Positions 1 to 64,000 of a stretch of 64,000 bases of DNA are shown here, piece by piece. The stretch comes from Sphingorhabdus sp. SMR4y. Its GTDB lineage: Bacteria; Pseudomonadota; Alphaproteobacteria; Sphingomonadales; Sphingomonadaceae. A program made the translations under genes and the position numbers. Positions within the stretch are counted from its first letter, which is position 1. Each line of letters begins with the position of its first letter. The notes beneath the pieces were generated by a model, which saw only the letters and a program-made list of their open reading frames with translations, made no database searches and was not told where the DNA came from. Where the stretch lies: positions 62,001 to 126,000 of the forward strand of contig NZ_CP022336.1 of the NCBI RefSeq assembly GCF_002218195.1. Direction: 5' to 3'.

Positions 1-897
1 GCGGGGGCGAGTGCCAGAGCCGGCGCGGTACTCGATGCGAAATTCACCCGTCAATGGGTGGCCGGAAAATCCGGAATCGTGACCTTGCCCGGGGGGCAGG
101 AGGCCTTGCTGCAGCCGCTTCCCGATGGTCTGACCGAAGGGGCGATGGTCCGGGTGGAGATTGTCAGAGCCGCGATGACAGAGCGAGGCGGGCAGGCAAA
201 GCGGGCCAAGGCGCGACCCGCTGAACCGGACCGTCCCGCGGGTGAAGGACCGGATCTGCTGGCGGAGATCAGCGCCAGCGGCTTGCCGGTGAGACAGGTG
301 CATACGCATGAAGACGATGTTTTTGCCCAGCACGGCTGGCACGAAGCCATTGAGCAGGCGGAAAGCGGACGAATAGACTTCGCGGGTGGCAGCCTTTTGC
401 TGTCGCTGACCCCGGCGATGACAGTGATCGATGTCGACGGGCCACTGCCGCCATTTGAACTGGCAAAGCGGGCGACCCGGGAAATCGCGCTGGCGCTGGT
501 CCGATTTGATATCGGCGGCAATATTGGCGTCGATTTCCCGACGCTGGAAGCCAAGGCCGAGCGCAACGTCGTCGCCACTCTCTTTGATGAGAATATGACC
601 GGCAATTGCGAACGGACCGCGATCAACGGTTTCGGTTTCATGCAGATTGTCAGGCGCAAGGCCCGGCCGTCGCTGCCCGAAATCATGCAGGCGAACCGCG
701 CGATCAACGCGGCGCTGAAACTGCTTCGGCAGTCGGAACGGGATCGCGGGACCGGTGCGCTTTGCCTGACGGTGCATCCGGCTGTAGCGAACAAGTTGAC
801 CGCGCCGCTGCTGGAGGAACTGGCGAAACGGACGGGGCGATCCGTATCACTTGAACCGCGCGGCGAGATTGCGATTGAGGGCGGCTTGATCGGGTGA
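1..897 (+). CDS. RNase E/G-like ribonuclease, 5' end cut by window
   Basis: The frame is open at base 1 and stops with TGA at 895-897, so the N-terminus is outside the window and about 298 residues remain. The sequence looks like the catalytic core of the RNase E/G family of RNA endonucleases. The segment VIDVDG (about 424-441) and a following VDFPTLE segment match the two places where RNase E carries its metal-binding aspartates. I see no zinc-link cysteine pair and no long C-terminal scaffold, so this is a short form, as is common in sphingomonads. An in-frame GTG at 58 is probably internal rather than the start, because the reading frame continues upstream with sensible protein sequence. 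The stop nearly abuts the next gene, which suggests co-transcription. The family assignment is fairly sure; the exact substrate is not. Confidence 0.8.
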   Translation, partial: AGASARAGAVLDAKFTRQWVAGKSGIVTLPGGQEALLQPLPDGLTEGAMVRVEIVRAAMTERGGQAKRAKARPAEPDRPAGEGPDLLAEISASGLPVRQVHTHEDDVFAQHGWHEAIEQAESGRIDFAGGSLLLSLTPAMTVIDVDGPLPPFELAKRATREIALALVRFDIGGNIGVDFPTLEAKAERNVVATLFDENMTGNCERTAINGFGFMQIVRRKARPSLPEIMQANRAINAALKLLRQSERDRGTGALCLTVHPAVANKLTAPLLEELAKRTGRSVSLEPRGEIAIEGGLIG

Positions 898-944
898 CTG
901 CGGCCAAGCTTGCAATTCCTCTGCCCGTTCTGCAAAGCCTGCGC

Positions 945-1577
945 ATGACCGATATTATTCTTTACGATTACTGGCGCAGCTCGGCGAGCTACCGCGTGCG
1001 CATCGCGCTCAATCTCAAAGGCGTTTCCTACACAGCGATTAACACCAGCCTGCTCGATGGTGACCAGAAGGCTCCGGCCTATGTTGCACGCAATCCGCAG
1101 GGTTTCGTGCCGATGCTGTGCATCGACGGGCATGACCTGACCCAGTCGCTGGCTATTATCGACTATCTTGATGCGAAATATGACGACCCGCCAATGGTGT
1201 CCAGTGATCCGGCCGAACGGGCGAACACGCTGGCGCAGGCTCTGGTCATCGCCGCCGACATTCACCCGGTGAACAATCTGCGGATATTGAAATATCTGAA
1301 GGCGGAACTGGGGCAGGATCAGGAAATAATCGACACCTGGTACCGCCACTGGATTGCAGAAGGCTTTGCTGCACTGGAAGCGCTGGCGCCGGAAAGCGGA
1401 CTATTTGGCGGAGATCAGCCCAATCTAGCCGATATTTGCCTGGTGCCGCAAATGTACAATGCCCGGCGGTTCGATCTGGACCTGCAGGATTTTCCCAGAC
1501 TGGTGCGGATTGATGCGGCTTGCAACCAGCGCGAGGCTTTTCAGAAAGCCGCTCCCGAAGCAGTGAAGGATCAATGA
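945..1577 (+). CDS. maiA: Maleylacetoacetate isomerase (zeta-class GST)
   Basis: The 210-residue product has the length of zeta-class glutathione transferases. These isomerise maleylacetoacetate to fumarylacetoacetate in tyrosine/phenylalanine (homogentisate) breakdown, using glutathione as cofactor. Near the N-terminus the segment YWRSSASYRVRIAL corresponds to the zeta signature SSCxWRVRIAL, with alanine in place of the cysteine, a common bacterial variant. A thioredoxin-fold half (to about residue 80, with the glutathione-contact segment DLTQSLAI) is followed by a helical GST C-terminal half. A longer frame opens upstream at 894, but its first 17 residues look non-coding and the ATG at 945 begins directly with the family's usual N-terminus. 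No homogentisate dioxygenase or fumarylacetoacetase gene lies nearby, so the pathway role rests on family membership. The next gene starts one base after the stop. Confidence 0.88.
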   Translation: MTDIILYDYWRSSASYRVRIALNLKGVSYTAINTSLLDGDQKAPAYVARNPQGFVPMLCIDGHDLTQSLAIIDYLDAKYDDPPMVSSDPAERANTLAQALVIAADIHPVNNLRILKYLKAELGQDQEIIDTWYRHWIAEGFAALEALAPESGLFGGDQPNLADICLVPQMYNARRFDLDLQDFPRLVRIDAACNQREAFQKAAPEAVKDQ

Positions 1578-1578
1578 C

Positions 1579-1989
1579 ATGACAATCGAAGGTGGATGCT
1601 ATTGCGGAGCGGTGCGGTACAGGGCCGAGGGCGAACCGATGCTGAAAGCGGAATGTTTCTGCCGCGAATGCCAATATACGACCGGCGGCAACAGTCTGCT
1701 GCTGATGGCCATGCCGGCGGACGGGTTTGAAATCACCAGGGGTGCCGTCAAGGATTTCAAACGGGATGATCTCGAAAATGGCGTCACCCGCCAGTTTTGC
1801 GCTGAGTGTGGTACCCATTTGGCGACCCGCGCGCCGGGCTTTGAAGTGGCTGTGATCCTGAAAGTCGGAACGCTGGATGATCCGAGTGTCTTCGGCAAGG
1901 CGGACAGCGCCCATTTCGCCTGTGACGCGCAGGACTATCACCGGCTGCCGGACGATATGCCGGTCCATCAGAAGTGGATGAACGGCTAA
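1579..1989 (+). CDS. GFA/CENP-V domain zinc protein
   Basis: This 136-residue protein is a single GFA (glutathione-dependent formaldehyde-activating enzyme-like, CENP-V) domain. The zinc ligands are visible as CYCGAVRY near residues 7-14, CFCREC around residue 30 and CAECG near residue 73. Members bind two zinc ions and some catalyse formation of S-hydroxymethylglutathione, but most, including this one, have no proven substrate. It starts one base after maiA stops and ends three bases before the TonB receptor gene, so all three are probably one transcript. The shared glutathione theme with maiA is suggestive but is inference. Confidence 0.85.
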   Translation: MTIEGGCYCGAVRYRAEGEPMLKAECFCRECQYTTGGNSLLLMAMPADGFEITRGAVKDFKRDDLENGVTRQFCAECGTHLATRAPGFEVAVILKVGTLDDPSVFGKADSAHFACDAQDYHRLPDDMPVHQKWMNG

Positions 1990-1992
1990 GCC

Positions 1993-4107
1993 ATGAAAAC
2001 ATCAGTTTTGGCCTATCCGTTATTGGCATCAATGGCGCTGGTGCCTGTTCCCGCATGGGGGCAGCAGCAAGACAGCGACAAGGTTGACCAGATTGTGTTT
2101 GCCGACATGCGTTTGCCCGCCATTGTCGTCACCGGATTGCCGGAAGCGCTCGCCGAGGATGTTTACAACGCGACCGAAATTACATTCGATCCTGCACAGA
2201 CCGTTGAAAACAGTCTGCGCGATGTGCCCGGACTGCAACAATTTCGCCGCTCCGACGCGCGTTCCGCCAATCCCACCAGCCAGGGCGTTACGCTGCGCGG
2301 GCTGGGTGGCAATGCCTCTTCCCGGGCCTTGCTGATCCTTGACGGTGTGCCGCAAGCGGATCCCTTTGGCGGCTGGGTCGCCTGGCCTGGCTATGATGCG
2401 CTGGCTCTTGGCAGCGCCCGGATTACCCGCGGTGGCGGCAGCGTGACCGACGGGCAGGGCGCGATATCCGGAACCATCGAATTGTTCAGCGATACTGTCG
2501 GTGACCGGATCGAGCTGGGTGCGGCTTACGGCAGCCGCAACAGCGTCGACGCGGATCTGCTGTTCGGCCGCAAACTGGGGCAGGGACAGCTCACTATTTC
2601 TGCCAATTATGCCCGCGGTGACGGCTTCATTCCGATCATCGAAGGCCAGCGCGGTTCGGTGGATCGCCCGGCGGAATATGAGCAGGCCGGTCTTGCTGTC
2701 CGCTTTGTCGCGCCGCTGTCCGATACTGTCGAGCTGCAGACCAATGTCCGCGCCTTTACCGACGATCGCGAACGCGGCTTTGCTTTCAGCGAGAACCACA
2801 ATGACGGCGCAGATGCCAGCATCCGGCTGGTCGATCGCTATTCCGACTGGCAATGGTCGGCACTCGCCTATGTCCAGATCCGCAATTTCGATGTCAGCTT
2901 TGGCGGGGTCGCGGATGATCGCAATTCGGTCAATCGCGTGTTTGAACAGTTCAGCGTGCCATCGACCGGCCTCGGCGCGCGCTTTGAGGTGCGCCCCCCC
3001 GTGGGCGACAGTGTCGAACTTCGCCTCGGCGGTGACTGGCGGCGCACCGAGGGGACGACCAAGGAGAATTTCTTCTTTGCCGATAACGACACGCCGCGTC
3101 GCAGCCGCAGGGCAGGGGGCAGCACATCGACCTATGGCGGGTTTGTTGAAGCAAGCGTGCAGGCAAGCGATGCGCTGGTCCTGACCGGTGGCGGGCGTTT
3201 GGATTTCTGGTCGATCGATGGCGGTTTCCGCAAGGAGATAGAGCTGATCAGTCCCTTTCCCGGCGCGGTCCGGACGGACGAGAATTTTGCCAGTCGCAGC
3301 GATACCGAATTCACCGGTCGCGGCGGTTTTGCCTATGACATGAATGATCAGCTCACGTTCCGCGGTGCCGCCTATCTTGGCTGGCGTCTGCCGACGCTGA
3401 ACGAACTGTTCCGGCCCTTCCGGGTTGGCTCCGATGCAACCGCGGCCAATGAATTGCTTGAACCGGAGAGGGTCAAGGGCGCCGAGCTGGGTCTGGACTG
3501 GCAGAATGGCCCTGTCACGCTTGGCCTGACCGCCTTTTATAACCAGCTGGACAATGCCGTTGCGAATGTGACCCTGGCCAATGGTCCGGGCGTTTTTCCG
3601 GGCGTCGGCTTTGTCGCGGCGGATGGAACCTATAGCCAGCGGCAGAATCTTGATGCGATAAAATCCCGTGGCGTTGAAATCGACGCTTTGTTCGATCTCG
3701 GAAAGCTGGTGGACGGTCTGACCGTCCGCGCGGCCTATGCCTATGTCGACGCGGAGGTGGACGGCTCGGGTGACGCGGCTGCCGTCGACGGCTTTCGTCC
3801 GGCACAGGTGCCGCGGCACAATGCATCCGGCTCGATACGCTGGGAAAATGATGCCGGTACCGGCGCCAGCCTGTCGGCCCGCTATGTCGGCCAGCAATAT
3901 GAGGACGACGTCAATATTCTCAGTCTTGCCGACGCTTTTACCCTTGATGGCCGGTTGGCGCTGGCCGTCAATGATCGCCTGCTGGTTGAAACCCGGGTTG
4001 AAAATCTTCTCGATGCCCGCGTAGAGGCTGCTGTCAGCAACAACGGAATAATAGAACGCGCCTTCCCCCGGACATTTTGGGTTGGACTTCGCGCCAAAAT
4101 TGAATAA
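1993..4107 (+). CDS. TonB-dependent outer-membrane receptor
   Basis: This 704-residue protein has a Sec signal peptide (hydrophobic core about residues 5-20, likely cleaved after AWG). A plug domain follows (about 40-165) with the typical run DVPGLQQF, TLRGLGG and LLILDGVPQ, then a 22-strand-type beta barrel to the C-terminus. Such receptors import siderophores, vitamins, metals or oligosaccharides across the outer membrane using TonB/ExbBD energy; nothing here fixes the ligand. The last residues are GLRAKIE, so the barrel lacks the terminal aromatic residue usual for BAM recognition. The gene follows the GFA gene by three bases and a MarR regulator starts nine bases after its stop, which hints at regulated uptake of a small molecule. 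The class is certain and the ligand unknown. Confidence 0.9.
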   Translation: MKTSVLAYPLLASMALVPVPAWGQQQDSDKVDQIVFADMRLPAIVVTGLPEALAEDVYNATEITFDPAQTVENSLRDVPGLQQFRRSDARSANPTSQGVTLRGLGGNASSRALLILDGVPQADPFGGWVAWPGYDALALGSARITRGGGSVTDGQGAISGTIELFSDTVGDRIELGAAYGSRNSVDADLLFGRKLGQGQLTISANYARGDGFIPIIEGQRGSVDRPAEYEQAGLAVRFVAPLSDTVELQTNVRAFTDDRERGFAFSENHNDGADASIRLVDRYSDWQWSALAYVQIRNFDVSFGGVADDRNSVNRVFEQFSVPSTGLGARFEVRPPVGDSVELRLGGDWRRTEGTTKENFFFADNDTPRRSRRAGGSTSTYGGFVEASVQASDALVLTGGGRLDFWSIDGGFRKEIELISPFPGAVRTDENFASRSDTEFTGRGGFAYDMNDQLTFRGAAYLGWRLPTLNELFRPFRVGSDATAANELLEPERVKGAELGLDWQNGPVTLGLTAFYNQLDNAVANVTLANGPGVFPGVGFVAADGTYSQRQNLDAIKSRGVEIDALFDLGKLVDGLTVRAAYAYVDAEVDGSGDAAAVDGFRPAQVPRHNASGSIRWENDAGTGASLSARYVGQQYEDDVNILSLADAFTLDGRLALAVNDRLLVETRVENLLDARVEAAVSNNGIIERAFPRTFWVGLRAKIE

Positions 4108-4116
4108 ATATTATTT

Positions 4117-4560
4117 ATGACCTTTAAGCTCGACGATTATCTGCCCTACCAGCTCTCAACGACGTCCAACGCCGTCAGTGACGTGATCGCGGGCGAGTAT
4201 AAAAGTCTTTTCGGGCTGAAGATTCCGGAATGGCGGGTGATGTCGGTGCTTGGAACGCGCGGTGCCTCGACCCAAAGGCAACTGGTTGAGGCGACGTTGA
4301 TGGACAAGGTGACCGTCAACCGGGCTGTGAAGAATCTCGTTGATCGCGCCTTGCTCGACCGCAGTCCCAATACCGCTGACGGCCGTTCGCACCATTTGCT
4401 GCTGAGCAGTGCGGGCCGTGATCTTTATGGCAAGATCCTGCCAGCCGCGCAGGCCATGGACAAGAAGATCATGTCGGTTCTCAGCGTCGAGGAAAAAGCC
4501 GAACTGTCCGCCATGCTGGCCAGGATCAAGACATCGGCCGACACTATCGCGGCAGAATGA
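4117..4560 (+). CDS. MarR-family transcriptional regulator
   Basis: This 147-residue protein has the layout of MarR winged-helix dimers: an N-terminal dimerisation helix, then the helix-turn-helix around residues 50-85 (QRQLVEATLMDKVTVNRAVK), a wing containing RSPNTADGRSHHLLLSS, and a long C-terminal helix. MarR proteins usually repress nearby genes and release DNA when a phenolic or other small ligand binds. It begins nine bases after the TonB-receptor stop, so the receptor and the regulator are likely co-transcribed and the regulator may control this operon; that is inference. A strong hairpin follows the stop at once. The ligand is not known. Confidence 0.88.
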   Translation: MTFKLDDYLPYQLSTTSNAVSDVIAGEYKSLFGLKIPEWRVMSVLGTRGASTQRQLVEATLMDKVTVNRAVKNLVDRALLDRSPNTADGRSHHLLLSSAGRDLYGKILPAAQAMDKKIMSVLSVEEKAELSAMLARIKTSADTIAAE

Positions 4561-4563
4561 GAA

Positions 4564-4597
4564 AGAGCGGCAGTCTCCTGCCGCTCTCCTGATTTTT
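4564..4597. terminator. Bidirectional hairpin terminator between MarR gene and tadC
   Basis: A perfect 10-bp stem, AGAGCGGCAG at 4564-4573 and CTGCCGCTCT at 4578-4587, closes a four-base TCTC loop and is followed on the plus strand by CCTGATTTTT. It lies between two convergent genes (MarR stop at 4560, tadC stop at 4614). The plus strand has the better T-run; on the minus strand the stem is followed by TTTCTC. It most likely ends both transcripts. Confidence 0.75.
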
Positions 4598-4613
4598 CCG
4601 ATCTATTCAGCCG

Positions 4614-5603
4614 CTATAGCATTGCATCGGAGATCGAGCAGGCCGCGGGGCCGAGGATCACGATGAACAGGGTTGGCAGGATGAACATGATCAGCGGTAT
4701 CGTCATGATGGCCGGCAGGCGCGCGGCCTTTTCTTCTGCGCGCATCATCCGGTCATTACGGAATTCCGCCGATAGCACCCGCAGAGAGGAAGCAAGCGGC
4801 GTACCATATTTCTCGGTCTGGATCATCGTGGTGACTACGCCCTTGATATGGTCCAGGGCAACGCGATAGGCGAGATTTTCGAATGCCTGCCTGCGTTCAG
4901 TCAGAAAGCCCAGTTCGATCGAGGTCAGCGAAAATTCGTCGGCCAACTCGGGATAGGCGCTGCCAAGTTCCTTTGAAACGCGGGCAAAGGCGGTATCGAC
5001 CGTCAGACCGGCTTCCGCGCAGATGACCAGCAGATCGATGGCGTCGGGCAGACCCTTGCGGATCAGGTCGGTGCGCTTGGCGATCATATTGTTGACGTAA
5101 ATATCAGCGCCTTTGTAGCCCAATATCGTTGCCCCGGCGAAGGCGCCGAAACGCTTGAGATCGGACCAGTCGGCCAGATAGTCGAAGCCATAGATCGCCA
5201 GCGCTGCGCCACCGCCCAATATGATCGGCAGGACGAGGCGGCTGAAAATGATGACAAACGCCATGTCTTTTGAACGAATACCGGCCTGAGCGAGCTTATG
5301 CTGCGCTTCCTTGACCTGGGTGTCCTGCAAAACCTGCATCGAGGCCAGCACGTTGCGCATGCGGTCGGTGGTGTCATTCTGCTGGACAAGCTTGGCCCGC
5401 TTCTTGGTAGTCGAAGCGGTGATGCCGGCTTTCAGCTGTTCGCGGCGTTCATTGAGCGCCTTGACCCGTTTTGCCATGGGATCGCGAACGGTCACGGCGG
5501 CATAGATTGCGAAAAATACAGCCGCCGCAGCAACGGCAGCCAATATGGTCGCAACCCAGAGCACGTCTATGCCGAATAATGTTGGTCCGCCGCCGCTTGT
5601 CAT
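4614..5603 (-). CDS. tadC: Tad pilus inner-membrane platform protein TadC
   Basis: This 329-residue protein belongs to the type II secretion F (GspF) family. Hydrophobic segments sit near residues 8-36, 116-143, 152-171 and 303-323, and the cytoplasmic T2SSF domain (about 180-305) contains LPDAIDLLVICAEAGLTVD. TadC pairs with TadB to form the inner-membrane platform of the tight-adherence (Flp/type IVc) pilus machine, on which the ATPase acts. The gene is the last of the minus-strand cpa/tad block, 18 bases after tadB, and ends at a strong terminator. The usual tadD lipoprotein gene does not follow. Confidence 0.9.
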   Translation of the reverse strand: MTSGGGPTLFGIDVLWVATILAAVAAAAVFFAIYAAVTVRDPMAKRVKALNERREQLKAGITASTTKKRAKLVQQNDTTDRMRNVLASMQVLQDTQVKEAQHKLAQAGIRSKDMAFVIIFSRLVLPIILGGGAALAIYGFDYLADWSDLKRFGAFAGATILGYKGADIYVNNMIAKRTDLIRKGLPDAIDLLVICAEAGLTVDTAFARVSKELGSAYPELADEFSLTSIELGFLTERRQAFENLAYRVALDHIKGVVTTMIQTEKYGTPLASSLRVLSAEFRNDRMMRAEEKAARLPAIMTIPLIMFILPTLFIVILGPAACSISDAML

Positions 5604-5621
5604 TTGCCTTGTACCTTCATT

Positions 5622-6593
5622 TTAAATCTCGAAATTGACCATCTTGGCCATGATGAAAACGCCGATGCCCATCCAGCAGAGGCCGCCCAGGCCTGCGATG
5701 ATCAGGCGTTCCTCGTAGAAAAATCCGGACAGATATGTCGGGTTCACGGTGTAAACCAGCGCGAAGACGATGAACGGCAGCGAGCCGACGATATAGGCAG
5801 AAGCTTTGGATTCCGATGACATCGCCTTGATCTTGAGCTTCATCTGCCCGCGTTTTCTCAACACATCGGCAAGATTGAACAGTGTCTCCGCGAGGTTACC
5901 ACCGGTTTCCCGCTGGATCGCCAGAGTGATGCAGAAAAACTGGAACTCGGGTGTTTCCATGCGCTTTGCGCTTTCCTGCAGCGCGTCTTCCATAGTCTGG
6001 CCGATCTTGATGCGATCGACCACCTTCTGGAATTCCTCTCCGACGGGACCGTCGATTTCCTTGGCGACGACGCCAATCGTTTCCGTAACCGGAAGACCCG
6101 AACGAAGGCCACGAACGAGCAGTTCGATGGCATCCGGGAAAGAGGCGGTAAATCTGGCAACGCGCCGGCTGATCATGAAGCTGACGGCAAAATGCGGTAT
6201 TCCGGCACCCACCAGAAGCCCGATGAACAGGCATAGCAGAAGCGGAGCGCCCTTGAGCAGCAGCAAGCCGGATACGACCACAAACAGGCCGCCGACCGCA
6301 TAGAAAAAATAGGAGAGCGGCCATTGTTTGCCGGTCTTTTCCAGCCGGATTGCCAAGGTTTCCAGCTTGGTCATCGTCTCGCCCCGGGGACGCGTGGTTT
6401 TGCGCCGCGCCGACAGCGCTTTTTTCATCTGCGCTTCCACCCGGACATCGGCACTGTCGGAATGACGATATTTGACCTTGTCCAGCCGTCGCGCCGTGGC
6501 CTTGGATTTCGACGGGCCAGCGAAGGCAAAGATGAGCAGCAGCATAACCGCCAGAACACCAGCACCCAATATCGCAATTTGCATCATTCCCAT
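5622..6593 (-). CDS. tadB: Tad pilus inner-membrane platform protein TadB
   Basis: This 323-residue type II secretion F-family protein has an N-terminal membrane segment (about 5-25), two membrane segments around 94-145, the T2SSF domain with FPDAIELLVRGLRSGLPV, and two C-terminal membrane segments. It is the partner of TadC in the Tad pilus platform. Its start lies only 41 bases downstream of the cpaE stop. In classical cpa/tad loci the hexameric ATPase gene cpaF (tadA) occupies exactly this position, but the 41 bases show no remnant of it. The assignment as TadB rather than TadC rests on order and N-terminal layout. Confidence 0.9.
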   Translation of the reverse strand: MGMMQIAILGAGVLAVMLLLIFAFAGPSKSKATARRLDKVKYRHSDSADVRVEAQMKKALSARRKTTRPRGETMTKLETLAIRLEKTGKQWPLSYFFYAVGGLFVVVSGLLLLKGAPLLLCLFIGLLVGAGIPHFAVSFMISRRVARFTASFPDAIELLVRGLRSGLPVTETIGVVAKEIDGPVGEEFQKVVDRIKIGQTMEDALQESAKRMETPEFQFFCITLAIQRETGGNLAETLFNLADVLRKRGQMKLKIKAMSSESKASAYIVGSLPFIVFALVYTVNPTYLSGFFYEERLIIAGLGGLCWMGIGVFIMAKMVNFEI

Positions 6594-6634
6594 TGTCTAA
6601 TCCCTATCAAGCCCAAGAAAGTCTGGAAGCCGCT

Positions 6635-7921
6635 TCAGGCCTCAGGCACTTCTTCCTTGGCTTTTTTTGACGGCAGCAGCGATTTGAAATCGCCCAGCTT
6701 GTCCTTGAACGATTTCTTGCTGCCCTGTTCCTCGGGGTCTTGCGCGCCACTCACGGAGCCCAGAACCAGGCTTGTCAGTTCGACAATCTTTGCCGATGCC
6801 TTGCTTGATTTGCCCGCCTCGACCATTGCCTGGCCCAGTTTTGCGGCCTGCGCGGCAGTCTTGGCATCGTGCGGAATCATGATGTCGATCTTGCGCTCGA
6901 TAGAGCTTTCAAAATCCTGACGGCTGATTTCCAGATTGGTCGTCTGCACCTTGTTGGCAACGACATAGACCTTGCTTTGCGCGGCATGGGACTTCAACCA
7001 GGACAGCAGACGAATGCAGTCTCGCGCCGAAGCCAGCGTCAATTCCGTCACGATGACGGTTGCGTTCACATCGCCCAGCAGGTGCGGATAGTTGATCAGC
7101 ATGTCGCGCGGCAGATCAATCACCGTACAGTCGAATGCGGCGCGGAATTCTTCCTGAAGCTGGAAAAAGGCCGTGCCATCAGTGAGAATCGGCGAGTTGA
7201 TCGGGGCCTCTGCGGAGAGCAGCGAGAGTTTCTCGTTGGCCTTGATCATCGCGCGTTCGATGAAAAGCCCGTCGATGCGGCTCGGGTTGTCGATCGCATC
7301 GGTAAGGCCGCGACCGGGTTCCAGATCCAGCGCCAGCGCGCCGGTACCAAAATGGACGTCCAGATCGAGCAGAGCGGTCAGCCGTTCCCGGTCATGGCTG
7401 AGCAGCCAGGCCAGGGAGGTGGCGATGGTCGATGCGCCAACACCGCCACGGGTGCCGATTACGGCGGTTGAAATATGCGGCTTCTCGGCCTGCTGATCGT
7501 CGATTTTCGGCGCGTTGATGACCGCCTGGGCCTGCGCCAGAACATCGCGCAGCTGATCGGGACTGAACGGCTTCAGCAGATAGTCCTGCAGACCGCTGAC
7601 GATCAGATCGCGATAGAGACGGACATCGTTGACCTGACCCATGGCGACCACGACGGTGCCCGGTTCGCATACTTCGGCCAGCGAATTGATATCGTTCAGC
7701 GGATCGCCGGATTCCGACAGATCCACCAGCAGGATGTTGGGGCTGGCGGAAACAGAGAGCGTCTGGATTGCATTGCGCAGTCCACCCTTGCTGCATTTGT
7801 CGACCGGCAGGCCCATTTCTTCGGCAACCGGCCGCAACATTTCCAGCGTATCATCATCACAGACAAATGCGGCAAATGGTTCACGTCCGTTGACCGAGCC
7901 AGGTTTCCAGGGAGCGTTCAT
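6635..7921 (-). CDS. cpaE: CpaE/TadZ pilus-assembly localisation ATPase-like protein
   Basis: This 428-residue protein combines an N-terminal atypical response-receiver-like domain (about 15-135, including LLVDLSESGDP and YLLKPFSPDQL) with a ParA/MinD-like ATPase domain (about 150-395). CpaE/TadZ proteins mark the site of Tad pilus assembly, often a cell pole. The deviant Walker A motif, residues 156-165, reads GTRGGVGAST: arginine replaces the MinD signature lysine and alanine replaces the usual catalytic-loop lysine. ATP turnover may therefore be weak or absent, as in some TadZ proteins. The C-terminus is a short Lys/Glu-rich tail. Its start overlaps the cpaD stop by one base. Confidence 0.9.
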   Translation of the reverse strand: MNAPWKPGSVNGREPFAAFVCDDDTLEMLRPVAEEMGLPVDKCSKGGLRNAIQTLSVSASPNILLVDLSESGDPLNDINSLAEVCEPGTVVVAMGQVNDVRLYRDLIVSGLQDYLLKPFSPDQLRDVLAQAQAVINAPKIDDQQAEKPHISTAVIGTRGGVGASTIATSLAWLLSHDRERLTALLDLDVHFGTGALALDLEPGRGLTDAIDNPSRIDGLFIERAMIKANEKLSLLSAEAPINSPILTDGTAFFQLQEEFRAAFDCTVIDLPRDMLINYPHLLGDVNATVIVTELTLASARDCIRLLSWLKSHAAQSKVYVVANKVQTTNLEISRQDFESSIERKIDIMIPHDAKTAAQAAKLGQAMVEAGKSSKASAKIVELTSLVLGSVSGAQDPEEQGSKKSFKDKLGDFKSLLPSKKAKEEVPEA

Positions 7922-8520
7922 TATTGTCCTCCAACTTTCTTGTCACGATAGGCACGGATGGCCTTGGAAGCCTGCGATTGATCTTCGCCATCGGCCGTCT
8001 GGCCGCGGACAAGATCTTCCGGATTGGCAATCATGGCGGAAAGGGTGCTGTTTGTGCCGCAACCATAGTTGGCGCTCGTACGCACCTGAAAATCGGTGTG
8101 GCTGCGATAGCTGTAATCGGGGCATCCCGGCACCGAGGCTTCGGTGCGCGTCACGACGACCCGCATCAGGCCGGCGGCAATATTGCCTTCGGTCACCGGT
8201 GCGTTTTCGCTGATCAGCAAACCGTAGCTCGCTACGATATTCTCAACCGCGGCCTTTGCCATCGGGCTGGCCGAATAGCTCGGGTCATCGATCGAGACGC
8301 GATCGCCATAGCCCAGTTCGAGAGCGTCGAACCAGCCGGACAGGCGATTTTGCTCCGCTGTGGACAGGCCGCCGTTGCCGGCACTCAGGTCCAGCACGAA
8401 ATTTGATTTGGAAACGACCGGTTGTCGTTCGCTATAAACGCTGCGGTTCGCGGTGGTGCTGCCGCAAGCGGTAACCGAGAGCCCGAGAGCGGTGATGAGT
8501 GCCATTGAAACGATGCGCAT
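7921..8520 (-). CDS. cpaD: CpaD-family pilus-assembly lipoprotein
   Basis: This 199-residue protein has a lipoprotein signal: charged MRIV, a hydrophobic run, then the lipobox VTAC with the lipidated cysteine at residue 19. CpaD proteins are outer-membrane or periplasmic accessories of the CpaC secretin in Tad pili. The mature part has the family's central repeat-like segment (LELGYGDRVSIDDP) and a later pair of cysteines (PGCPDYS and NYGCGTNS) that could form a disulfide. It is flanked by cpaC (22 bases upstream) and cpaE (one-base overlap), and this context is as important for the call as the sequence. Confidence 0.87.
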   Translation of the reverse strand: MRIVSMALITALGLSVTACGSTTANRSVYSERQPVVSKSNFVLDLSAGNGGLSTAEQNRLSGWFDALELGYGDRVSIDDPSYSASPMAKAAVENIVASYGLLISENAPVTEGNIAAGLMRVVVTRTEASVPGCPDYSYRSHTDFQVRTSANYGCGTNSTLSAMIANPEDLVRGQTADGEDQSQASKAIRAYRDKKVGGQ

Positions 8521-8541
8521 GATCTGTTCTCCTGATCGGGC

Positions 8542-10167
8542 TTATTTATCGAAACTGAAACCGGGAGCGCTGCCGCCCGACTTGCTGGATTTTTTGGCCG
8601 ACTGGACCGGTGCCGGCGTTTGCAGGCTGCCAAAGCTCTGGCTGTCCGGAGTGGCCGGAGCCATGCTCGGCTTGGGTCGATCGGCACCGGTATCGCTGTG
8701 ATTGCGATTCATCAGGAACCGTTCCGCGTCATTGGCTGCCTTGAAGCCGTCAGTTGGCAGTACGATCTCGCTGTCGTTGACCGGTTTTACCAGATATGGC
8801 GTAACCACGATCATCAGCTCGGTTTCGTTGCGACGATAACCATCCGATTTGAACAGGGATCCCAGGATCGGAACATCGGCGAGACCCGGTGTCTTGTCGA
8901 TGGCCGAATTGTAACTGTTCTGCATCAAACCGGCGATCATGAAGCTTTCGCCCGATCCCAGTTCGACCGTGGTCTCTGCCCGCCGGGTCGAAACCGCCGG
9001 AATACTGAAGCCGTTGATGATGACCGCACCATTGGTGGTGATTTCCGATACTTCCGGTGCCACGCGGATCGAAATCCGGCCGTTGGAAAGCACGGTCGGC
9101 GTGTAAGACAGGCTGACACCGTAATTCTTGTACTGGACGGAGACTTCGCCAAGTCCGGTGGAAATCGGAATGGGAAACTCGCCGCCAGCCAGGAAGGTCG
9201 CGGTTTCGCCTGAAATGGCGGTCAGATTTGGCGATGCCAATGTGCTGACGAGGCCGACGCGTTCGGATACGTCCAGAGCGGTGGCGATATCGATACCGAA
9301 CAGCCGGCCTGCCGCCTGTATGGTGTTGAGATCGGAACCGGCATTATAGTTGAAGGATGTGCCGCCGGGAGTCACGAACTGGCCGGTTGCCGTATTGAAC
9401 GGAAGCGATACCGAACCTGCCGGCAGGCCGAACAGGCTGGATGCATCCAGATTGGGAAAGGCTGACGTGTCGAAGTCGGTGATCGTGCCGAAGCTGCGGC
9501 CACGTGATACACCGAACTGGAAGCCGCCGGTGGTGTCGCGGGTCAGCAGATTGCCGTTGATTTCCTTTGCCAGCGAACGGCTGACCTCGGCAAAACGGAC
9601 CTTCAGATTGACTTGCATCGGCGTCGAGGTTTTCAGGCGGCTGACCACGCGGGTGGCGTCGCCAACAAAGGCCTGGACCAGGCTCTCGGCTTCTTCCGCA
9701 TCGTCCGGATCGGCAATGGTGCCGGTCAGCAGCACGAAATTATTGGTCGTGCTGACCGCGATATTTGCCTCTGGCATGGCCAGGTTCAGCATCTGGTCGA
9801 TCGAGGAAATTTCCGCACCGACCGAGACTTCTGCCGAATAGATTACCTTGCCGGACGCGCTGGTTGCGTAAAAGCTCGTCTGACCGCCTTTTTTGCCGAA
9901 GATATAGATCTGGCGCGGCGAACGGACCTGCACATCGGCGATGGCATTTTCAGCGATGAAAATATCTTCGATCGAAGCAGGCAGCGTGATCAGCTTGCCA
10001 CGGCCGACGGAAAGTGTGATCCGGGAATCCGGCTGGGATACATTGACCGACTGGGCGTTAAGCGCAGTGGTGCTGTTTGCAGCCAGAGCCAGGGCGAGGG
10101 CGGCGACGACGGTCGCGCCGATGGCCTTTTTCACCGGACGGCCAGGCTGTGCAGATACTACGGCCAT
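8542..10167 (-). CDS. cpaC: Tad pilus outer-membrane secretin CpaC (RcpA)
   Basis: This 541-residue protein has an N-terminal signal segment (about 14-35). A pilus-assembly N-terminal domain (about 45-115) is followed by a BON-like stretch (about 120-180) and the secretin channel domain (about 300-460). The segment LASPNLTAISGETATFLAGG matches the secretin-family signature region. It forms the outer-membrane pore through which the Flp pilus leaves the cell. The C-terminal 70 residues are Ser/Pro/Lys-rich and low complexity. Its ATG overlaps the last base of cpaB (TAATG), so the two are probably translationally coupled. Confidence 0.92.
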   Translation of the reverse strand: MAVVSAQPGRPVKKAIGATVVAALALALAANSTTALNAQSVNVSQPDSRITLSVGRGKLITLPASIEDIFIAENAIADVQVRSPRQIYIFGKKGGQTSFYATSASGKVIYSAEVSVGAEISSIDQMLNLAMPEANIAVSTTNNFVLLTGTIADPDDAEEAESLVQAFVGDATRVVSRLKTSTPMQVNLKVRFAEVSRSLAKEINGNLLTRDTTGGFQFGVSRGRSFGTITDFDTSAFPNLDASSLFGLPAGSVSLPFNTATGQFVTPGGTSFNYNAGSDLNTIQAAGRLFGIDIATALDVSERVGLVSTLASPNLTAISGETATFLAGGEFPIPISTGLGEVSVQYKNYGVSLSYTPTVLSNGRISIRVAPEVSEITTNGAVIINGFSIPAVSTRRAETTVELGSGESFMIAGLMQNSYNSAIDKTPGLADVPILGSLFKSDGYRRNETELMIVVTPYLVKPVNDSEIVLPTDGFKAANDAERFLMNRNHSDTGADRPKPSMAPATPDSQSFGSLQTPAPVQSAKKSSKSGGSAPGFSFDK

Positions 10168-11126
10168 TATTTGTCTCCAAATTCGATATCATTGACCGTG
10201 TTGCCGCGCGCTACGCGGACTACCGGACCTTTTGGTTTTTCTTTCTCGGCCAGTGGTGGCGGCGAGCGCGTTTCAAAGCGGGATACGTCTCCGCCGGTCG
10301 AGAAGCTTGATTTCGTGCTGGTGGGGCGTGCGGCCAGCGAGCGGATCATGTCGGCTTCGGCAACCGGGTCATCGGTTTTCGGCAGCTTGATTGCTCCGGA
10401 CGCTATGGCTTCTTCCAGTTCAGCGGCGCTGTCGGCGAGCGAGCGCAGCGACAGGCTCAAGGTACCCAGTGTCTGAGCGACCGAAATCTGTTCGGCAATT
10501 TTCGGTGTGGCCTCGAGCGTAACCAGCTTTGCCTTTTTGGCGACCTGCTGGCCGGCTTCGTTCGTCGTAGCTGTTACCCGGTTATCGGTGGCGAGCACGC
10601 GCAAGTTGCGGATCACGGTTTCGGAAACCTTCAGCTCGGGGCCTTCGCCCTGAACCGACTGGGTCAGCATCAGGTCGACCCGGTCGCCAGGAAATACAAA
10701 GCCTGCGACACCGGTCAAACCCGATACGGGGATGGTGACAGCGCGCATGCCGGGACCAAGCGCGGCAGCGAGGAAGCCGCGATCACCCGGTGCGACGAGC
10801 GAGCCCTTGGTGAGCGGCTGGCCGGCGGTGACCGGATTGCGGACAACAGTGCCGGCAAGCGATCCGACATCCGTGCCTTCCTTCATGAAATAGACATCCT
10901 CGATCAGATCCTTCGGCCAGGGCTGAAAGCGGAAACTGTCGGGCGTGATGATCGTGCCGACGGGCAAAGCTCGGGTTGCGACGAGCACTTCCTCGCCAAG
11001 CACTTCGGCTTTCTTCGCAGCAACTTGTGGCGCGGAGGCACCATCAAACATATTCTTTGCGAGCAGTGCCGTAACCGCAGCAACAATCAGTGCGCCCACC
11101 AGCAGAATGATTTTCTTCTTGTCCAT
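10167..11126 (-). CDS. cpaB: Tad pilus assembly protein CpaB (RcpC)
   Basis: This 319-residue protein begins with an uncleaved N-terminal membrane anchor (about 5-25). A SAF domain follows (about 46-115, with LVATRALPVGTIITPD) and then a CpaB/RcpC domain that includes FVFPGDRVDLMLTQ. CpaB proteins work in the periplasm with the secretin and may contact peptidoglycan through the SAF fold. A Ser/Thr-rich C-terminal tail follows residue 265. It is separated from cpaA by 74 bases and overlaps cpaC by one base. Confidence 0.9.
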   Translation of the reverse strand: MDKKKIILLVGALIVAAVTALLAKNMFDGASAPQVAAKKAEVLGEEVLVATRALPVGTIITPDSFRFQPWPKDLIEDVYFMKEGTDVGSLAGTVVRNPVTAGQPLTKGSLVAPGDRGFLAAALGPGMRAVTIPVSGLTGVAGFVFPGDRVDLMLTQSVQGEGPELKVSETVIRNLRVLATDNRVTATTNEAGQQVAKKAKLVTLEATPKIAEQISVAQTLGTLSLSLRSLADSAAELEEAIASGAIKLPKTDDPVAEADMIRSLAARPTSTKSSFSTGGDVSRFETRSPPPLAEKEKPKGPVVRVARGNTVNDIEFGDK

Positions 11127-11200
11127 GACGTTTAACGCCTCCTGAATACCCCCGCCCGATTGGTTCCATTGGCGGTCAATGCCTCTTTCGAGGAAAATGG

Positions 11201-11683
11201 TTAAAATATCGTTTGTGAACTATGTCCCGTGATGCCCCAGATCATCCAGAGCCCGGAAAAAGCGATCGCGACCCCGTAAGGAACCTTTAGTGGACCTTCG
11301 GTCTTTTGGATTGTCTTGCCGATCATCATTAACAAAGTCAGCAGACCGCCGGCGATCGACATGATCACCAGCAATTCCAGAAATGTCAGCCAAGGCATCC
11401 ACAATGACAGGGCAGTCAGCAGTTTGACGTCGCCCCCGCCCATTGCGCCGACTGCGAACATTGCGGCAAATATGGTGAATATGACGGCAGCCAGGCCGAT
11501 TTGTCCGATCATCTCCGGCCAGAGGCTCATGCCGCTGGATATCCAGTAGACCGGCGCCCCCAAAGCAATACCAAGGTTCAGCCAGTTGGAGATATGGCGG
11601 CTTTTGATATCTGTAATTGCGGCTACGATCAGTGCAATTGCCAATCCGCCCCAGAGCAAGTAGATGAAGGTTTCACTATCCAT
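11201..11683 (-). CDS. cpaA: Prepilin peptidase CpaA/TadV
   Basis: This 160-residue integral membrane aspartyl protease belongs to family A24. Both catalytic aspartates are visible: Asp25 in TDIKSRHISN, and Asp85 in the GxGD-type motif MGGGDVKLL. About six hydrophobic segments fill the rest. TadV-type peptidases cleave the leader of Flp pilin and of TadE/TadF pseudopilins, yet no such pilin gene is in this window. It lacks the cytoplasmic methyltransferase domain of PilD, as normal for TadV. It is the first gene of the minus-strand block; the operon promoter should lie in 11684-11776, shared divergently with the hydrolase gene. Confidence 0.92.
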   Translation of the reverse strand: MDSETFIYLLWGGLAIALIVAAITDIKSRHISNWLNLGIALGAPVYWISSGMSLWPEMIGQIGLAAVIFTIFAAMFAVGAMGGGDVKLLTALSLWMPWLTFLELLVIMSIAGGLLTLLMMIGKTIQKTEGPLKVPYGVAIAFSGLWMIWGITGHSSQTIF

Positions 11684-11708
11684 GGACAGACCGTCTAGTT
11701 ATTTTGCC

Positions 11709-11726
11709 TTACCAAATAGTAACCAT
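11709..11726. promoter_or_regulatory. Possible regulator site in the cpaA/hydrolase divergent region
   Basis: The divergent spacer holds a short inverted repeat, TTAC-N6-GTAA, at 11709-11722, overlapping GTAACCAT at 11719-11726. The latter is one base from the TTAACCAT half-site form sometimes reported for CtrA. Caulobacter pilus genes are CtrA-controlled, so the placement is suggestive, but such short matches arise by chance. Confidence 0.2.
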
Positions 11727-11776
11727 GATTGCCGGAACGGTTTCTGTTCGACCCTGTGACAACGATAAAGCGTGAT

Positions 11777-12754
11777 ATGACAGACTTGAAAAAGGAACGC
11801 TTTGATCGCCGGTCCGTCCCGGCAGATGCCGCAGAAGGGATATGGACCGGTCCGGGTGGCTGGGAATTCCGCAAACTGGAATGGCAGCAGGCGGATCGGG
11901 AGCAGAAGCCGAGAGGCTCCGTATTGTTCATGACCGGGCGGGCCGATTTTTACGAAAAATATCTTGAGACCTTTCACGATTTCCACGCGCAGGGATGGAA
12001 TGTCACTTCGGCAGACTGGCGCGGGCAGGGCGGTTCGGGCCGTTGCGGCCCGCACCCGCACGTCGGCCATATCGACGATTTCGCGACGTGGGTGGCTGAT
12101 CTGGAGTCGCTGTTCGAGGATTGGCGTGCCAGCCACCCCGGGCCGCATATCGTGGTCGGTCACAGCATGGGCGGACATATCGTTTTGCGGGCGATGACCG
12201 AGCAGCGCATCCGGCCTGATGCCGCGATCCTGAGCGCGCCGATGCTTGCTCCGGCTGGCGGCGGCATGCCGGAATGGGCCGCGCAACTGGCGGCAAAGAT
12301 CATGTGTATGATTGGCCGTAGCGCGCGCCGTGCGTGGAAACCGATCGAAAACCCGCTGGAACCCTATGTCCCGCGGCAGGCGCTGCTGACTCATGATGCT
12401 GACCGCTATGCGGACGAATTTTTCTGGTTCCGCGAGCGTCCCTTTGTGCGGCTGGGGCCGGCAAGCTGGCGCTGGGTTGAACGCGCCTATTCCTCGACCC
12501 GCCAGTTGCGCAACCGCAGACGGCTGATGCAGCTGGACATACCCGTTCTGGTGCTCGCGACATCGACCGATGAACTGGTCGATCATCCGACTATCGAACG
12601 TGCGGTGCATCTGATGCCCGCCGCCGAAATGAAACTCTATGGAGCGGAATCCGCCCATGAAATTTTTCGTGAAGTTGATGATGTGCGCAACGACGCGCTC
12701 GCCAGCTGTTTTTCCTTTCTCGACCGAGTAGCCCCCAAAAATGAAGCAATATGA
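11777..12754 (+). CDS. Alpha/beta hydrolase, monoacylglycerol lipase-like
   Basis: This 325-residue serine hydrolase of the lysophospholipase/monoglyceride lipase (Hydrolase_4) type has all three parts of the triad: the nucleophile elbow GHSMGG (Ser about 130), an acid in STDELVDH near residue 248, and histidine in ESAHEIFRE near residue 292. An oxyanion-type HG-like turn occurs at MTGRADFYEKY. A TTG at 11729 extends the frame, but the ATG at 11777 gives the more natural N-terminus. No signal peptide is seen, so it is likely cytoplasmic. Its stop overlaps the following FAD oxidoreductase gene by 14 bases, indicating one transcript. The substrate is unknown. Confidence 0.85.
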   Translation: MTDLKKERFDRRSVPADAAEGIWTGPGGWEFRKLEWQQADREQKPRGSVLFMTGRADFYEKYLETFHDFHAQGWNVTSADWRGQGGSGRCGPHPHVGHIDDFATWVADLESLFEDWRASHPGPHIVVGHSMGGHIVLRAMTEQRIRPDAAILSAPMLAPAGGGMPEWAAQLAAKIMCMIGRSARRAWKPIENPLEPYVPRQALLTHDADRYADEFFWFRERPFVRLGPASWRWVERAYSSTRQLRNRRRLMQLDIPVLVLATSTDELVDHPTIERAVHLMPAAEMKLYGAESAHEIFREVDDVRNDALASCFSFLDRVAPKNEAI

Positions 12755-13856
12755 CGTTATTATAATCGGGGCCGGTATCGCCGGCGCCAGCATCGCCTCC
12801 GAAATCGGTGCCGATCGTTCGGTGCTGCTGCTCGAAGCCGAGGATCATCCCGGCTATCATGCGACCGGTCGCTCGGCCGCTTTCTGGACGGAAAGCTATG
12901 GCGGGCCGCTGGTCCAGCCGCTGACATCTGCTTCGCGGGCTTTTCTGGAAAACCCGCCGGCCGATTTTTCGGACACCCCTTTTCTTGGCCCGCGCGGCGC
13001 GGTCAATATCGGTCGCGATGACGAGCAGCATCTGGCCGAGCAGTTTATGGCCGATTTTGCGGACAGCGGCGTGAGAATGGAGCGCTGGTCGCGGGAGCAG
13101 ACCGTTGCCCTGGTTCCCAATCTGAAGCCGGCCTGGCAGCATGCTGTGCACGAGCCGGATTGCCGGGATATCGATGTAGCGGCGCTGCATGCGGCCTATC
13201 TCAAGAACGCCAGCCGCAAGGGCGTCGCGCTGGTCTGCCGGGCGCCGGTCAGTGCGATCGCGAAAAAGGACGGCATGTGGGAGCTGACCGCCGGCGACCA
13301 TAGCTGCCGCGCAGCCCTGTTGGTCAACGCCGCCGGTGCCTGGGCTGACAATATAGCCCGGATGGCCGGCGTGAACCCGGTCGGGATTCAGCCGCTGATC
13401 CGCAATATGGTGCAGATCGAAACCGATCCGCCGTCCTCACAGGCGATGCCGCTGGTCGTCGGACTGGATGGCAGCTTCTATTTCAAACCGGAAGCCGGCG
13501 GGGCCTATTGGCTCAGTCCGCATGACGAGATCCCTTCGCAGCCCGGTGATGTGGCGCCGGATGAACTAAGCGTTGCAACGGCCATTGACCGTTTTGAAAA
13601 GGCGATGGATGTGGAGATTAAACGGGTCAGCCGGAAGTGGGCGGGCTTGCGCAGCTTCGCGCCGGACCGGCTGCCGGTCATCGGTTTCGATTCGGCTGGC
13701 GAGGATTTTTTCTGGTTCGCGGGGCAGGGCGGCTTTGGCATCCAGACGGGCCCCGCTGCGGCCAAACTGGCCCGGTCGCTGTTGCTGGGACAGGTGCCTG
13801 ATGAAAGCCTGCGGAGCGTGGATGCGAGCCTTTATGCGGCATCGCGATTTACCTAG
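12741..13856 (+). CDS. FAD-dependent oxidoreductase (DAO family)
   Basis: This 371-residue protein starts with a Rossmann fold: the dinucleotide motif GAGIAG spans residues 10-15, with the ribose-binding glutamate in LLLEAEDHPGYHATGRSAA. The D-amino-acid oxidase/glycine oxidase fold continues to a C-terminal FAD-contact segment, AGQGGFGIQTGPA. Relatives oxidise D-amino acids, sarcosine, glycine or 2-hydroxyglutarate; the sequence does not choose among them. The gene overlaps the hydrolase gene by 14 bases and is followed by a non-coding gap of about 80 bases. Confidence 0.85.
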   Translation: MKQYDVIIIGAGIAGASIASEIGADRSVLLLEAEDHPGYHATGRSAAFWTESYGGPLVQPLTSASRAFLENPPADFSDTPFLGPRGAVNIGRDDEQHLAEQFMADFADSGVRMERWSREQTVALVPNLKPAWQHAVHEPDCRDIDVAALHAAYLKNASRKGVALVCRAPVSAIAKKDGMWELTAGDHSCRAALLVNAAGAWADNIARMAGVNPVGIQPLIRNMVQIETDPPSSQAMPLVVGLDGSFYFKPEAGGAYWLSPHDEIPSQPGDVAPDELSVATAIDRFEKAMDVEIKRVSRKWAGLRSFAPDRLPVIGFDSAGEDFFWFAGQGGFGIQTGPAAAKLARSLLLGQVPDESLRSVDASLYAASRFT

Positions 13857-13939
13857 GAAACATCGTTTTACAACGGTCCGGTTGCGCAGGCAGCCGGAAT
13901 GCGCAATAGTTTGCTCATCAACCACAGGAGATGACAGCA

Positions 13940-14116
13940 ATGGCGCACAAGTTTGAGATCTGGAAAGACAAGAAGGGCGAGTTCCGAGTCCGCTTCAAAT
14001 ATAATAGCGAAGTCATTTTCTCGACCGAGGGCTATTCCAGCAAGGCCAGCGCCAAGAACGCGATCAGCTCGATCCTGAAAAACGGGCCGAATGCCGAGAT
14101 TGAAGACAATAGCTAG
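13940..14116 (+). CDS. DUF1508 (YegP-like) small protein
   Basis: This 58-residue protein is a single DUF1508/UPF0339 unit. Its pattern FEIWKDKKGEFRVRFKYNSE ... TEGYSSKASAKNAISSI is the diagnostic beta-beta-beta-alpha repeat that occurs twice in Escherichia coli YegP. Function is unknown. An in-frame ATG at 13931 precedes it, but AGGAG at 13926-13930 is ideally spaced (nine bases) from the ATG at 13940. It stands alone on + and converges on rnhA, with only nine bases between the two stops. Confidence 0.85.
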   Translation: MAHKFEIWKDKKGEFRVRFKYNSEVIFSTEGYSSKASAKNAISSILKNGPNAEIEDNS

Positions 14117-14125
14117 ATATTTGGC

Positions 14126-14587
14126 TTAAAAACTGTGCCGCTTGGCGGCGACGTTCATGGCAGCGTCGCTCGCCAGCTGGTCGGCGCGCTCATTGTCGGC
14201 GTCACCGGCATGGCCCTTGACCCAGTGCCATTCGATCTGGTGCGGCTCTACCGCCTTTAGCAGATCCTGCCAGAGATCGGCGTTCTTGACCGGCTTGCGG
14301 GCAGCAGTCCGCCAGCCATTTTTCTGCCAGCCGAAAATCCACTTGGTAATGCCGTCCTTGACATAGGTGCTGTCGATCGAGAGCTTGACCTTGCAAGGGC
14401 GCTTCAGCGCGTTGAGCGCCTCGATCGCGGCGCGCAATTCCATGCGGTTGTTGGTCGTATCCGGCTCGCCGCCGGAAATTTCCTTTTCCTTGTCGCCATG
14501 CCGGATCAGCGCGCCCCAGCCACCCGGGCCGGGATTGCCCTTGCACGCGCCATCGGTCGCGATTTCGACGATTTTCGGTTCGGTCAT
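14126..14587 (-). CDS. rnhA: Ribonuclease HI
   Basis: This 153-residue enzyme cuts the RNA strand of RNA-DNA hybrids during replication and R-loop removal. The whole catalytic set is present: Asp12 (ATDGAC), Glu50 (NNRMEL), Asp72 (SIDSTY) and Asp136 (NERADQLA), with the helper histidine in KGHAGD. The length equals the usual type 1 enzyme, and the basic handle region ([17 protein letters not shown]) is intact. The start overlaps the thrB stop by four bases, so it is co-transcribed with ispH and thrB, an order common in sphingomonads. Confidence 0.96.
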
Positions 14588-15543
14588 GCGGTAAAAATAT
14601 CCTCGTGGCCCTGATAGTATTGCAGCCGGTTGAGAAAAGCCTGCGGATCCTTGCGCGTGACCAGCGCGTCAGCCGGGGTGTTGATCCAGTCATAGGCCCG
14701 GGTCAGCAGGAAACGCAGTGCCGCGCCGCGGGCCAGCAGAGGCAGCGCCTGGCGTTCGGCATCGCTGAGCGGAAAAGCCGATATATAGCCATCAAGCAGA
14801 GCCTGCGATATCGCTGCGTGAAAGGTTGAACCATCCTCGGAGAAACACCATGCGGCGTGGGTCACCGCGAGATCATAGGCGCGAATGTCGGTGCAGGAGA
14901 AATAAAAATCGATAAGCCCGGTGACCCGATCGTCCAGCATCAGCACATTGTCGGGAAACAGGTCGGCATGGATAGCCGAGCGCGGCAGATTGTCGGGCCA
15001 ATATTGATCGAGATGATCGAGCTCTTGGGCAATCGCCGTTGCCAGACCGGGGGCGATATCGTCGAGCTGCGCCGGTCCGCATTGTTCGGCCAGCGCCCGC
15101 CAGCCCTCGTGATCCATGCTGTTGCGCCGTTCCAGCGTGAAATCCGCCAGGGCACGGTGCATGTCTCCCAGCGCCCGACCGGTTGCCCTGGCCTGGTCCG
15201 GGGTTGGATGGCTGACCGACACGCCGGGCAAAAAGGTGATCAGACAGGCGCTGCGTCCGCATAGCTCCTGGATCTTGGTGCCCTGACGGTCCGCGAGCAT
15301 CGGCGGTACCAGACAGCCCGCGTCGGCCAGATGATCGAGCAAGGCAATGAAAAAGGGCAGGTCGGCAGGATCGACGCGCTTTTCGTAAAGGGTCAGGATG
15401 AACTTGTCCTGCGTTGTTTCCAGCAGATAATTGCTGTTCTCGACGCCCTCGGCGATGCCCTTGGCAGACACCAGCGTACCGACATCATAACGAGTGAGGA
15501 ACCGGTCGATTTCCTCTGCGCTGACCTTCGTATAGACTGCCAT
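14584..15543 (-). CDS. thrB: Homoserine kinase, aminoglycoside-phosphotransferase type
   Basis: This 319-residue protein phosphorylates L-homoserine for threonine synthesis. It is the kinase-fold form found in alphaproteobacteria and pseudomonads rather than the GHMP-type ThrB of enterobacteria. The catalytic loop HADLFPDN carries Asp194, and the metal-binding Asp212 sits in GLIDFYFSC. The N-terminal ATP lobe contains [11 protein letters not shown]. It lies between ispH (one-base overlap) and rnhA (four-base overlap). No other threonine-pathway gene is nearby. Confidence 0.92.
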
Positions 15544-16502
15544 CAGGCCGCTTCCAGACCGCGCGGAAGCTTGAAGACCATATTCTCGTCCGCGGTCCGG
15601 ATTTTTTCTTCCCTGATATCGAAATGTTGCTCCAGCAAAGTGACCACTTCGCGGACCAGTATTTCCGGTGCGGAAGCCCCGGCAGTCAGGCCCAGCGTGC
15701 TGACCCCGTCCAGCCAGGCGAGATCGATTTCATCGGCCCGCTGGATCAGTTTGGCGGCAGCACCGCCGCGTTCGGCGACTTCGACCAGACGCAGGCTGTT
15801 CGAGCTGTTGGGGGCGCCGATCACCAGAACCAGCTGGCAGGTTTCGGAAATCTTCTTCACCGCATCCTGACGATTGGAGGTGGCGTAACAAATGTCCTCG
15901 CCTTTCGGGCCGACAATATTGGGAAAGCGGGCTTGCAGTGCCTCGACAATGGCGTGCGTGTCATCGACCGACAGCGTGGTCTGGGTCAGAAACGCCAGCG
16001 CTTCCGGATCGTCGGGATTTAAGGCATGCACGTCGGCCAGTGTCTCGACCAGTGTCATCTGGCCTTCATCAACCTGGCCGAATGTGCCGATGACTTCGGG
16101 GTGATTGGCGTGGCCGACAAAGATGATATGGCGCCCGGCCTCGGTCTGTCGCTCTGCCTGCCGATGGACTTTCGACACCAGGGGGCAGGTCGCATCAAGA
16201 TAGTCCAGGCCTCGTTCTTCGGCCTTGTGGGGCACGGCCTTGGGCACGCCGTGGGCCGAAAAGACCACCGGAACACCGTCCGGCACCTCGTCCAGTTCCT
16301 CGACGAATATCGCGCCCAGCTTCTTCAATTCATCGACAACATAGCGGTTGTGCACGATTTCGTGGCGGACATAGACTGGCGCGCCATATTTTTTTATCGC
16401 CAGTTCGACGATTTTAATCGCCCGGTCGACCCCTGCACAAAAGCCGCGCGGCGCGGCCACAAGCAAGTCAATCTGCCGTTTCTGCTTATCGGAATGAATC
16501 AT
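15543..16502 (-). CDS. ispH: 4-hydroxy-3-methylbut-2-enyl diphosphate reductase
   Basis: This 319-residue iron-sulfur enzyme performs the last step of the MEP isoprenoid pathway, reducing HMBPP to IPP and DMAPP. The three cysteines that hold the catalytic cluster are present: Cys22 in GFCAGVDRA, Cys106 in [11 protein letters not shown] and Cys205 in ICYATSNRQ. The conserved histidine (HEIVHN) and SAHGVP segments are also intact. It heads the three-gene minus-strand operon with thrB and rnhA; the promoter should lie in the roughly 160-base divergent gap to the lipoprotein gene at 16662. Confidence 0.96.
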
Positions 16503-16661
16503 GTTTTCAGCTCTTAGGGAATAAGTTCACCGGCGAAAAGCCTGTCTGTTCATCTTCTGGACGGTTGCACCGCATTAAAGGCCCAGATAAGGGTTGCGAA
16601 ATTTTTATCGGCGCGCATGAAGCCTATGTGTGTTGCCCGTGATCAAAGGCAAGGATTGAAA

Positions 16662-17321
16662 ATGATGGCGAATGGCCGATTGAGAAAAATGATGTTGGCG
16701 GGAGTCATGGCTTTGACCGTCGCAGGATGTTCGAGAGAAGGCGCGATCGACCTCAGCTCGGGCGTTGGTATTTCGGTGATCCGGACCGGTTGCCCGGCGG
16801 TTGCCGTGCCCGATCATACCGGTGACATCACCATCTTCAACCCGGCAAGCAGCACCGATGCCAGCGCAATTGACGTGGTCGCCTATATCACCAACGTCCG
16901 CTCGACCTGTAACAGCGAAAGCGCCCGGATTTACAGCGAAGCGGCATTTGATGTGCACGCCTCGCGAATGAATCCGGCTGGTGCCCGTACCGTGACGATT
17001 CCGTATTTCTCTACTGTCGTTCAGGGTGGCACCGCCGTGGTCGCCAAGCGGATCGGCAATGTGACGCTGCAATTTGCCGATGGTGCCTATCGGGCAACAG
17101 CTTCGGCCAAGGCCGGCTCCTACGTCGATGCCTCCGCCGCGCGTCTGCCGGATGAGGTGATTGAACGCCTGACTCGTCGCCGCAAGCCTGGGGACCCCGA
17201 TGCGGCGCTCGATCCGCTGGCCGATCCGACGATCAAGGCAGCGGTCGCGCGATCCTCGTTCGAACTGCTTGTCGGTTTCCAGCTGAGCCAGGCACAGTTA
17301 CAATATAACGCAACCCGATAG
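16662..17321 (+). CDS. Putative lipoprotein of unknown function
   Basis: I do not recognise this 219-residue protein. It starts with MMANGRLRKMM, a hydrophobic run and the lipobox LTVAGC, so it is probably lipidated and carried to the envelope. The mature part is rich in short beta-like stretches with two further cysteines (RTGCPAV and RSTCNSE), and the segment ATASAKAGSYVDASAARLPDEV precedes a basic stretch. A frame opens earlier at 16617, but AAGGA at 16651-16655 is well placed for the ATG at 16662 and only this start gives a clean lipoprotein signal. It lies 72 bases upstream of argS on the same strand and may share its transcript. Confidence 0.75.
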   Translation: MMANGRLRKMMLAGVMALTVAGCSREGAIDLSSGVGISVIRTGCPAVAVPDHTGDITIFNPASSTDASAIDVVAYITNVRSTCNSESARIYSEAAFDVHASRMNPAGARTVTIPYFSTVVQGGTAVVAKRIGNVTLQFADGAYRATASAKAGSYVDASAARLPDEVIERLTRRRKPGDPDAALDPLADPTIKAAVARSSFELLVGFQLSQAQLQYNATR

Positions 17322-17393
17322 GGTCGCCTGAATTGACAACCAACCGTGCCTGATCCTGTCGGGCCCCATTTCCTGTGACGAATTGAACCCATC

Positions 17394-19115
17394 ATGCTGT
17401 TCCATATTTTTCAAAAGCATATTGATGCGATATTGGATGAATTGACCGAAGCGGAGGTGCTTCCGGCCGGAGTTGATCGTTCGAACGTCACGCTCGAGCC
17501 GCCGCGCGATCCGTCCCACGGCGACCTGTCGACCAATGCCGCGATGGTCCTGTCGAAAGCTGCGGCTATGAAACCGCGCGACCTGGCCGGCGAAATCGCC
17601 GAGAAGCTGTCCGCTCTGGATGATGTGCAGTCGGTGGATATCGCCGGTCCCGGATTTATAAACCTGCGCGTCGCAGCACCGGTTCTGCTTGGCGAACTGC
17701 TGGAAATCGAGCAGCTCGGCCCGGAATATGGCCGCTCCGACAAGGGCAAGGGCGTCACCGTCAATATCGAATATGTCTCGGCCAATCCGACCGGGCCGAT
17801 GCACATGGGCCATTGCCGCGGCGCGGTGGTCGGCGATGCGCTGGCCGATCTGCTCGAGGCGGTTGGCCACAAGGTGATCCGCGAATATTATGTCAATGAT
17901 GCCGGATCGCAGGTCGATACGCTCGCCCGGTCGGCGCATCTTCGCTATCTCGAGGCGCTGGGTGAAGATATTGGCACTATCCCCGAGGGGCTTTATCCCG
18001 GGGATTATCTCAAGCCGGTGGGCGCAGCGCTGGCTGCCGAATTTGGTGACAAATACAAGAATGCGGCTGAAGCCGACTGGCTGCTGATCTTCCGCAAGGC
18101 GGCGGTTGCCAAGATGATGGACATGATCCGCTCCGATCTCGCCCTGCTCGGCATCCGGCACGATGTTTTCTCCTCCGAAGCCGAGCTTCACGAAGCGGGC
18201 AAGGCGGATGCTGCCGAAGCGGAGCTGCGTTCCCGCGATCTCGTCTATGACGGAGTGTTGGAACAGCCCAAGGGCAAGGTGATCGAGGATTGGGAAGCGG
18301 TCGAACTGCCGCTGTTCCGGTCGACCCAGTTCGGCGACGACCAGGATCGCCCGATCAAGAAGTCCAATGGGCGCTGGACCTATTTTGGCGGCGATCTCGC
18401 CTATCATTTCCAGAAAGCGCAAAGCGCCGACGAACTGATCGACATCTGGGGCGCCGACCACAGCGGCACCGTCAAGCGGATCAAGGCGGCGGTCGCTGCC
18501 CTGACCGGCGGCAAGACAAAATTCGATGTGAAACTGGTGCAGATGGTGCGCCTGCTGCGCAACGGTGAACCGGAGAAAATGTCGAAACGGTCCGGCAATT
18601 TCGTGACCATTGCCGACATGGTCGAGGAAGTCGGCAAGGATGCCGTGCGGTTTACCATGCTGACCCGCAAGGCGGACGCGCAGATGGACTTCGATTTTGC
18701 CAAGGTGATGGAAGCCTCGCGCGACAATCCGGTCTTTTATGTGCAATATGCCCATGCCCGGATCCAGTCGATGCTGCGCAAGGCGGCGGAAGACGGGGTG
18801 ATGCCTTCCTCCGACCATCTGGATCGTCTCGGTGAAGAGGAAATGGACCTGATCAAGATGGCGGCGCAATTTCCGCGGATCATCGAGTCGGCGGCGGCAT
18901 CGCGGGAGCCTCACCGAGTCGCATTCTATTTAAACGACCTGGCGGCCGCATTTCACGGCTTTTATAATCTGGGCAATGACCGGCCTGATAAGCGGATCAT
19001 AATGGTTAACGACCCGGAAACGACCTCCGCGAGGCTTTTCTTAGCCAAAAATATAGGGCAGACTGTCAAGAACGGTCTCGCATTGATGGGCGTAGAGGCC
19101 GCTGAATCGATGTGA
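17394..19115 (+). CDS. argS: Arginyl-tRNA synthetase
   Basis: This 573-residue class I synthetase charges tRNA-Arg. The N-terminal ADD1 domain (about 1-100) is followed by the catalytic Rossmann fold, with the HIGH-type motif in SANPTGPMHMGHCRGA (about 126-141). The KMSKS-type loop is EKMSKRSGNF (about 395-404), and a C-terminal anticodon-binding helical domain includes ARLFLAKNIGQTVKNGL. Length is typical. It is the first gene of a plus-strand series with a SPOR protein, nagZ, scpA, scpB and tatABC, a conserved alphaproteobacterial neighbourhood. Confidence 0.97.
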   Translation: MLFHIFQKHIDAILDELTEAEVLPAGVDRSNVTLEPPRDPSHGDLSTNAAMVLSKAAAMKPRDLAGEIAEKLSALDDVQSVDIAGPGFINLRVAAPVLLGELLEIEQLGPEYGRSDKGKGVTVNIEYVSANPTGPMHMGHCRGAVVGDALADLLEAVGHKVIREYYVNDAGSQVDTLARSAHLRYLEALGEDIGTIPEGLYPGDYLKPVGAALAAEFGDKYKNAAEADWLLIFRKAAVAKMMDMIRSDLALLGIRHDVFSSEAELHEAGKADAAEAELRSRDLVYDGVLEQPKGKVIEDWEAVELPLFRSTQFGDDQDRPIKKSNGRWTYFGGDLAYHFQKAQSADELIDIWGADHSGTVKRIKAAVAALTGGKTKFDVKLVQMVRLLRNGEPEKMSKRSGNFVTIADMVEEVGKDAVRFTMLTRKADAQMDFDFAKVMEASRDNPVFYVQYAHARIQSMLRKAAEDGVMPSSDHLDRLGEEEMDLIKMAAQFPRIIESAAASREPHRVAFYLNDLAAAFHGFYNLGNDRPDKRIIMVNDPETTSARLFLAKNIGQTVKNGLALMGVEAAESM

Positions 19116-19142
19116 TCAGCCCTTTGGCTAACGGAGCATAAC

Positions 19143-19781
19143 ATGTCAGATACCACCCGCGACAATCTTGATCTGGATGACGACGATCGTCTGCCCTGGC
19201 TGGAGTCGGCCGAAGATTATGATGACGACGGCGAATATTCCCCGGTCCGGGTGGCGATTTTTGTCGGTGTCGGCCTGCTGTTGCTGGCGGCCATTGTCGG
19301 CGGCATCTACTGGTTGCAAAACCGCGACGGCGGCGGGCTGGACGGCAGTGGCGAACTGATTGCCGCGCAGGAAGGCGATTTCAAGGTTCGCCCTGACGAT
19401 CCGCAGGCAAAGCAATTCGAAGGCGAGGGCGATGCCAGCTTTGCCGCCAGCGAAGGCCAGGAAACCCCTGCGCAACTGGGAAGTCCGGTGGCCAACGAGG
19501 CGCCGATCCGCAAATCCGATGCCGAACCGGCGGCCGATGCTGCGGCAAGCGCTCTGATCCAGCTTGGAGCCTTCAGTTCGGCCGGTCTCGCCGACAGAAG
19601 CTGGTCGGGCTATGCCCGCCGCTTTGAATCTATCGGTTCACTGCCGAAAAAGATCATCCCGGGCAAGCTCGACGGCGGTACGATTTACCGTCTGAACGCG
19701 GTCGCGCCGAGCCGTGAAGCGGCGCAGGAAATCTGCAATGGCCTCAAGGCCGCCGGTGAAAGCTGTCTGGTCGTTCGCTGA
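19143..19781 (+). CDS. SPOR-domain membrane protein
   Basis: This 212-residue bitopic protein has an acidic cytoplasmic N-terminus (about 1-34), one membrane segment (about 36-58), a Pro/Ala/Glu-rich periplasmic linker and a C-terminal SPOR domain (about 135-212, beginning ALIQLGAFSSAGLADRSW). SPOR domains bind denuded glycan strands at the division septum, so a septal cell-wall role is likely. The gene lies 27 bases after argS and about 106 bases before nagZ, which acts on the same cell-wall material. It is distinct from the larger SPOR protein downstream of ftsZ. Confidence 0.85.
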   Translation: MSDTTRDNLDLDDDDRLPWLESAEDYDDDGEYSPVRVAIFVGVGLLLLAAIVGGIYWLQNRDGGGLDGSGELIAAQEGDFKVRPDDPQAKQFEGEGDASFAASEGQETPAQLGSPVANEAPIRKSDAEPAADAAASALIQLGAFSSAGLADRSWSGYARRFESIGSLPKKIIPGKLDGGTIYRLNAVAPSREAAQEICNGLKAAGESCLVVR

Positions 19782-19887
19782 TTCTGGAGCAATAGATGGT
19801 TGAAGCGCTGTGGATAACGGCGCTTTCGCCTTTACCCGGCTGCAAAACAGCGCGAGTATAAGACATGTTGCGTGAGAAAATATCATC

Positions 19888-20913
19888 ATGGCTATGACAC
19901 CGGCCGTATTCGGGATTGCCGGCCTGAACCTCACGGCAGAGGAAAAGGCGTTTTTTCGCGACAGCGACCCTGCGGGCTATATCATTTTCGGACGCAATAT
20001 CGAGAGCAAGGCACAGTTGCGGGCGCTGACCGACGAATTGCGCGCAATCCATGGCCGTGATGACCTGGCGATCCTGATCGATCAGGAAGGCGGTCGGGTG
20101 GCGCGGATGCAAGCCCCGCTCTGGCCAAAATTCCCGGCCGGAGAAATTTTCGACAAGCTTTATGATATCGCGCCTGCAACCGCGATCGAGGCCGCGCGGC
20201 TCAATGCGCAGGCGATTGCCGTCACGCTGAACGAGGTGGGGATTACCGTCGATTGCCATCCGTTGCTCGATGTGCGCCAGCCGGACGCTGACAATGTCAT
20301 CGGCGACCGCGCGCTGGGCAGCGAGCCATTGCGCGTGGCGGCTCTCGGTCGGGCTATCCTCGATGGCCTGCAGCGCGGCGGCGTGGTCGGGGTGGTCAAG
20401 CATCTGCCGGGCCATGGCCGGACCAGCGTCGATACGCACAAGGCCCTGCCGACGGTTACCGCCAGTGACGACGAGCTGGCGCTCGACCTTGCCCCGTTCC
20501 AGACGCTGAACAAGGCCCCGATGGGCATGACCGGCCATTTGCTGTTCACCGCCTGGGACGCCGATACGCCCTCGACATTGTCGAAAACGGTGGTGCAGGA
20601 CATCATCCGTGACCGGATCGGCTTTGACGGCCTGCTGTTCACCGATGATCTGGATATGGAAGCCCTGTCCGGTACGGTTCCGGAGCGGGCCGAGCGAGCG
20701 CAGGCCGCCGGCTGCGATATTGCGCTCAATTGCTGGGCGAAGATGGACGATATGACCGGCATTGCCGAGCGCCTTTCGACCATGTCGGACAAGACCCGGC
20801 AGCGGCTGGACGATGCCATGGCGACCATTGCGGGCGTGACAATCGCAGAGGCCGAGGATGAGCTGACAAGCCTGCTCGCCAGGCGTGACGGGCTGATGGC
20901 GGCGGTTGCATGA
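19888..20913 (+). CDS. nagZ: Beta-N-acetylhexosaminidase (cell-wall recycling)
   Basis: This 341-residue glycoside hydrolase of family 3 removes N-acetylglucosamine from GlcNAc-anhydroMurNAc peptides in peptidoglycan recycling. Signature pieces are ILIDQEGGRVARM near residue 67, the mobile loop KHLPGHGRTSVDTH (about 171-184) with its catalytic Asp/His pair, and the nucleophile aspartate in LLFTDDLDMEAL (about 250). No signal peptide is present, consistent with cytoplasmic NagZ. The stop overlaps the scpA start by four bases. Confidence 0.93.
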   Translation: MAMTPAVFGIAGLNLTAEEKAFFRDSDPAGYIIFGRNIESKAQLRALTDELRAIHGRDDLAILIDQEGGRVARMQAPLWPKFPAGEIFDKLYDIAPATAIEAARLNAQAIAVTLNEVGITVDCHPLLDVRQPDADNVIGDRALGSEPLRVAALGRAILDGLQRGGVVGVVKHLPGHGRTSVDTHKALPTVTASDDELALDLAPFQTLNKAPMGMTGHLLFTAWDADTPSTLSKTVVQDIIRDRIGFDGLLFTDDLDMEALSGTVPERAERAQAAGCDIALNCWAKMDDMTGIAERLSTMSDKTRQRLDDAMATIAGVTIAEAEDELTSLLARRDGLMAAVA

Positions 20914-21695
20914 GCGAAGAGGAAGAGAATGAAGGCTTTTTCTTTCCCGCTGATCCCGCGGCTTCCGACGACAGCGCGCTGACACTTAACATCGACGGCT
21001 GGGAAGGGCCGCTCGATCTGCTACTCGCGCTGGCCCGCAATCAGAAGGTTGACCTGCGCGAGATATCGATTCTCGAGCTGGTTCAGGAATATCTCAAATA
21101 TATTGCCAGTGCGCAGACGTTGCGGCTGGAACTGGCCGCCGATTATCTGGTGATGGCAGCCTGGCTGACCTATCTGAAATCAGGTCTGCTGCTGCCCAAG
21201 GACCCGGAGATCGATCCGTCGCCTGAAGAGCTGGCCTTGCGCCTGCAAATGCGGCTGGAGCGGCTGAACGCGATGCGGGAATCGGGTGCCCGGCTGCTGG
21301 CCCGCGACCGTATTGGCCGCGACGTGTTCATGCGCGGCGCACCGGAAGGGCTGCGGGTGGTGAAAGAGCGGCAATGGCAGGCGGAATATTATGACCTTAT
21401 CGCGGCTTATTCGCGGGTGAAGGTTCGCGGCGCACCTGCGATCCATGTTGTAAAGCAGCGCATGGTGATGACGCTGGAGGATGCGCTCGCGCGCGTCTCG
21501 ATGATGCTGGGCGAAGCGATCGACTGGATGGATATCCGGCATTTCCTGCCGCCTGGCGCACCACCCGAGCTGCGCAAATCGGCGCTCGCATCGAGCTTCC
21601 TCGCGACATTGGAGCTTGCCCGCCAGGGAAAGCTGGAATTGCAGCAGAAAGAGAGTTTTTCACCACTCAGGATAAAGGCGACGACCCATGGGTGA
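20910..21695 (+). CDS. scpA: Segregation and condensation protein A
   Basis: This 261-residue kleisin subunit links the Smc heads in the Smc-ScpAB condensin that organises and separates chromosomes. After a short acidic N-terminal extension (about 1-25) the family start is clear in GWEGPLDLLLALARNQKVDLREISI. The C-terminal winged-helix region ends with LARQGKLELQQKESFSPLRIK. It overlaps nagZ by four bases and scpB by eight, so the three are translationally linked. No smc gene is in this window. Confidence 0.94.
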   Translation: MSEEEENEGFFFPADPAASDDSALTLNIDGWEGPLDLLLALARNQKVDLREISILELVQEYLKYIASAQTLRLELAADYLVMAAWLTYLKSGLLLPKDPEIDPSPEELALRLQMRLERLNAMRESGARLLARDRIGRDVFMRGAPEGLRVVKERQWQAEYYDLIAAYSRVKVRGAPAIHVVKQRMVMTLEDALARVSMMLGEAIDWMDIRHFLPPGAPPELRKSALASSFLATLELARQGKLELQQKESFSPLRIKATTHG

Positions 21696-22395
21696 GATTG
21701 ACCGCGAAGATACCAGCCTGATCGAAGCGATGCCGGACGCGCCGGATATCGGCAAACGCGCGGTCGAGGCGACGCTTTTTGCTGCTGAAAAGCCGATGAC
21801 GATCGCCGATATCCGGGCTTATGTGGGCGATGAGCTGGATGTTCGGCAAATACTCGCTGACTTGCAGGAAGATTTTCATGATCGGGGCATCATCCTCGTC
21901 AAGACCGGCGACCGCTGGCATTTCCAGACCGCTGCCGATCTGTCGCATCTATTGCGTCGCGAGCGCGCCGAGCTGCGCAAGTTGAGCCGGGCCGGGATGG
22001 AAACGTTGGCCATTATCGCCTATCACGAACCGGTCAGCCGGGCCGAGATCGAATCCATCAGGGGCGTGCAGGTCGCCAAGGGAACGCTGGATGTGTTGAT
22101 GGAGGCGGGCTGGGTCCGCCCTGCGGGGCGCCGCGAGGTGCCAGGCCGGCCGCTGATCTATGCGACGACGGCCGAGTTTCTGACCCATTTCGGCTTGCAA
22201 AGCCGCCGGGACCTGCCCGGACTGGATGATCTGAAGGCCGCGGGTTTGCTGGATCCCGTCGATATGGCGCTGGAACAGATGGAACTGGAGGCGGAAGCCG
22301 AGGCCGAGGCGAACGATGCCGAAGAACAATCCGCTGTGCGAGATATTGCAGATCAGGACGGTGTTTTGCTGGAAAACGAAACCGAAAGGGCCTAA
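21688..22395 (+). CDS. scpB: Segregation and condensation protein B
   Basis: This 235-residue protein has the two winged-helix domains of ScpB. The first begins with AVEATLFAAEKPMTIADIRAY. The second contains LSRAGMETLAIIAYHEPVSR, the most conserved part of the family, and GRPLIYATTAEFLTHFGL. It binds the middle of ScpA as a dimer in the condensin complex. The C-terminal 45 residues are Glu/Ala-rich and probably disordered. It overlaps scpA by eight bases and precedes tatA by 25 bases. Confidence 0.94.
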   Translation: MGEIDREDTSLIEAMPDAPDIGKRAVEATLFAAEKPMTIADIRAYVGDELDVRQILADLQEDFHDRGIILVKTGDRWHFQTAADLSHLLRRERAELRKLSRAGMETLAIIAYHEPVSRAEIESIRGVQVAKGTLDVLMEAGWVRPAGRREVPGRPLIYATTAEFLTHFGLQSRRDLPGLDDLKAAGLLDPVDMALEQMELEAEAEAEANDAEEQSAVRDIADQDGVLLENETERA

Positions 22396-22420
22396 ATAGG
22401 GCGCATAAGGAGAAAATCGC

Positions 22421-22651
22421 ATGCAACCGAGTGTTTGGCAGATTTTAATTGTAGCGGCGCTGGTTCTGATATTGTTCGGCCGGGGCCGGATTTCCGAGAT
22501 GATGGGTGATGTCGGTAAAGGCATCCGTTCGTTCAAAAAGGGCATTACCGAGGAAGAGGCCAATGCCGCTAATCCCGCCCCCAAAATCGACAACAAGAGC
22601 GGCGAACCTTCGGCCGAGAGCAGCAAGACCGCTGACAAGACGGCTGGTTGA
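22421..22651 (+). CDS. tatA: Twin-arginine translocase subunit TatA
   Basis: This 76-residue protein has the TatA layout: a very short periplasmic N-terminus, one membrane helix (about 6-20), the hinge [23 protein letters not shown] forming an amphipathic helix, and a soluble charged tail. Many copies assemble the pore through which folded proteins with twin-arginine signals cross the inner membrane. The FGRGR form of the usual FGxxK hinge is common in alphaproteobacteria. It is followed by tatB and tatC. Confidence 0.93.
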
Positions 22652-22685
22652 ATTGCCGGCCTCAGGATTGAGGGCCGCATAATAT

Positions 22686-23054
22686 ATGTTTGACCTTTCC
22701 ATATCCGAGATCGCGATCATCGCGATCATTGCTGTTGTCGTTATCGGGCCCAAGGAACTGCCGCGCGCGTTGGCCACGGCGGGCAAGTGGATGGCCAAGG
22801 GGCGAGGTATAATGGCCAATTTCCGGACCGGTCTCGACGCCATGGTCCGCGAAGCCGAGTTGCAGGAAATGGAAAAGAAATGGGCGTCCGAGAACGAGCG
22901 GATCATGCGCGAGCATCCGCAGCTGCCCGATGAAAGCGCGGCCGAAGAACCGAAGATGGAACCGCTGGACGGGCCGCCGGTAGACCAGTCCGCTCCATCT
23001 GATACGACAACTGAACGACCTGCTCATCCGCCCGCTGGCGATGCCAAGCCATGA
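22686..23054 (+). CDS. tatB: Twin-arginine translocase subunit TatB
   Basis: This 122-residue TatB has the N-terminal helix with the family's acidic position (SISEIAIIAIIAVVVIGP), the KELPRAL hinge, an amphipathic helix and a long Glu/Pro-rich tail. TatB forms the signal-peptide receptor with TatC. It starts 34 bases after tatA and overlaps tatC by four bases (ATGA). Confidence 0.94.
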   Translation: MFDLSISEIAIIAIIAVVVIGPKELPRALATAGKWMAKGRGIMANFRTGLDAMVREAELQEMEKKWASENERIMREHPQLPDESAAEEPKMEPLDGPPVDQSAPSDTTTERPAHPPAGDAKP

Positions 23055-23827
23055 ACGACCAGAGCCAACCCGATCTCGACGACAGCAAGGCGCCGCTGAT
23101 CGAGCATCTGATCGAGTTGCGTCAGCGCCTGCTCTGGTCGGTGGCAGCGCTGGTTCTGGCCTTTCTGGTCAGCATGTTTTTCGCCGACGAGATTTTCGGG
23201 ATTTTGGTGCAACCGCTGACCGATGCTTTCCCGGCCGGCGAAGGCAAGATCATCTACACCAAGCTCTACGAAGCGTTTTTCGTCGAGATCAAGGTTGCGA
23301 TGTTTGCGGCCTTTTTCCTCGCTTTTCCGATCATATCCAACCAGCTCTGGGCGTTTGTGGCACCGGGCCTCTATGCCAATGAGAAAAAGGCGTTTCTGCC
23401 CTTCCTTGTGGCCACGCCCCTATTGTTCACGGCGGGCGCATCGCTGGCCTATTTCATCGTCATGCCGACGGCTTTCCGGTTCTTTCTGGGCTTCGAAGGC
23501 TCGGTCGGCGGCCTCCAGCAGGAAGCCCTGCCGGCGATGGGCGATTATCTGTCGCTGGTAATGCAGTTCATTCTCGCCTTTGGCGTCTGTTTCCAGTTGC
23601 CGGTGCTGCTGTTGCTGCTCAACCGGGCGGGCATTGTCAGCCGGCAGCAGTTGAAGGGCGTCAGGCGCTATATGATTGTCGGGGCCTTTGCGCTGGCGGC
23701 AATCCTGACGCCGCCCGACGTGGTCTCGCAGCTGATGCTCGGTATTCCGCTGATCCTGCTTTACGAGGTCTCGCTGCTGATCATGTGGGTCACCGAGCGG
23801 AAGAAGCGCGAAATCGTCTCGTCCTAG
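23051..23827 (+). CDS. tatC: Twin-arginine translocase subunit TatC
   Basis: This 258-residue protein has the six membrane helices of TatC and its signatures: the N-terminal LIEHLIELRQRLLWS, which reads the twin-arginine signal, a first periplasmic loop, the FxLPV-type segment (FGVCFQLPVLLL) and the YMIVGAFALAAILTPPDVVSQ region. Together with TatB it forms the receptor complex for folded, cofactor-containing exports. It closes the plus-strand argS-tatC series. A six-base-pair GCGGTG/CACCGC hairpin follows the stop but lacks a T-run. Confidence 0.95.
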   Translation: MNDQSQPDLDDSKAPLIEHLIELRQRLLWSVAALVLAFLVSMFFADEIFGILVQPLTDAFPAGEGKIIYTKLYEAFFVEIKVAMFAAFFLAFPIISNQLWAFVAPGLYANEKKAFLPFLVATPLLFTAGASLAYFIVMPTAFRFFLGFEGSVGGLQQEALPAMGDYLSLVMQFILAFGVCFQLPVLLLLLNRAGIVSRQQLKGVRRYMIVGAFALAAILTPPDVVSQLMLGIPLILLYEVSLLIMWVTERKKREIVSS

Positions 23828-23925
23828 CGCGGTGATGTGCACCGCACCTGCTGCGGAGCCCCGGACAACAGTCACTCGTCATCGGCAGGACTCTGCATCA
23901 GGTGCGGAGCACGGTAAAAGCTCTC

Positions 23926-24051
23926 TTAGTCAATCGCATCCTGGCCGGCTTCGCCAACCGACTCGATATCCCTGCCGACACCCTTGACGGTGGCACAGGC
24001 GCTCAGGAGAACCATTGTAGAAATCAAGATTGCTGCGGTAATTTTCTGCAT
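23926..24051 (-). CDS. Entericidin A/B-family small lipoprotein
   Basis: This is a 41-residue product. The first 18 residues are a hydrophobic signal ending in the lipobox LLSAC with Cys19. The mature peptide ATVKGVGRDIESVGEAGQDA closely follows the entericidin pattern (C-N/A-T-V-K-G-x-G-x-D-I-x-x-x-G). Entericidins are membrane lipopeptides linked in enterobacteria to stress and stationary-phase lysis; in alphaproteobacteria their role is largely untested. An AGGA lies nine bases before the ATG on the minus strand. It is 11 bases downstream of the TonB receptor gene on the same strand, so the two may share one mRNA. Confidence 0.85.
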   Translation of the reverse strand: MQKITAAILISTMVLLSACATVKGVGRDIESVGEAGQDAID

Positions 24052-24062
24052 GTTAGAACATC

Positions 24063-26231
24063 CTAAAAACTGAACTTTGCACTGACGCGAATATCACGAC
24101 CGGACAGAGGTACATAGTCTTTAGTGAACGAGGCATGACGACGAGCGGTGACGTCGAAGATGTTATTGGCCGATGCCAGCAATGTCACGCCGCCATCCTT
24201 GCCGAACGGACGCCAGGCTACCGAGGCGTTGACCATGGTGAATCCGTCGGTCGGCGTCTCGAATTCGGCGACCTTTTTCTGGCTGTTTGACCATTCAATC
24301 TCGGTCCGCAGGTCGAAAGAGTCGCTATGTGCCTTGATCCCGCCGAGCAGGCGCAATGGCGGAATCCGTGGCACAGCGCCACCGCCATCGTCGATCTTGG
24401 CGCGGACATAATCGGCCACGCCGTCGACGATCAGATCGAAACCGCCGGCATGGGCGACCACAGCCGAAGCCGAAGCCTCGAAACCATAATAGGTCGCGTC
24501 GCGCTGGAGATATTGAAACACGGGGAGGCCGTCTTCTTCAGCCGCGGTTTCCGCTTCAAAAATATAGTCCTTGAAGAAATTGGTGTAGACGGTGGCGCTG
24601 AGCTGGACATCATCGCTGTCCCAGCGGGCGTAAAGCTCGCCGCCCCAGCTTTTTTCCGTGGTGAAATCGGGGTTGCCGATTTCAAAGGCCTGCGTGGCGA
24701 TATGCGGTCCGTTGGAAAGCAGCTCTTCTGCTGACGGCGCTCTTTCGGACCGGGAGATATTGGCGCCAATCTTGAACGCCGCGTCGTCCGGCGCATAGGC
24801 CAGGCCCACGGCCCCGGAGACGGTGTTGAAACTGCGGTTGAAGTTGACGCTGTTGGCGGTCACCGTGGTCTGGTCGAAGCGCAACGCGCCTTCCAGCTCG
24901 ATATCGCCGAGGTCGGCCTCCTGCACGGTGAAAAAGGCCCAGCTTTCGATGCTGTTTTTCGGGACAAAGGCTTCGGCGCCGATGGCGTCGAAATCGCGGA
25001 CCAATATTTGCGATCCGATCACGCCACGCCAGCCGTCATGGTCGGCCTGCACCAGCTCGGCGCGGGCCTCGATACCGGAAACAGAAAAGACCGTGCCGAT
25101 TTCATCGCCCTCAAATTCGGTATGTTCATAGTCCGAATAGCCTGCCCGGAAATTCAGGGCTTCGAAAAAGCCGCCGATATTGACGCCTCCGCGCAGATCG
25201 ACACGGATTTGTTCTAGACCGATGGTGACCGGGCCTTCTTCCTCATGGCCCTCTTCATCTTCGTGATCATCGTGATCCTCGTCATCCTCTTCCTCGCCGT
25301 GCGCATGGCCAGCGCCGGGCCGCCCCGGAACACCGTAATCAGTGTCATAATAGCTGACCGAAAAGCCCAGATTGCCTCCGTCGTCGATATAGGCAATGCC
25401 GGCGCCTGCCGTCTGGGTGCGGCTGGCGGTATTGAGGACGCGGCCGGACTGGTCGGCCGCCTCGATCAGCTCTGCGGCCTCGTCAAGATGGCCTTCCTCG
25501 GCTTCTTCTGCTGCATCCGCCAGCACGTCAGCCCGCAAGGCCGGTGACAGAACATAGCCCGGCACCCGGACATCAGCGGTATCGCGATAGCTGCCGTCGG
25601 CATGGATCACCAATTTTGGGGTCAGCGGCACATCGACCGATCCGGCGATGCTCCAGTCATCGGCGGCGCTGCCATAGCCGCCAATCGCGTCAAGATGTAC
25701 GGCATCGTCCGGGATGTCGCGGGGAATGCGCTTGTCGATGACGTTGACCGCACCGCCAATGGCATCACCGCCGAATAACAGCACGGCCGGGCCGCGCAAT
25801 ATCTCCACCCGCTGGGCGGTCAGGGGATCGATGGTCACCGCGTGATCGACAGACGTGTTGGATGCATCGAGCGAACCGATACCGTCGGTCAATACCCGAA
25901 CCCGTGGCCCCTGAAAGCCGCGCAGCACCGGGCGTGATGATCCGGGGGAGAAGGATGTTGAGGACACGCCGGGCAGGCTGGTCAGGCTGTCACCGATCTG
26001 GCCGCGCAGATCTTCCGCCAGTTCATCACCCGACAAAGCCGATGTTTCGGCCAGCAGGTCGAGCTGGTCAACATAGGGCGCGGTGACGATGATCATGTCG
26101 TCATCATGAAAATCGTCGGAGAGGCCTCTGGTGCGCTGCTCAGCACCCGTGTCCTGCTGGGCAAATGCGGGCGTTGCGGGCAGGGCCAGAATGGCGGCGG
26201 AAATCAGGAATTTTCTGTGTGACACATTCAT
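24063..26231 (-). CDS. TonB-dependent receptor with His/acidic loop (ZnuD-like)
   Basis: This 722-residue outer-membrane receptor has a signal peptide (cleavage probably after AFA, about residue 24), a plug domain (about 45-165, with LRGFQGPRVRVLTDGIGSLD) and a barrel ending in the canonical aromatic residue (VSAKFSF). An extracellular-loop segment near residues 305-330 is packed with His, Asp and Glu (HAHGEEEDDEDHDDHEDEEG). Such loops typify zinc receptors of the ZnuD group, so zinc or a similar divalent metal is the best guess. An AT-rich palindrome 40 bases upstream fits metal-responsive control. Ligand specificity is inference; the receptor class is certain. Confidence 0.88.
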   Translation of the reverse strand: MNVSHRKFLISAAILALPATPAFAQQDTGAEQRTRGLSDDFHDDDMIIVTAPYVDQLDLLAETSALSGDELAEDLRGQIGDSLTSLPGVSSTSFSPGSSRPVLRGFQGPRVRVLTDGIGSLDASNTSVDHAVTIDPLTAQRVEILRGPAVLLFGGDAIGGAVNVIDKRIPRDIPDDAVHLDAIGGYGSAADDWSIAGSVDVPLTPKLVIHADGSYRDTADVRVPGYVLSPALRADVLADAAEEAEEGHLDEAAELIEAADQSGRVLNTASRTQTAGAGIAYIDDGGNLGFSVSYYDTDYGVPGRPGAGHAHGEEEDDEDHDDHEDEEGHEEEGPVTIGLEQIRVDLRGGVNIGGFFEALNFRAGYSDYEHTEFEGDEIGTVFSVSGIEARAELVQADHDGWRGVIGSQILVRDFDAIGAEAFVPKNSIESWAFFTVQEADLGDIELEGALRFDQTTVTANSVNFNRSFNTVSGAVGLAYAPDDAAFKIGANISRSERAPSAEELLSNGPHIATQAFEIGNPDFTTEKSWGGELYARWDSDDVQLSATVYTNFFKDYIFEAETAAEEDGLPVFQYLQRDATYYGFEASASAVVAHAGGFDLIVDGVADYVRAKIDDGGGAVPRIPPLRLLGGIKAHSDSFDLRTEIEWSNSQKKVAEFETPTDGFTMVNASVAWRPFGKDGGVTLLASANNIFDVTARRHASFTKDYVPLSGRDIRVSAKFSF

Positions 26232-26270
26232 CTCATCTATGATGGGGGTTGGGGTTGGCCGTTAGGTAGG

Positions 26271-26290
26271 TGATATGATATAATATATCA
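26271..26290 (-). promoter_or_regulatory. AT-rich palindromic operator, Zur/Fur-type candidate
   Basis: TGATATGATATAATATATCA is an imperfect 20-bp inverted repeat in which eight of ten half-site positions pair. It begins 40 bases upstream of the ZnuD-like receptor start on the minus strand. Its core TGATATAATATATC resembles the TGTTATAATAT core of Zur sites, and it could equally overlap a -10 element. Binding by Zur is inference from the AT-rich palindrome and the His-rich receptor it precedes. Confidence 0.45.
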
Positions 26291-26365
26291 AACCTTATTT
26301 TCACGGAGTCGGCAAGGCGAGCGAAATTTGCTATAAACAGCGTGCAACCAGAGCGGAGAGTGATG

Positions 26366-26830
26366 ATGACGGCATGGAAAGAAGAGGGTTATCACAGCGT
26401 TACACCCTATATCACCGTGGACGATGCCGTGGCTGCAATCCAATTTTATTCAAAGGCCTTTGACGCGAGCGAGCAAATGCGTCTGCCGATGGGCGACAAG
26501 ATCGGCCATGCCGATCTGCTGATCGGCGACAGTCATGTAATGCTGTCGGACGAATTTCCCGAGATGGACAGGCTGGGCCCGAACAAGCGGGGCGGGGCGA
26601 CCGCCAGCCTGATGATCTACGTCCCCGATGTTGATGCGGCTTTCGCCAAGGCGGTGGCGGCGGGTGCCGAAGTCGTCCGTCCGGTGGAAGACCAGTTTTA
26701 CGGTGACCGGTCCGGCTGGCTGAAGGATCCGTTCGGGCATGAATGGACCCTGTCGACCCATGTCGAGGATGTGTCGGAAGAGGAAATGGGCCGCCGGATG
26801 GAAGCAATGATGGCCGGCGAGGGCGGATAG
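26366..26830 (+). CDS. VOC-superfamily (glyoxalase/PhnB-like) protein
   Basis: This 154-residue protein is of the vicinal oxygen chelate fold, PhnB/YdcE-like: YHSVTPYITVDDAVAAIQFYSKAF opens the first module. The second has VPDVDAAFAKAVAAGAEVVRPVEDQFYGDRSG and ends at FGHEWTLSTH. Members are often annotated as glyoxalase or bleomycin-resistance proteins, but most have no known substrate. Three starts are possible: GTG at 26342 and ATGs at 26363 and 26366. GGAG at 26355-26358 is best spaced for 26366. It is divergent from the TonB receptor gene. Confidence 0.82.
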   Translation: MTAWKEEGYHSVTPYITVDDAVAAIQFYSKAFDASEQMRLPMGDKIGHADLLIGDSHVMLSDEFPEMDRLGPNKRGGATASLMIYVPDVDAAFAKAVAAGAEVVRPVEDQFYGDRSGWLKDPFGHEWTLSTHVEDVSEEEMGRRMEAMMAGEGG

Positions 26831-26838
26831 ATCACTTT

Positions 26839-26867
26839 CGTCATCCTGTAACAAGTTCAGGATGACG
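26839..26867. repeat. Short palindromic intergenic repeat (CGTCATCCTG arms)
   Basis: CGTCATCCTG at 26839-26848 and CAGGATGACG at 26858-26867 form a perfect 10-bp stem with a nine-base loop in the 66-base gap between the VOC gene and purT. Palindromes with this arm sequence recur in sphingomonad intergenic regions, to my knowledge. It could act as a weak terminator but has no T-run. Confidence 0.6.
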
Positions 26868-26896
26868 AGGTCGCTGGTTTTGGCTATGGCCTCCCC

Positions 26897-28087
26897 ATGA
26901 CTCACACCAAGAAAATCCTTCTCCTAGGCTCCGGCGAACTGGGCCGCGAATTCACCATCTCGGCGAAGCGGCTCGGCGCCCGTGTGATTGCCTGTGATGC
27001 CTATGACGATGCGCCTGCCATGCAGGTTGCCGACGGTCGCGAAATCTTCTCCATGCTTGACGGCGAAAAACTGCGCGCTGCGGTCGAAAAACACCATCCC
27101 GATCTGATTGTTCCAGAAGTCGAGGCGATCCGGACGGAGATTTTGGCCGAAGTCGAAGCGGACGGCTATCATGTCGTGCCCTCAGCCCGCGCCACACAAT
27201 TGACGATGAATCGTGACGCGATCCGTGATGTTGCCGCGCAAGAGCTGGGCCTGACCACCTCGAAATATCATTATGCCGAAAGTTTCGCGGAAGTCGCCAG
27301 CGCTGCCGACGATATCGGCCTGCCGCTGGTGATCAAGCCGGTGATGTCCTCGTCCGGCAAGGGGCAGAGCAAGGTCGACAGCGCCGACCAGCTGGAAGAG
27401 GCATGGGACTATGCCGTCGCCAATATGCGCGGCGACCGGGCGCGGGTGATTGTCGAGCAGTTCATCGACTTCGATTACGAGATCACGCTGCTGACCGTGC
27501 GAACGAAAGATGGCATCCTCTTCTGTCCGCCAATCGGCCATCGGCAGGAGCGCGGCGATTATCAGGAAAGCTGGCAACCGGCGGCAATGACCGACGCGGC
27601 GCTCGCCTCGGCCCAGGACATGGCGCGCAAGGTCGTCGAAAATCTGGGTGGCGGCGGCAAGGGCTGGGGCCTGTTCGGGGTCGAATTTTTTGTCACCAGA
27701 CAGGGCGAAGTGATCTTTTCCGAACTCAGCCCGCGGCCCCACGATACCGGCATGGTCACCTCGATCGGCCAGAATCTCAGCGAATTCGACCTGCACGCCC
27801 GCGCGATCATGGGGCTTCCGGTCCCGCATATCGCGCTGACCGCACCAGCCAGCGCCAGCGCGGTGATCCTGGCGGACCGGGACAGCGACCAGTTTGAATT
27901 TGCCGGCGTGGCGGACGCGCTGGCGCTGGGCGGCGAAGGCGCAGAAACGGACGTACGCATATTCGGCAAGCCGGTGACGCGGCCATACCGGCGGATGGCG
28001 GTGGCGCTGGCGACGGGTGCGGATACGGACGCGGCGCGGAAGCTGGCGAAGCAGGCGGCGGACGTGGTGAGGATTGAATATTCCTGA
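26897..28087 (+). CDS. purT: Formate-dependent GAR transformylase PurT
   Basis: This 396-residue ATP-grasp enzyme makes formyl-glycinamide ribonucleotide from GAR, formate and ATP, the folate-independent form of the third purine step. The N-terminal segment KILLLGSGELGREFTISAKRLG (about 5-26) binds the nucleotide substrate. The ATP-grasp domain has VMSSSGKGQSKV (about 146-157) and the metal-binding FGVEFFV and SELSPRPHDTGMVT (about 276-289). Length is standard. No other purine gene is adjacent, which is normal for purT. Confidence 0.95.
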   Translation: MTHTKKILLLGSGELGREFTISAKRLGARVIACDAYDDAPAMQVADGREIFSMLDGEKLRAAVEKHHPDLIVPEVEAIRTEILAEVEADGYHVVPSARATQLTMNRDAIRDVAAQELGLTTSKYHYAESFAEVASAADDIGLPLVIKPVMSSSGKGQSKVDSADQLEEAWDYAVANMRGDRARVIVEQFIDFDYEITLLTVRTKDGILFCPPIGHRQERGDYQESWQPAAMTDAALASAQDMARKVVENLGGGGKGWGLFGVEFFVTRQGEVIFSELSPRPHDTGMVTSIGQNLSEFDLHARAIMGLPVPHIALTAPASASAVILADRDSDQFEFAGVADALALGGEGAETDVRIFGKPVTRPYRRMAVALATGADTDAARKLAKQAADVVRIEYS

Positions 28088-28211
28088 AACAATAATGAAG
28101 TGCGCCGCCAATTGACTTCTCCCGTGAGGGAGGAGGAGCAGGGCGGGGGTTTTCAATCTTCGAACGATCCGCCAAAGAACTTTCAAATATAAAATCAGGA
28201 GAATCTTACCC

Positions 28212-28913
28212 ATGACCGCATCTCTCGTCCTCTACGGCTCGCCTCTGTCTCCCTTCCAGCGCAAGGTCGAGGCGGTGATGGCGCTCAAGGGGCTCGACTA
28301 TGATTGCGAGGACGTCAATGTCATGGGCATGCCCGACTGGTACAAGGCGATCAGCCCGCTTGGCCGCATTCCCTCGCTCCGCGACCGCGACATTGCCGAA
28401 GATGGCGCTGCGGGTACGATCACCGACAGTTCGGCAATCTGTGGCTATCTGGAAAAGCGGCAGCCGGAACCGTCGGTCTATCCCGCCGATGCGTTCGACC
28501 ATGGCCGGGCGCTGTGGCTGGAGGAATATGCCGATACCGGGCTGGCCATGGCTGGCGGCATGGGCGTGTTCCGGCCGATCATCTTCAATCTGTTCCAGCG
28601 CAAGCAGCCGGATATCGAAACGGCGCGCAAAACCTGGAACGAGAAGCTGCCGCCGCTCTGGGACTATCTCGAACACTATCTCGATGGCCGCTCCCATTTC
28701 ATTGGCGATAGCATCACCATCGCCGACATTTCTGTCGCCGCGCAGATCGCCCAGACCGAGATGCTGGCCGGGCTGCCGGACAAATCCCGCTGGCCATCGC
28801 TGGTTGCCCATTTCGAGGCGATGAAGGCGCATGACTGTTTCCAGCGTAACAACGCGGGCTGTGACAGAATATTGGCGAAGCTGGTGCCGGAGAAATATGA
28901 CCTGGGCGCCTGA
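28212..28913 (+). CDS. Glutathione S-transferase family protein
   Basis: This 233-residue protein has a thioredoxin-like N-terminal half, beginning LVLYGSPLSPFQRKVEAVMALKGLDY with the candidate catalytic Ser of SPLSPF. The glutathione-binding segment GRIPSLRD ... ITDSSAICGYLE follows, then an all-helical GST half with HFIGDSITIADISVAAQIAQ. The class and substrate are not clear. The upstream 124-base gap holds only a weak CTTCTCCC/GGGAGgAG hairpin and a GGAG-type ribosome site before the ATG. Confidence 0.87.
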   Translation: MTASLVLYGSPLSPFQRKVEAVMALKGLDYDCEDVNVMGMPDWYKAISPLGRIPSLRDRDIAEDGAAGTITDSSAICGYLEKRQPEPSVYPADAFDHGRALWLEEYADTGLAMAGGMGVFRPIIFNLFQRKQPDIETARKTWNEKLPPLWDYLEHYLDGRSHFIGDSITIADISVAAQIAQTEMLAGLPDKSRWPSLVAHFEAMKAHDCFQRNNAGCDRILAKLVPEKYDLGA

Positions 28914-28950
28914 CACCTGGCTCCCTCAGCTACGGGCTTGCAGCGGGTCA

Positions 28951-29014
28951 GTCAGAAACCGGCCAGCCGTTTCTGACCGATCGCACGAAAGCTCACAGGA
29001 TCGCGCGCGATCCT
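28951..29014. terminator. Two palindromes between GST gene and crotonase gene
   Basis: Two stem-loops lie between convergent stops. GTCAGAAAC (28951-28959) pairs with GTTTCTGAC (28969-28977), with further GGC/GCC pairing inside. AGGATCGCGCGCGATCCT (28997-29014) is a perfect 18-base palindrome that reaches the stop codon of the minus-strand gene. Neither is followed by a good T-run, so termination is a guess. Confidence 0.4.
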
Positions 29015-29864
29015 ATAATGCTGTGGTTCTGAGCGGCAGGAGATCGGGGAAATCCGGTTCGCGATTCTCGCCCATCGCGGCGACCGCTTCCTGGATATGC
29101 GACGGCGGGAACATGCCGGCATTCCAGACGCCGATATAGTCGAGCGTGTCCGCCGTATTATGATCGCGGCCATAGTTGATCAGCACCTTGCAGCCGGTGA
29201 CTGCTAGCGGCGATTTGGATGCAATTTCCTTCGCGGTTGCCATGACATGGGCCAGGCATTCTTCCTGCGTCTCGAATATATCGTTGACCAGCCCGATTTC
29301 CTTCGCCTTGGCGGCGTCGATCCGGCGACCGGTATAGGCCATTTCCTTGACCCAGCCTTCGGGGATATAGCGCTGCAGGCGCGGGAAGGTGCCGACATCG
29401 GCGGTCATGCCGATATTGGTTTCCTGGATGCAGAAAATTGCATCTTTGGTGCACCAGCGGATATCACCGGCGCTGATCATGTCGATCGCGCCGCCGATAA
29501 CGCCGCCGTGCAGCGCGAACAGGACGGGAATGCGGGCTTCTTCCAGCGCATTGAAGCTATGCTGTATCCGTTTGACATTGGAACGGAACATTTCCGCGAC
29601 GACATGTTTGTCCGCGCCATCGATCTTTTCGTCCGGTTGCGGCGCGAAAACAGAGAGATCCATGCCGGCGGAAAAATGCTTGCCGGTGGAACTGATGACG
29701 ATGACCCGGGCGCGGGCGTTAATATCAATATCTTCGACGATTTCCGGCAGATCGTTCCAGAATGCACGGTTCATGCTGTTGAGCTTTTCCGGACGGTTCA
29801 TCCGGATATGGGCGATGCCATTGTCGATTTCGACATCGAAACATTCATATTTTTTCTCGACCAT
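29013..29864 (-). CDS. Crotonase-family protein, dienoyl-CoA isomerase-like
   Basis: This 283-residue enoyl-CoA hydratase/isomerase-fold protein carries the oxyanion-hole segments GKHFSAGMDLSVF (about 66-78) and ALHGGVIGGAIDMISAGDIRW (about 117-137). The segment NIGMTADVGTFPRLQRYIPEG matches the ADVGTLQRLP motif of delta-3,5-delta-2,4-dienoyl-CoA isomerase (ECH1), including its catalytic aspartate, rather than the Glu pair of a hydratase. It probably acts in beta-oxidation of unsaturated acids. It stands alone on the minus strand. Isomerase versus hydratase activity is inference from that motif. Confidence 0.85.
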   Translation of the reverse strand: MVEKKYECFDVEIDNGIAHIRMNRPEKLNSMNRAFWNDLPEIVEDIDINARARVIVISSTGKHFSAGMDLSVFAPQPDEKIDGADKHVVAEMFRSNVKRIQHSFNALEEARIPVLFALHGGVIGGAIDMISAGDIRWCTKDAIFCIQETNIGMTADVGTFPRLQRYIPEGWVKEMAYTGRRIDAAKAKEIGLVNDIFETQEECLAHVMATAKEIASKSPLAVTGCKVLINYGRDHNTADTLDYIGVWNAGMFPPSHIQEAVAAMGENREPDFPDLLPLRTTAL

Positions 29865-30038
29865 GATCCTCTTTTTCCTGTTTTGTCTTCAGTTGCCAGC
29901 GGCCTAGCATGATGTTCTCGCGCTGCGCACGCACAATTTTGGCGGGCCGGCGCTCAAAGCGTCCGGCTAAAGCCATGCTATTGCCCCTGAAAAGGCTTCA
30001 AGCTTGCGGCGCGAAATCCCGCGCACTATGTATCGTCC

Positions 30039-31034
30039 ATGACCATCATTCCAAACACACTCGAACTGATCGGCAATACGCCGCTCGTGCGCCTGTCCGG
30101 CCCCAGCGAAGAAGCCGGCTGCGATATTTACGGCAAATGCGAATTTGCCAATCCCGGTGCGTCGGTGAAAGACCGAGCCGCATTGTTCATCGTTCAGGAT
30201 GCCGAAGAGCGCGGACTGCTGAAACCGGGGGGACGGATTGTCGAAGGCACGGCGGGCAATACCGGCATCGGGATCGCGCTGGTTGCCAATGCCAAGGGCT
30301 ACAAGTCGACGATCGTCATGCCGGAGACCCAGAGCAAGGAGAAAATGGATACGCTGCGCGCGCTCGGCGCCGAGCTGATCACCGTGCCGGCCGCGCCTTA
30401 TTCAAACCCTGGCCATTTTGTCCACACCTCTCGCCGTCTGGCAGAAGAAACCGAAGGTGCGGTCTGGGCCAACCAGTTCGACAATGTCGCGAACCGTCGT
30501 GCGCATATCGAAACGACGGCCGAGGAAATCTGGGACCAGATGGACGGCAAGATCGATGGCTTTGCCTGTGCGGTCGGAACCGGAGGCACGCTGGCTGGCG
30601 TCGGCATGGGGCTGAAGGCGAAGGACGAGAATGTGACCATCGCATTGTCCGATCCGCACGGCGCAGCGCTCTATGAATATTACGCCCATGGCGAGCTCAA
30701 GTCCGACGGCAGCAGTGTTGCCGAAGGCATAGGGCAGGGCCGGATTACCGGCAATCTCGAAGATGCGCCGGTGGACAGGCAATATCGCATTTCCGACGAG
30801 GAAGGGCTCGCCTGGGTCGAACGGCTGCTGATGGACGAGGGTCTGTGCCTGGGCCTGTCCTCGGGCATCAATGTCGCCGGCGCGATCGCGCTGGGCAAGG
30901 AGCTGGGGCCAGGCAGCCGGGTTGCGACGATCCTGTGCGATACCGGTTTCCGTTACCTGTCCTCGCTCTACAACGCGGCATGGCTGAAGGAAAAGGGGTT
31001 GCCGGTATTCCCCTGGCTCGACAATGATGGATAA
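30039..31034 (+). CDS. cysK: Cysteine synthase (O-acetylserine sulfhydrylase) family
   Basis: This 331-residue fold-type II PLP enzyme should replace the acetyl group of O-acetylserine with sulfide. The PLP lysine is in NPGASVKDRAA (about residue 45), the substrate-binding loop is GTAGNTGIG (about 69-77) and the phosphate-binding glycine loop is GTGGTLAG (about 181-188). The loop reads TAGNTG rather than the TSGNTG usual for CysK, a form seen in some fungal and alphaproteobacterial cysteine synthase-like proteins, so substrate preference could differ. The final 11 bases overlap the next gene. Confidence 0.87.
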   Translation: MTIIPNTLELIGNTPLVRLSGPSEEAGCDIYGKCEFANPGASVKDRAALFIVQDAEERGLLKPGGRIVEGTAGNTGIGIALVANAKGYKSTIVMPETQSKEKMDTLRALGAELITVPAAPYSNPGHFVHTSRRLAEETEGAVWANQFDNVANRRAHIETTAEEIWDQMDGKIDGFACAVGTGGTLAGVGMGLKAKDENVTIALSDPHGAALYEYYAHGELKSDGSSVAEGIGQGRITGNLEDAPVDRQYRISDEEGLAWVERLLMDEGLCLGLSSGINVAGAIALGKELGPGSRVATILCDTGFRYLSSLYNAAWLKEKGLPVFPWLDNDG

Positions 31035-31395
31035 GAAGCCGCCAAATTCCGGCCGTCAGGACACGATGCAGCGAATCCAGGTCGGGGTCGTCGGACTGGC
31101 GGCAGTGCTGCTGCTGGTCAGCGTGGCCAATTTTATCATCCAGCGGGCCAGTGACGAGCAGACGGGAATTGAGGAAATGCAGGCGGAGGCCACCGGTGTC
31201 GCACCTCCGATCATCAATGTTCCGGAGGAAAAGCCGGCCGAACCGCTTGCCGAGCTGGGCATTACACCGGCGCCGGCGCAAGGTACCGGCAAGGCCGAAG
31301 CACAGAATCCGGCAGCAAATCTGCCGGGGCAGACAGTCCCGGACTTGCAGCCCGATCCAAATCTGGATGCGCCGATGGATCGGGAGCGGCGCTAG
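31024..31395 (+). CDS. Single-pass membrane protein of unknown function
   Basis: I do not recognise this 123-residue protein. It has a basic N-terminus (about 1-17), one membrane segment (about 20-39, VGVVGLAAVLLLVSVANFII) and a Pro/Glu/Ala-rich, probably disordered, periplasmic tail. The start overlaps the cysK stop by 11 bases, and its stop TAG is followed directly by the TTG start of the next gene. These two small envelope proteins are therefore likely made together. A second ATG at 31027 is equally possible. Confidence 0.7.
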   Translation: MMDKKPPNSGRQDTMQRIQVGVVGLAAVLLLVSVANFIIQRASDEQTGIEEMQAEATGVAPPIINVPEEKPAEPLAELGITPAPAQGTGKAEAQNPAANLPGQTVPDLQPDPNLDAPMDRERR

Positions 31396-32187
31396 TTGAC
31401 GCGTTTCTGGCAGACGGTTCCGTCGGCCTTGCTGGCTTTTCTGTTTCTCGCGCAATGCAGCGCTGGCGAACCTCCGCCGGACCCGCAGCAACCCAGAGCC
31501 CGTATCCAGCTCATGACAAGTCTGCCGCTGGTCTGGGGCGATGGTGCTTCTATGGAATCGATCCTTTCCGGCGATTCCGAACCGGCGCCGATCTATCGCT
31601 ACTGGCAGCAGCAATATGAGATGACGGCGGTAGACAGTCTGGAAAATCTGGCTGCAGAAGACCCGGATATTGTCATACTCGCCCAACCGCGGGCCATGGA
31701 TCCTGCCGATCTGACCGATCTCGATGGCTGGGTGCGGGCGGGGGGTGCCGTCATCATATTGACCGACCCCGAACTGGTCTGGCCGTCCCGCTTGCCACTC
31801 GGTGATCCTCGGCGCCCGCTGGCCAGCGGCCTTCTCTCGCCGCTGCTCGATCACTGGGGCCTGGAACTTGTCGCTGCTGACGCGGACAGCACCGAGCTCG
31901 AGCATCTCCGCTTTGGCGATCATGTATTTGCCAGCCGCAGGGTGGGAAAGATCGAGCCGGTAAAGGCCGGCAAGGCCTCGGACGCAGATTGCGAGTGGAG
32001 CGATGTCGCTTTTGTCGTGCAATGTTCGGTCGGGCAGGGACGGGCCGCCATCGTGGCGGATGCCGATTTTCTCCATGCGACGCTCTGGCCGGAAGCAGCC
32101 CGAAAGTCACCGCAGACAAGCGGCGCGGTGCGTTTCGTCGATTCACTGGTGCGACACTCTCGCGAAACTGATGACCGCCGGAAATAA
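31396..32187 (+). CDS. GldG-like (ABC accessory domain) envelope protein
   Basis: This 263-residue protein has an N-terminal hydrophobic signal (about 6-20) ending at Cys21 in FLAQC, a weak lipobox. The remainder resembles the periplasmic GldG/DUF4350-type domain of ABC transporter accessory proteins: YRYWQQQYEMTAVDSL, then DPDIVILAQPRAMDPADLTDLDG and GGAVIILTDPEL. No ABC transporter is adjacent. It starts with TTG directly after the previous stop and has no ATG alternative nearby. It lies about 270 bases upstream of mraZ. The function is unknown and the family call tentative. Confidence 0.65.
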   Translation: MTRFWQTVPSALLAFLFLAQCSAGEPPPDPQQPRARIQLMTSLPLVWGDGASMESILSGDSEPAPIYRYWQQQYEMTAVDSLENLAAEDPDIVILAQPRAMDPADLTDLDGWVRAGGAVIILTDPELVWPSRLPLGDPRRPLASGLLSPLLDHWGLELVAADADSTELEHLRFGDHVFASRRVGKIEPVKAGKASDADCEWSDVAFVVQCSVGQGRAAIVADADFLHATLWPEAARKSPQTSGAVRFVDSLVRHSRETDDRRK

Positions 32188-32270
32188 TCACATGTCGAGC
32201 AATATCGAAGAGCGGGCGCACCTGCCCAGATCGGCGGTCAGATCGGTGTAATTTAAAATTAATTAAAAAC

Positions 32271-32289
32271 AATGACTTAGTAAGTCATT
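32271..32289. promoter_or_regulatory. Perfect 19-bp palindrome upstream of the dcw cluster
   Basis: AATGACTTAGTAAGTCATT is a perfect 9+1+9 inverted repeat that ends exactly where the 10-bp CCC array begins. It sits in an AT-rich stretch (32250-32289). It could be an operator for a dimeric regulator, or a weak terminator of the upstream gene, though no T-run follows. A possible promoter overlaps it: ATGACT at 32272-32277 and TAATAT at 32294-32299 with a 16-base spacer. Confidence 0.5.
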
Positions 32290-32338
32290 CCCATAATATC
32301 CCGTAAAAAACCCTTTTATCCCACGCTCACCCCTGTTA
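32289..32338 (+). promoter_or_regulatory. MraZ-box array upstream of mraZ
   Basis: Five consecutive 10-base units run TCCCATAATA, TCCCGTAAAA, AACCCTTTTA, TCCCACGCTC and ACCCCTGTTA. CCC tracts begin at 32290, 32300, 32311, 32320 and 32330. On the other strand this reads as repeated GGGA/TGGG units at 10-bp spacing, the known form of MraZ operators, which an MraZ ring binds on one DNA face to repress the dcw operon. Its location 120-170 bases upstream of the mraZ start fits autoregulation. Confidence 0.65.
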
Positions 32339-32458
32339 GCAATTATTTGTTATCGGGGTATTCTTCCTGTCCGGATTCTAACTTTCGGAAAGGCGCTGGA
32401 AAACGCACTTCTGGAGCGGGAAGAGCTTTGGCCCCGGTTCGGATGAGGGATTTCCACG

Positions 32459-32962
32459 GTGTCAGTTGCATATGCATATTCAGGCTCTGCAATATCGGCG
32501 ATAGACGACAAGGGTCGTCTTTCGGTCCCCGCATTTCTGCGTAAAAATCTGGTGGAAAGCAGCGATGGCCGGACCCTGTGTCTCGGCACGCATGAGAAAT
32601 GGGATTGCCTCGTCGGCTTCGGCCTCAGCCGCAAAGCCGATATGCTTGCTGAAATTGACAAGCAGTGGGAAGCGGCGATCGCGCGGGGCGAGAGCTTTGA
32701 CAAGGACGCTGCCGGTGCCCGGAAATTCTCTTCCCTGCAGGATCTGAGTTTTGATGCCAGTGGTCGCTTCATTCTGCCGGCGCAACTGCGCGACATTGGC
32801 AATCTGGAAGATAATGTTCTGTTCCACGGGATCGGTACGACCTTCTGTCTGTGGAACCCGCAGACCTTGCTCGACACTACCGATGATGTGCCGGTCGATC
32901 GCCGTCTGGTCGAATATCATCTGAAAGAGGCTGGCGAGAAGGGTGGAGGGAAGCAGAAATGA
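32459..32962 (+). CDS. mraZ: Transcriptional regulator MraZ
   Basis: This 167-residue protein has two SpoVT/AbrB-like swapped-hairpin domains. The first contains [18 protein letters not shown] (about 11-28) and the second [17 protein letters not shown] (about 97-113); both carry the DxxGR signature. MraZ forms a ring that binds repeated boxes upstream of its own operon and damps dcw expression. The start is GTG, with GAGGGA at 32445-32450 eight bases ahead. A run of five 10-bp boxes lies upstream. It overlaps rsmH by four bases. Confidence 0.95.
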
Positions 32963-33906
32963 CCACCGCTGCATCCGCCCGCCATGTTCCCGTCCTGATC
33001 GATGAAGTGATCAATGCGCTCGCCATCATTCCCGGCGAGACCCATGTCGATGGCACCTTCGGCGCTGGCGGTTATAGCACCGCGATGTTGCAGGCAGGCG
33101 CGCATGTGCACGCTTTTGATCAGGATCCCGACGCGATTGCCACCGGTCAGCAGATGGTCGATGATGCCAAGGGCCAGTTGACCCTCCACCACGCCCGCTA
33201 TTCCGAAATGGCCGAGATACTGGTCGAAAACGAGGTCGACGGTGTCACGCTCGATATCGGCGTTTCCTCCATGCAGCTGGACCAGGCCGAACGCGGCTTT
33301 TCCTTTCAGAAAGACGGCCCGCTCGACATGCGTATGGCGCGGGACGGCGAAAGCGCGGCAGATTTTCTCAACGAAGCCGACGAAGAAATGATCGCCGATG
33401 TCATTTATCGCTACGGTGAAGAGCGTCGGTCGCGGCGGATCGCCAAGGCGATCGTCGAAGCGCGACCGCTTACGCGTACTTCCGAACTGGCGAAGGTCGT
33501 TCGCAAGGCTCTGGGCTATCGCGCCGGTGACAAGAAAGATCCGGCAACCCGGACATTCCAGGCGATCCGCATCCACATCAATCGCGAATTGGGCGAACTG
33601 GAAGACGGTCTGGCCGCAGCCGAAAGGCTGTTGCAGCCTGGTGGCAGGCTGGCCGTGGTGACTTTCCACAGCCTCGAGGATCGTATCGTCAAAAATTTTC
33701 TGCGGGACCGCAGCGGGCAGAAGTCCTCCGGCTCCCGTCATCTCCCCCAGGTTAACGAGACACGGCCGGCACCCACCTTTCATAAACCAGCCAAAGCGGT
33801 GCGTCCGGCCGGGGCGGAGCAGGCTCTTAATCCCCGGGCCCGCTCCGCCACCCTCAGATCAGCGGTGCGCACAGACGCGCCGGTCAGCGTCGGGGGTGGG
33901 CAATGA
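32959..33906 (+). CDS. rsmH: 16S rRNA m4C1402 methyltransferase RsmH
   Basis: This 315-residue SAM-dependent enzyme methylates N4 of C1402 in 16S rRNA, tuning the ribosomal P site. The N-terminal [14 protein letters not shown] is family-typical. The SAM site is [13 protein letters not shown] (about 32-44), and the catalytic part contains [18 protein letters not shown] (about 101-118) and the C-terminal [14 protein letters not shown]. It sits in its conserved place after mraZ. It overlaps both neighbours by four bases (ATGA). Confidence 0.96.
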
Positions 33907-34505
33907 AGCTGGCGATCAAGCGTCTCGAAGGCATGGGATGGCTCGCGCTGGTTTTTCTGGTGGCGATCATGCTTTATCCGCTCTCGCTCAGCGTGGCGAC
34001 GCTGCGCAGCGACCTTGCGCGCACCGACCGCAAGATCGTCGAGATCAAGAAAGATATCCGCTATCTGGAAACGGAATATAGCGCGCGCGCCAACCTGCGC
34101 CAGCTGGAAGACTGGAACAAGCTCGAGTTCGGCTATGCTTCGCCGCAGGCGTCGCAATATCTTGATGGCGAAAGAGCGCTGGCCAATCTCGGCGGCAAGG
34201 ATCTGCGCAAGCCCGTGCAGGTTGCCGTGATCAGTTCGATGGAAGGGGTCAGGCCGGCCGGCATTATCGGTTCGGTGTTCGGCACCGCCAAGGCGCAAGA
34301 CCGCAACGCCGATGGCAGCGCTATTGGCAGCCAGTCAAATATCGCGCGGGCCGTCACGGGTTCCGGCTCGGGCAAGCCGTTGGGTGCGGCGCAGGCGCGT
34401 ACCACCCGTCTGGCGCAAATCGAAGAGAAGCTGCTTGATGACGGGCTGGTCCGCGATCTCGGGCGCAAGGCGCTTGCCGAGAAGATCGAAAGCATGGCCG
34501 AATGA
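33903..34505 (+). CDS. ftsL: Cell-division protein FtsL-like
   Basis: This 200-residue bitopic protein lies in the ftsL position, between rsmH and ftsI. After a short cytoplasmic N-terminus comes one membrane segment (about 13-32). A periplasmic coiled-coil follows (about 33-75, heptad-like in [20 protein letters not shown]). FtsL works with FtsB and FtsQ to activate FtsWI septal synthesis. FtsL sequences diverge strongly, so context is the main evidence. The extra low-complexity C-terminal part (about 100-200) makes it longer than the 121 residues of E. coli FtsL, as in other alphaproteobacteria. Confidence 0.85.
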
Positions 34506-36220
34506 CCACACTTCTCGCCAACAGCAAGAAGGTGCAGTTTTCGGGAAAAGCGAAAGAAATAACCGCGAACGCCCATTTCCGTCTGATGATATTGCTGCTG
34601 GTGTTTCTGGCGGCCTTTACGATCGTAATCGGACGACTGATCAGCCTTACGATATTGGAAGATGCGGCGCCCTATCGCCCCTCGAGCAGTGCGTTCATTC
34701 CGCCGCGTGGTGATATCGTCGACCGCAATGGGGTGCCGATGGCTCGTACGATCCTGGGCTATGCCGTCCGGGTTGTTCCGGCGCGGGTGCTGGGCGACAA
34801 GGATGTTCTGGCGCGGCAGCTCTCGGCTATATTCCCCGACACCAGTGCGGCCTATTTTCTGGAAAAGCTCAACAGCCCCCATCCAACCTATCTCCGCCGC
34901 AGGGCGTTGCCGGAACAGGTCAAGCAGATCCATGCGCTGGGTGAAATCGGGATCGAATTTCCCCGCGAGGACGAACGCCTCTATCCCCAGCGCGCCCTCG
35001 CCGCCCATGTGCTGGGATATGTCGACGCTGACGGCAAAGGCGTTATGGGCATGGAAAGGGCGCTCAATGACCGGCTTGTAGACGAGAAGCTGCGCGGCAC
35101 GCCGTCGATTCTGTCAATCGACAGCCGGGCGCAAGCGGCTCTGGAGAGCGAGCTTCAGGACGCGATGCGGATAACAGAAGCGCGGGGCGCGGCAGGGATC
35201 ATTCTCGATGTCCAGACCGGGGAAGTCATGGCGCTGGCTTCCTTGCCGCTGTTCGATCCGAACAAGATCCGCAGGGCATCGATGAAACACCAGAACAATG
35301 AGGTGACCCAGAGTGTGTTCGAACTCGGATCGACCTTCAAGCCTCTGACCATCGCCGCCGCACTCGACGCCGGCACGGTGACGGATCTGGCGGTGCGCTA
35401 CAATGCGATGGAACCGATCAAGGTCGGCGGCTTCACGATCAAGGACGATCACAGTCAGAACCGCTATCTGAACGTGCCGGAAACGCTGGTGCACAGTTCC
35501 AATATCGTTACCGCCCGGATTGCCGACAATCTGGGACAGGAAGCCATGGAGAACATGTTCCGCCGGCTTGGTTTCGACGAACGGCCGCATATCGAACTGT
35601 TCGAACGCGGTCATCCGCTTTGGCCACGCAACTGGGGCAGGGTGACCAATATGACAGTGGCTTACGGTCACGGAATCGCCGTGACTCCGCTGCATCTCGC
35701 CAGCGCTTATGCGGCAATGGTCAATGGCGGTATCTGGCGCCCGGCGACCTTGCTGAAAGTGGAGCCGGGCAAGGAAGCCAAGGGGCGGCGGGTCTTCAAG
35801 GCAGCGACCAGCGCCCGCATGCGCCAGTTGCTGCGGATGATTGTTTCGGACGGCACTGGCCGCAAGGCCGACGCGCCGGGGTACCGGATCGGCGGCAAAA
35901 CCGGATCGGCGGAAAAGCCTTCGGGAGGCGGCTATAACAAGACGTCGCTGGTTTCGACCTTTGCCGCGGCCTTCCCGATGGACAATCCGCGCTACGTCGT
36001 CATCGCCATGCTCGACGAGCCCAAGGGAACGGCCGAGACATCCTTCCAGCGCACCGCCGGCTGGACAGCGGCACCCGTGGTGCAAAAAGTCGTGTCGCGG
36101 GTCGGACCGATGCTCGGTGTCATTCCCGATGACCATCGCGACGTCGATGTTTCCGAATTGACGCCGCTTCTCTGGAAGCCCAAAATCACAGCCAATGAGT
36201 CAAATGATGCGACTGAATAA
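34502..36220 (+). CDS. ftsI: Septal peptidoglycan transpeptidase FtsI (PBP3)
   Basis: This 572-residue class B penicillin-binding protein has a cytoplasmic tail, one membrane segment (about 25-47), a pedestal/dimerisation domain beginning FIPPRGDIVDRNG, and the transpeptidase domain. All three active-site motifs are present: STFK with nucleophile Ser277 and Lys280, SSN at 332-334, and KTG at 466-468. It cross-links septal peptidoglycan in complex with FtsW. It overlaps ftsL by four bases and murE by 26, the largest overlap in the cluster. Confidence 0.96.
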   Translation: MTTLLANSKKVQFSGKAKEITANAHFRLMILLLVFLAAFTIVIGRLISLTILEDAAPYRPSSSAFIPPRGDIVDRNGVPMARTILGYAVRVVPARVLGDKDVLARQLSAIFPDTSAAYFLEKLNSPHPTYLRRRALPEQVKQIHALGEIGIEFPREDERLYPQRALAAHVLGYVDADGKGVMGMERALNDRLVDEKLRGTPSILSIDSRAQAALESELQDAMRITEARGAAGIILDVQTGEVMALASLPLFDPNKIRRASMKHQNNEVTQSVFELGSTFKPLTIAAALDAGTVTDLAVRYNAMEPIKVGGFTIKDDHSQNRYLNVPETLVHSSNIVTARIADNLGQEAMENMFRRLGFDERPHIELFERGHPLWPRNWGRVTNMTVAYGHGIAVTPLHLASAYAAMVNGGIWRPATLLKVEPGKEAKGRRVFKAATSARMRQLLRMIVSDGTGRKADAPGYRIGGKTGSAEKPSGGGYNKTSLVSTFAAAFPMDNPRYVVIAMLDEPKGTAETSFQRTAGWTAAPVVQKVVSRVGPMLGVIPDDHRDVDVSELTPLLWKPKITANESNDATE

Positions 36221-37649
36221 TCTGGTACCGGAAGTGGCGGGCGAGGACGGCGAACAGGCGGTCACCGGCTTTGCCATCGACCATCGCAAAATTGCACCCG
36301 GCAATATATTCGGCGCGTTCCGGGGTGCCCGGTTCAACGGAGAAGATTATATCGAAGCGGCGATTGCCGCCGGTGCCATTGCCGTGGTCGCGCGACCCGC
36401 TGCCCGGGTCGAGGGTGCTGTCCATATTTCCGATGAAGAGCCGCGGCGATTGTTCGCCCGGATGGCGGCGCGTTACTTCACGCCGACACCGGCCCATGTC
36501 GCGGCGGTCACCGGAACCAATGGCAAGACGTCGACGGCGGAACTGACCCGCCAGCTATGGCGGATGGATGGCTGCAACAGCGCCTCGATCGGAACGCTCG
36601 GTGTCACCACTGCCGATGAACAGGTGAAGACCGGATTGACCACGCCGGATATCGTCACCTTTCTCTCCAACATGTCCGGTCTGGCGCGGGAAGGGGTCGG
36701 TCATGCGATTTTTGAAGCGTCGAGCCACGGCCTGTCACAATATCGCACGGAAGGTCTGCCGGTCACCGTTGCGGCCTTCACCAATCTGAGCCGCGACCAT
36801 CTCGACTATCATGGCGACATGGACAGCTATTTTGAAGCCAAGATGCGGCTGTTTGACGAAGTCGTGGCGGACAACGGTACCGCCGTTATCTGGGCCGATG
36901 ACGATCCCTGGTCGGGCAAGGCGATCCAGCGGGCAAAGGATCGTGGACTTGAACTGCTTACCGTTGGCGAGCAGGGCGAGACGTTGCGGCTGGTGTCCCA
37001 GACGCCGACCCATCTGGGGCAGGTGTTGATGGTCAAGGCGGAGGGCAATACCCATCGCATTTCACTGCCGCTGATCGGCGCCTATCAGGCCGCCAATATT
37101 CTTTGCGCAGCCGCTATCGTGCTGGCAACCGGCGGGCAGTTGCAGAATATCTTTGACCACATGCAGCGGGTTCAGCCGGTCCGCGGCCGGATGGAACGGG
37201 CAGTGATTACACGGGCGGGCGCGCCGGTCTATGTCGACTATGCGCATACGCCGGATGCCCTGCGCGCGGCAATCGCTGCGTTGCGACCGCATGTCGGCGG
37301 CAAGCTGATCACTATTTTCGGCGCAGGCGGCGACCGCGACAAGGGCAAGCGTCCGGAAATGGGGGCTATCGCCGTTGAACAGTCCGATCATGTGATCGTT
37401 ACCGACGACAATCCGCGCAGCGAAGACCCGGCCACTATTCGCGCCGAGATCATGGCCGGAGCCACTGGCGCCGAGGAAGTGGCGGACCGCCGCGCCGCAA
37501 TCGCCAGAGCGATCGGGCGGGCCGGTCCGCAAGACATCATTCTGCTTGCCGGCAAAGGCCACGAACAGGGCCAGATTATTGGCGACCGGGTGATTCCCTT
37601 CGACGATGTCGAAGTGGCGAGAGAATGCGCCGGAGCGCAGCCATTATGA
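36195..37649 (+). CDS. murE: UDP-MurNAc-tripeptide ligase MurE (meso-DAP adding)
   Basis: This 484-residue Mur ligase adds meso-diaminopimelate to UDP-MurNAc-Ala-Glu. The ATP loop GTNGKTSTAELT (about 110-121) is intact, and the DNPRSEDP motif (about 405-412) is the known meso-DAP selector, so peptidoglycan here should be DAP-type. The ATG at 36195 lies inside the end of ftsI; ATGs at 36204 and 36207 would shorten the overlap with no loss of conserved sequence. It ends in ATGA shared with murF. Confidence 0.95.
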   Translation: MSQMMRLNNLVPEVAGEDGEQAVTGFAIDHRKIAPGNIFGAFRGARFNGEDYIEAAIAAGAIAVVARPAARVEGAVHISDEEPRRLFARMAARYFTPTPAHVAAVTGTNGKTSTAELTRQLWRMDGCNSASIGTLGVTTADEQVKTGLTTPDIVTFLSNMSGLAREGVGHAIFEASSHGLSQYRTEGLPVTVAAFTNLSRDHLDYHGDMDSYFEAKMRLFDEVVADNGTAVIWADDDPWSGKAIQRAKDRGLELLTVGEQGETLRLVSQTPTHLGQVLMVKAEGNTHRISLPLIGAYQAANILCAAAIVLATGGQLQNIFDHMQRVQPVRGRMERAVITRAGAPVYVDYAHTPDALRAAIAALRPHVGGKLITIFGAGGDRDKGKRPEMGAIAVEQSDHVIVTDDNPRSEDPATIRAEIMAGATGAEEVADRRAAIARAIGRAGPQDIILLAGKGHEQGQIIGDRVIPFDDVEVARECAGAQPL

Positions 37650-39043
37650 GCATATTGTGGACATCCGCCGCGATAGCGGAAGCGACAGCCGGTCAGTCGA
37701 GCGGCGATTTTTCCGCGAACGGCGTCGCTTTTGACTCGCGTGAAATCGGTCCGGGCGATCTGTTCGTCGCGCTCAAGGGCGAGCAGAGCGACGGTCATCT
37801 GTACGTGGAACAGGCCTTTGCCTCCGGCGCTGCCGGCGCCATCGTCAGCCAGCCGGTCGACGGGCCCCATATTCTGGTATCTGACACCGCCAGGGCGCTC
37901 GATGCGCTGGCCAGAGCATCGCGCTCCCGTACCGAGGCGAAAATCATCGGTGTGACCGGCTCGGTCGGCAAGACCGGTACGAAGGAAGCATTATATGCTG
38001 CGCTCGACCGCTGTTCCTTCGGCAGGGCGCACCGCTCGGTCAAAAGCTACAATAATCATGTCGGTGTCCCGCTCAGCCTCTCGCGCATGCCGGAAGACAC
38101 AAGATTTGGCATCTTTGAAATGGGGATGAATCACGCGCACGAACTGTCGGCGCTGACCCGTCTGGTGCGACCGCATGCTGCGATCATCACCGCGATCGCA
38201 CCGGCCCATATCGGCAATTTTTCCAACGGCGAGCTCGGTATCGTCGACGCCAAGGCCGAGATATTCGAGGGCCTGATGCCCGGTGGCACCGCCATCATCC
38301 CGCATGACAGCCCCCATTGCGAACGACTGCGGAAAAAGGCGGAGCGCCACGCCGAGCATGTGATCTCCTTCGGCTTTGATGCCGGAGCCGACGTCCGCGC
38401 GATAGATATTGTTGCGGCGCCGCGAGGCGGGTCGCTGGTTACGGCGAAACTCGGCGACCAGAGCCTCTGCTTCACGATCGCGGAGGCGGGGCGGCACTGG
38501 GTGTCCAATTCGCTGGCCATATTGGCGGCCGTACGCGCGGTCGGCGGTGATCTCGCGACGGCCGGGCTGGCGCTCGCGGAAATGAGCGGGATCGACGGGC
38601 GGGGCCGTCGCCATGTTGTCTCGCTGAAATCCGGTGGCACGGCAACCCTCATCGACGAAAGCTACAATGCCAATCCGGCATCGATGAAAGCGACGTTACA
38701 ACATTTTGCAACTGAGCCCTGCACCGGACAAAAGATCGCCATATTGGGCGCGATGGGCGAGCTGGGCGCGCAATCGGCGCATTATCACGCGGCCTTGGCA
38801 GACGATATTCTGCGGTCCGGCGCCCAGGCCATCATCTTGGTTGGCGAGGATATGGCACATACTGCCGCGAAACTCGAACAGGGCCTTGATCGGGGCGTGA
38901 AAATGTCACATGCGGCAAGTGCTTCGGACGCGCTGGCCGAGGTCGCAAAATTGCTCAGCGACGGGGATATCCTTCTGGTCAAGGGTTCAAATTATCTGGG
39001 GCTTTCCTCCGCGGTTTCCGCGCTGGCAAGCGGGGAGTATTGA
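37646..39043 (+). CDS. murF: UDP-MurNAc-tripeptide D-Ala-D-Ala ligase MurF
   Basis: This 465-residue Mur ligase attaches D-Ala-D-Ala to complete the pentapeptide precursor. Its parts are the N-terminal uridine-binding domain with [17 protein letters not shown], the ATP loop [22 protein letters not shown], and the C-terminal domain with [15 protein letters not shown]. The frame opens earlier, at 37625. The ATG at 37646, overlapping the murE stop as ATGA with GGAGC upstream, is the natural start and gives the canonical N-terminus. Confidence 0.95.
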
Positions 39044-40113
39044 TGTTTTATTTGCTGGCCCAATGGCTTGAATTCGAAGGTATTTTCAACGTCTTTCGCT
39101 ATCTGAGCTTTCGCTCGGGCGCGGCCGTGTCGACATCGCTGTTCATCGGCCTGCTGATCGGCCCCAAGTTTATCAACATGCTGCGCATGCGGCAGGGCAA
39201 GGGCCAGCCGATCCGCGAAGATGGACCGATTACCCATCTCAAGAAGGCCGGGACGCCGACCATGGGTGGTCTGATGATCCTGATATCGGTGGTGACGTCG
39301 TTGCTGCTGTGGATGGATCTCAGCAACATGTTCGTCTGGGCCTGTATTTTCGTGACCCTCGGCTTTGGCGCCATCGGCTTCATGGATGATTATGACAAGG
39401 TCCGCAAAGCCAGTCACAAGGGTGTTCCGGGCCGGGTCCGGCTGCTGCTGGAATTTGCGGTCGCCGGTTTTGCCACCTGGATCATCGTGCAGCAAATCGG
39501 CACCAGTCTTTACGTTCCCTTCTTCAACGATGTGCAGATTGACCTCGGCTATTTCTATATTCCCTTCGCGATGTTTGTGATTGTCGGTGCCGGCAATGCG
39601 GTCAACCTGACCGACGGGCTCGATGGTCTTGCGACAATGCCGGTGGTAATCGCCAGCGCCACTTTTCTGGTGCTTGTCTATCTGTCCGGCAATGCCGTAT
39701 TTTCGGAATATCTCGGCATTCCCTTTGTCCGGGGGGCCGGCGAACTGGCAATTTTCTGTGCCTGTGTGATCGGCGCCTGTCTCGCGTTCCTGTGGTTCAA
39801 CGCGCCGCCGGCAGCCGTTTTTATGGGCGATACCGGCAGCCTGGCCCTCGGCGGGGCGCTCGGAGCGATAGCCGTTTCCATCCATCATGAAATCGTTCTG
39901 GCGCTGGTCGGCGGACTGTTTGTGCTCGAAGCGGTGTCAGTGATCGTTCAGGTCTTCTTCTTCAAGCGCACCGGCCGCCGCGTGTTTCGCATGGCGCCGA
40001 TTCATCATCATTTCGAACAGCTGGGCTGGTCCGAATCCACCATCGTGATCCGCTTCTGGATCATCAGTCTGGTGCTCGCGCTGGCCGGATTGGCGACGTT
40101 GAAACTCAGATGA
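39043..40113 (+). CDS. mraY: Phospho-MurNAc-pentapeptide translocase MraY
   Basis: This 356-residue membrane enzyme transfers phospho-MurNAc-pentapeptide to undecaprenyl phosphate, making lipid I. About ten membrane segments are present, together with the catalytic aspartate region [21 protein letters not shown], and the cytosolic loop [11 protein letters not shown] near the C-terminus. The start ATG shares its A with the last base of the murF stop (TGATG). GGGGAG at 39032-39037 serves as ribosome site. It overlaps murD by four bases. Confidence 0.96.
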
Positions 40114-41441
40114 TTGTCTCTCCCGTCTTTGCCGGTAAGCGCTATGCCATCCTCGGACTGGCCCGGTCCGGCATGGCGGTACTGGAAAGCCTGCACGCGA
40201 GCGGTGCCGAACTGCTCGCCTGGGACAATCGGGAGGACTTGCGCAACAGTGTCGCCGACAAGGCGCTTATTGCCGATCCGCTCGAAACCGATCTGACCGG
40301 TTATGAAGCAATTGTCGTGTCGCCCGGCGTCCCGCTCAACAGCCATCCGATCACGCAAAAGGCAAACGCCGATGGCGTTCCCATCATCGGTGATATCGAA
40401 CTGTTCGCGCAGGCCCGGTCAGCGCTGCCCGCGCATCGCGTGGTCGGCATTACCGGCACCAACGGCAAGTCAACGACAACCGCTCTGGTCCATCATATAT
40501 TGCAATATGCCGGAATAGAGTCCGTGATGGGCGGCAATATCGGCGCACCGATCCTGTCACAGGAGCCGTTGCCCGAGGGCGGCGTCTATGTGCTGGAGCT
40601 TTCCAGCTACCAGATTGACCTCACCAACAGTCTCGACTGCGATGTTGCGCTGCTGCTCAATATCAGCCCGGACCATCTCGATCGCTATGACGGGTTTGAT
40701 GCCTATGCCGCCTCGAAGGCGCGGCTGTTCGACATGCTGGGGACTGATCACGCGGCGATTTTTGCCAGCGGTGACGAGAAGACCCGTATGGCTTTGCACG
40801 GTCTGCGTGACCTTGGCCGGGTGAAGAATATCTTTGATACCAGCGGCGTCGAGATTCCCGGGCAGGCGGACTGGCCATCGCTGCAAGGCCCGCATAATCT
40901 CCAGAATGCGATAGCGGCGATCGCCACGGTCGAGGCTCTCGGCCTGTCCGAAGAGCAATGGCGTCCGGCGCTGGCTGCCTTCGCCGGTCTGCCGCACCGT
41001 ATGGAGCGGATCGCCGAAGCCAATGGCGTTCTGTTCGTCAATGACAGCAAGGCGACCAATCCCGCTTCCACTGGTCCGGCGCTCGGCGCTTATCCGAAAA
41101 TCCACTGGATTCTTGGTGGCTTGCCGAAAAGCGATCAGCTGACCGAATGCGAACCTTTTTATAAAAATGTCGTCCGGGCCTATACCATCGGCGAAGCCGG
41201 ATCATTGTTCGGAAAATTGCTGGCCGGTCATGTGCCGGTCGAATCCTGCGAAATGATACTCACCGCCGTACAGCGGGCCGCTGCCAATGCGCAGCCCGGT
41301 GAAGTGGTGCTGCTGTCGCCGGCCTGTGCGTCCTTTGACCAGTTTCGGGATTTTGAAGCGCGCGGCAATTGCTTCCGCAGCGCCGTCAATTCGGTGATCG
41401 AGAAAAATCTGATCGGAACTGCTGCCGGGGAGGCAATGTGA
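40110..41441 (+). CDS. murD: UDP-MurNAc-L-alanine D-glutamate ligase MurD
   Basis: This 443-residue Mur ligase adds D-glutamate to UDP-MurNAc-Ala. It has a short N-terminal uridine domain ([17 protein letters not shown]), the ATP loop [12 protein letters not shown] (about 115-126), [24 protein letters not shown], and the C-terminal domain with [13 protein letters not shown] and [12 protein letters not shown]. Length is typical. The first bases overlap mraY (ATGA) and the last base overlaps ftsW. Confidence 0.95.
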
Positions 41442-42700
41442 TGGGGGCATCTGAACAGGAAGCCGGGCCGGCGCAACCGCTTCCGGAAATTTCCGGCGCG
41501 CTGAAGAAAAAGCGTTTCCAGCTGCAGTCGCGGTTCGGACGCAGCGACCGGTCGCCGCTGGCCATCTGGTTCTGGGAGCTGGACCGGGTGTTGCTCGGGC
41601 TGATCCTGACCCTGATCGCCATCGGCCTGATTGCGGTCGCCGCCGCCTCTCCGGTCACCGCGCTGAAGCAGAGCACCGCTTCGGTGACGATCGAACCGCT
41701 CTATTATTTTTACCGGCAACTGGGCTGGGTTGTCGTCGGCGTTCCGATAATGCTGGTGGTTTCAATGCTGCCAAAGGCACAGGCCCGCCGTTTCGCCATT
41801 CTCGCGGCGCTCGCGGCCTTTGTTCTCTTGTTCCTGGTCCCGGTCTTCGGCAAATCGGTCAACGGGGCCCAGCGCTGGATTGGCTACAGTTTCGCGACTA
41901 TCCAGCCCGGCGAGTTTCTCAAGCCGCTATATGCCGTGACGCTGGCCTGGCTTTTGTCGCTGCGGATCAAGGATCCGGCTTTGCCGGTGATTTCCCTGTC
42001 GGCCATTTTGACCGCAATCATTGCCATTCTGATGATGATGCAGCCGAATCTGGGCGAAACCATCTTGATCTGCGGTATCTGGTTCGCGGTGATGACCGTC
42101 TCCGGTCTGTCCGCCCGCCTGATTGCGGGAATCGGTGTCGCCGGCATTGGCGGGCTGGTCGGCGCCTATTTTTTCTATCCCGTCGCAACCCAGCGGATCA
42201 ATGCCTGGCTGTTCGGTGGCGGTGAATTTGACCAGGTGATGTTCGCGCACAAGGCCCTTACCGGCGGCGGCCTGCTCGGCACCGGACCCGGGCTGGGTAG
42301 CGCAAAGTTCAAGCTGCCGGAAGCGCATACCGACTATATCTTCTCGGTCATCGGCGAAGAATTCGGCTTGCTCGCCTGCATGGCGATCGCGCTCGTATAT
42401 CTGGCGATCATCGTGCGGGTCTTCCTGCGGCTGCTGGACGAGGAGGACAATTTCATCATTCTCGCTGTCACCGGTCTTACCGCGCAATTCGGCGGACAGG
42501 CGCTGATCAACATGGCAGTGAATCTGCAACTCTTCCCGTCCAAGGGCATGACCCTGCCGTTCATCAGCTATGGCGGCTCGTCGATAATCGCGCTGTGTAT
42601 CGGGGTTGGACTTTTGCTCGCATTTACCCGTCGGAACCCGTATCTTGACCGCTCACAATATGTCTCGGCATGGCCCGAGCAAGGACGGATAGCGGTATGA
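41441..42700 (+). CDS. ftsW: Septal peptidoglycan glycosyltransferase FtsW
   Basis: This 419-residue SEDS-family polymerase builds septal glycan strands from lipid II with FtsI. About ten membrane helices follow a basic cytoplasmic N-terminus of about 45 residues. Conserved segments are NGAQRWI, MMQPNLGETI, GTGPGLGSAKFKLPEAHTD and LFPSKGMTLPFISYGGSS. The frame opens at 41369 inside murD, but the ATG at 41441 (TGATG junction) has GGGAGG at 41428-41433. A GTG at 41438 is an alternative. It overlaps murG by four bases. Confidence 0.95.
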   Translation: MGASEQEAGPAQPLPEISGALKKKRFQLQSRFGRSDRSPLAIWFWELDRVLLGLILTLIAIGLIAVAAASPVTALKQSTASVTIEPLYYFYRQLGWVVVGVPIMLVVSMLPKAQARRFAILAALAAFVLLFLVPVFGKSVNGAQRWIGYSFATIQPGEFLKPLYAVTLAWLLSLRIKDPALPVISLSAILTAIIAILMMMQPNLGETILICGIWFAVMTVSGLSARLIAGIGVAGIGGLVGAYFFYPVATQRINAWLFGGGEFDQVMFAHKALTGGGLLGTGPGLGSAKFKLPEAHTDYIFSVIGEEFGLLACMAIALVYLAIIVRVFLRLLDEEDNFIILAVTGLTAQFGGQALINMAVNLQLFPSKGMTLPFISYGGSSIIALCIGVGLLLAFTRRNPYLDRSQYVSAWPEQGRIAV

Positions 42701-43959
42701 GTTTTTCGAAACATTATGTTCTGGCGGCCGGCGGCACCGGTGGTCACATGATCCCGGCCTATGCGCTGGCCAGGGAACTGGTCTTGCGCGGGCACCGGGT
42801 GGCGATGATCACCGATGAGCGGGGCGAAAAAATACCCGGCATGGTTGAGGAAACGCAGGTCCATGTGCTCCCCGCCGGACGAATCACCAAAGATCCGCGC
42901 AGCTGGCTCGGAGGAACCCGCGCCATCCTGAAAGGCCGCCGGATGGCGATGCAGCTATATGATACATTCCAGCCGTCGGCGGTTGTCGGCTTTGGCGGCT
43001 ATCCGGCCTATCCCGCGCTGCTCGCGGCAAACAGCAAGGACATACCGACAATCGTGCACGAACAGAATGCGGTTCTCGGCCGGGTCAACCGGCTGGCGTC
43101 GCGTTCGGTCAATGCCATTGCCACCGCCTATCCCGACGTCCTGCGGATCAAGCCGAAATATCAGGAAAAGGTCCATCTGGTCGGCAATCCGGTGCGCGAG
43201 GAAGTCGTGGCACTGCGCGACGAGCTTTATCCGATATTGGCCGAAGACGGTATTTTCCGCGTATTGGTGACCGGCGGCAGCCAGGGTGCCTCCATCCTTT
43301 CCGATGTGGTGCCGGATGCCATGGTGATGCTGCCCGTGCATCTGCGCCGTCGTCTGCAGATCACCCAGCAATGCCGCGAGGATGATATCGAGCGGGTGCG
43401 GGCAAAATATGCCGAGCATGATATTCCGGCAGAGCTGGCCACCTATCTGCCCGATCTGCCCGACCGGCTGGGCTGGGCGCATCTGGTTATCGGCCGGGCA
43501 GGGGCCTCGACCATCGCCGAGCTGACCACGGCCGGACGGCCCGCGATCCTGATTCCTCTGCCGAGCGCTATGGACGATCATCAGACCTATAACGTCAAGG
43601 AAATGGTCGCGGCAGGCGGCGCTCGTGTGATCCGGCAGCCCGCCATCACGACCCGGAGTTTCGACAGCGGCAGCGACGACAAGACCAACAAGCTGCGCCT
43701 GCAGCAGTCCGCGGCGCTCGACAAGATGCGCGGCGCGATGGTCAAGCAGATCCAGAAAATCGCCTTGAGCACCGGCGCACTGGAAAATGCCGCGCGCTGT
43801 GCAAGATCCTGCGGACGCCCCGAAGCGGTAAGCGATCTGGCTGATCTGGTCGAAAGCATCGGCACGTCGCCACTGGGAAAGACCATGAAAACCGAGAAAG
43901 AAGCACCCCAAAGGCTTGCTGCCCGCAAGGAAGCGCTGGCAAAGGATGCTGTGCAGTGA
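42697..43959 (+). CDS. murG: UDP-GlcNAc:lipid I N-acetylglucosaminyltransferase MurG
   Basis: This 420-residue GT-B glycosyltransferase makes lipid II on the cytoplasmic face of the membrane. The diphosphate-binding loop [10 protein letters not shown] (about 10-19), [13 protein letters not shown], and the donor-site segments [11 protein letters not shown] and [13 protein letters not shown] are intact. It is longer than the 355 residues of E. coli MurG, mainly through a Lys/Asp-rich insertion (about 325-350) and a charged C-terminal tail of about 30 residues. The ATG at 42697 is chosen because it overlaps the ftsW stop (ATGA) and begins the canonical N-terminus. Confidence 0.95.
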
Positions 43960-45362
43960 AGGGTGTCGGAACCGATATCGGGACAATCCATTTCGTCGGT
44001 ATCGGTGGTATCGGCATGTCCGGCATAGCCGAGGTCATGCACAATCTCGGCTATCAGGTGCAGGGCAGCGATATAGCCGAGAGCTATGTTGTAGAAGGGC
44101 TGCGCGCCAAGGGCATTGACGTGAAAATCGGCCATAGCGCCGAAAATGTCGAGGGCACCGCCGTGGTGGTAACCTCGACCGCGGTCAAGCGCGGCAATCC
44201 GGAAGTCGAAGCTGCGCTCGCCAGCCGGATACCCCTGGTGCGTCGCGCCGAAATGCTCGCCGAGCTGATGCGGCTGAAATCGACCATCGCCATTGCCGGC
44301 ACTCATGGCAAGACGACCACCACCTCGATGGTTGCGGCCATGCTCGATGCGGGCGGCATTGATCCGACCGTGATCAACGGCGGCATCATCAACCAATATG
44401 GCTCCAACGCCCGGCTCGGTGCCGGCGAATGGATGGTGATCGAAGCCGACGAAAGTGACGGCAGCTTCCTGCGGCTCGACGGCACGCTCGCGGTCGTTAC
44501 CAATATCGATGCCGAACATCTCGATCATTATGGCAGCTTCGACAAGATCAAGGACAGTTTCCTCGAATTTGTCGAGAACGTCCCCTTTTACGGCGCGGCG
44601 ATCCTGTGCATCGACCATCCCGAGGTTCAGGCCCTGTTGCCGCGCATCCGCGACCGGCGGATCATCACCTATGGCTTTTCCGCGCAGGCCGATGTCAAGG
44701 GAATCAATGTCACGCCAGTGGCCGGTGGCAATCGCTTCGACGTTGATGTCCGCGACCGCGATGGCGAAACCAGGCGGATCACCGGTATCGAATTGCCAAT
44801 GCCGGGTCGTCACAATGTCCAGAACGCGATTGCTGCCGTGGCGGTCGGACTGGAAATGGGGCTCAGCGACGAACAGATTGCTTGCGGCTTCGATCATTTT
44901 GGTGGCGTCAAGCGCCGCTTTACCAAGGTCGGCGAGGTCGACGGCGTGACCATCATCGACGATTACGGCCATCATCCGGTCGAGATCCAGGCGGTGCTGT
45001 CGGCTGCGCGCGAAGGTGCGCAGGGCCGGGTCATCGCCGTGGTCCAGCCGCATCGCTTCACCCGCCTGCGCGATCATATGGAAGAATTCCAGGGCGCCTT
45101 CAACGACGCTGACATGGTCTTCGTGACGCCGGTCTATGTTGCCGGAGAGGATCCCATCGAAGGCGTTGACAGCGAGGCGCTGGTCACCGGCCTGAAAACC
45201 CGCGGTCATCGTCTCGCGGAAACCGTTGCAGACGAGAAGGCTCTTGCTGCCCGCTTGGCCGAAGAGGCCCAGCCTCAGGACATGATCATCTGCCTCGGGG
45301 CAGGGGATATCACCAAATGGGCGGCTGCGCTTGCCGACGGGATCGCGGAGGCGCGCAAATGA
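43956..45362 (+). CDS. murC: UDP-MurNAc L-alanine ligase MurC
   Basis: This 468-residue Mur ligase attaches the first L-alanine to UDP-MurNAc. Visible features are the N-terminal Rossmann-like [15 protein letters not shown], the ATP loop [13 protein letters not shown] (about 111-123), [20 protein letters not shown] in the C-terminal domain and PHRFTRL. The start is GTG, overlapping the murG stop as GTGA. It is the last gene of the unbroken overlapping series; a 124-base gap with a dispersed repeat follows. Confidence 0.95.
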
Positions 45363-45391
45363 AATTTTTGCCAATAGTCCCCAGCAGCTTG

Positions 45392-45462
45392 CCGTTCGTC
45401 CTGAGCCTGTCGAAGGACAATTCTCGTCTTGCGGTGCCCTTCGACAAGCTCAGTGCGAACGG
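45392..45462. repeat. Dispersed sphingomonad palindrome, copy 1 (murC-murB)
   Basis: The left arm CCGTTCGTCCTGAGCCTGTC and the right arm ending CTTCGACAAGCTCAGTGCG form an inverted repeat of about 24 bp with four mismatches, closing a loop of roughly 20 bases. The same element is found at 55321-55385 and 60139-60210. It fills most of the only large gap between murC and murB. Confidence 0.85.
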
Positions 45463-45486
45463 ATCATCCCGCCGGGAGCCGCTTTC

Positions 45487-46383
45487 ATGAACGCGGTTGC
45501 CACCATGCCTGTTACCCGCGGCAAGCTGACCGAAGGCGCTGCTCTGGCCCCGCTCGTCTGGTTCAAGAGCGGCGGTGCGGCAGAGTGGCTGTTCGAGCCG
45601 AAAGATATCGACGATCTGCAGCAGTTCCTTCGCGATCTTGATCCGGCAATAGCCGTCTGGCCGCTCGGACTGGGGTCCAACCTGATCATCCGTGATGGAG
45701 GCATGCCGGGCGTTGTAGTGCGCCTGGGCAAGGCCTTTGCGGCTATTCAAGCCGACGGAATGACGCTCAACTGTGGTGCCGGTGCGCCGGGAATTTCAGC
45801 GGCCAGCAAGGCCCGCGACCATGGCATTGCCGGTTTGGAATTTTTGCGCGGCATCCCCGGCACGATCGGCGGCGCGGTCCGCATGAATGCTGGCGCTTAT
45901 GGCCGCGAAGTCTGCGACATATTGGTGAGCGCGGATGTCGTGCTGCGCAACGGCGATCTGGTGACGATTCCGCTCGCCGACATGGGGTTTAGCTACCGCC
46001 ATTCTGGTCTGCCGGACGGATCGATCGTTGTCAGCGCCGCATTTGTGGGAGAGGCCGGCGACCCTGAAATCATCGGTGCCGAGATGAAGCGCATTGCCGA
46101 CGAGCGCGAAGCTTCGCAACCGCTGCGGTCGAAGACAGGCGGCTCGACGTTCAAAAATCCCGACGGTAAGAAAGCGTGGCAACTGGTCGACGAAGCCGGT
46201 TGTCGCGGCCTGCAGATCGGTCAGGCGCAAGTGTCCGAAAAGCACTGCAACTTCCTGATCAATCTTGGCGGTGCGACATCCGCGGATATCGAAGCGCTTG
46301 GCGACGAAGTGCGCAAGCGGGTAAAGACGCATTCGGGCGTCGAACTGCATTGGGAAATCCAGCGCGTGGGGGATGAAGCATGA
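45487..46383 (+). CDS. murB: UDP-N-acetylenolpyruvoylglucosamine reductase MurB
   Basis: This 298-residue FAD enzyme reduces UDP-GlcNAc-enolpyruvate to UDP-MurNAc. It has the FAD-binding FKSGGAAEWLFEP, GLGSNLIIRDGG and GIPGTIGGAVRMNAGAYG segments and the C-terminal GSTFKNPDGKKAWQLVDEAG with its catalytic Ser. An upstream in-frame start at 45331 would add 52 residues translated from the end of murC and the dispersed repeat (RPEPVEG, LRQAQCER), which is clearly not native protein. GGGAG at 45474-45478 precedes the ATG at 45487 by eight bases. Confidence 0.95.
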   Translation: MNAVATMPVTRGKLTEGAALAPLVWFKSGGAAEWLFEPKDIDDLQQFLRDLDPAIAVWPLGLGSNLIIRDGGMPGVVVRLGKAFAAIQADGMTLNCGAGAPGISAASKARDHGIAGLEFLRGIPGTIGGAVRMNAGAYGREVCDILVSADVVLRNGDLVTIPLADMGFSYRHSGLPDGSIVVSAAFVGEAGDPEIIGAEMKRIADEREASQPLRSKTGGSTFKNPDGKKAWQLVDEAGCRGLQIGQAQVSEKHCNFLINLGGATSADIEALGDEVRKRVKTHSGVELHWEIQRVGDEA

Positions 46384-47312
46384 CTGCCAAAGACAAAAAC
46401 AGCCTCCATATCGCCGTCCTGATGGGCGGATGGTCCGCCGAACGGGAAGTGTCGCTGAGCAGCGGCAAGGGCGTCGCCGATGCGCTGGAGAAAAACGGCC
46501 ATCAGGTGACCCGCGTCGACATGGACCGCAATGTCGCACAGGTGCTTGCCGGCATCCGTCCCGATGTGGTGTTCAACGCGTTGCACGGCGTTCCCGGTGA
46601 AGACGGCAGCGTCCAGGGCATGCTCGATCTGATGCAAATCCCCTATACCCATAGCGGGCTCGCCACGTCGGTAATCGCGATCGACAAGGAATTGACCAAG
46701 CAGCAGCTGGTACCCGCCGGCGTCCCGATGCCCAAGGGCAGGATTGTCTCCAGCGCCAGCCTCCATGACGCCGATCCGTTGCCGCGACCCTATGTCCTCA
46801 AGCCGGTCAACGAGGGCTCTTCCGTCGGTGTCGCGATCGTGACCGACGACAGCAATTACGGGCATCCGATCAGCCGCGATGCGGCGGGGCCGTGGCAGGA
46901 GTTTGACCAGCTTCTGGCCGAACCCTTCATCAAGGGGCGCGAACTGACCACGGCTGTTCTCGGCGGCAAGGCGCTTTGCGTAACTGAATTGAGGACGGCT
47001 CAGGGCTTTTATGATTATGAAGCCAAATATACAGAGGGCCTGACCCAGCATGTCTGCCCCGCCGAAATTCCTGCCGATATCGAGAAACTGTGTCTCGACT
47101 ATGCTCTGCGCGCCCACCAGATTTTGGGGTGCAAAGGGACTTCGCGCACAGATTTCCGCTGGGACGACGAGCAGGGCGCGGCGGGGCTGTTTGTGCTGGA
47201 AACCAACACGCAGCCCGGCATGACTCCGCTCAGCCTGGTCCCCGAGCAGGCGAAACAGATGGGAATCAGCTATGAAGAGCTGGTCGAGATAATCGTGAGA
47301 GAAGCCCTATGA
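46380..47312 (+). CDS. ddl: D-alanine-D-alanine ligase
   Basis: This 310-residue ATP-grasp enzyme makes the D-Ala-D-Ala dipeptide used by MurF. The N-terminal HIAVLMGGWSAEREVSLSSG, the ATP loop LKPVNEGSSVGVAIV (about 140-154), and the C-terminal FVLETNTQPGMTPLSLVPEQA with the metal ligands are present. The length fits DdlB. It overlaps murB and ftsQ by four bases each. Confidence 0.96.
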   Translation: MTAKDKNSLHIAVLMGGWSAEREVSLSSGKGVADALEKNGHQVTRVDMDRNVAQVLAGIRPDVVFNALHGVPGEDGSVQGMLDLMQIPYTHSGLATSVIAIDKELTKQQLVPAGVPMPKGRIVSSASLHDADPLPRPYVLKPVNEGSSVGVAIVTDDSNYGHPISRDAAGPWQEFDQLLAEPFIKGRELTTAVLGGKALCVTELRTAQGFYDYEAKYTEGLTQHVCPAEIPADIEKLCLDYALRAHQILGCKGTSRTDFRWDDEQGAAGLFVLETNTQPGMTPLSLVPEQAKQMGISYEELVEIIVREAL

Positions 47313-48190
47313 CAGCGACCCGGAAACGCAATAATCGGCAGGCCAGGGGCAAGCCCCGGAAACAGGCAAAGCGCACGGTCAAGCAAGTCTCCGTCTTCGA
47401 CAGGATATTGCGGGCCATGCCTGTGACCGAAGAGCAGGTTCAGAAGGGCCTGACCTGGGGTCTGGTGGCCGTGTTCATCCTCGGCGCCTATAGCGTTGCG
47501 CATTATTCCGGCATCAATGACAGGATCAAGACCGAGCTTGCCGAAGCGGTCGGCAATGCCGGTTTCGAAGTGAAAAGGGTCGAGGTGACAGGCGTCAACC
47601 GCATTGACGAGCTGAAAGTCTATGAAATCACGCTGGCGCAGAAGGACCGTTCGATGCTGCTGGTCGATATTGACGAGGTACGCGAAGATCTGCTGGCCAA
47701 TGGCTGGATCAAGGACGCACGGATTTCGCGTCGCCTGCCCGACACGCTGATTGTCGATATTGTCGAGCGCGAACCCGTTGCCGTCTGGCAAAATCAGGGA
47801 ACGCTCTCGCTGATCGACAAGACCGGCTATCCGCTTGAAGAAATCGTCCCGGAAGAGATGCCGGATCTGCCGGTAATCGTCGGCAAGAAGGCCAATCTGA
47901 AATTTTCCCAGCTCGATTCACTGCTCGATGTCGCGCCGGCGTTGCGTCCGATGGTGACCGGTGCAAGCTGGATCGGCAACCGGCGCTGGGATCTCGAATT
48001 TGACAGTGGCGAAACGCTGGCCCTGCCCGAGGGTGAGGAGACGGCTTCGGCGGCGCTGCTCAATTTTGCGCGGATGGACGGCATCAACCGGTTGCTCGGT
48101 CGCGGAGTCGTTCATTTCGACCTGCGCGATGCGGAGCGCGCCTATCTGCGGATGCCGCCGAAGGAAGAGCCGGTCGAACCGGAGAGTTGA
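47309..48190 (+). CDS. ftsQ: Cell-division protein FtsQ
   Basis: This 293-residue bitopic protein has a Lys/Arg-rich cytoplasmic N-terminus (about 1-40) and one membrane segment (about 46-66). A POTRA domain follows (about 88-155, with VKRVEVTGVNRIDELKVYEI) and then the FtsQ/DivIB beta domain ending in ARMDGINRLLGRGVVHFDLRD. It scaffolds the FtsQLB complex that signals to FtsWI. It is in its normal place between ddl and ftsA; a 54-base gap to ftsA follows. Confidence 0.94.
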   Translation: MTATRKRNNRQARGKPRKQAKRTVKQVSVFDRILRAMPVTEEQVQKGLTWGLVAVFILGAYSVAHYSGINDRIKTELAEAVGNAGFEVKRVEVTGVNRIDELKVYEITLAQKDRSMLLVDIDEVREDLLANGWIKDARISRRLPDTLIVDIVEREPVAVWQNQGTLSLIDKTGYPLEEIVPEEMPDLPVIVGKKANLKFSQLDSLLDVAPALRPMVTGASWIGNRRWDLEFDSGETLALPEGEETASAALLNFARMDGINRLLGRGVVHFDLRDAERAYLRMPPKEEPVEPES

Positions 48191-48244
48191 CCGGCCGGAG
48201 TGCGCATTGGGTGATGGTTTTTATCGAGGTGAAGGAATAGTCGG

Positions 48245-49504
48245 ATGGCAGCACGGGTAGAAAAAATCTTCACATCGCTGGATATCGGCTCGTCGAAAAT
48301 TTCGGCGATGATAGCCGGCCGGATGGACAATGGCGAACTGACCGTTTTGGGCACCGGCCATCATGCCAGCAAAGGGGTGAAGCGGGGCTATATCGCGGAT
48401 ACCGAAACGACCGAAACCGACGTCAGGGCGGCGGTGGAACAGGCCGAGCGCATTGCCGGCACCAATATCGACGATGTCTGGGTCAGCTTCTCGGCCGGCG
48501 GATTGCAAAGCATGCTGACCTCGGTGGAAACCGAACTCGGGGGGCACCGGATCGAACAGGATGATATCGACCTGCTGCTCGATGCCGGTCGCAACAGCAT
48601 CGATCCCAAGGGAAAGATGGTGCTGCACGCCCAGCCTGCTCTCTATACGCTCGACGGCCTCAACGGGGTGAAGAAGCCAAAGGGGCTGCACGCCGACCGT
48701 CTCGGGGTGGACATCCATGTCATTCTTGCGGAAGCCTCGCCGGTTCGCAATATCGAGATGAGCGTGCGCGGTGCGCATCTCAATGTCAGATCAATCGTCG
48801 CGTCCCCAATTGCGGTCGGCAACGCCTGCCTTTCGATGGAAGAACGCGAACTGGGTGTCGCGCTGGTCGAGATGGGCGCGGAGGTGACCAATATCTCGCT
48901 CTTCGCAGGCGGCATGCTGGTCGGCTTGACGACCTTGCCTTATGGCGCAGCCGACATAACAGACGATATCGCCTCATCCTTTGGTCTGCGGCGCGCGCAG
49001 GCCGAGCGGATAAAATGTTTCTATGGTTCTGCCACGACCAGCCCGCGCGATAATCACGATGTGATCAGCCAGGGGCTCGATGACGTTGGCGAAGCCGGGG
49101 AAGAGGACGGCCGGATCACCCGCGCGCAGCTGATCGCGGTCATTCGCCAGCGGCTCGATCATCTGATCGGAGAGATCGGCCGGTCGCTCAAGGAGCTGGG
49201 CTTTACCGGTCCGGTTGGGCGTCAGGTGGTGCTGACCGGCGGTGGCGCCGAGCTCAAGGGCATTGCCGATTATGCCCAGTCGGCTCTGGGACGCACGGTC
49301 CGCATCGGTCGTCCGACCGGGCTGAGCGCGCTTCCCGAAGCGCATAGCGGTCCCGCTTTCGCCGGTCTGGCCGGGCTGGCGCTCTATGCATCGCAGGAGC
49401 CTGTTGATTTGCGCTACATGGCGAGAAGCCATCAGAATGTTCACAAATATGGCGGATCAGCAGTAATCGGACGGCTTATGTCGGCGATCCGCGGAAATTT
49501 TTAG
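48245..49504 (+). CDS. ftsA: Cell-division protein FtsA
   Basis: This 419-residue actin-like ATPase ties FtsZ filaments to the membrane. The phosphate-1 loop SLDIGSSKISAMIAG (about 12-26), the 1C domain with LHAQPALYTLDGL, the phosphate-2 segment LVEMGAEVTNISLFAGGMLV and the adenosine motif VVLTGGGAELKGI are visible. A C-terminal amphipathic membrane-targeting helix ends the protein (GRLMSAIRGNF). It is followed by a 106-base gap leading to ftsZ. Confidence 0.95.
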   Translation: MAARVEKIFTSLDIGSSKISAMIAGRMDNGELTVLGTGHHASKGVKRGYIADTETTETDVRAAVEQAERIAGTNIDDVWVSFSAGGLQSMLTSVETELGGHRIEQDDIDLLLDAGRNSIDPKGKMVLHAQPALYTLDGLNGVKKPKGLHADRLGVDIHVILAEASPVRNIEMSVRGAHLNVRSIVASPIAVGNACLSMEERELGVALVEMGAEVTNISLFAGGMLVGLTTLPYGAADITDDIASSFGLRRAQAERIKCFYGSATTSPRDNHDVISQGLDDVGEAGEEDGRITRAQLIAVIRQRLDHLIGEIGRSLKELGFTGPVGRQVVLTGGGAELKGIADYAQSALGRTVRIGRPTGLSALPEAHSGPAFAGLAGLALYASQEPVDLRYMARSHQNVHKYGGSAVIGRLMSAIRGNF

Positions 49505-49564
49505 TATTTTGACGAAAATAAATTCACTTTTCGGGTGATTCCTGCGGGAAATTTGTGCAAAGCG

Positions 49565-49579
49565 TTAAACAAATATTAC
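49565..49579 (+). promoter_or_regulatory. CtrA-like site upstream of ftsZ
   Basis: TTAA-ACAAATA-TTAC has the spacing of the CtrA recognition sequence TTAA-N7-TTAA with one mismatch, 32 bases before the ftsZ ATG. In Caulobacter CtrA represses ftsZ, so the position makes sense, but the match is short and the region is AT-rich. The remainder of the 106-base gap shows a good ribosome site (GGGAG) and no clear -35/-10 pair. Confidence 0.35.
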
Positions 49580-49610
49580 AGCACGATAAAATGTCTCGGG
49601 AGACAGTGAG

Positions 49611-51134
49611 ATGAGTATCAATATTGGTCCACCAGAAGTCGAAGAACTGAAGCCGAAGATCGCGGTCATCGGTGTCGGCGGTGCCGGGGGCAACGCGATT
49701 GCCAACATGATTGCCGCACAGGTCGAAGGCGTTGATTTCATCGTCAGCAATACCGATGCACAATCGCTCAACAGTTCCACCGCCGAACGGCGGATCCAGC
49801 TTGGCCCCGATATTACGCAGGGTCTGGGCGCCGGTTCGCGACCCGAAGTCGGTCGCGCCGCGGCCGAGGAAACGATCGATCTGGTCGAACAGGCTCTCGA
49901 AGGCACGCACATGTGTTTCATCGCCGCCGGCATGGGCGGCGGCACCGGTACCGGCGCTGCGCCAGTAATCGCAAAGGCGGCACGCGACCGCGGCATCCTG
50001 ACCGTTGGTGTGGTGACCAAGCCTTTCACTTTCGAAGGCACGCGCCGGATGAAAGCGGCCGAAGCGGGCATTGAGGAACTGCAGAAGAATGTCGACACGC
50101 TGATCGTCATTCCGAACCAGAATCTGTTCCTTGTTGCCAATCCCAACACCACGTTCAAGGAGGCTTTCCTGCTTGCTGACGAAGTGCTGCAACAGGGCGT
50201 CCGCGGCATTACCGACCTGATGGTCATGCCGGGGCTGATCAACCTCGACTTTGCCGACGTGCGCAGCGTGATGCACGAAATGGGTCAGGCGATGATGGGT
50301 ACCGGTGAAGCGGAAGGCGACGGACGGGCGCTGGAAGCTGCCGAGAAGGCCATTGCCAATCCTCTGCTCGACGGTGTGTCGATGCAGGGTGCCAAGGGCG
50401 TTATCGTGTCGATCACCGGTGGTGAAGACATGCGTCTGATGGAAGTCGACGAAGCTGCCAATCATATTCGCGAACTGGTTGATCCGGACGCCAATATTAT
50501 CTGGGGCAGCGCGTTCAACCCGAATCTCGACGGCCGTATCCGTGTGTCCGTTGTCGCGACCGGCATCGACAATGACGGTATCCGTCCCGCTTCGGCGCCA
50601 TCGGCCTCTTTTGCCATGGGCAGCCCGGCTGCCAAGCCGGAAGACACGTCCGCGCCATCCAGCTTCGCGTCGTCGATCGCCAGCGACGAGGACGCGGAAG
50701 AAGCGGCACAGGAAGCGGAAATCGCATCTGCACCGGTTCCCGAGGCCGAACCGGAGCCAGAAGCCGAAACGGCTGAAGAGCCCGAAAGCCCTCCCGCTCC
50801 GGTCGCAACCTATGGTGACGACGATGATCTGAGCGTCACGCCGTCCTTTGCTTCGCTGACTCCCGGGATTGCGTCGAAAAACCCGACGTCGGAAGAGGAT
50901 GAGCTGATTCTTGGCGATGATGCCATTCAGCCGGCCGAGGAAGACACGGCTCCTGCAGCCAGCCAGGCACCACCGGCACCGCGTGTTGCCACCAGTGGCG
51001 GGACGCTGTTCGAACGGATGTCCAATCTGACTCGCGGCGGATCGAAGGGCGATGATGCCGAGGATGGCGAGGATGACAAGTCACGCGATCCGCTCGACAT
51101 CCCGCGCTTTCTGAACCGCCAGAATAACCAGTAA
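49611..51134 (+). CDS. ftsZ: Cell-division tubulin homologue FtsZ
   Basis: This 507-residue GTPase assembles the Z-ring. The nucleotide domain includes [12 protein letters not shown], the tubulin signature GGGTGTG at residues 109-115, and the catalytic T7 segment with [11 protein letters not shown]. After about residue 320 comes a long Pro/Glu/Ala-rich linker of roughly 165 residues, typical of alphaproteobacteria. The conserved C-terminal peptide DIPRFLNRQ binds FtsA and other partners. A gap with a CtrA-like site precedes it, so it may have its own promoter in addition to the dcw transcript. Confidence 0.97.
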
Positions 51135-51226
51135 TTACCGGTTCTCGCCAAGCTGTCTGATCGACTGATGGGGCATCGCGAGGGAGTTTGTCTTTCGCGT
51201 GCCACCATTGGCCTTGCCGGAATGCG

Positions 51227-51259
51227 GGAACGATTGATTTCAAGCGTAATCGTTCCTTT
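51227..51259 (+). terminator. Hairpin between ftsZ and the SPOR/TPR gene
   Basis: GGAACGATT (51227-51235) and AATCGTTCC (51248-51256) form a perfect 9-bp stem with a 12-base loop, followed by TTT and then the ATG at 51260. It may end the ftsZ transcript or, if the mRNA continues, mask the ribosome site of the next gene. No Shine-Dalgarno sequence is visible outside the stem. Confidence 0.5.
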
Positions 51260-53083
51260 ATGTATCTTGTGAATCACAAATTGAAAATTCTGCTGGCCGC
51301 GTCGGTGGCTTTTGCAACATCTGCCTTGCCGCAGGTGCCTGCCTTTGCCCAATCCAGCGCTCGGTCCAACAGCGATGACCTGCAGGATGCGCTGCGCCGG
51401 ATTGCGATCAATTCCAATGACTCCTCCGCGCTTGCCGATGCCGGGCTGGCGGCCCTCGAACTGGGTGATATGCGCGCGGCGATCGGCTTTCTGGCCAAGG
51501 CGGATCAGATTTATTCAACCAGCGGCCGAGTGAAAGTCGGCCTCGGCCGGGCGTTGCTGGCGGAGGAAAATCCGTTCGGTGCAATCCGCTATTTTGATCA
51601 GGCGGTGGCCAATGGCATAGCGCCGCACGAGATTGCGGCGGATCGCGGTCTTGCCTATGACCTGATCGGGCGGAATCGCGAGGCTCAGAAAGATTATGAA
51701 CTGGCCATGCGCCATGGCAGCAGTGACGAGCTGATCGCGCGCTATGCGGTGTCGCTGGGGATCAGCGGTGATGTTGACCGGGCCGATGCCCAGCTCAACC
51801 CGCTATTACAGAAAAGCGATCGCGATGCTTGGCGCAACCGGGCCTTCATCTACGCTATGAACGGTAGGAAAAAGGAAGCGGACAATATCGTCGAACAGAC
51901 GATGGAGCGGCGCATGGCGAAAGCCATCAAGCCCTTTTTTGACCGTATGCCCAAGCTGACTGCTGCGCAAAAGGCGGCGGCGGTCCACTTCGGTCATTTT
52001 CCCGCCAGCGAGAATGTCGGTGTGGATGTAGCGGCGGTGCAACTGGCTTCCAGCCGGATTGCCGAAAATGGCAGCGGCGTCGACGCGGGCCTGATCCCGG
52101 TCGGCGAGGCGCTGGGCGCCGATGCCAAGCGCCCTCGCGTGCTGGCCATGCCCGACAAGTCGCCGCGGCGCCGCCCCGGTACAACCGAACGACGGTTATC
52201 CGATCGCGAAGCGCGCCGCGCTGCGAGGAAAAAAGAGGCGCAATCATCATCCCGGATAGCGGCAGCGCCGCCGCCGGCCAGCGTTGCATCCCGGTCCCAG
52301 ACCCCGGCGAGAAGCGATTCGAATTCGACTTTCCTCCCTGCGACGAGACAGGCCGCAGAGCCGGAGCCGGTCAAGGCGAGCGAAAGCCAGTCCGGGAGCA
52401 AGACGTCGGCACCGGGTTTCGCTACCACGCTGGGCGTCAGCCGCCCGCCGGTGCTGGTCTCGCAAACCGTGGAGCGCAAGGTTGAAATCGCCGGTCGCCA
52501 GCCGGAAACCCAATCGGTAGTCCCGCAACCGCTGGAAAGCGCAACGGCCGCACCCGGCAAGGCGGACGGACCGGTCAATCTGATCAATTTTGATCTGGCG
52601 CAACAACGGTCCGCAACCGCCGACATGGCCTCGGCCGAACCGGCAACCCGGCCGCTTTCCGACATTATCAGCGGCATCGACATACCCGATCGCGAAACCC
52701 GAACCACGGTCGTCCCGGTCGATCTCGACGAAATTGAACCGGCCAAGCCAAAGCCGAAGATAGTCGCCAAGCCGATCGAGAAAACACCGGCGAAACCCAA
52801 AGAGCCGGAACATCCAAAACGCTATTGGGTGCAGATTGCGACGGGATCCAATCTCGATGCGCTGAAATTCGATTTCCGCCGGATGACGAAAAAACAGCCT
52901 GAATTGTTCAAGGACAAGCAGGCCTGGACTTCACCCTGGGGCCGCACTCGCCGGCTGGTGGTCGGACCCTTTGCCGATTTCAAGGCGGCCAAGGCATTCG
53001 AAGCGGATTACCGCAAGGATGGTGGCGACGGTTTCGCCTGGGCGAGTGCGGACGGTGTCGAGGTTAACGAGCTGTCCAAATGA
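51260..53083 (+). CDS. SPOR-domain protein with TPR-like N-terminal half
   Basis: This 607-residue exported protein has a signal peptide (about residues 6-30, cleaved near AFAQ). A TPR-like helical region (about 40-215, e.g. [23 protein letters not shown]) is followed by a long low-complexity, Pro/Ser/Lys-rich linker (about 270-525) and a C-terminal SPOR domain (about 528-607, [14 protein letters not shown]). SPOR binds denuded septal glycan, so the protein probably works at the division site, consistent with its place just after ftsZ. A frame opens with TTG at 51188, but only the ATG at 51260 starts a proper signal peptide. It overlaps the next gene by four bases. Confidence 0.82.
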
Positions 53084-54240
53084 TCCAGTTGAAAAGCTAT
53101 GCTAGCGACCCGGCAAGCAGCCGGGGCCGGTTGCACGATGAAAAGCGCGACGTGACACGCGGTCCGCGCGATGATTTTCAGCGCGATCGCGACCGGATCA
53201 TCCACAGCATTTCCTTTCGCCGCCTGCGCCACAAGACGCAGGTCTTTGTCGCGCCTGACGGAGACCATTACCGGGTGCGGCTCACCCACAGTCTGGAAGT
53301 CGCGCAGATCGGCCGGACCATGGCGCGGGCGCTCGGTCTGAACGAAGATCTCACCGAAGCGCTCTGTCTCGCCCATGATATCGGCCATCCGCCGTTCGGC
53401 CATGCCGGAGAGGATGCGCTGGAAGAAGCTTTGGCGGATTTTGGTGGTTTTGATCATAATGCCCAGACCATCCGGACATTGACCAGGCTGGAAACGCCCT
53501 ATCCGCGCTGGGATGGTCTCAATCTAACGTGGGAGATGCTCGAGGGTCTGGCCAAACATAACGGTCCGGTTGCCAAGCCGACCTGGGCGCTGGCAGAGGC
53601 CAATGCAGCGATGGATCTCGACCTTGACAGCTGGCCGTCGCTGGAAGCGCAGGTGGCCGCGATTGCCGACGATATCGCCTATGATAATCACGATATTGAC
53701 GACGGCATGCGGGCCGGGCTGTTGACGCTCGACCAGTTGCTGGAGCTGCCTTTTATTGCGGAGCGCTGGGAGGCCCTTCGCAGCCGCTTTGCCGACGTTT
53801 CGCAGGAGCGGCTGCTTCCCGAGCTGATCCGTGACCAGATCGGCTTGATGGCCAATGACGTGCTCGCAACCACGCAGGCGCGCATTGCCGAATTGGGCAT
53901 CGAAATGCCGGAAGATGTGCGGCAGGCGGGGCAGATGATCGGCGGTTTTTCCGATGCGATGGCGGAAAAGGAACGCCGGCTGAAACGCTTCATGTATGAA
54001 AATCTCTATCATCACCCGAAGCAGATGGCGGCGGCGGAAGAAGGTAAGATGATGGTGGCTGATCTGGTCAAGGCCTATCGCGATCAGCCGGACCTGATGC
54101 CGGAAAGCTGGGCCTCGGCGCTGCCGTATGAAGAACCGGAGCGGATCCGCCACATCGCCGATTTTCTCGCCGGCATGACCGATCGCTATGCGCGCAACCG
54201 GCACGCCGAGATTTTTGGCGAGCAGGCCGGCAAAGGCTGA
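53080..54240 (+). CDS. dgt: dGTPase-like HD-domain triphosphohydrolase
   Basis: This 386-residue HD-superfamily enzyme of the deoxyguanosinetriphosphate triphosphohydrolase-like (type 2) group splits dNTPs to deoxynucleoside and triphosphate. The metal ligands are in [15 protein letters not shown] (His about 69), [15 protein letters not shown] (His-Asp about 108) and [13 protein letters not shown] (Asp about 203). The N-terminal [20 protein letters not shown] is family-typical. It overlaps the SPOR/TPR gene by four bases. In many alphaproteobacteria this gene adjoins argS; here the two are 34 kb apart. Confidence 0.92.
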
Positions 54241-54361
54241 TACGTCACCCCGGCGAAGGCTGGCGCCCAACAGAAATGTGCGAGCCTTCGAAAAATCGGT
54301 TTGGATAGCAGACTGCGCTGCTATGACGGTTTATCTAGCATATATTCTGGGGGAATAGACC

Positions 54362-55021
54362 ATGGCCGATACAATTCTGATCCTCGGCGCCACCGGCCTG
54401 ATCGGCGGATTGCTGACCCGCAAGCTGGTCGGGCAGGGCAGGGACAAAAGCCTCCACCTGTTGCTCCGGCGCCCCTACCGGGAAGATGTCGGCAAAGCCA
54501 GAGTCCACGTGCAGTTGCAGGAAAACTGGCCCGCGACCATTGCCGGAATCAAACCGGATATCGTCATTTCCTGCCTCGGCTCGACGATGAAGAAAGCGGG
54601 GTCGAAGGAAGAATTTGCCGCGGTCGACCGCGATCTGGTCGGCGCTGTTGCAGCGGCTGCCAAGGCGGCGGGCGCCCGGCAGTTTATCGCCATCTCCTCG
54701 ACCATGGCGGATAGCAGCGCGTCCAGTTTCTACCTGAAAACCAAGGGAGAAGCCGAAGACCTGATGCGCGCCGAAAAATTTGATCGCCTCGACATCATTC
54801 GCCCCGGCCTGCTGCGCGGAGAGCGGACGAATGACAATCGCCTGGGCGAAAGCCTCGCCATCGCCGCGAGCCCGGTCATGGATATCCTGTTGCACGGCAA
54901 ACTCCGCCGGTTTCGCTCGATCCTCGCCAGCGATGTCGCGGACGCCATCATCGTGCTCATGGCCGACCGGCAACCGGGAGAATTTGTCCACGAGAATGAT
55001 TCGATCTGGGACATGGTCTAG
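54362..55021 (+). CDS. NAD(P)-binding oxidoreductase/epimerase-like protein
   Basis: This 219-residue atypical short-chain dehydrogenase has a Rossmann nucleotide motif, LGATGLIGGLLTRKL (about 7-21), and an SST segment followed by SFYLKTKGEAEDLMRAEKFDRLDIIRPGLLRGE. That resembles the HTATIP2/TIP30 and NmrA-like groups. The Tyr-x-x-x-Lys pair (YLKTK) is present. The substrate is unknown; relatives act as NADPH sensors or oxidoreductases. The 121-base upstream gap has a TATATT sequence near 54340 that could be a -10 element. Confidence 0.8.
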   Translation: MADTILILGATGLIGGLLTRKLVGQGRDKSLHLLLRRPYREDVGKARVHVQLQENWPATIAGIKPDIVISCLGSTMKKAGSKEEFAAVDRDLVGAVAAAAKAAGARQFIAISSTMADSSASSFYLKTKGEAEDLMRAEKFDRLDIIRPGLLRGERTNDNRLGESLAIAASPVMDILLHGKLRRFRSILASDVADAIIVLMADRQPGEFVHENDSIWDMV

Positions 55022-55129
55022 GTTCGACCGGAAATACTGCACCGCACAACAGAATCATTGACTCCCTGCGGCCGGTCATCCACTCTTCAATCTGCTTTTT
55101 GATCGTAGCCTCCGGGCGATGGTCATGAG

Positions 55130-55428
55130 ATATTGCGGGAGAGCGTTTTGCTGTCCCACCGGACAGAAGAGCCGCCGAAGGAGCAACCGCCCCGGAAACT
55201 CTCAGGCCCCTGGACCGCAATATTCTCACAGGCACTCTGGAAAGAGAGCGGATGGTCCTAACGACCGGCGCTCCACCGAAGGGGTAAATGGCGTCGGATT
55301 TGGTCCGGCATGAACGCTCGCCGTTCATCCTGAGCTTGTCGAAGGATGGTTGGCAAGCGCGCTTCGACAAGCTCAGCACGAGCGGAAGTGAGAAGCCATG
55401 AAACTCTCAGGTTCCGTGACAGAGGGGG
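55130..55428 (+). ncRNA. Tandem glycine riboswitch upstream of gcvT
   Basis: Two glycine aptamers precede gcvT. Aptamer I (55130-55223) is closed by a perfect 9-bp P1 (ATATTGCGG with CCGCAATAT) and carries CCGAAGGAGCAA (55175-55186) and GAAACTCTCAGG (55195-55206). Aptamer II (about 55234-55426) has CTCTG/CAGAG as P1, CCGAAGGGGTAA (55276-55287) and GAAACTCTCAGG (55400-55411). Its P3 base is ATGGC (55288-55292) with GCCAT (55395-55399). The P3 arm is swollen to about 100 bases by a dispersed repeat at 55321-55385. Downstream, CTGTC (55454-55458) followed by TTTT can pair with GACAG (55418-55422) in competition with aptamer II P1. That suggests a terminator that glycine binding would prevent. 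Confidence 0.93.
55321..55385. repeat. Dispersed sphingomonad palindrome, copy 2 (inside riboswitch)
   Basis: The left arm CCGTTCATCCTGAGCTTGTC and the right arm containing CTTCGACAAGCTCAGCACG form the same inverted repeat as at 45392-45462. It lies wholly between the two strands of the P3 stem of glycine aptamer II, so the stem can still close around it. Confidence 0.85.
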
Positions 55429-55479
55429 CAGTTTTGCAGGGCTTTGCTGCGGGCTGTCTTTTGTTTGAGCGGAAATATC

Positions 55480-56622
55480 ATGAGTGAAAATACCCAAAAT
55501 CTGAAGCAATTGCCACTCGGTGACTGGCATCGTGGTCTCGGCGCGCGGATGGTGCCCTTCGCCGGCTATGAAATGCCGGTCCAATATGAAGGCGTGATGG
55601 CCGAGCATATCTGGACCCGGACCGAAGCGGGCCTGTTCGATGTTTCCCACATGGGTCAGTTGCAACTGACAGGCGAGGGCGCAGCTGCGGCGCTGGAACG
55701 GGTCACGCCGGGCAATCTCTCGGCGCTGGCGGCGGGCAAGATCCGCTACACGCTTCTGCTCGCTCAGGATGGCGGGATTTTGGACGATCTGATGGTGACC
55801 AACACCGGTCAGAATCTCTATCTGGTGGTCAATGGCGCGACCAAGCATGACGATATCGCCTATTTGCGCGAACATTTGCCCGACAGTCTGACGCTGCACC
55901 ATCTCGAAGACGCAGCCTTGTTGGCGCTGCAGGGACCGAAGGCCGCAGAAGCGCTCGCAAAACTGGGTATCGACCCGTTCGAGCCGGACTGGCCTCTGCC
56001 AACCGATCTGCATTTCATGGAAGCCGGACCCTTTCTCTGGAACGGTATCCCGCTCGGGATCAGCCGTTCGGGCTATACCGGCGAGGACGGCTTTGAAATC
56101 AGCGTTCCGGCAGAACATGCGGTGACGCTGGCCGAGGCTCTGACCGAGCTGGAAGAAGTCCGCCCGATCGGGCTGGGCGCGCGCGACAGCCTCCGGCTCG
56201 AAGCCGGTCTGCCGCTTTACGGTCATGACATGAATGCCGATATATTGCCGGTCGAGGCCAATCTGAACTTCGCTCTGTCCAAGGCGCGGCGGGAAGAGGG
56301 CAATTTTGCCGGAGCAGAGCGCGTGCTCGCGCAATATCCGGACAAGGCCGATAAAAAGCGCGTGGGCCTGTTCGTCGACGGTCGCCAGCCGGTTCGCGAA
56401 GGCGCTACGGTTGTAAATGCAGCCGGCGAGGCCATCGGTAAGGTCACCAGCGGCGGTTTCTCGCCGACGCTGCAGCGTCCGATTGCCATGGCCTATGTGC
56501 CGATGGATATGTCGGAAACCGGTACCGCCATTACCGTCGAGCAGAGGGGCAAGACGATAGCCTGTACCGTCGCCGACATGCCCTTTGTGCCACATAACTA
56601 TCACCGCAAAACCAAGCCATAA
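55480..56622 (+). CDS. gcvT: Glycine cleavage T protein (aminomethyltransferase)
   Basis: This 380-residue enzyme moves the methylene group from aminomethyl-lipoyl GcvH to tetrahydrofolate and releases ammonia. It has family segments [81 protein letters not shown] and the C-terminal [10 protein letters not shown]-like [13 protein letters not shown] frame opens at 55444 within the riboswitch expression platform, but the ATG at 55480 is the natural start. It is the first gene of the glycine-riboswitch-controlled gcv operon. Confidence 0.96.
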
Positions 56623-56645
56623 TATTATCAGAAAAGGACGAGACG

Positions 56646-57017
56646 ATGAGCCGATATTTTACCGATGAACATGAATGGGTCGAGGTCGAGGGCGATACCG
56701 CGACCGTCGGTATCACCGACTATGCACAGGAACAGCTGGGCGACATCGTGTTTGTCGAAGTACCGGAAGTCGGGACAGAACTGGCGCAGGGCGATGATGC
56801 CGCCGTGGTGGAGTCGGTCAAGGCCGCGTCCGACGTCTATGCCGCAGTCTCCGGCGAAGTGATCGAGGTCAATGAAGCGCTGGAAGACGAGCCCGGCCTG
56901 GTCAACTCGTCGGCCGAGGAAGACGGCTGGTTTTTCCGGATCACGCTGTCCGACAAGGACGAGCTCAGCGACCTGATGGACGAAAAGGCCTATAAGGCCT
57001 TTGTCGAGGGTCTTTAG
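56646..57017 (+). CDS. gcvH: Glycine cleavage H protein (lipoyl carrier)
   Basis: This 123-residue lipoyl-domain protein shuttles the aminomethyl intermediate between GcvP, GcvT and the lipoamide dehydrogenase. The lipoylated lysine is Lys59 in [12 protein letters not shown]. The beginning ([14 protein letters not shown]) and the [18 protein letters not shown] segment are typical. It starts 23 bases after gcvT and is followed by a compound palindromic element before gcvPA. Confidence 0.97.
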
Positions 57018-57026
57018 TCACAATAG

Positions 57027-57144
57027 CCCCTCCCCTTCAGGGGAGCGGTTGGGGTGGGGCCTGTCCTCATTCACAAATTCGGGGGCTGGCATCGAGCCAG
57101 CCTCCTCATAACCCACCCCTTGCCCCTCCCTTGAAAGGGAGGGG
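57027..57144. repeat. Compound palindromic element, CCCCTCC family, copy 1 (gcvH-gcvPA)
   Basis: This is a nested structure. At one end CTCCCC-TTCA-GGGGAG (57030-57045); at the other CCCCTCCCTT-GA-AAGGGAGGGG (57123-57144, perfect 10 bp). Between them, a TTGGGGTGGG/CCCACCCCTTG long-range pairing encloses GGCTGGC-ATCGA-GCCAGCC (57084-57102). It fills most of the 151-base gap inside the gcv operon. A related element lies at 62391-62542. Confidence 0.8.
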
Positions 57145-57168
57145 TTAGGAAGGAAAGAAGGAAGTATA

Positions 57169-58527
57169 ATGCGTTATCTCCCGCTGACTCCCGATGACCG
57201 GCAGTCGATGCTGTCCAAGATCGGCGCGCAATCGATCGATGACCTGTTTGTCGATGTTCCGGAAGAAGCCCGGCTGAACGGACCGATCGAGGGCCTGCCG
57301 ATGCACGCCGGCGAGATGGCGGTAGAAGCGCATATGAAGGCGCTGGCGCGCAAGAACCACGCCGCCGGCGATATGCCCTTCTTCCTCGGGGCAGGGGCCT
57401 ATCGCCACCATGTTCCGGCGAGCGTTGACCATATCATCCAGCGCGGCGAATTTCTGACCGCCTACACGCCCTACCAGCCGGAAATCGCGCAGGGCACGCT
57501 GCAGACCCTGTTCGAGTTCCAGACGCAGGTCGCGCGTCTGTTCGGGGGCGATGTCGCCAATGCCTCGATGTACGACGGCTCGACCGCCTGCTGGGAAGCG
57601 ATCACCATGGCGCGGCGGATTACCAAGCGCGGCAAGGCGATCCTTTCGTCCGGTCTGCACCCGCATTATGTATCGGTCGCCAAGACCATGGCGCGCTTCA
57701 CCAAGGACGATCTGGCTTACCAGGCACCAACGCTTGACGCCGCCACCGATAGTGACGGCCTGCTCGAGCAGATCGATGACGAGACCAGCTGCGTGGTCGT
57801 GCAATATCCCGATATATTGGGCCGGATCGGCGATCTCACCGCCATCGCGGAAAAGGCGCACCAGCATAAAGCCCTGCTGATTGCCGTGGTCACCGAACCG
57901 GTTGCGCTCGGCGCGATCAAGTCGCCGGGTGAAATGGATGCCGATATTGTTGTGGGCGAAGGCCAGTCTCTGGGTGTCGGCCTGCAATTTGGCGGCCCCT
58001 ATGTCGGCCTGTTCGGATGCAAGCAGAAATATGTCCGGCAAATGCCCGGACGGCTGTGCGGCGAGACCGTCGACGCCGAAGGCAAGCGCGGCTTCGTGCT
58101 GACGCTCTCCACCCGCGAACAGCATATCCGCCGCGAAAAAGCGACCTCCAATATCTGCACCAACAGCGGATTATGCGCGCTGGCATTCTCGGCGCATATG
58201 ACCTTGCTTGGCGAAAAGGGGCTGCGCGAACTGGCAATGCTCAATCACAAGAAAGCGGTGCAGGCCGCGAACCGGCTGTCGCAGATCAGCGGCGTCAAAC
58301 TGTTGAATGACAGCTTTTTCAACGAGTTCACGCTCGTTCTTGATAAGGATGCGCGGCCCGTCGTACGGCAACTTGCCGACCAGCGGATCCTGGCCGGTGT
58401 GTCTCTCGGCCGTCTTTATCCGGATGTGACGCCGCTCGCGCACGGCTTGCTGGTCGCCGTCACCGAAACATCAACCGATGGAGAGCTCGAAGAATTTGCG
58501 ACCGCTCTGGAAGGAGCGCTGTCATGA
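57169..58527 (+). CDS. gcvPA: Glycine dehydrogenase (decarboxylating) subunit 1
   Basis: This 452-residue protein is the N-terminal half of the glycine decarboxylase P protein, made as a separate subunit as in many bacteria and archaea. Family pieces include [44 protein letters not shown]-like [28 protein letters not shown] and [16 protein letters not shown]. It forms a heterotetramer with GcvPB. GGAAG-type ribosome sites lie just before the ATG. It overlaps gcvPB by four bases. Confidence 0.96.
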
Positions 58528-60107
58528 GCATGCTCTCCGAAGGACGCCCGACCAGACAGGAAGACAATCTGAACATGACCGACGATGCGTCCATCACTAC
58601 CCACACCGGCAACCGCGCCCTGATGGTCGACGAACCGCTGATCTTTGAAATCGGTTCGCCCGATCGCAGCGGCGTCGATCTTCCGGATGCTCCGCAGGTC
58701 GAAAACCGTCTTGGCGGTCTCGAACGCGAAGCGCCGATCGCCATCCCCGGATTGTCGGAAGGCGAGATGGTGCGGCACTATACCAGGCTCAGCCGCCAGA
58801 ATTACGCGATCGACGTCGGCCTGTTTCCGCTCGGCAGCTGCACCATGAAGCACAATCCGCGACTCAACGAGAAAATGGCGCGGCTCAAGGGCTTTGCCGA
58901 CATCCATCCGTTGCAGCCGGTCGACAGCGTGCAGGGTGCGCTCGGCGTGATAAACGAACTGGCGGTCTGGCTGATCAAGCTGACCGGCATGCACGGCGTG
59001 GCAATGACGCCCAAGGCCGGCGCGCATGGCGAGCTTTGCGGTATCCTCTGCATCCGCGCCGCTCTCGAAGCGCGCGGCGATGCGCGCGAAGTGATCCTGG
59101 TGCCGGAAAGCGCCCATGGCACCAATCCGGCCACCGCAGCCTTCGCCGGTTACAAGGTCGAGGATATTCCCGCCAATGCCGCGGGCCGTGTTGATCTCGA
59201 AGCGCTGAAGGCGCGTCTGGGACCGGATGTCGCCGGTGTGATGATCACCAATCCCAATACCTGCGGCCTGTTCGAGCCGGATATGAAGGCGATTTCCGAT
59301 GCGGTCCATGAAGCCGGCGGCTATGTCTATTGCGATGGCGCGAATTTCAACGCCATCGTCGGCAAGGTCCGTCCCGGCGATCTCGGTATTGATGCGATGC
59401 ACATCAATCTGCACAAGACCTTCTCCACCCCGCATGGCGGCGGAGGCCCGGGTTCCGGTCCGGTGGTATTGTCCGAAGCGCTGGCGCCTTACGGGCCTTT
59501 GCCATTTACCGAACGCCATGCCGACGGTCATATCACTTTGGTCGAGGAAGAGACGGTCGAGGACCGGCATCCGCATACATTCGGCCGTATGAGCGCCTTT
59601 CATGGCCAGATGGGCATGTTTACGCGGGCTCTGACCTATATCCTGAGTCACGGCGCAGACGGCCTGGCACAGGTGGCGGAAGATGCGGTGCTCAATGCCA
59701 ATTATATCCTGCGCAGCCTGGAGGACGTACTCGAGGCGCCCTTCGCGCACAGCGGTCCCTGCATGCACGAGGCTTTGTTCTCGGACAAGGGCTTCACCAA
59801 CGACCTGACCACGCTCGATCTCGCCAAGGGCATGATCGACGAAGGCTATCACCCGATGACCATGTATTTCCCGCTGGTGGTGCATGGCGCGATGCTGGTC
59901 GAGCCGACCGAGACCGAGAGCAAGGCGGCGATCGACCAGTTTATCGGCGCCTTCCGCTCGGTGGCCGAACGGGCCAAGGCGGGCGACGAAACACTGAAAA
60001 GCGCGCCTTATTTTGCTCCGCGGCGGCGGCTGGATGAAACGCAGGCCGCGCGCAAGCCGATATTGGTGTGGACGGAAGACGAGGAATTTGCTCAAGCTGC
60101 GGAATAA
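58524..60107 (+). CDS. gcvPB: Glycine dehydrogenase (decarboxylating) subunit 2
   Basis: This 527-residue protein is the PLP-bearing half of glycine decarboxylase. The PLP lysine is Lys298 in [17 protein letters not shown]. The segments [22 protein letters not shown] and [16 protein letters not shown] are typical. It releases CO2 from glycine and loads the remainder on GcvH lipoate. The N-terminal 17 residues before a second ATG at 58575 are poorly conserved-looking, so the later start is possible, but 58524 overlaps gcvPA as ATGA. Confidence 0.96.
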
Positions 60108-60138
60108 TGAGCAGAAATTGCTGTAATTTACCGTTGCT

Positions 60139-60210
60139 CCGTTCGTCCTGAGCCTGTCGAAGGACAGTTTCCGGTCGATGGAGGCACTTCGACAAGCTCA
60201 GTGCAAACGG
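60139..60210. repeat. Dispersed sphingomonad palindrome, copy 3 (gcvPB-BASS gene)
   Basis: The left arm CCGTTCGTCCTGAGCCTGTC and the right arm CTTCGACAAGCTCAGTGCA form the third copy of the inverted repeat in this window. It lies in the 124-base gap between gcvPB and the transporter gene and could work as a terminator for the gcv operon, though it has no T-run. Confidence 0.85.
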
Positions 60211-60231
60211 TAAAACCGGGGGGAGAGAGCT

Positions 60232-61209
60232 TTGATTCACCGTCTGACCAATCTCTTTGCCCTGTGGACAGTTTTGGGGACAGCCTGGGCATGGTTTGTC
60301 CCCGACCATTTTCTCTGGGTCGTTGACGGCCGCTTCCGCCCGCTTGGCCAGCCGCTGGTCAGCGTGATGCTGGGGCTGGTGATGCTCGGCATGGGGCTGA
60401 CGCTCTCGTTTGACGATTTCAAGCGGATCGCCAAAATCCCGCGCTGCGTTGCCAGCGGCGTTATCCTGCAGTTTACCGTGATGCCGCTGGCGGGGATTCT
60501 GATCGCCACTATATTTGGTCTCGAGACCGGTCTTGCCGTCGGCCTGATCCTTGTCGCCTGCTGCCCCGGCGGCACGGCGTCCAATGTGGTTGCTTATCTC
60601 GCCAACGCCAATCTCGCGCTGTCGGTGACCATGACCATGGCCTCGACCCTGATCGCGGTGATCGCGACACCCGTGCTGACCGGATGGCTGGCCGGCAAAT
60701 ATGTCGAGATCGACCAGTGGAGCCTGTTCATCAACATGGTTTCGATCGTGTTGCTGCCGGTGATCGCCGGCGTGCTGTTCAACCGCTATCTGCCGAGAGC
60801 GACGGAGAAGATCGCCGTGATCTCGCCGCTCGCCTCGGTCATCGTCGTGGTGCTGATCGTCGGCGGGATCATCGCCAACAGCAAGGCGCTGATCGAGGCG
60901 CATTTCGGCGTGCTGATGCTGGCGATCCTGCTGCTCCATGTCTTTGGCTTCGGGCTTGGCTATCTGATCACCAGAGCGATGGCTCTGGGCGTCGCCGAAC
61001 GCCGGACGATCAGCATCGAGGTCGGCATGCAGAACAGCGGTCTCGGCTCCAGTCTTGCGTCGACACCCAGCTTCACCGCGCAATTTGCCAGCCCGATGCA
61101 GGCGGCCCTCGCGCCGGTCCCGGCCGCGATATCGGCGGTCTACCATGTGGTCATCGGCAGTTTTCTGGCCGCTGTCTGGCGGCGGCTGTCGACCGGCGAC
61201 GCCGACTAG
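60232..61209 (+). CDS. BASS-family (bile acid:sodium symporter-like) transporter
   Basis: This 325-residue integral membrane protein has nine or ten hydrophobic segments. Family signatures are MLGMGLTLSFDDFKRI (about 45-60) and the unwound-helix motif CPGGTASNVVAYLANANLALSVTMT (about 105-129), with ISIEVGMQNSGLGSSLA (about 259-275). BASS proteins use sodium to import organic anions such as pyruvate or pantothenate-related acids; the substrate cannot be told here. The start is TTG, preceded by GGGGGGAGAGAG. It converges on the methyltransferase gene, and their stops overlap by four bases. Confidence 0.87.
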   Translation: MIHRLTNLFALWTVLGTAWAWFVPDHFLWVVDGRFRPLGQPLVSVMLGLVMLGMGLTLSFDDFKRIAKIPRCVASGVILQFTVMPLAGILIATIFGLETGLAVGLILVACCPGGTASNVVAYLANANLALSVTMTMASTLIAVIATPVLTGWLAGKYVEIDQWSLFINMVSIVLLPVIAGVLFNRYLPRATEKIAVISPLASVIVVVLIVGGIIANSKALIEAHFGVLMLAILLLHVFGFGLGYLITRAMALGVAERRTISIEVGMQNSGLGSSLASTPSFTAQFASPMQAALAPVPAAISAVYHVVIGSFLAAVWRRLSTGDAD

Positions 61210-61694
61210 ATCCAGCGCCGGACTCTGGCTTTATAGGCGAGATATTCGTCACCGAATTTGGCGGCCAGGTAGCGCTCTTCCCGCGCGATCACCTGAGTGC
61301 GAATGACCAGAAGGGCGACCGGCAGAAGGATCACCGCCCAGCTGCTGCGCAACAGCAACGCGAAGCCAAGGGAAACCAGGGCCATGCCCAGATACATCGG
61401 ATTGCGGGTGAAGCGGTAGATGCCCGAGCTGACGATCTGGTTGGCATGTTTCCACGGTTCGAGATTATTGCCCAGTTTCCGGAAACGACTGGTGCCTGCG
61501 ATCATGATTGAAAAGCCTGCCAATAGCGCAAAGCCGCCGGCGACCATGATCCAGGGCGACACCGGTATGAAGTCGGGAACGCGACCGCTCAGCCGGTCCA
61601 GCAGCAATCCGGTCAGCAGGAAACCGAGATAGACCAGCGGCGGCGGAAATTTCACTTGCGCGCTGTCTTCTTCGAGGCGAAACAGTTTCGACAT
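61206..61694 (-). CDS. Isoprenylcysteine-methyltransferase-like membrane protein
   Basis: This 162-residue membrane protein has four hydrophobic segments. The C-terminal pattern is SSGIYRFTRNPMYLGMALVSLG ... REERYLAAKFGDEYLAYKARVRRWI, the signature of the ICMT/PEMT (NnrU-like) SAM-dependent methyltransferase group. Bacterial members have mostly unknown substrates (lipids or small thiols). The frame is open to 62030, but that sequence is antisense to the next gene and only the ATG at 61694 starts a plausible protein. It is divergent from the DUF938 gene by 53 bases. Confidence 0.82.
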   Translation of the reverse strand: MSKLFRLEEDSAQVKFPPPLVYLGFLLTGLLLDRLSGRVPDFIPVSPWIMVAGGFALLAGFSIMIAGTSRFRKLGNNLEPWKHANQIVSSGIYRFTRNPMYLGMALVSLGFALLLRSSWAVILLPVALLVIRTQVIAREERYLAAKFGDEYLAYKARVRRWI

Positions 61695-61747
61695 GGCCGA
61701 AATGAATATCCCAATATCGTCGCACACGCAAATTGAGTATCGCTGCA

Positions 61748-62389
61748 ATGACTGATCCCAAGCCGTGGACCATCGACGAAGCGGCCCCGGCCGAACAGCG
61801 CCATGCGCCGGCGACACTGCGCAACCGCGATGCGATTGTCGCGGTCCTGCGCGATATCCTGCCCGATCAGGGTCTGATACTGGAAATCGCCAGCGGCACC
61901 GGCGAACATGCCGTCTATTTCGGCCGGGCTTTTCCCGAGCTGACGTTCCAGCCCAGTGATCCCGATCCCGCCTGTTGCGAATCCATCGCCGCCTGGACGA
62001 AGCGGGAAGGGGTGGCCAATATCCTGCCACCGCTGCAGCTCGATGCGCAGACCGCGCAATGGGATGTGCAGGATGTGGCGGCCATATTGTGCATCAACAT
62101 GGTCCATATCAGTCCCTGGGAATCGAGCATCGGCCTGTTTGACAAGGCCGGCAGGTTGCTCGCTCCGGGCGCGCCCTTCTTTCTCTACGGCCCCTATTTG
62201 CGGGCAGAGGTCGAAACCGCGCCGGGTAATCTGGCCTTCGAACGCAGCCTGAAAAGCCGCAACCTGCGCTGGGGCCTGCGTGATGTCGCCGATATGGACG
62301 CGCTGGCGGAACGCAACGGCTTCGTCCGCGAAAATCTGATCGAGATGCCGGCCAATAATATATCTTTGGTGTACAGGAAGCAGGGTTAA
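61748..62389 (+). CDS. DUF938 SAM-dependent methyltransferase-like protein
   Basis: This 213-residue protein belongs to the DUF938 group of class I methyltransferase folds. The start region (RHAPATLRNRDAIVAVLRDILP) is followed by the SAM-binding glycine loop LEIASGTGEHAVYFG (about 45-59), FQPSDPDPA and a later INMVHISPWESSIGLF. The natural substrate is unknown. The frame opens with a TTG at 61733, but the ATG at 61748 is the likely start. Its stop is followed at once by the second compound palindromic element. Confidence 0.85.
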   Translation: MTDPKPWTIDEAAPAEQRHAPATLRNRDAIVAVLRDILPDQGLILEIASGTGEHAVYFGRAFPELTFQPSDPDPACCESIAAWTKREGVANILPPLQLDAQTAQWDVQDVAAILCINMVHISPWESSIGLFDKAGRLLAPGAPFFLYGPYLRAEVETAPGNLAFERSLKSRNLRWGLRDVADMDALAERNGFVRENLIEMPANNISLVYRKQG

Positions 62390-62390
62390 G

Positions 62391-62542
62391 CCCCTCCTTT
62401 TCAAAGGAGGGGTTGGGGTGGTTTCTCTCCTCAATGAATTGCTCGCTGGTTTCCCATTAACACTCGCCCATATAAAATTCGCTTGCGCGAGCGATGCCGT
62501 CGCATCGCCACCACCCCCAACCCCTCCTCTAAAGAGGAGGGG
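62391..62542. repeat. Compound palindromic element, CCCCTCC family, copy 2
   Basis: The outer hairpins are CCCCTCCTTT-TC-AAAGGAGGGG (62391-62412) and CCCCTCCTCT-AA-AGAGGAGGGG (62521-62542), each with a perfect 10-bp stem. They flank GGTTGGGGTGG and CCACCCCCAACC, which can pair long range. The interior carries GCGATG/CATCGC and other small stems. The layout is the same as at 57027-57144 although the interior sequence differs. It fills most of the 227-base gap before the acyl-CoA synthetase gene; I see no other feature there apart from the ribosome site. Confidence 0.8.
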
Positions 62543-62616
62543 CTTGAGTTTCTTCCCCTTGCCATGGCTTAATCGCGCGATTAACAAGGCCGTCAGAACA
62601 ATATAGGAGCGGGCAA

Positions 62617-64000
62617 ATGACAGAGACACGACGCTGCATGGGGTCTTCCATCGCCCATTGGGCTACGAAAACACCAGACAATATCGCGATCGACGATCCG
62701 GACGGTTTGGTCAGCTATGCCGAACTCGACAAGCGGGTCACCGAATATGCGCAAGCCTTTACGGGTGCCGGCCTTTCCAGGGGCGATCGCATCTGCTGGC
62801 TGGGCAAAAATAGCGGTCTCTATTTCACCCTGTTCGCCGCCGCCAGCCGCGCCGGCATGGTGATCGCGCCGATCGGCTGGCGTCTTGCTGCGCCGGAAGT
62901 CGCTTATGTCCTGAAAGACACAAAAGCACCGCTGCTGATCTGCGAGCCCGCATTTGCCAAAACCGCCGAGAAGGCTGCACAAGACTCACCCGATACCAAG
63001 ACGATCCTTTGCACCAGGACCGGCACCGATCTGCCGACGCTGGCGGATTTCGTCGCCAATACCGCCCCCGGCGATCTGCCTGAAACCGACCCGGCGGAAG
63101 GCGTACTGCAACTTTATACGTCCGGCACCACCGGCAATCCCAAGGGCGCGGTTCTGACCAGCGACAATCTTTTCAAGCTGCGGCCGCTGGTCGAGGATCA
63201 TCCCGATCATGCCTGGATCGACCTGAACCCCGGCGACAGCACGCTCGCGGTCATGCCCTGCGCGCATATCGCCGGATCCGGCATCGGCCCGATCGCCTTT
63301 TACAATGGCGCGACGATGATGGTCATTCCCGAATTCCACCCTGATCATGTGCTCGATTGCATCGACAAGGGGCTGAACCAGTTTTTCCTCGTGCCGACCG
63401 CGCTGCAGATGCTGGTCAACTGGCCGCGCGCGAAGGATACCGACTTTTCCTGCGTCCGCAGCGTCACCTACGGCGCCGCGCCGATTCCGCTGGAGCTGCT
63501 GCGCCAGTGTATCCAGACCATGCCGCAGGCTTTGTTCTGCCAGCAATATGGCATGACCGAAACCACCGGCACCGTCTGCATATTGCCACCCGGCGATCAT
63601 GATCCCGACGGCAATGAACGGATGCGCGGCATCGGCATTCCCTTGCCCAGCGTCGAAATGAAGATTGTCGACGAAAAGCGGCAGGAAGTCCCGCCCGGCA
63701 CGATCGGAGAAATCGCCACACGGTCCGGTCTCAACATGCTGCATTATTTCAACAATCCGGAAAAGACGGCAGAGACGGTCGACGAAGAGGGCTGGCTCTA
63801 CACCGGTGATGCGGCGGTGATGGACGAGGACGGCTATTTCTATATCAAGGACCGGGTCAAGGACATGATCATCTCCGGCGGCGAGAATGTCTATCCGGCG
63901 GAAGTGGAAAACGCGATCTTCGGCCACCCGCAGGTCAATGAAGTGGCGGTCATCGGCATCCCCGACGCGAAATGGGGCGAAGCGGTGAAGGCCGTGGTCT
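62617..64000 (+). CDS. AMP-forming acyl-CoA synthetase, 3' end cut by window
   Basis: The frame starts at ATG 62617, seven bases after AGGAG (62605-62609), and stays open to the window edge, giving 461 residues. It is an ANL-superfamily ligase that would activate a carboxylic acid with ATP and CoA. Motifs in order are the phosphate loop YTSGTTGNPKGAV (about 168-180), YGMTETTG (about 311-318), GWLYTGD (about 391-397) and the hinge region KDRVKDMIISGGENVYPAEVE (about 411-431). The C-terminal catalytic-lysine part is outside. The sequence resembles medium/long-chain fatty acyl-CoA ligases; the exact acid is unknown. Confidence 0.92.
   Translation, partial: MTETRRCMGSSIAHWATKTPDNIAIDDPDGLVSYAELDKRVTEYAQAFTGAGLSRGDRICWLGKNSGLYFTLFAAASRAGMVIAPIGWRLAAPEVAYVLKDTKAPLLICEPAFAKTAEKAAQDSPDTKTILCTRTGTDLPTLADFVANTAPGDLPETDPAEGVLQLYTSGTTGNPKGAVLTSDNLFKLRPLVEDHPDHAWIDLNPGDSTLAVMPCAHIAGSGIGPIAFYNGATMMVIPEFHPDHVLDCIDKGLNQFFLVPTALQMLVNWPRAKDTDFSCVRSVTYGAAPIPLELLRQCIQTMPQALFCQQYGMTETTGTVCILPPGDHDPDGNERMRGIGIPLPSVEMKIVDEKRQEVPPGTIGEIATRSGLNMLHYFNNPEKTAETVDEEGWLYTGDAAVMDEDGYFYIKDRVKDMIISGGENVYPAEVENAIFGHPQVNEVAVIGIPDAKWGEAVKAVV

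Follow-up and report, generated by a model that had tools for sequence, protein, structure and literature searches.

In the gcvT tandem glycine riboswitch of Neisseria gonorrhoeae, aptamer 2 has a P3 loop of 73 nt, possibly folded as a Y with two stem-loops, and the P3 region varies within the genus. As described in the part of PMC13104608 available to us, this switch answers glycine in vivo and acts on translation; the same part gives no repeat origin for the P3 loop. The riboswitch of Sphingorhabdus sp. SMR4y is similar in having two aptamers upstream of gcvT and an enlarged P3 in aptamer II. In contrast to the gonococcal RNA, its arm is 112 nt long and contains an identified dispersed repeat, and arms alternate between species.

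Repeats occur inside cyanobacterial RNase P RNA, a point for which our literature search on repeats in that RNA found no support. Rickettsia palindromic elements lie inside genes, and the formation of riboswitches or terminators by MITEs has been called conceivable (PMC10969869, in the sections available to us). What these cases share with the present one is a dispersed palindrome tolerated within a functional gene product; here, however, it is hosted by an arm that belongs to a metabolite-sensing aptamer and is not the same in closely related species. The repeat also resembles REP elements and MITEs as portrayed in those sections, which are short dispersed palindromes with inverted ends, many copies and a stable hairpin, but it has neither a Y1-type transposase nor a clean target duplication that we could find, and the copy in question sits within a structured regulatory RNA. 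No repeat inside a riboswitch arm was described in the titles and abstract openings covered by our literature search, which included few subscription papers. The available part of PMC3110155, in which a Bordetella repeat and a gcvT riboswitch are named separately, likewise describes no repeat within a riboswitch.

The window analysed is a stretch of 64,000 nucleotides, positions 62001-126000 of the 3.48 Mb one-contig genome (G000); all features are given on the + strand. Aptamer I (55126-55227; 60.9 bits, E 4.6e-12) and aptamer II (55227-55432; 42.6 bits) both score above the RF00504 gathering score of 32, confirming an earlier note on this DNA that had recognized two aptamers with conserved cores. 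Aptamer II was absent from a window-wide Rfam scan, in which one overlapping same-clan match was dropped, probably because the aptamers share one base. The glycine cleavage genes follow in the order gcvT (55480-56622; NF010093, 528 bits), gcvH (56646-57017; TIGR00527, 158 bits), gcvPA (57169-58527; NF001696, 613 bits) and gcvPB (58524-60107; NF003346, 682 bits). In the candidate region for an expression platform, a single terminator-like site is found at 55433-55453, where shuffles expect 0.5, and the fold of 55417-55472 has a z of -1.4. The alignment of aptamer II to the Rfam covariance model is complete (model positions 1-94), with 105 bases replacing four consensus bases in the P3b loop. 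The arm concerned is P3b, the distal part of P3, and the whole of it spans 112 nt (55288-55399). The earlier note had placed a repeat copy in the P3 arm and had named ATGGC/GCCAT (55288-55292/55395-55399) as the stem base, and both placements are borne out.

The inserted element occupies 55321-55385 and runs exactly from CCGTTC to GAGCGG. When set against other copies, these are the ends of the repeat family, as expected for the full copy of a dispersed palindrome that the earlier note had seen here. In the genome of this strain, 58 matches to the repeat were merged by hand to 40 distinct places, of which 32 are close to full length. The true number is at least this high, as 40 of 66 candidates were scored and the copy at 60139 is not among the matches. 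The best other genomic copy is 88% identical to the riboswitch repeat over 65 bases. Two further copies lie in the window, one at 45392-45462 (75% identity to the riboswitch copy) and one at 60139-60210, directly after gcvPB, whose arms were located and whose register was compared by eye. Both belong to the family, as first noticed, but as relatives rather than near-identical copies, and a gapless repeat search of the window returned no repeat of 40 or more bases. The gcv genes have one repeat copy in their leader and another (60139-60210) at their 3' end. In most of the copies printed for comparison (20 fetched, plus the two window copies in register), the ends read CCGTTCG...CGAACGG and the inner arms CTGAGCYTGTCGAAG...CTTCGACARGCTCAG, so that most have terminal inverted repeats of the MITE type (CCGTTC...GAACGG). 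In the riboswitch copy, the inner arms are CTGAGCTTGTCGAAG (55330-55344) and CTTCGACAAGCTCAG (55362-55376). This copy alone folds at -37.1 kcal/mol (z -5.9).

The family is present in 29 of 32 congeneric genomes, with 1 to 48 matches each on both strands combined. Repeat load is uneven across the genus, with at least 25 matches in 15 of the 32 genomes and 0 to 5 in 13. REP elements have an associated Y1-type transposase (RAYT). A search for this transposase (PF01797) gave no match in the strain's own genome and matches in 13 of the 32 congeners; at six fetched loci around the relatives' transposase genes (six of 22 matches), repeat arms and copies were absent. Because of these two results, we call the family REP-like only and claim no mover for it. 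An inspection by eye of the riboswitch copy established no clean target-site duplication; CATGAA flanks the copy on both sides, but away from the element ends. The Aggregatibacter sRNA family RF02901 was considered for the repeat core (55325-55381) and rejected, since it scores 21.6 bits against a cut-off of 97. The palindrome core that gives this weak match may recur in distant bacteria.

The repeat arm is found in three species (G000, G010 and G003), and its fold was predicted in each. In all three, ATGGC/GCCAT closes the same two branches, a small hairpin (55293-55309 in G000) and the repeat hairpin, with z values for the arm of -4.8, -9.3 and -7.6. The P3b of repeat carriers is therefore predicted to be a three-way junction and not, as the earlier note had it, a hairpin that simply lengthens P3. 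Predicted pairs are mostly kept: five of 132 pair cells are broken in the three-sequence alignment, and in the small hairpin one-sided C-G/U-G changes preserve pairs, and a single pair is lost in one species. The three species do not differ in the inner repeat arms, where 30 of 30 columns are invariant as compared to 60 of 85 other ungapped columns (Fisher p 2e-4, for a comparison chosen post hoc). Scores for the aptamer II core are similar throughout, at 42.6 (G000), 43.7 (G010) and 43.6 bits (G003).

To place this arm among its relatives, glycine riboswitches were collected from 32 congeneric genomes. A match was obtained in 30; G012 and G016, both incomplete, gave none. Aptamer II was extracted by a sequence pattern in all 30; for G010 and G013, the genome-wide search had given one aptamer, and the second was recovered by the pattern, with that of G010 confirmed by Rfam and that of G013 resting on the pattern. 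The length of P3b among the 30 species is 16 nt (one species), 21 (two), 22 (11), 27 (one), 40 (one), 50 (two), 57 (nine), 112 (two) or 119 (one). The two longest classes are the repeat arms. The 57-nt arms (G002, G006, G008, G009, G014, G015, G019, G020 and G022) are palindromes unrelated to the repeat, and the remaining 18 species have other arms of 16-50 nt. In the 57-nt arm, predicted pairs are wholly kept: none of 19 pairs is broken in any of the nine sequences, and at three pairs both bases differ in one or more sequences. In four species (G001, G011, G021 and G026; loci L032, L039, L044 and L028), a different P3b stands beside an altered adjoining core, AAGCTCTCAGG in place of AAACTCTCAGG and GGGGAAA in place of GGGGTAA, as if arm and neighbouring core had moved together. 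Aptamer II P2 is 49 nt long in G013 (locus L050) and 28-33 nt in the other 29 congeners.

The 57-nt arm itself contains a dispersed sequence. Its second half reads CCGCCGAAGCCTTGGCGAAG in most of the nine carriers, and a 21-base form of this half on the other strand, CCTTCGCCAAGGCTTCGGCGG, is here named module 2. A degenerate pattern for module 2 gives 50 matches in the 32 genomes, 10 of them in the riboswitch, as compared to nine for the reversed pattern. Outside the riboswitch, the identical 21 bases recur at 16 places, though several positions of the pattern are free. Twenty module 2 places sit in several different larger contexts, some of which are common to multiple species. A search of nine genomes with the full 57-nt arm found no whole copy beyond the riboswitch; its six matches elsewhere cover 22-29 bases each. 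Across the genus, the P3b of aptamer II has come to be filled by two or more palindromes, the dispersed repeat and the arm with its dispersed module.

Module 2 is also found in the neighbouring arm. With up to three mismatches, it is present in the aptamer II P2 of 11 of the 30 congeners; the P2 of the strain itself (55245-55273) has no match. Taking P2 and P3b together, 20 of 60 arms contain it, where dinucleotide shuffles give 0.025 on average and random hairpins 0.03, for a pattern that was composed after the arms were seen. Dispersal of the P2 form was assessed by a count of near matches, which fails its control: the 32 genomes have 24 matches, nine of them at the riboswitch, and the reversed sequence gives 40. 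Seven of the nine riboswitch matches to the P2 form have one orientation and two the opposite. The module may therefore occur in both orientations in P2, a tentative reading because it is nearly palindromic. The P2 alignment comprises 12 arms of type B, with the duplicates G025 and G027 and also G011 left out, and none of the counts depends on it.

The distribution of arms was compared with a tree of gcvT and argS for 28 of the 30 species; G015 (truncated contig) and G025 (no argS locus fetched) were left out. On this tree, the repeat arm against the rest requires at least three changes and the module-2 arm against the rest at least four. The five arm classes together require at least nine, where one class lumps two unlike arms. 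A single clade of the three repeat carriers is rejected (p-AU 2.8e-6), as is a pairing of G000 with G010 (p-AU 3e-4), the pair having been chosen after the trees were seen. The species closest to G000 on this tree, and next to it on the gcvT tree, is G019, yet it carries the module-2 arm. Between these two species, aptamer I is alike at 66 of 69 positions (96%), P2 at 27 of 29 (93%) and the sequence downstream at 80 of 80 (100%), and gcvT is 89% alike, whereas the P3b arms are only 21% alike. The placement of G019 conflicts between genes, with G000 on the gcvT tree and with G010 on the argS tree, and the pattern within this trio could in part reflect lineage sorting or recombination at the level of genes. 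G003 falls outside the G000/G010/G019 clade in both trees.

Divergence within the repeat arm bears on its age. The arm of G003 is 76-81% identical to those of G000 and G010, as compared to 79% for gcvT and 75-76% for argS; for G003 and G010, the values are 81%, 79% and 76%, respectively. Because the arm has diverged about as much as the two genes, the repeat-arm allele is old, and a recent landing of the repeat in the riboswitch, which we had considered, was dropped for the same reason. Old vertical descent, and not recent transfer, would fit the repeat arm, and exchange would then be needed mainly for the module-2 arm. Independent insertions fail to explain the pattern, since the arms of either type are homologous to one another among the carriers, and the two types are interleaved on the tree. 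Given that the repeat carriers are not a clade and that G019 has the other arm between flanks that are 93-100% alike, the simplest account is replacement of the P3b arm as a unit, or cassette, between species.

A survey of other genera of the family covered 80 loci from 60 genera, picked from the 150 best-scoring matches, a choice that could favour short arms. In all 68 parsed loci (50 genera), aptamer II P3b is 14-36 nt long (median 20), a range that omits 12 unparsed loci, none of which by eye has a P3b over about 45 nt. The statement in the earlier note that P3 length is variable across this RNA class is not upheld by these lengths. Module 2 is found in two of 136 arms from other genera (P2 of L142 and P2 of L165), where 0.03 are expected from shuffles and 0.06 from random hairpins. 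In aptamer II of L142 (genus code g91), P2 and P3b each form a nearly perfect palindrome in which CCGCCTTCGCT faces AGCTTCGGCGG or AGCTACGGCGG; the P3b palindrome is related to module 2 and fits a different pattern. Three other fetched g91 species lack both palindromes. A wider search for the second repeat arm followed 8-38 bases on by the end of a glycine aptamer gave four loci in 84,980 species, none above the Rfam gathering score, in a collection that may omit the strain's own or very near records and whose negative is uninformative on close relatives. The same pattern, with A or G allowed at one arm position, was found in one of 397 genomes of the family, that of the strain itself; ten genomes in this sample are from the genus, and the other two repeat carriers are not among them.

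Aptamer I, which has the same fold, shows no such freedom. Its P3b, CCGCCCCGG (55187-55195), is identical in 30 of 30 congeners. Among the other genera, it has at least four consecutive C in 68 of 68 parsed loci and equals CCGCCCCGG in 51 of them. The G-tract after aptamer II (55424-55428) reads GAGGGGGCAG in all 30 congeners, and at least four G follow aptamer II in the 68 parsed loci; one unparsed locus (L212) has a three-base C-tract only and no four-G tract. The C-tract is proposed to pair with this G-tract, by analogy with a pseudoknot described in the available part of PMC13104608. If the contact forms, it would lock the P3b of aptamer I and leave that of aptamer II free, and the pseudoknot may be why only the latter is free to vary. 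Both tracts are invariant, and covariation support for the pairing is therefore impossible here.

Our studies allow us to propose how the arm was filled. With a probability of about 0.7, we hold that palindromes, one of them a REP-like repeat, have filled the P3b of aptamer II in this genus and that the arm has been exchanged as a unit between species. The P3b of aptamer II would be a peripheral arm free of the contacts that tie aptamer I to the expression platform. The repeat would have entered it once, presumably by transposition, either in an ancestor of the three carriers or in their donor; the ATGGC/GCCAT stem base would remain, and the arm would become a three-way junction. As the palindrome would fold on itself, the core could form and glycine would presumably still be sensed. 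Thereafter, the arm would be swapped between species, most simply by homologous recombination across the conserved flanking cores, and the outcome would be close relatives with unrelated arms. The earlier note had named long, unrelated arms in relatives as a finding that would weaken the insertion claim, and such arms do occur, in nine of the 30 congeners (57 nt). They are read here as the mark of a slot that takes several palindromes, with the insertion retained, because an 88% identical copy exists elsewhere in the genome and the repeat is common where the riboswitch lacks it.

Another history, which takes up the earlier note's reading of an insertion that the riboswitch survived, is a single neutral insertion that was inherited vertically and tolerated in an arm that is nothing special. 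The three repeat arms agree in their small hairpin, their flanks and the terminal GAGCGG, which argues that the repeat entered the riboswitch once; short arms occur in relatives, and the arm alleles and genes have diverged equally. This history is nevertheless unlikely as a full account, given the rejection of the repeat carriers as a clade and the presence in G019, which adjoins G000 on the gcvT tree, of a module-2 arm homologous to those of eight other species. The earlier suggestion of a tolerated insertion holds in substance, supported by the repeat copy in P3b, the core scores of the three carriers and the short arms (16-22 nt) of relatives; the insertion now stands as one case of a wider replacement of arms. 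Somewhat less probable than the single inherited insertion is that selection maintains the repeat hairpin for a job in the riboswitch, such as a folding scaffold or a contact for a protein or RNase. The invariance of its inner 15-base arms and its persistence while gcvT diverged to 79% would agree with such a role. However, that comparison was picked after the data had been seen, conservation across the repeat family is also highest in the inner arms, which could thus have been converted from other copies, and related species manage without a repeat arm.

The lower score of the enlarged aptamer could instead mean that aptamer II is decaying in the carriers, with the insertion marking a loss of function and aptamer I working alone. 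Aptamer II scores 42.6 bits here against 52.5 in G005, which has a short arm of 16 nt, and the genome-wide search missed that of G010. We regard decay as very improbable, since the core and closing stem are preserved in three diverged species, the aptamer II of G010 reaches 43.7 bits on its own stretch, and a drop in score is expected from the length of the insertion; moreover, the gonococcal switch answers glycine with its long loop and predicted Y, according to the available part of its description. That there was no insertion at all, the arm having grown locally into a repeat-like palindrome or the repeat family having arisen from the riboswitch, draws on P3b already being a hairpin and on G007, which has a 50-nt arm without the repeat. 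This possibility is close to negligible: 88% identity over 65 bases to another genomic copy excludes chance, and many congeners have abundant copies of the repeat but none in their riboswitch.

Replacement of palindromic arms as units thus remains the reading we prefer. A broader and more doubtful extension is that riboswitch arms are preferred, renewable sites of landing and exchange, where dispersed palindromes enter hairpins already present, with tertiary contacts setting which arms are open and the cores anchoring shuffling between species. Sequence resembling module 2 in P2, tentatively in both orientations in this genus and also in two other genera, one of them with a similar palindrome in P3b, is what such an extension would lead one to expect.

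The peripheral arms of structured RNAs vary widely between species, and the origin of new arms is rarely known. At this locus, one arm can be assigned to a family of dispersed repeats, and a portion of another goes back to a second dispersed module. Living relatives include species with a short arm, with a filled one and with one filled differently, and the adjoining aptamer, which shares the fold, acts as a constrained control. The way in which a regulatory RNA acquires a new branch thereby becomes directly testable in vitro.
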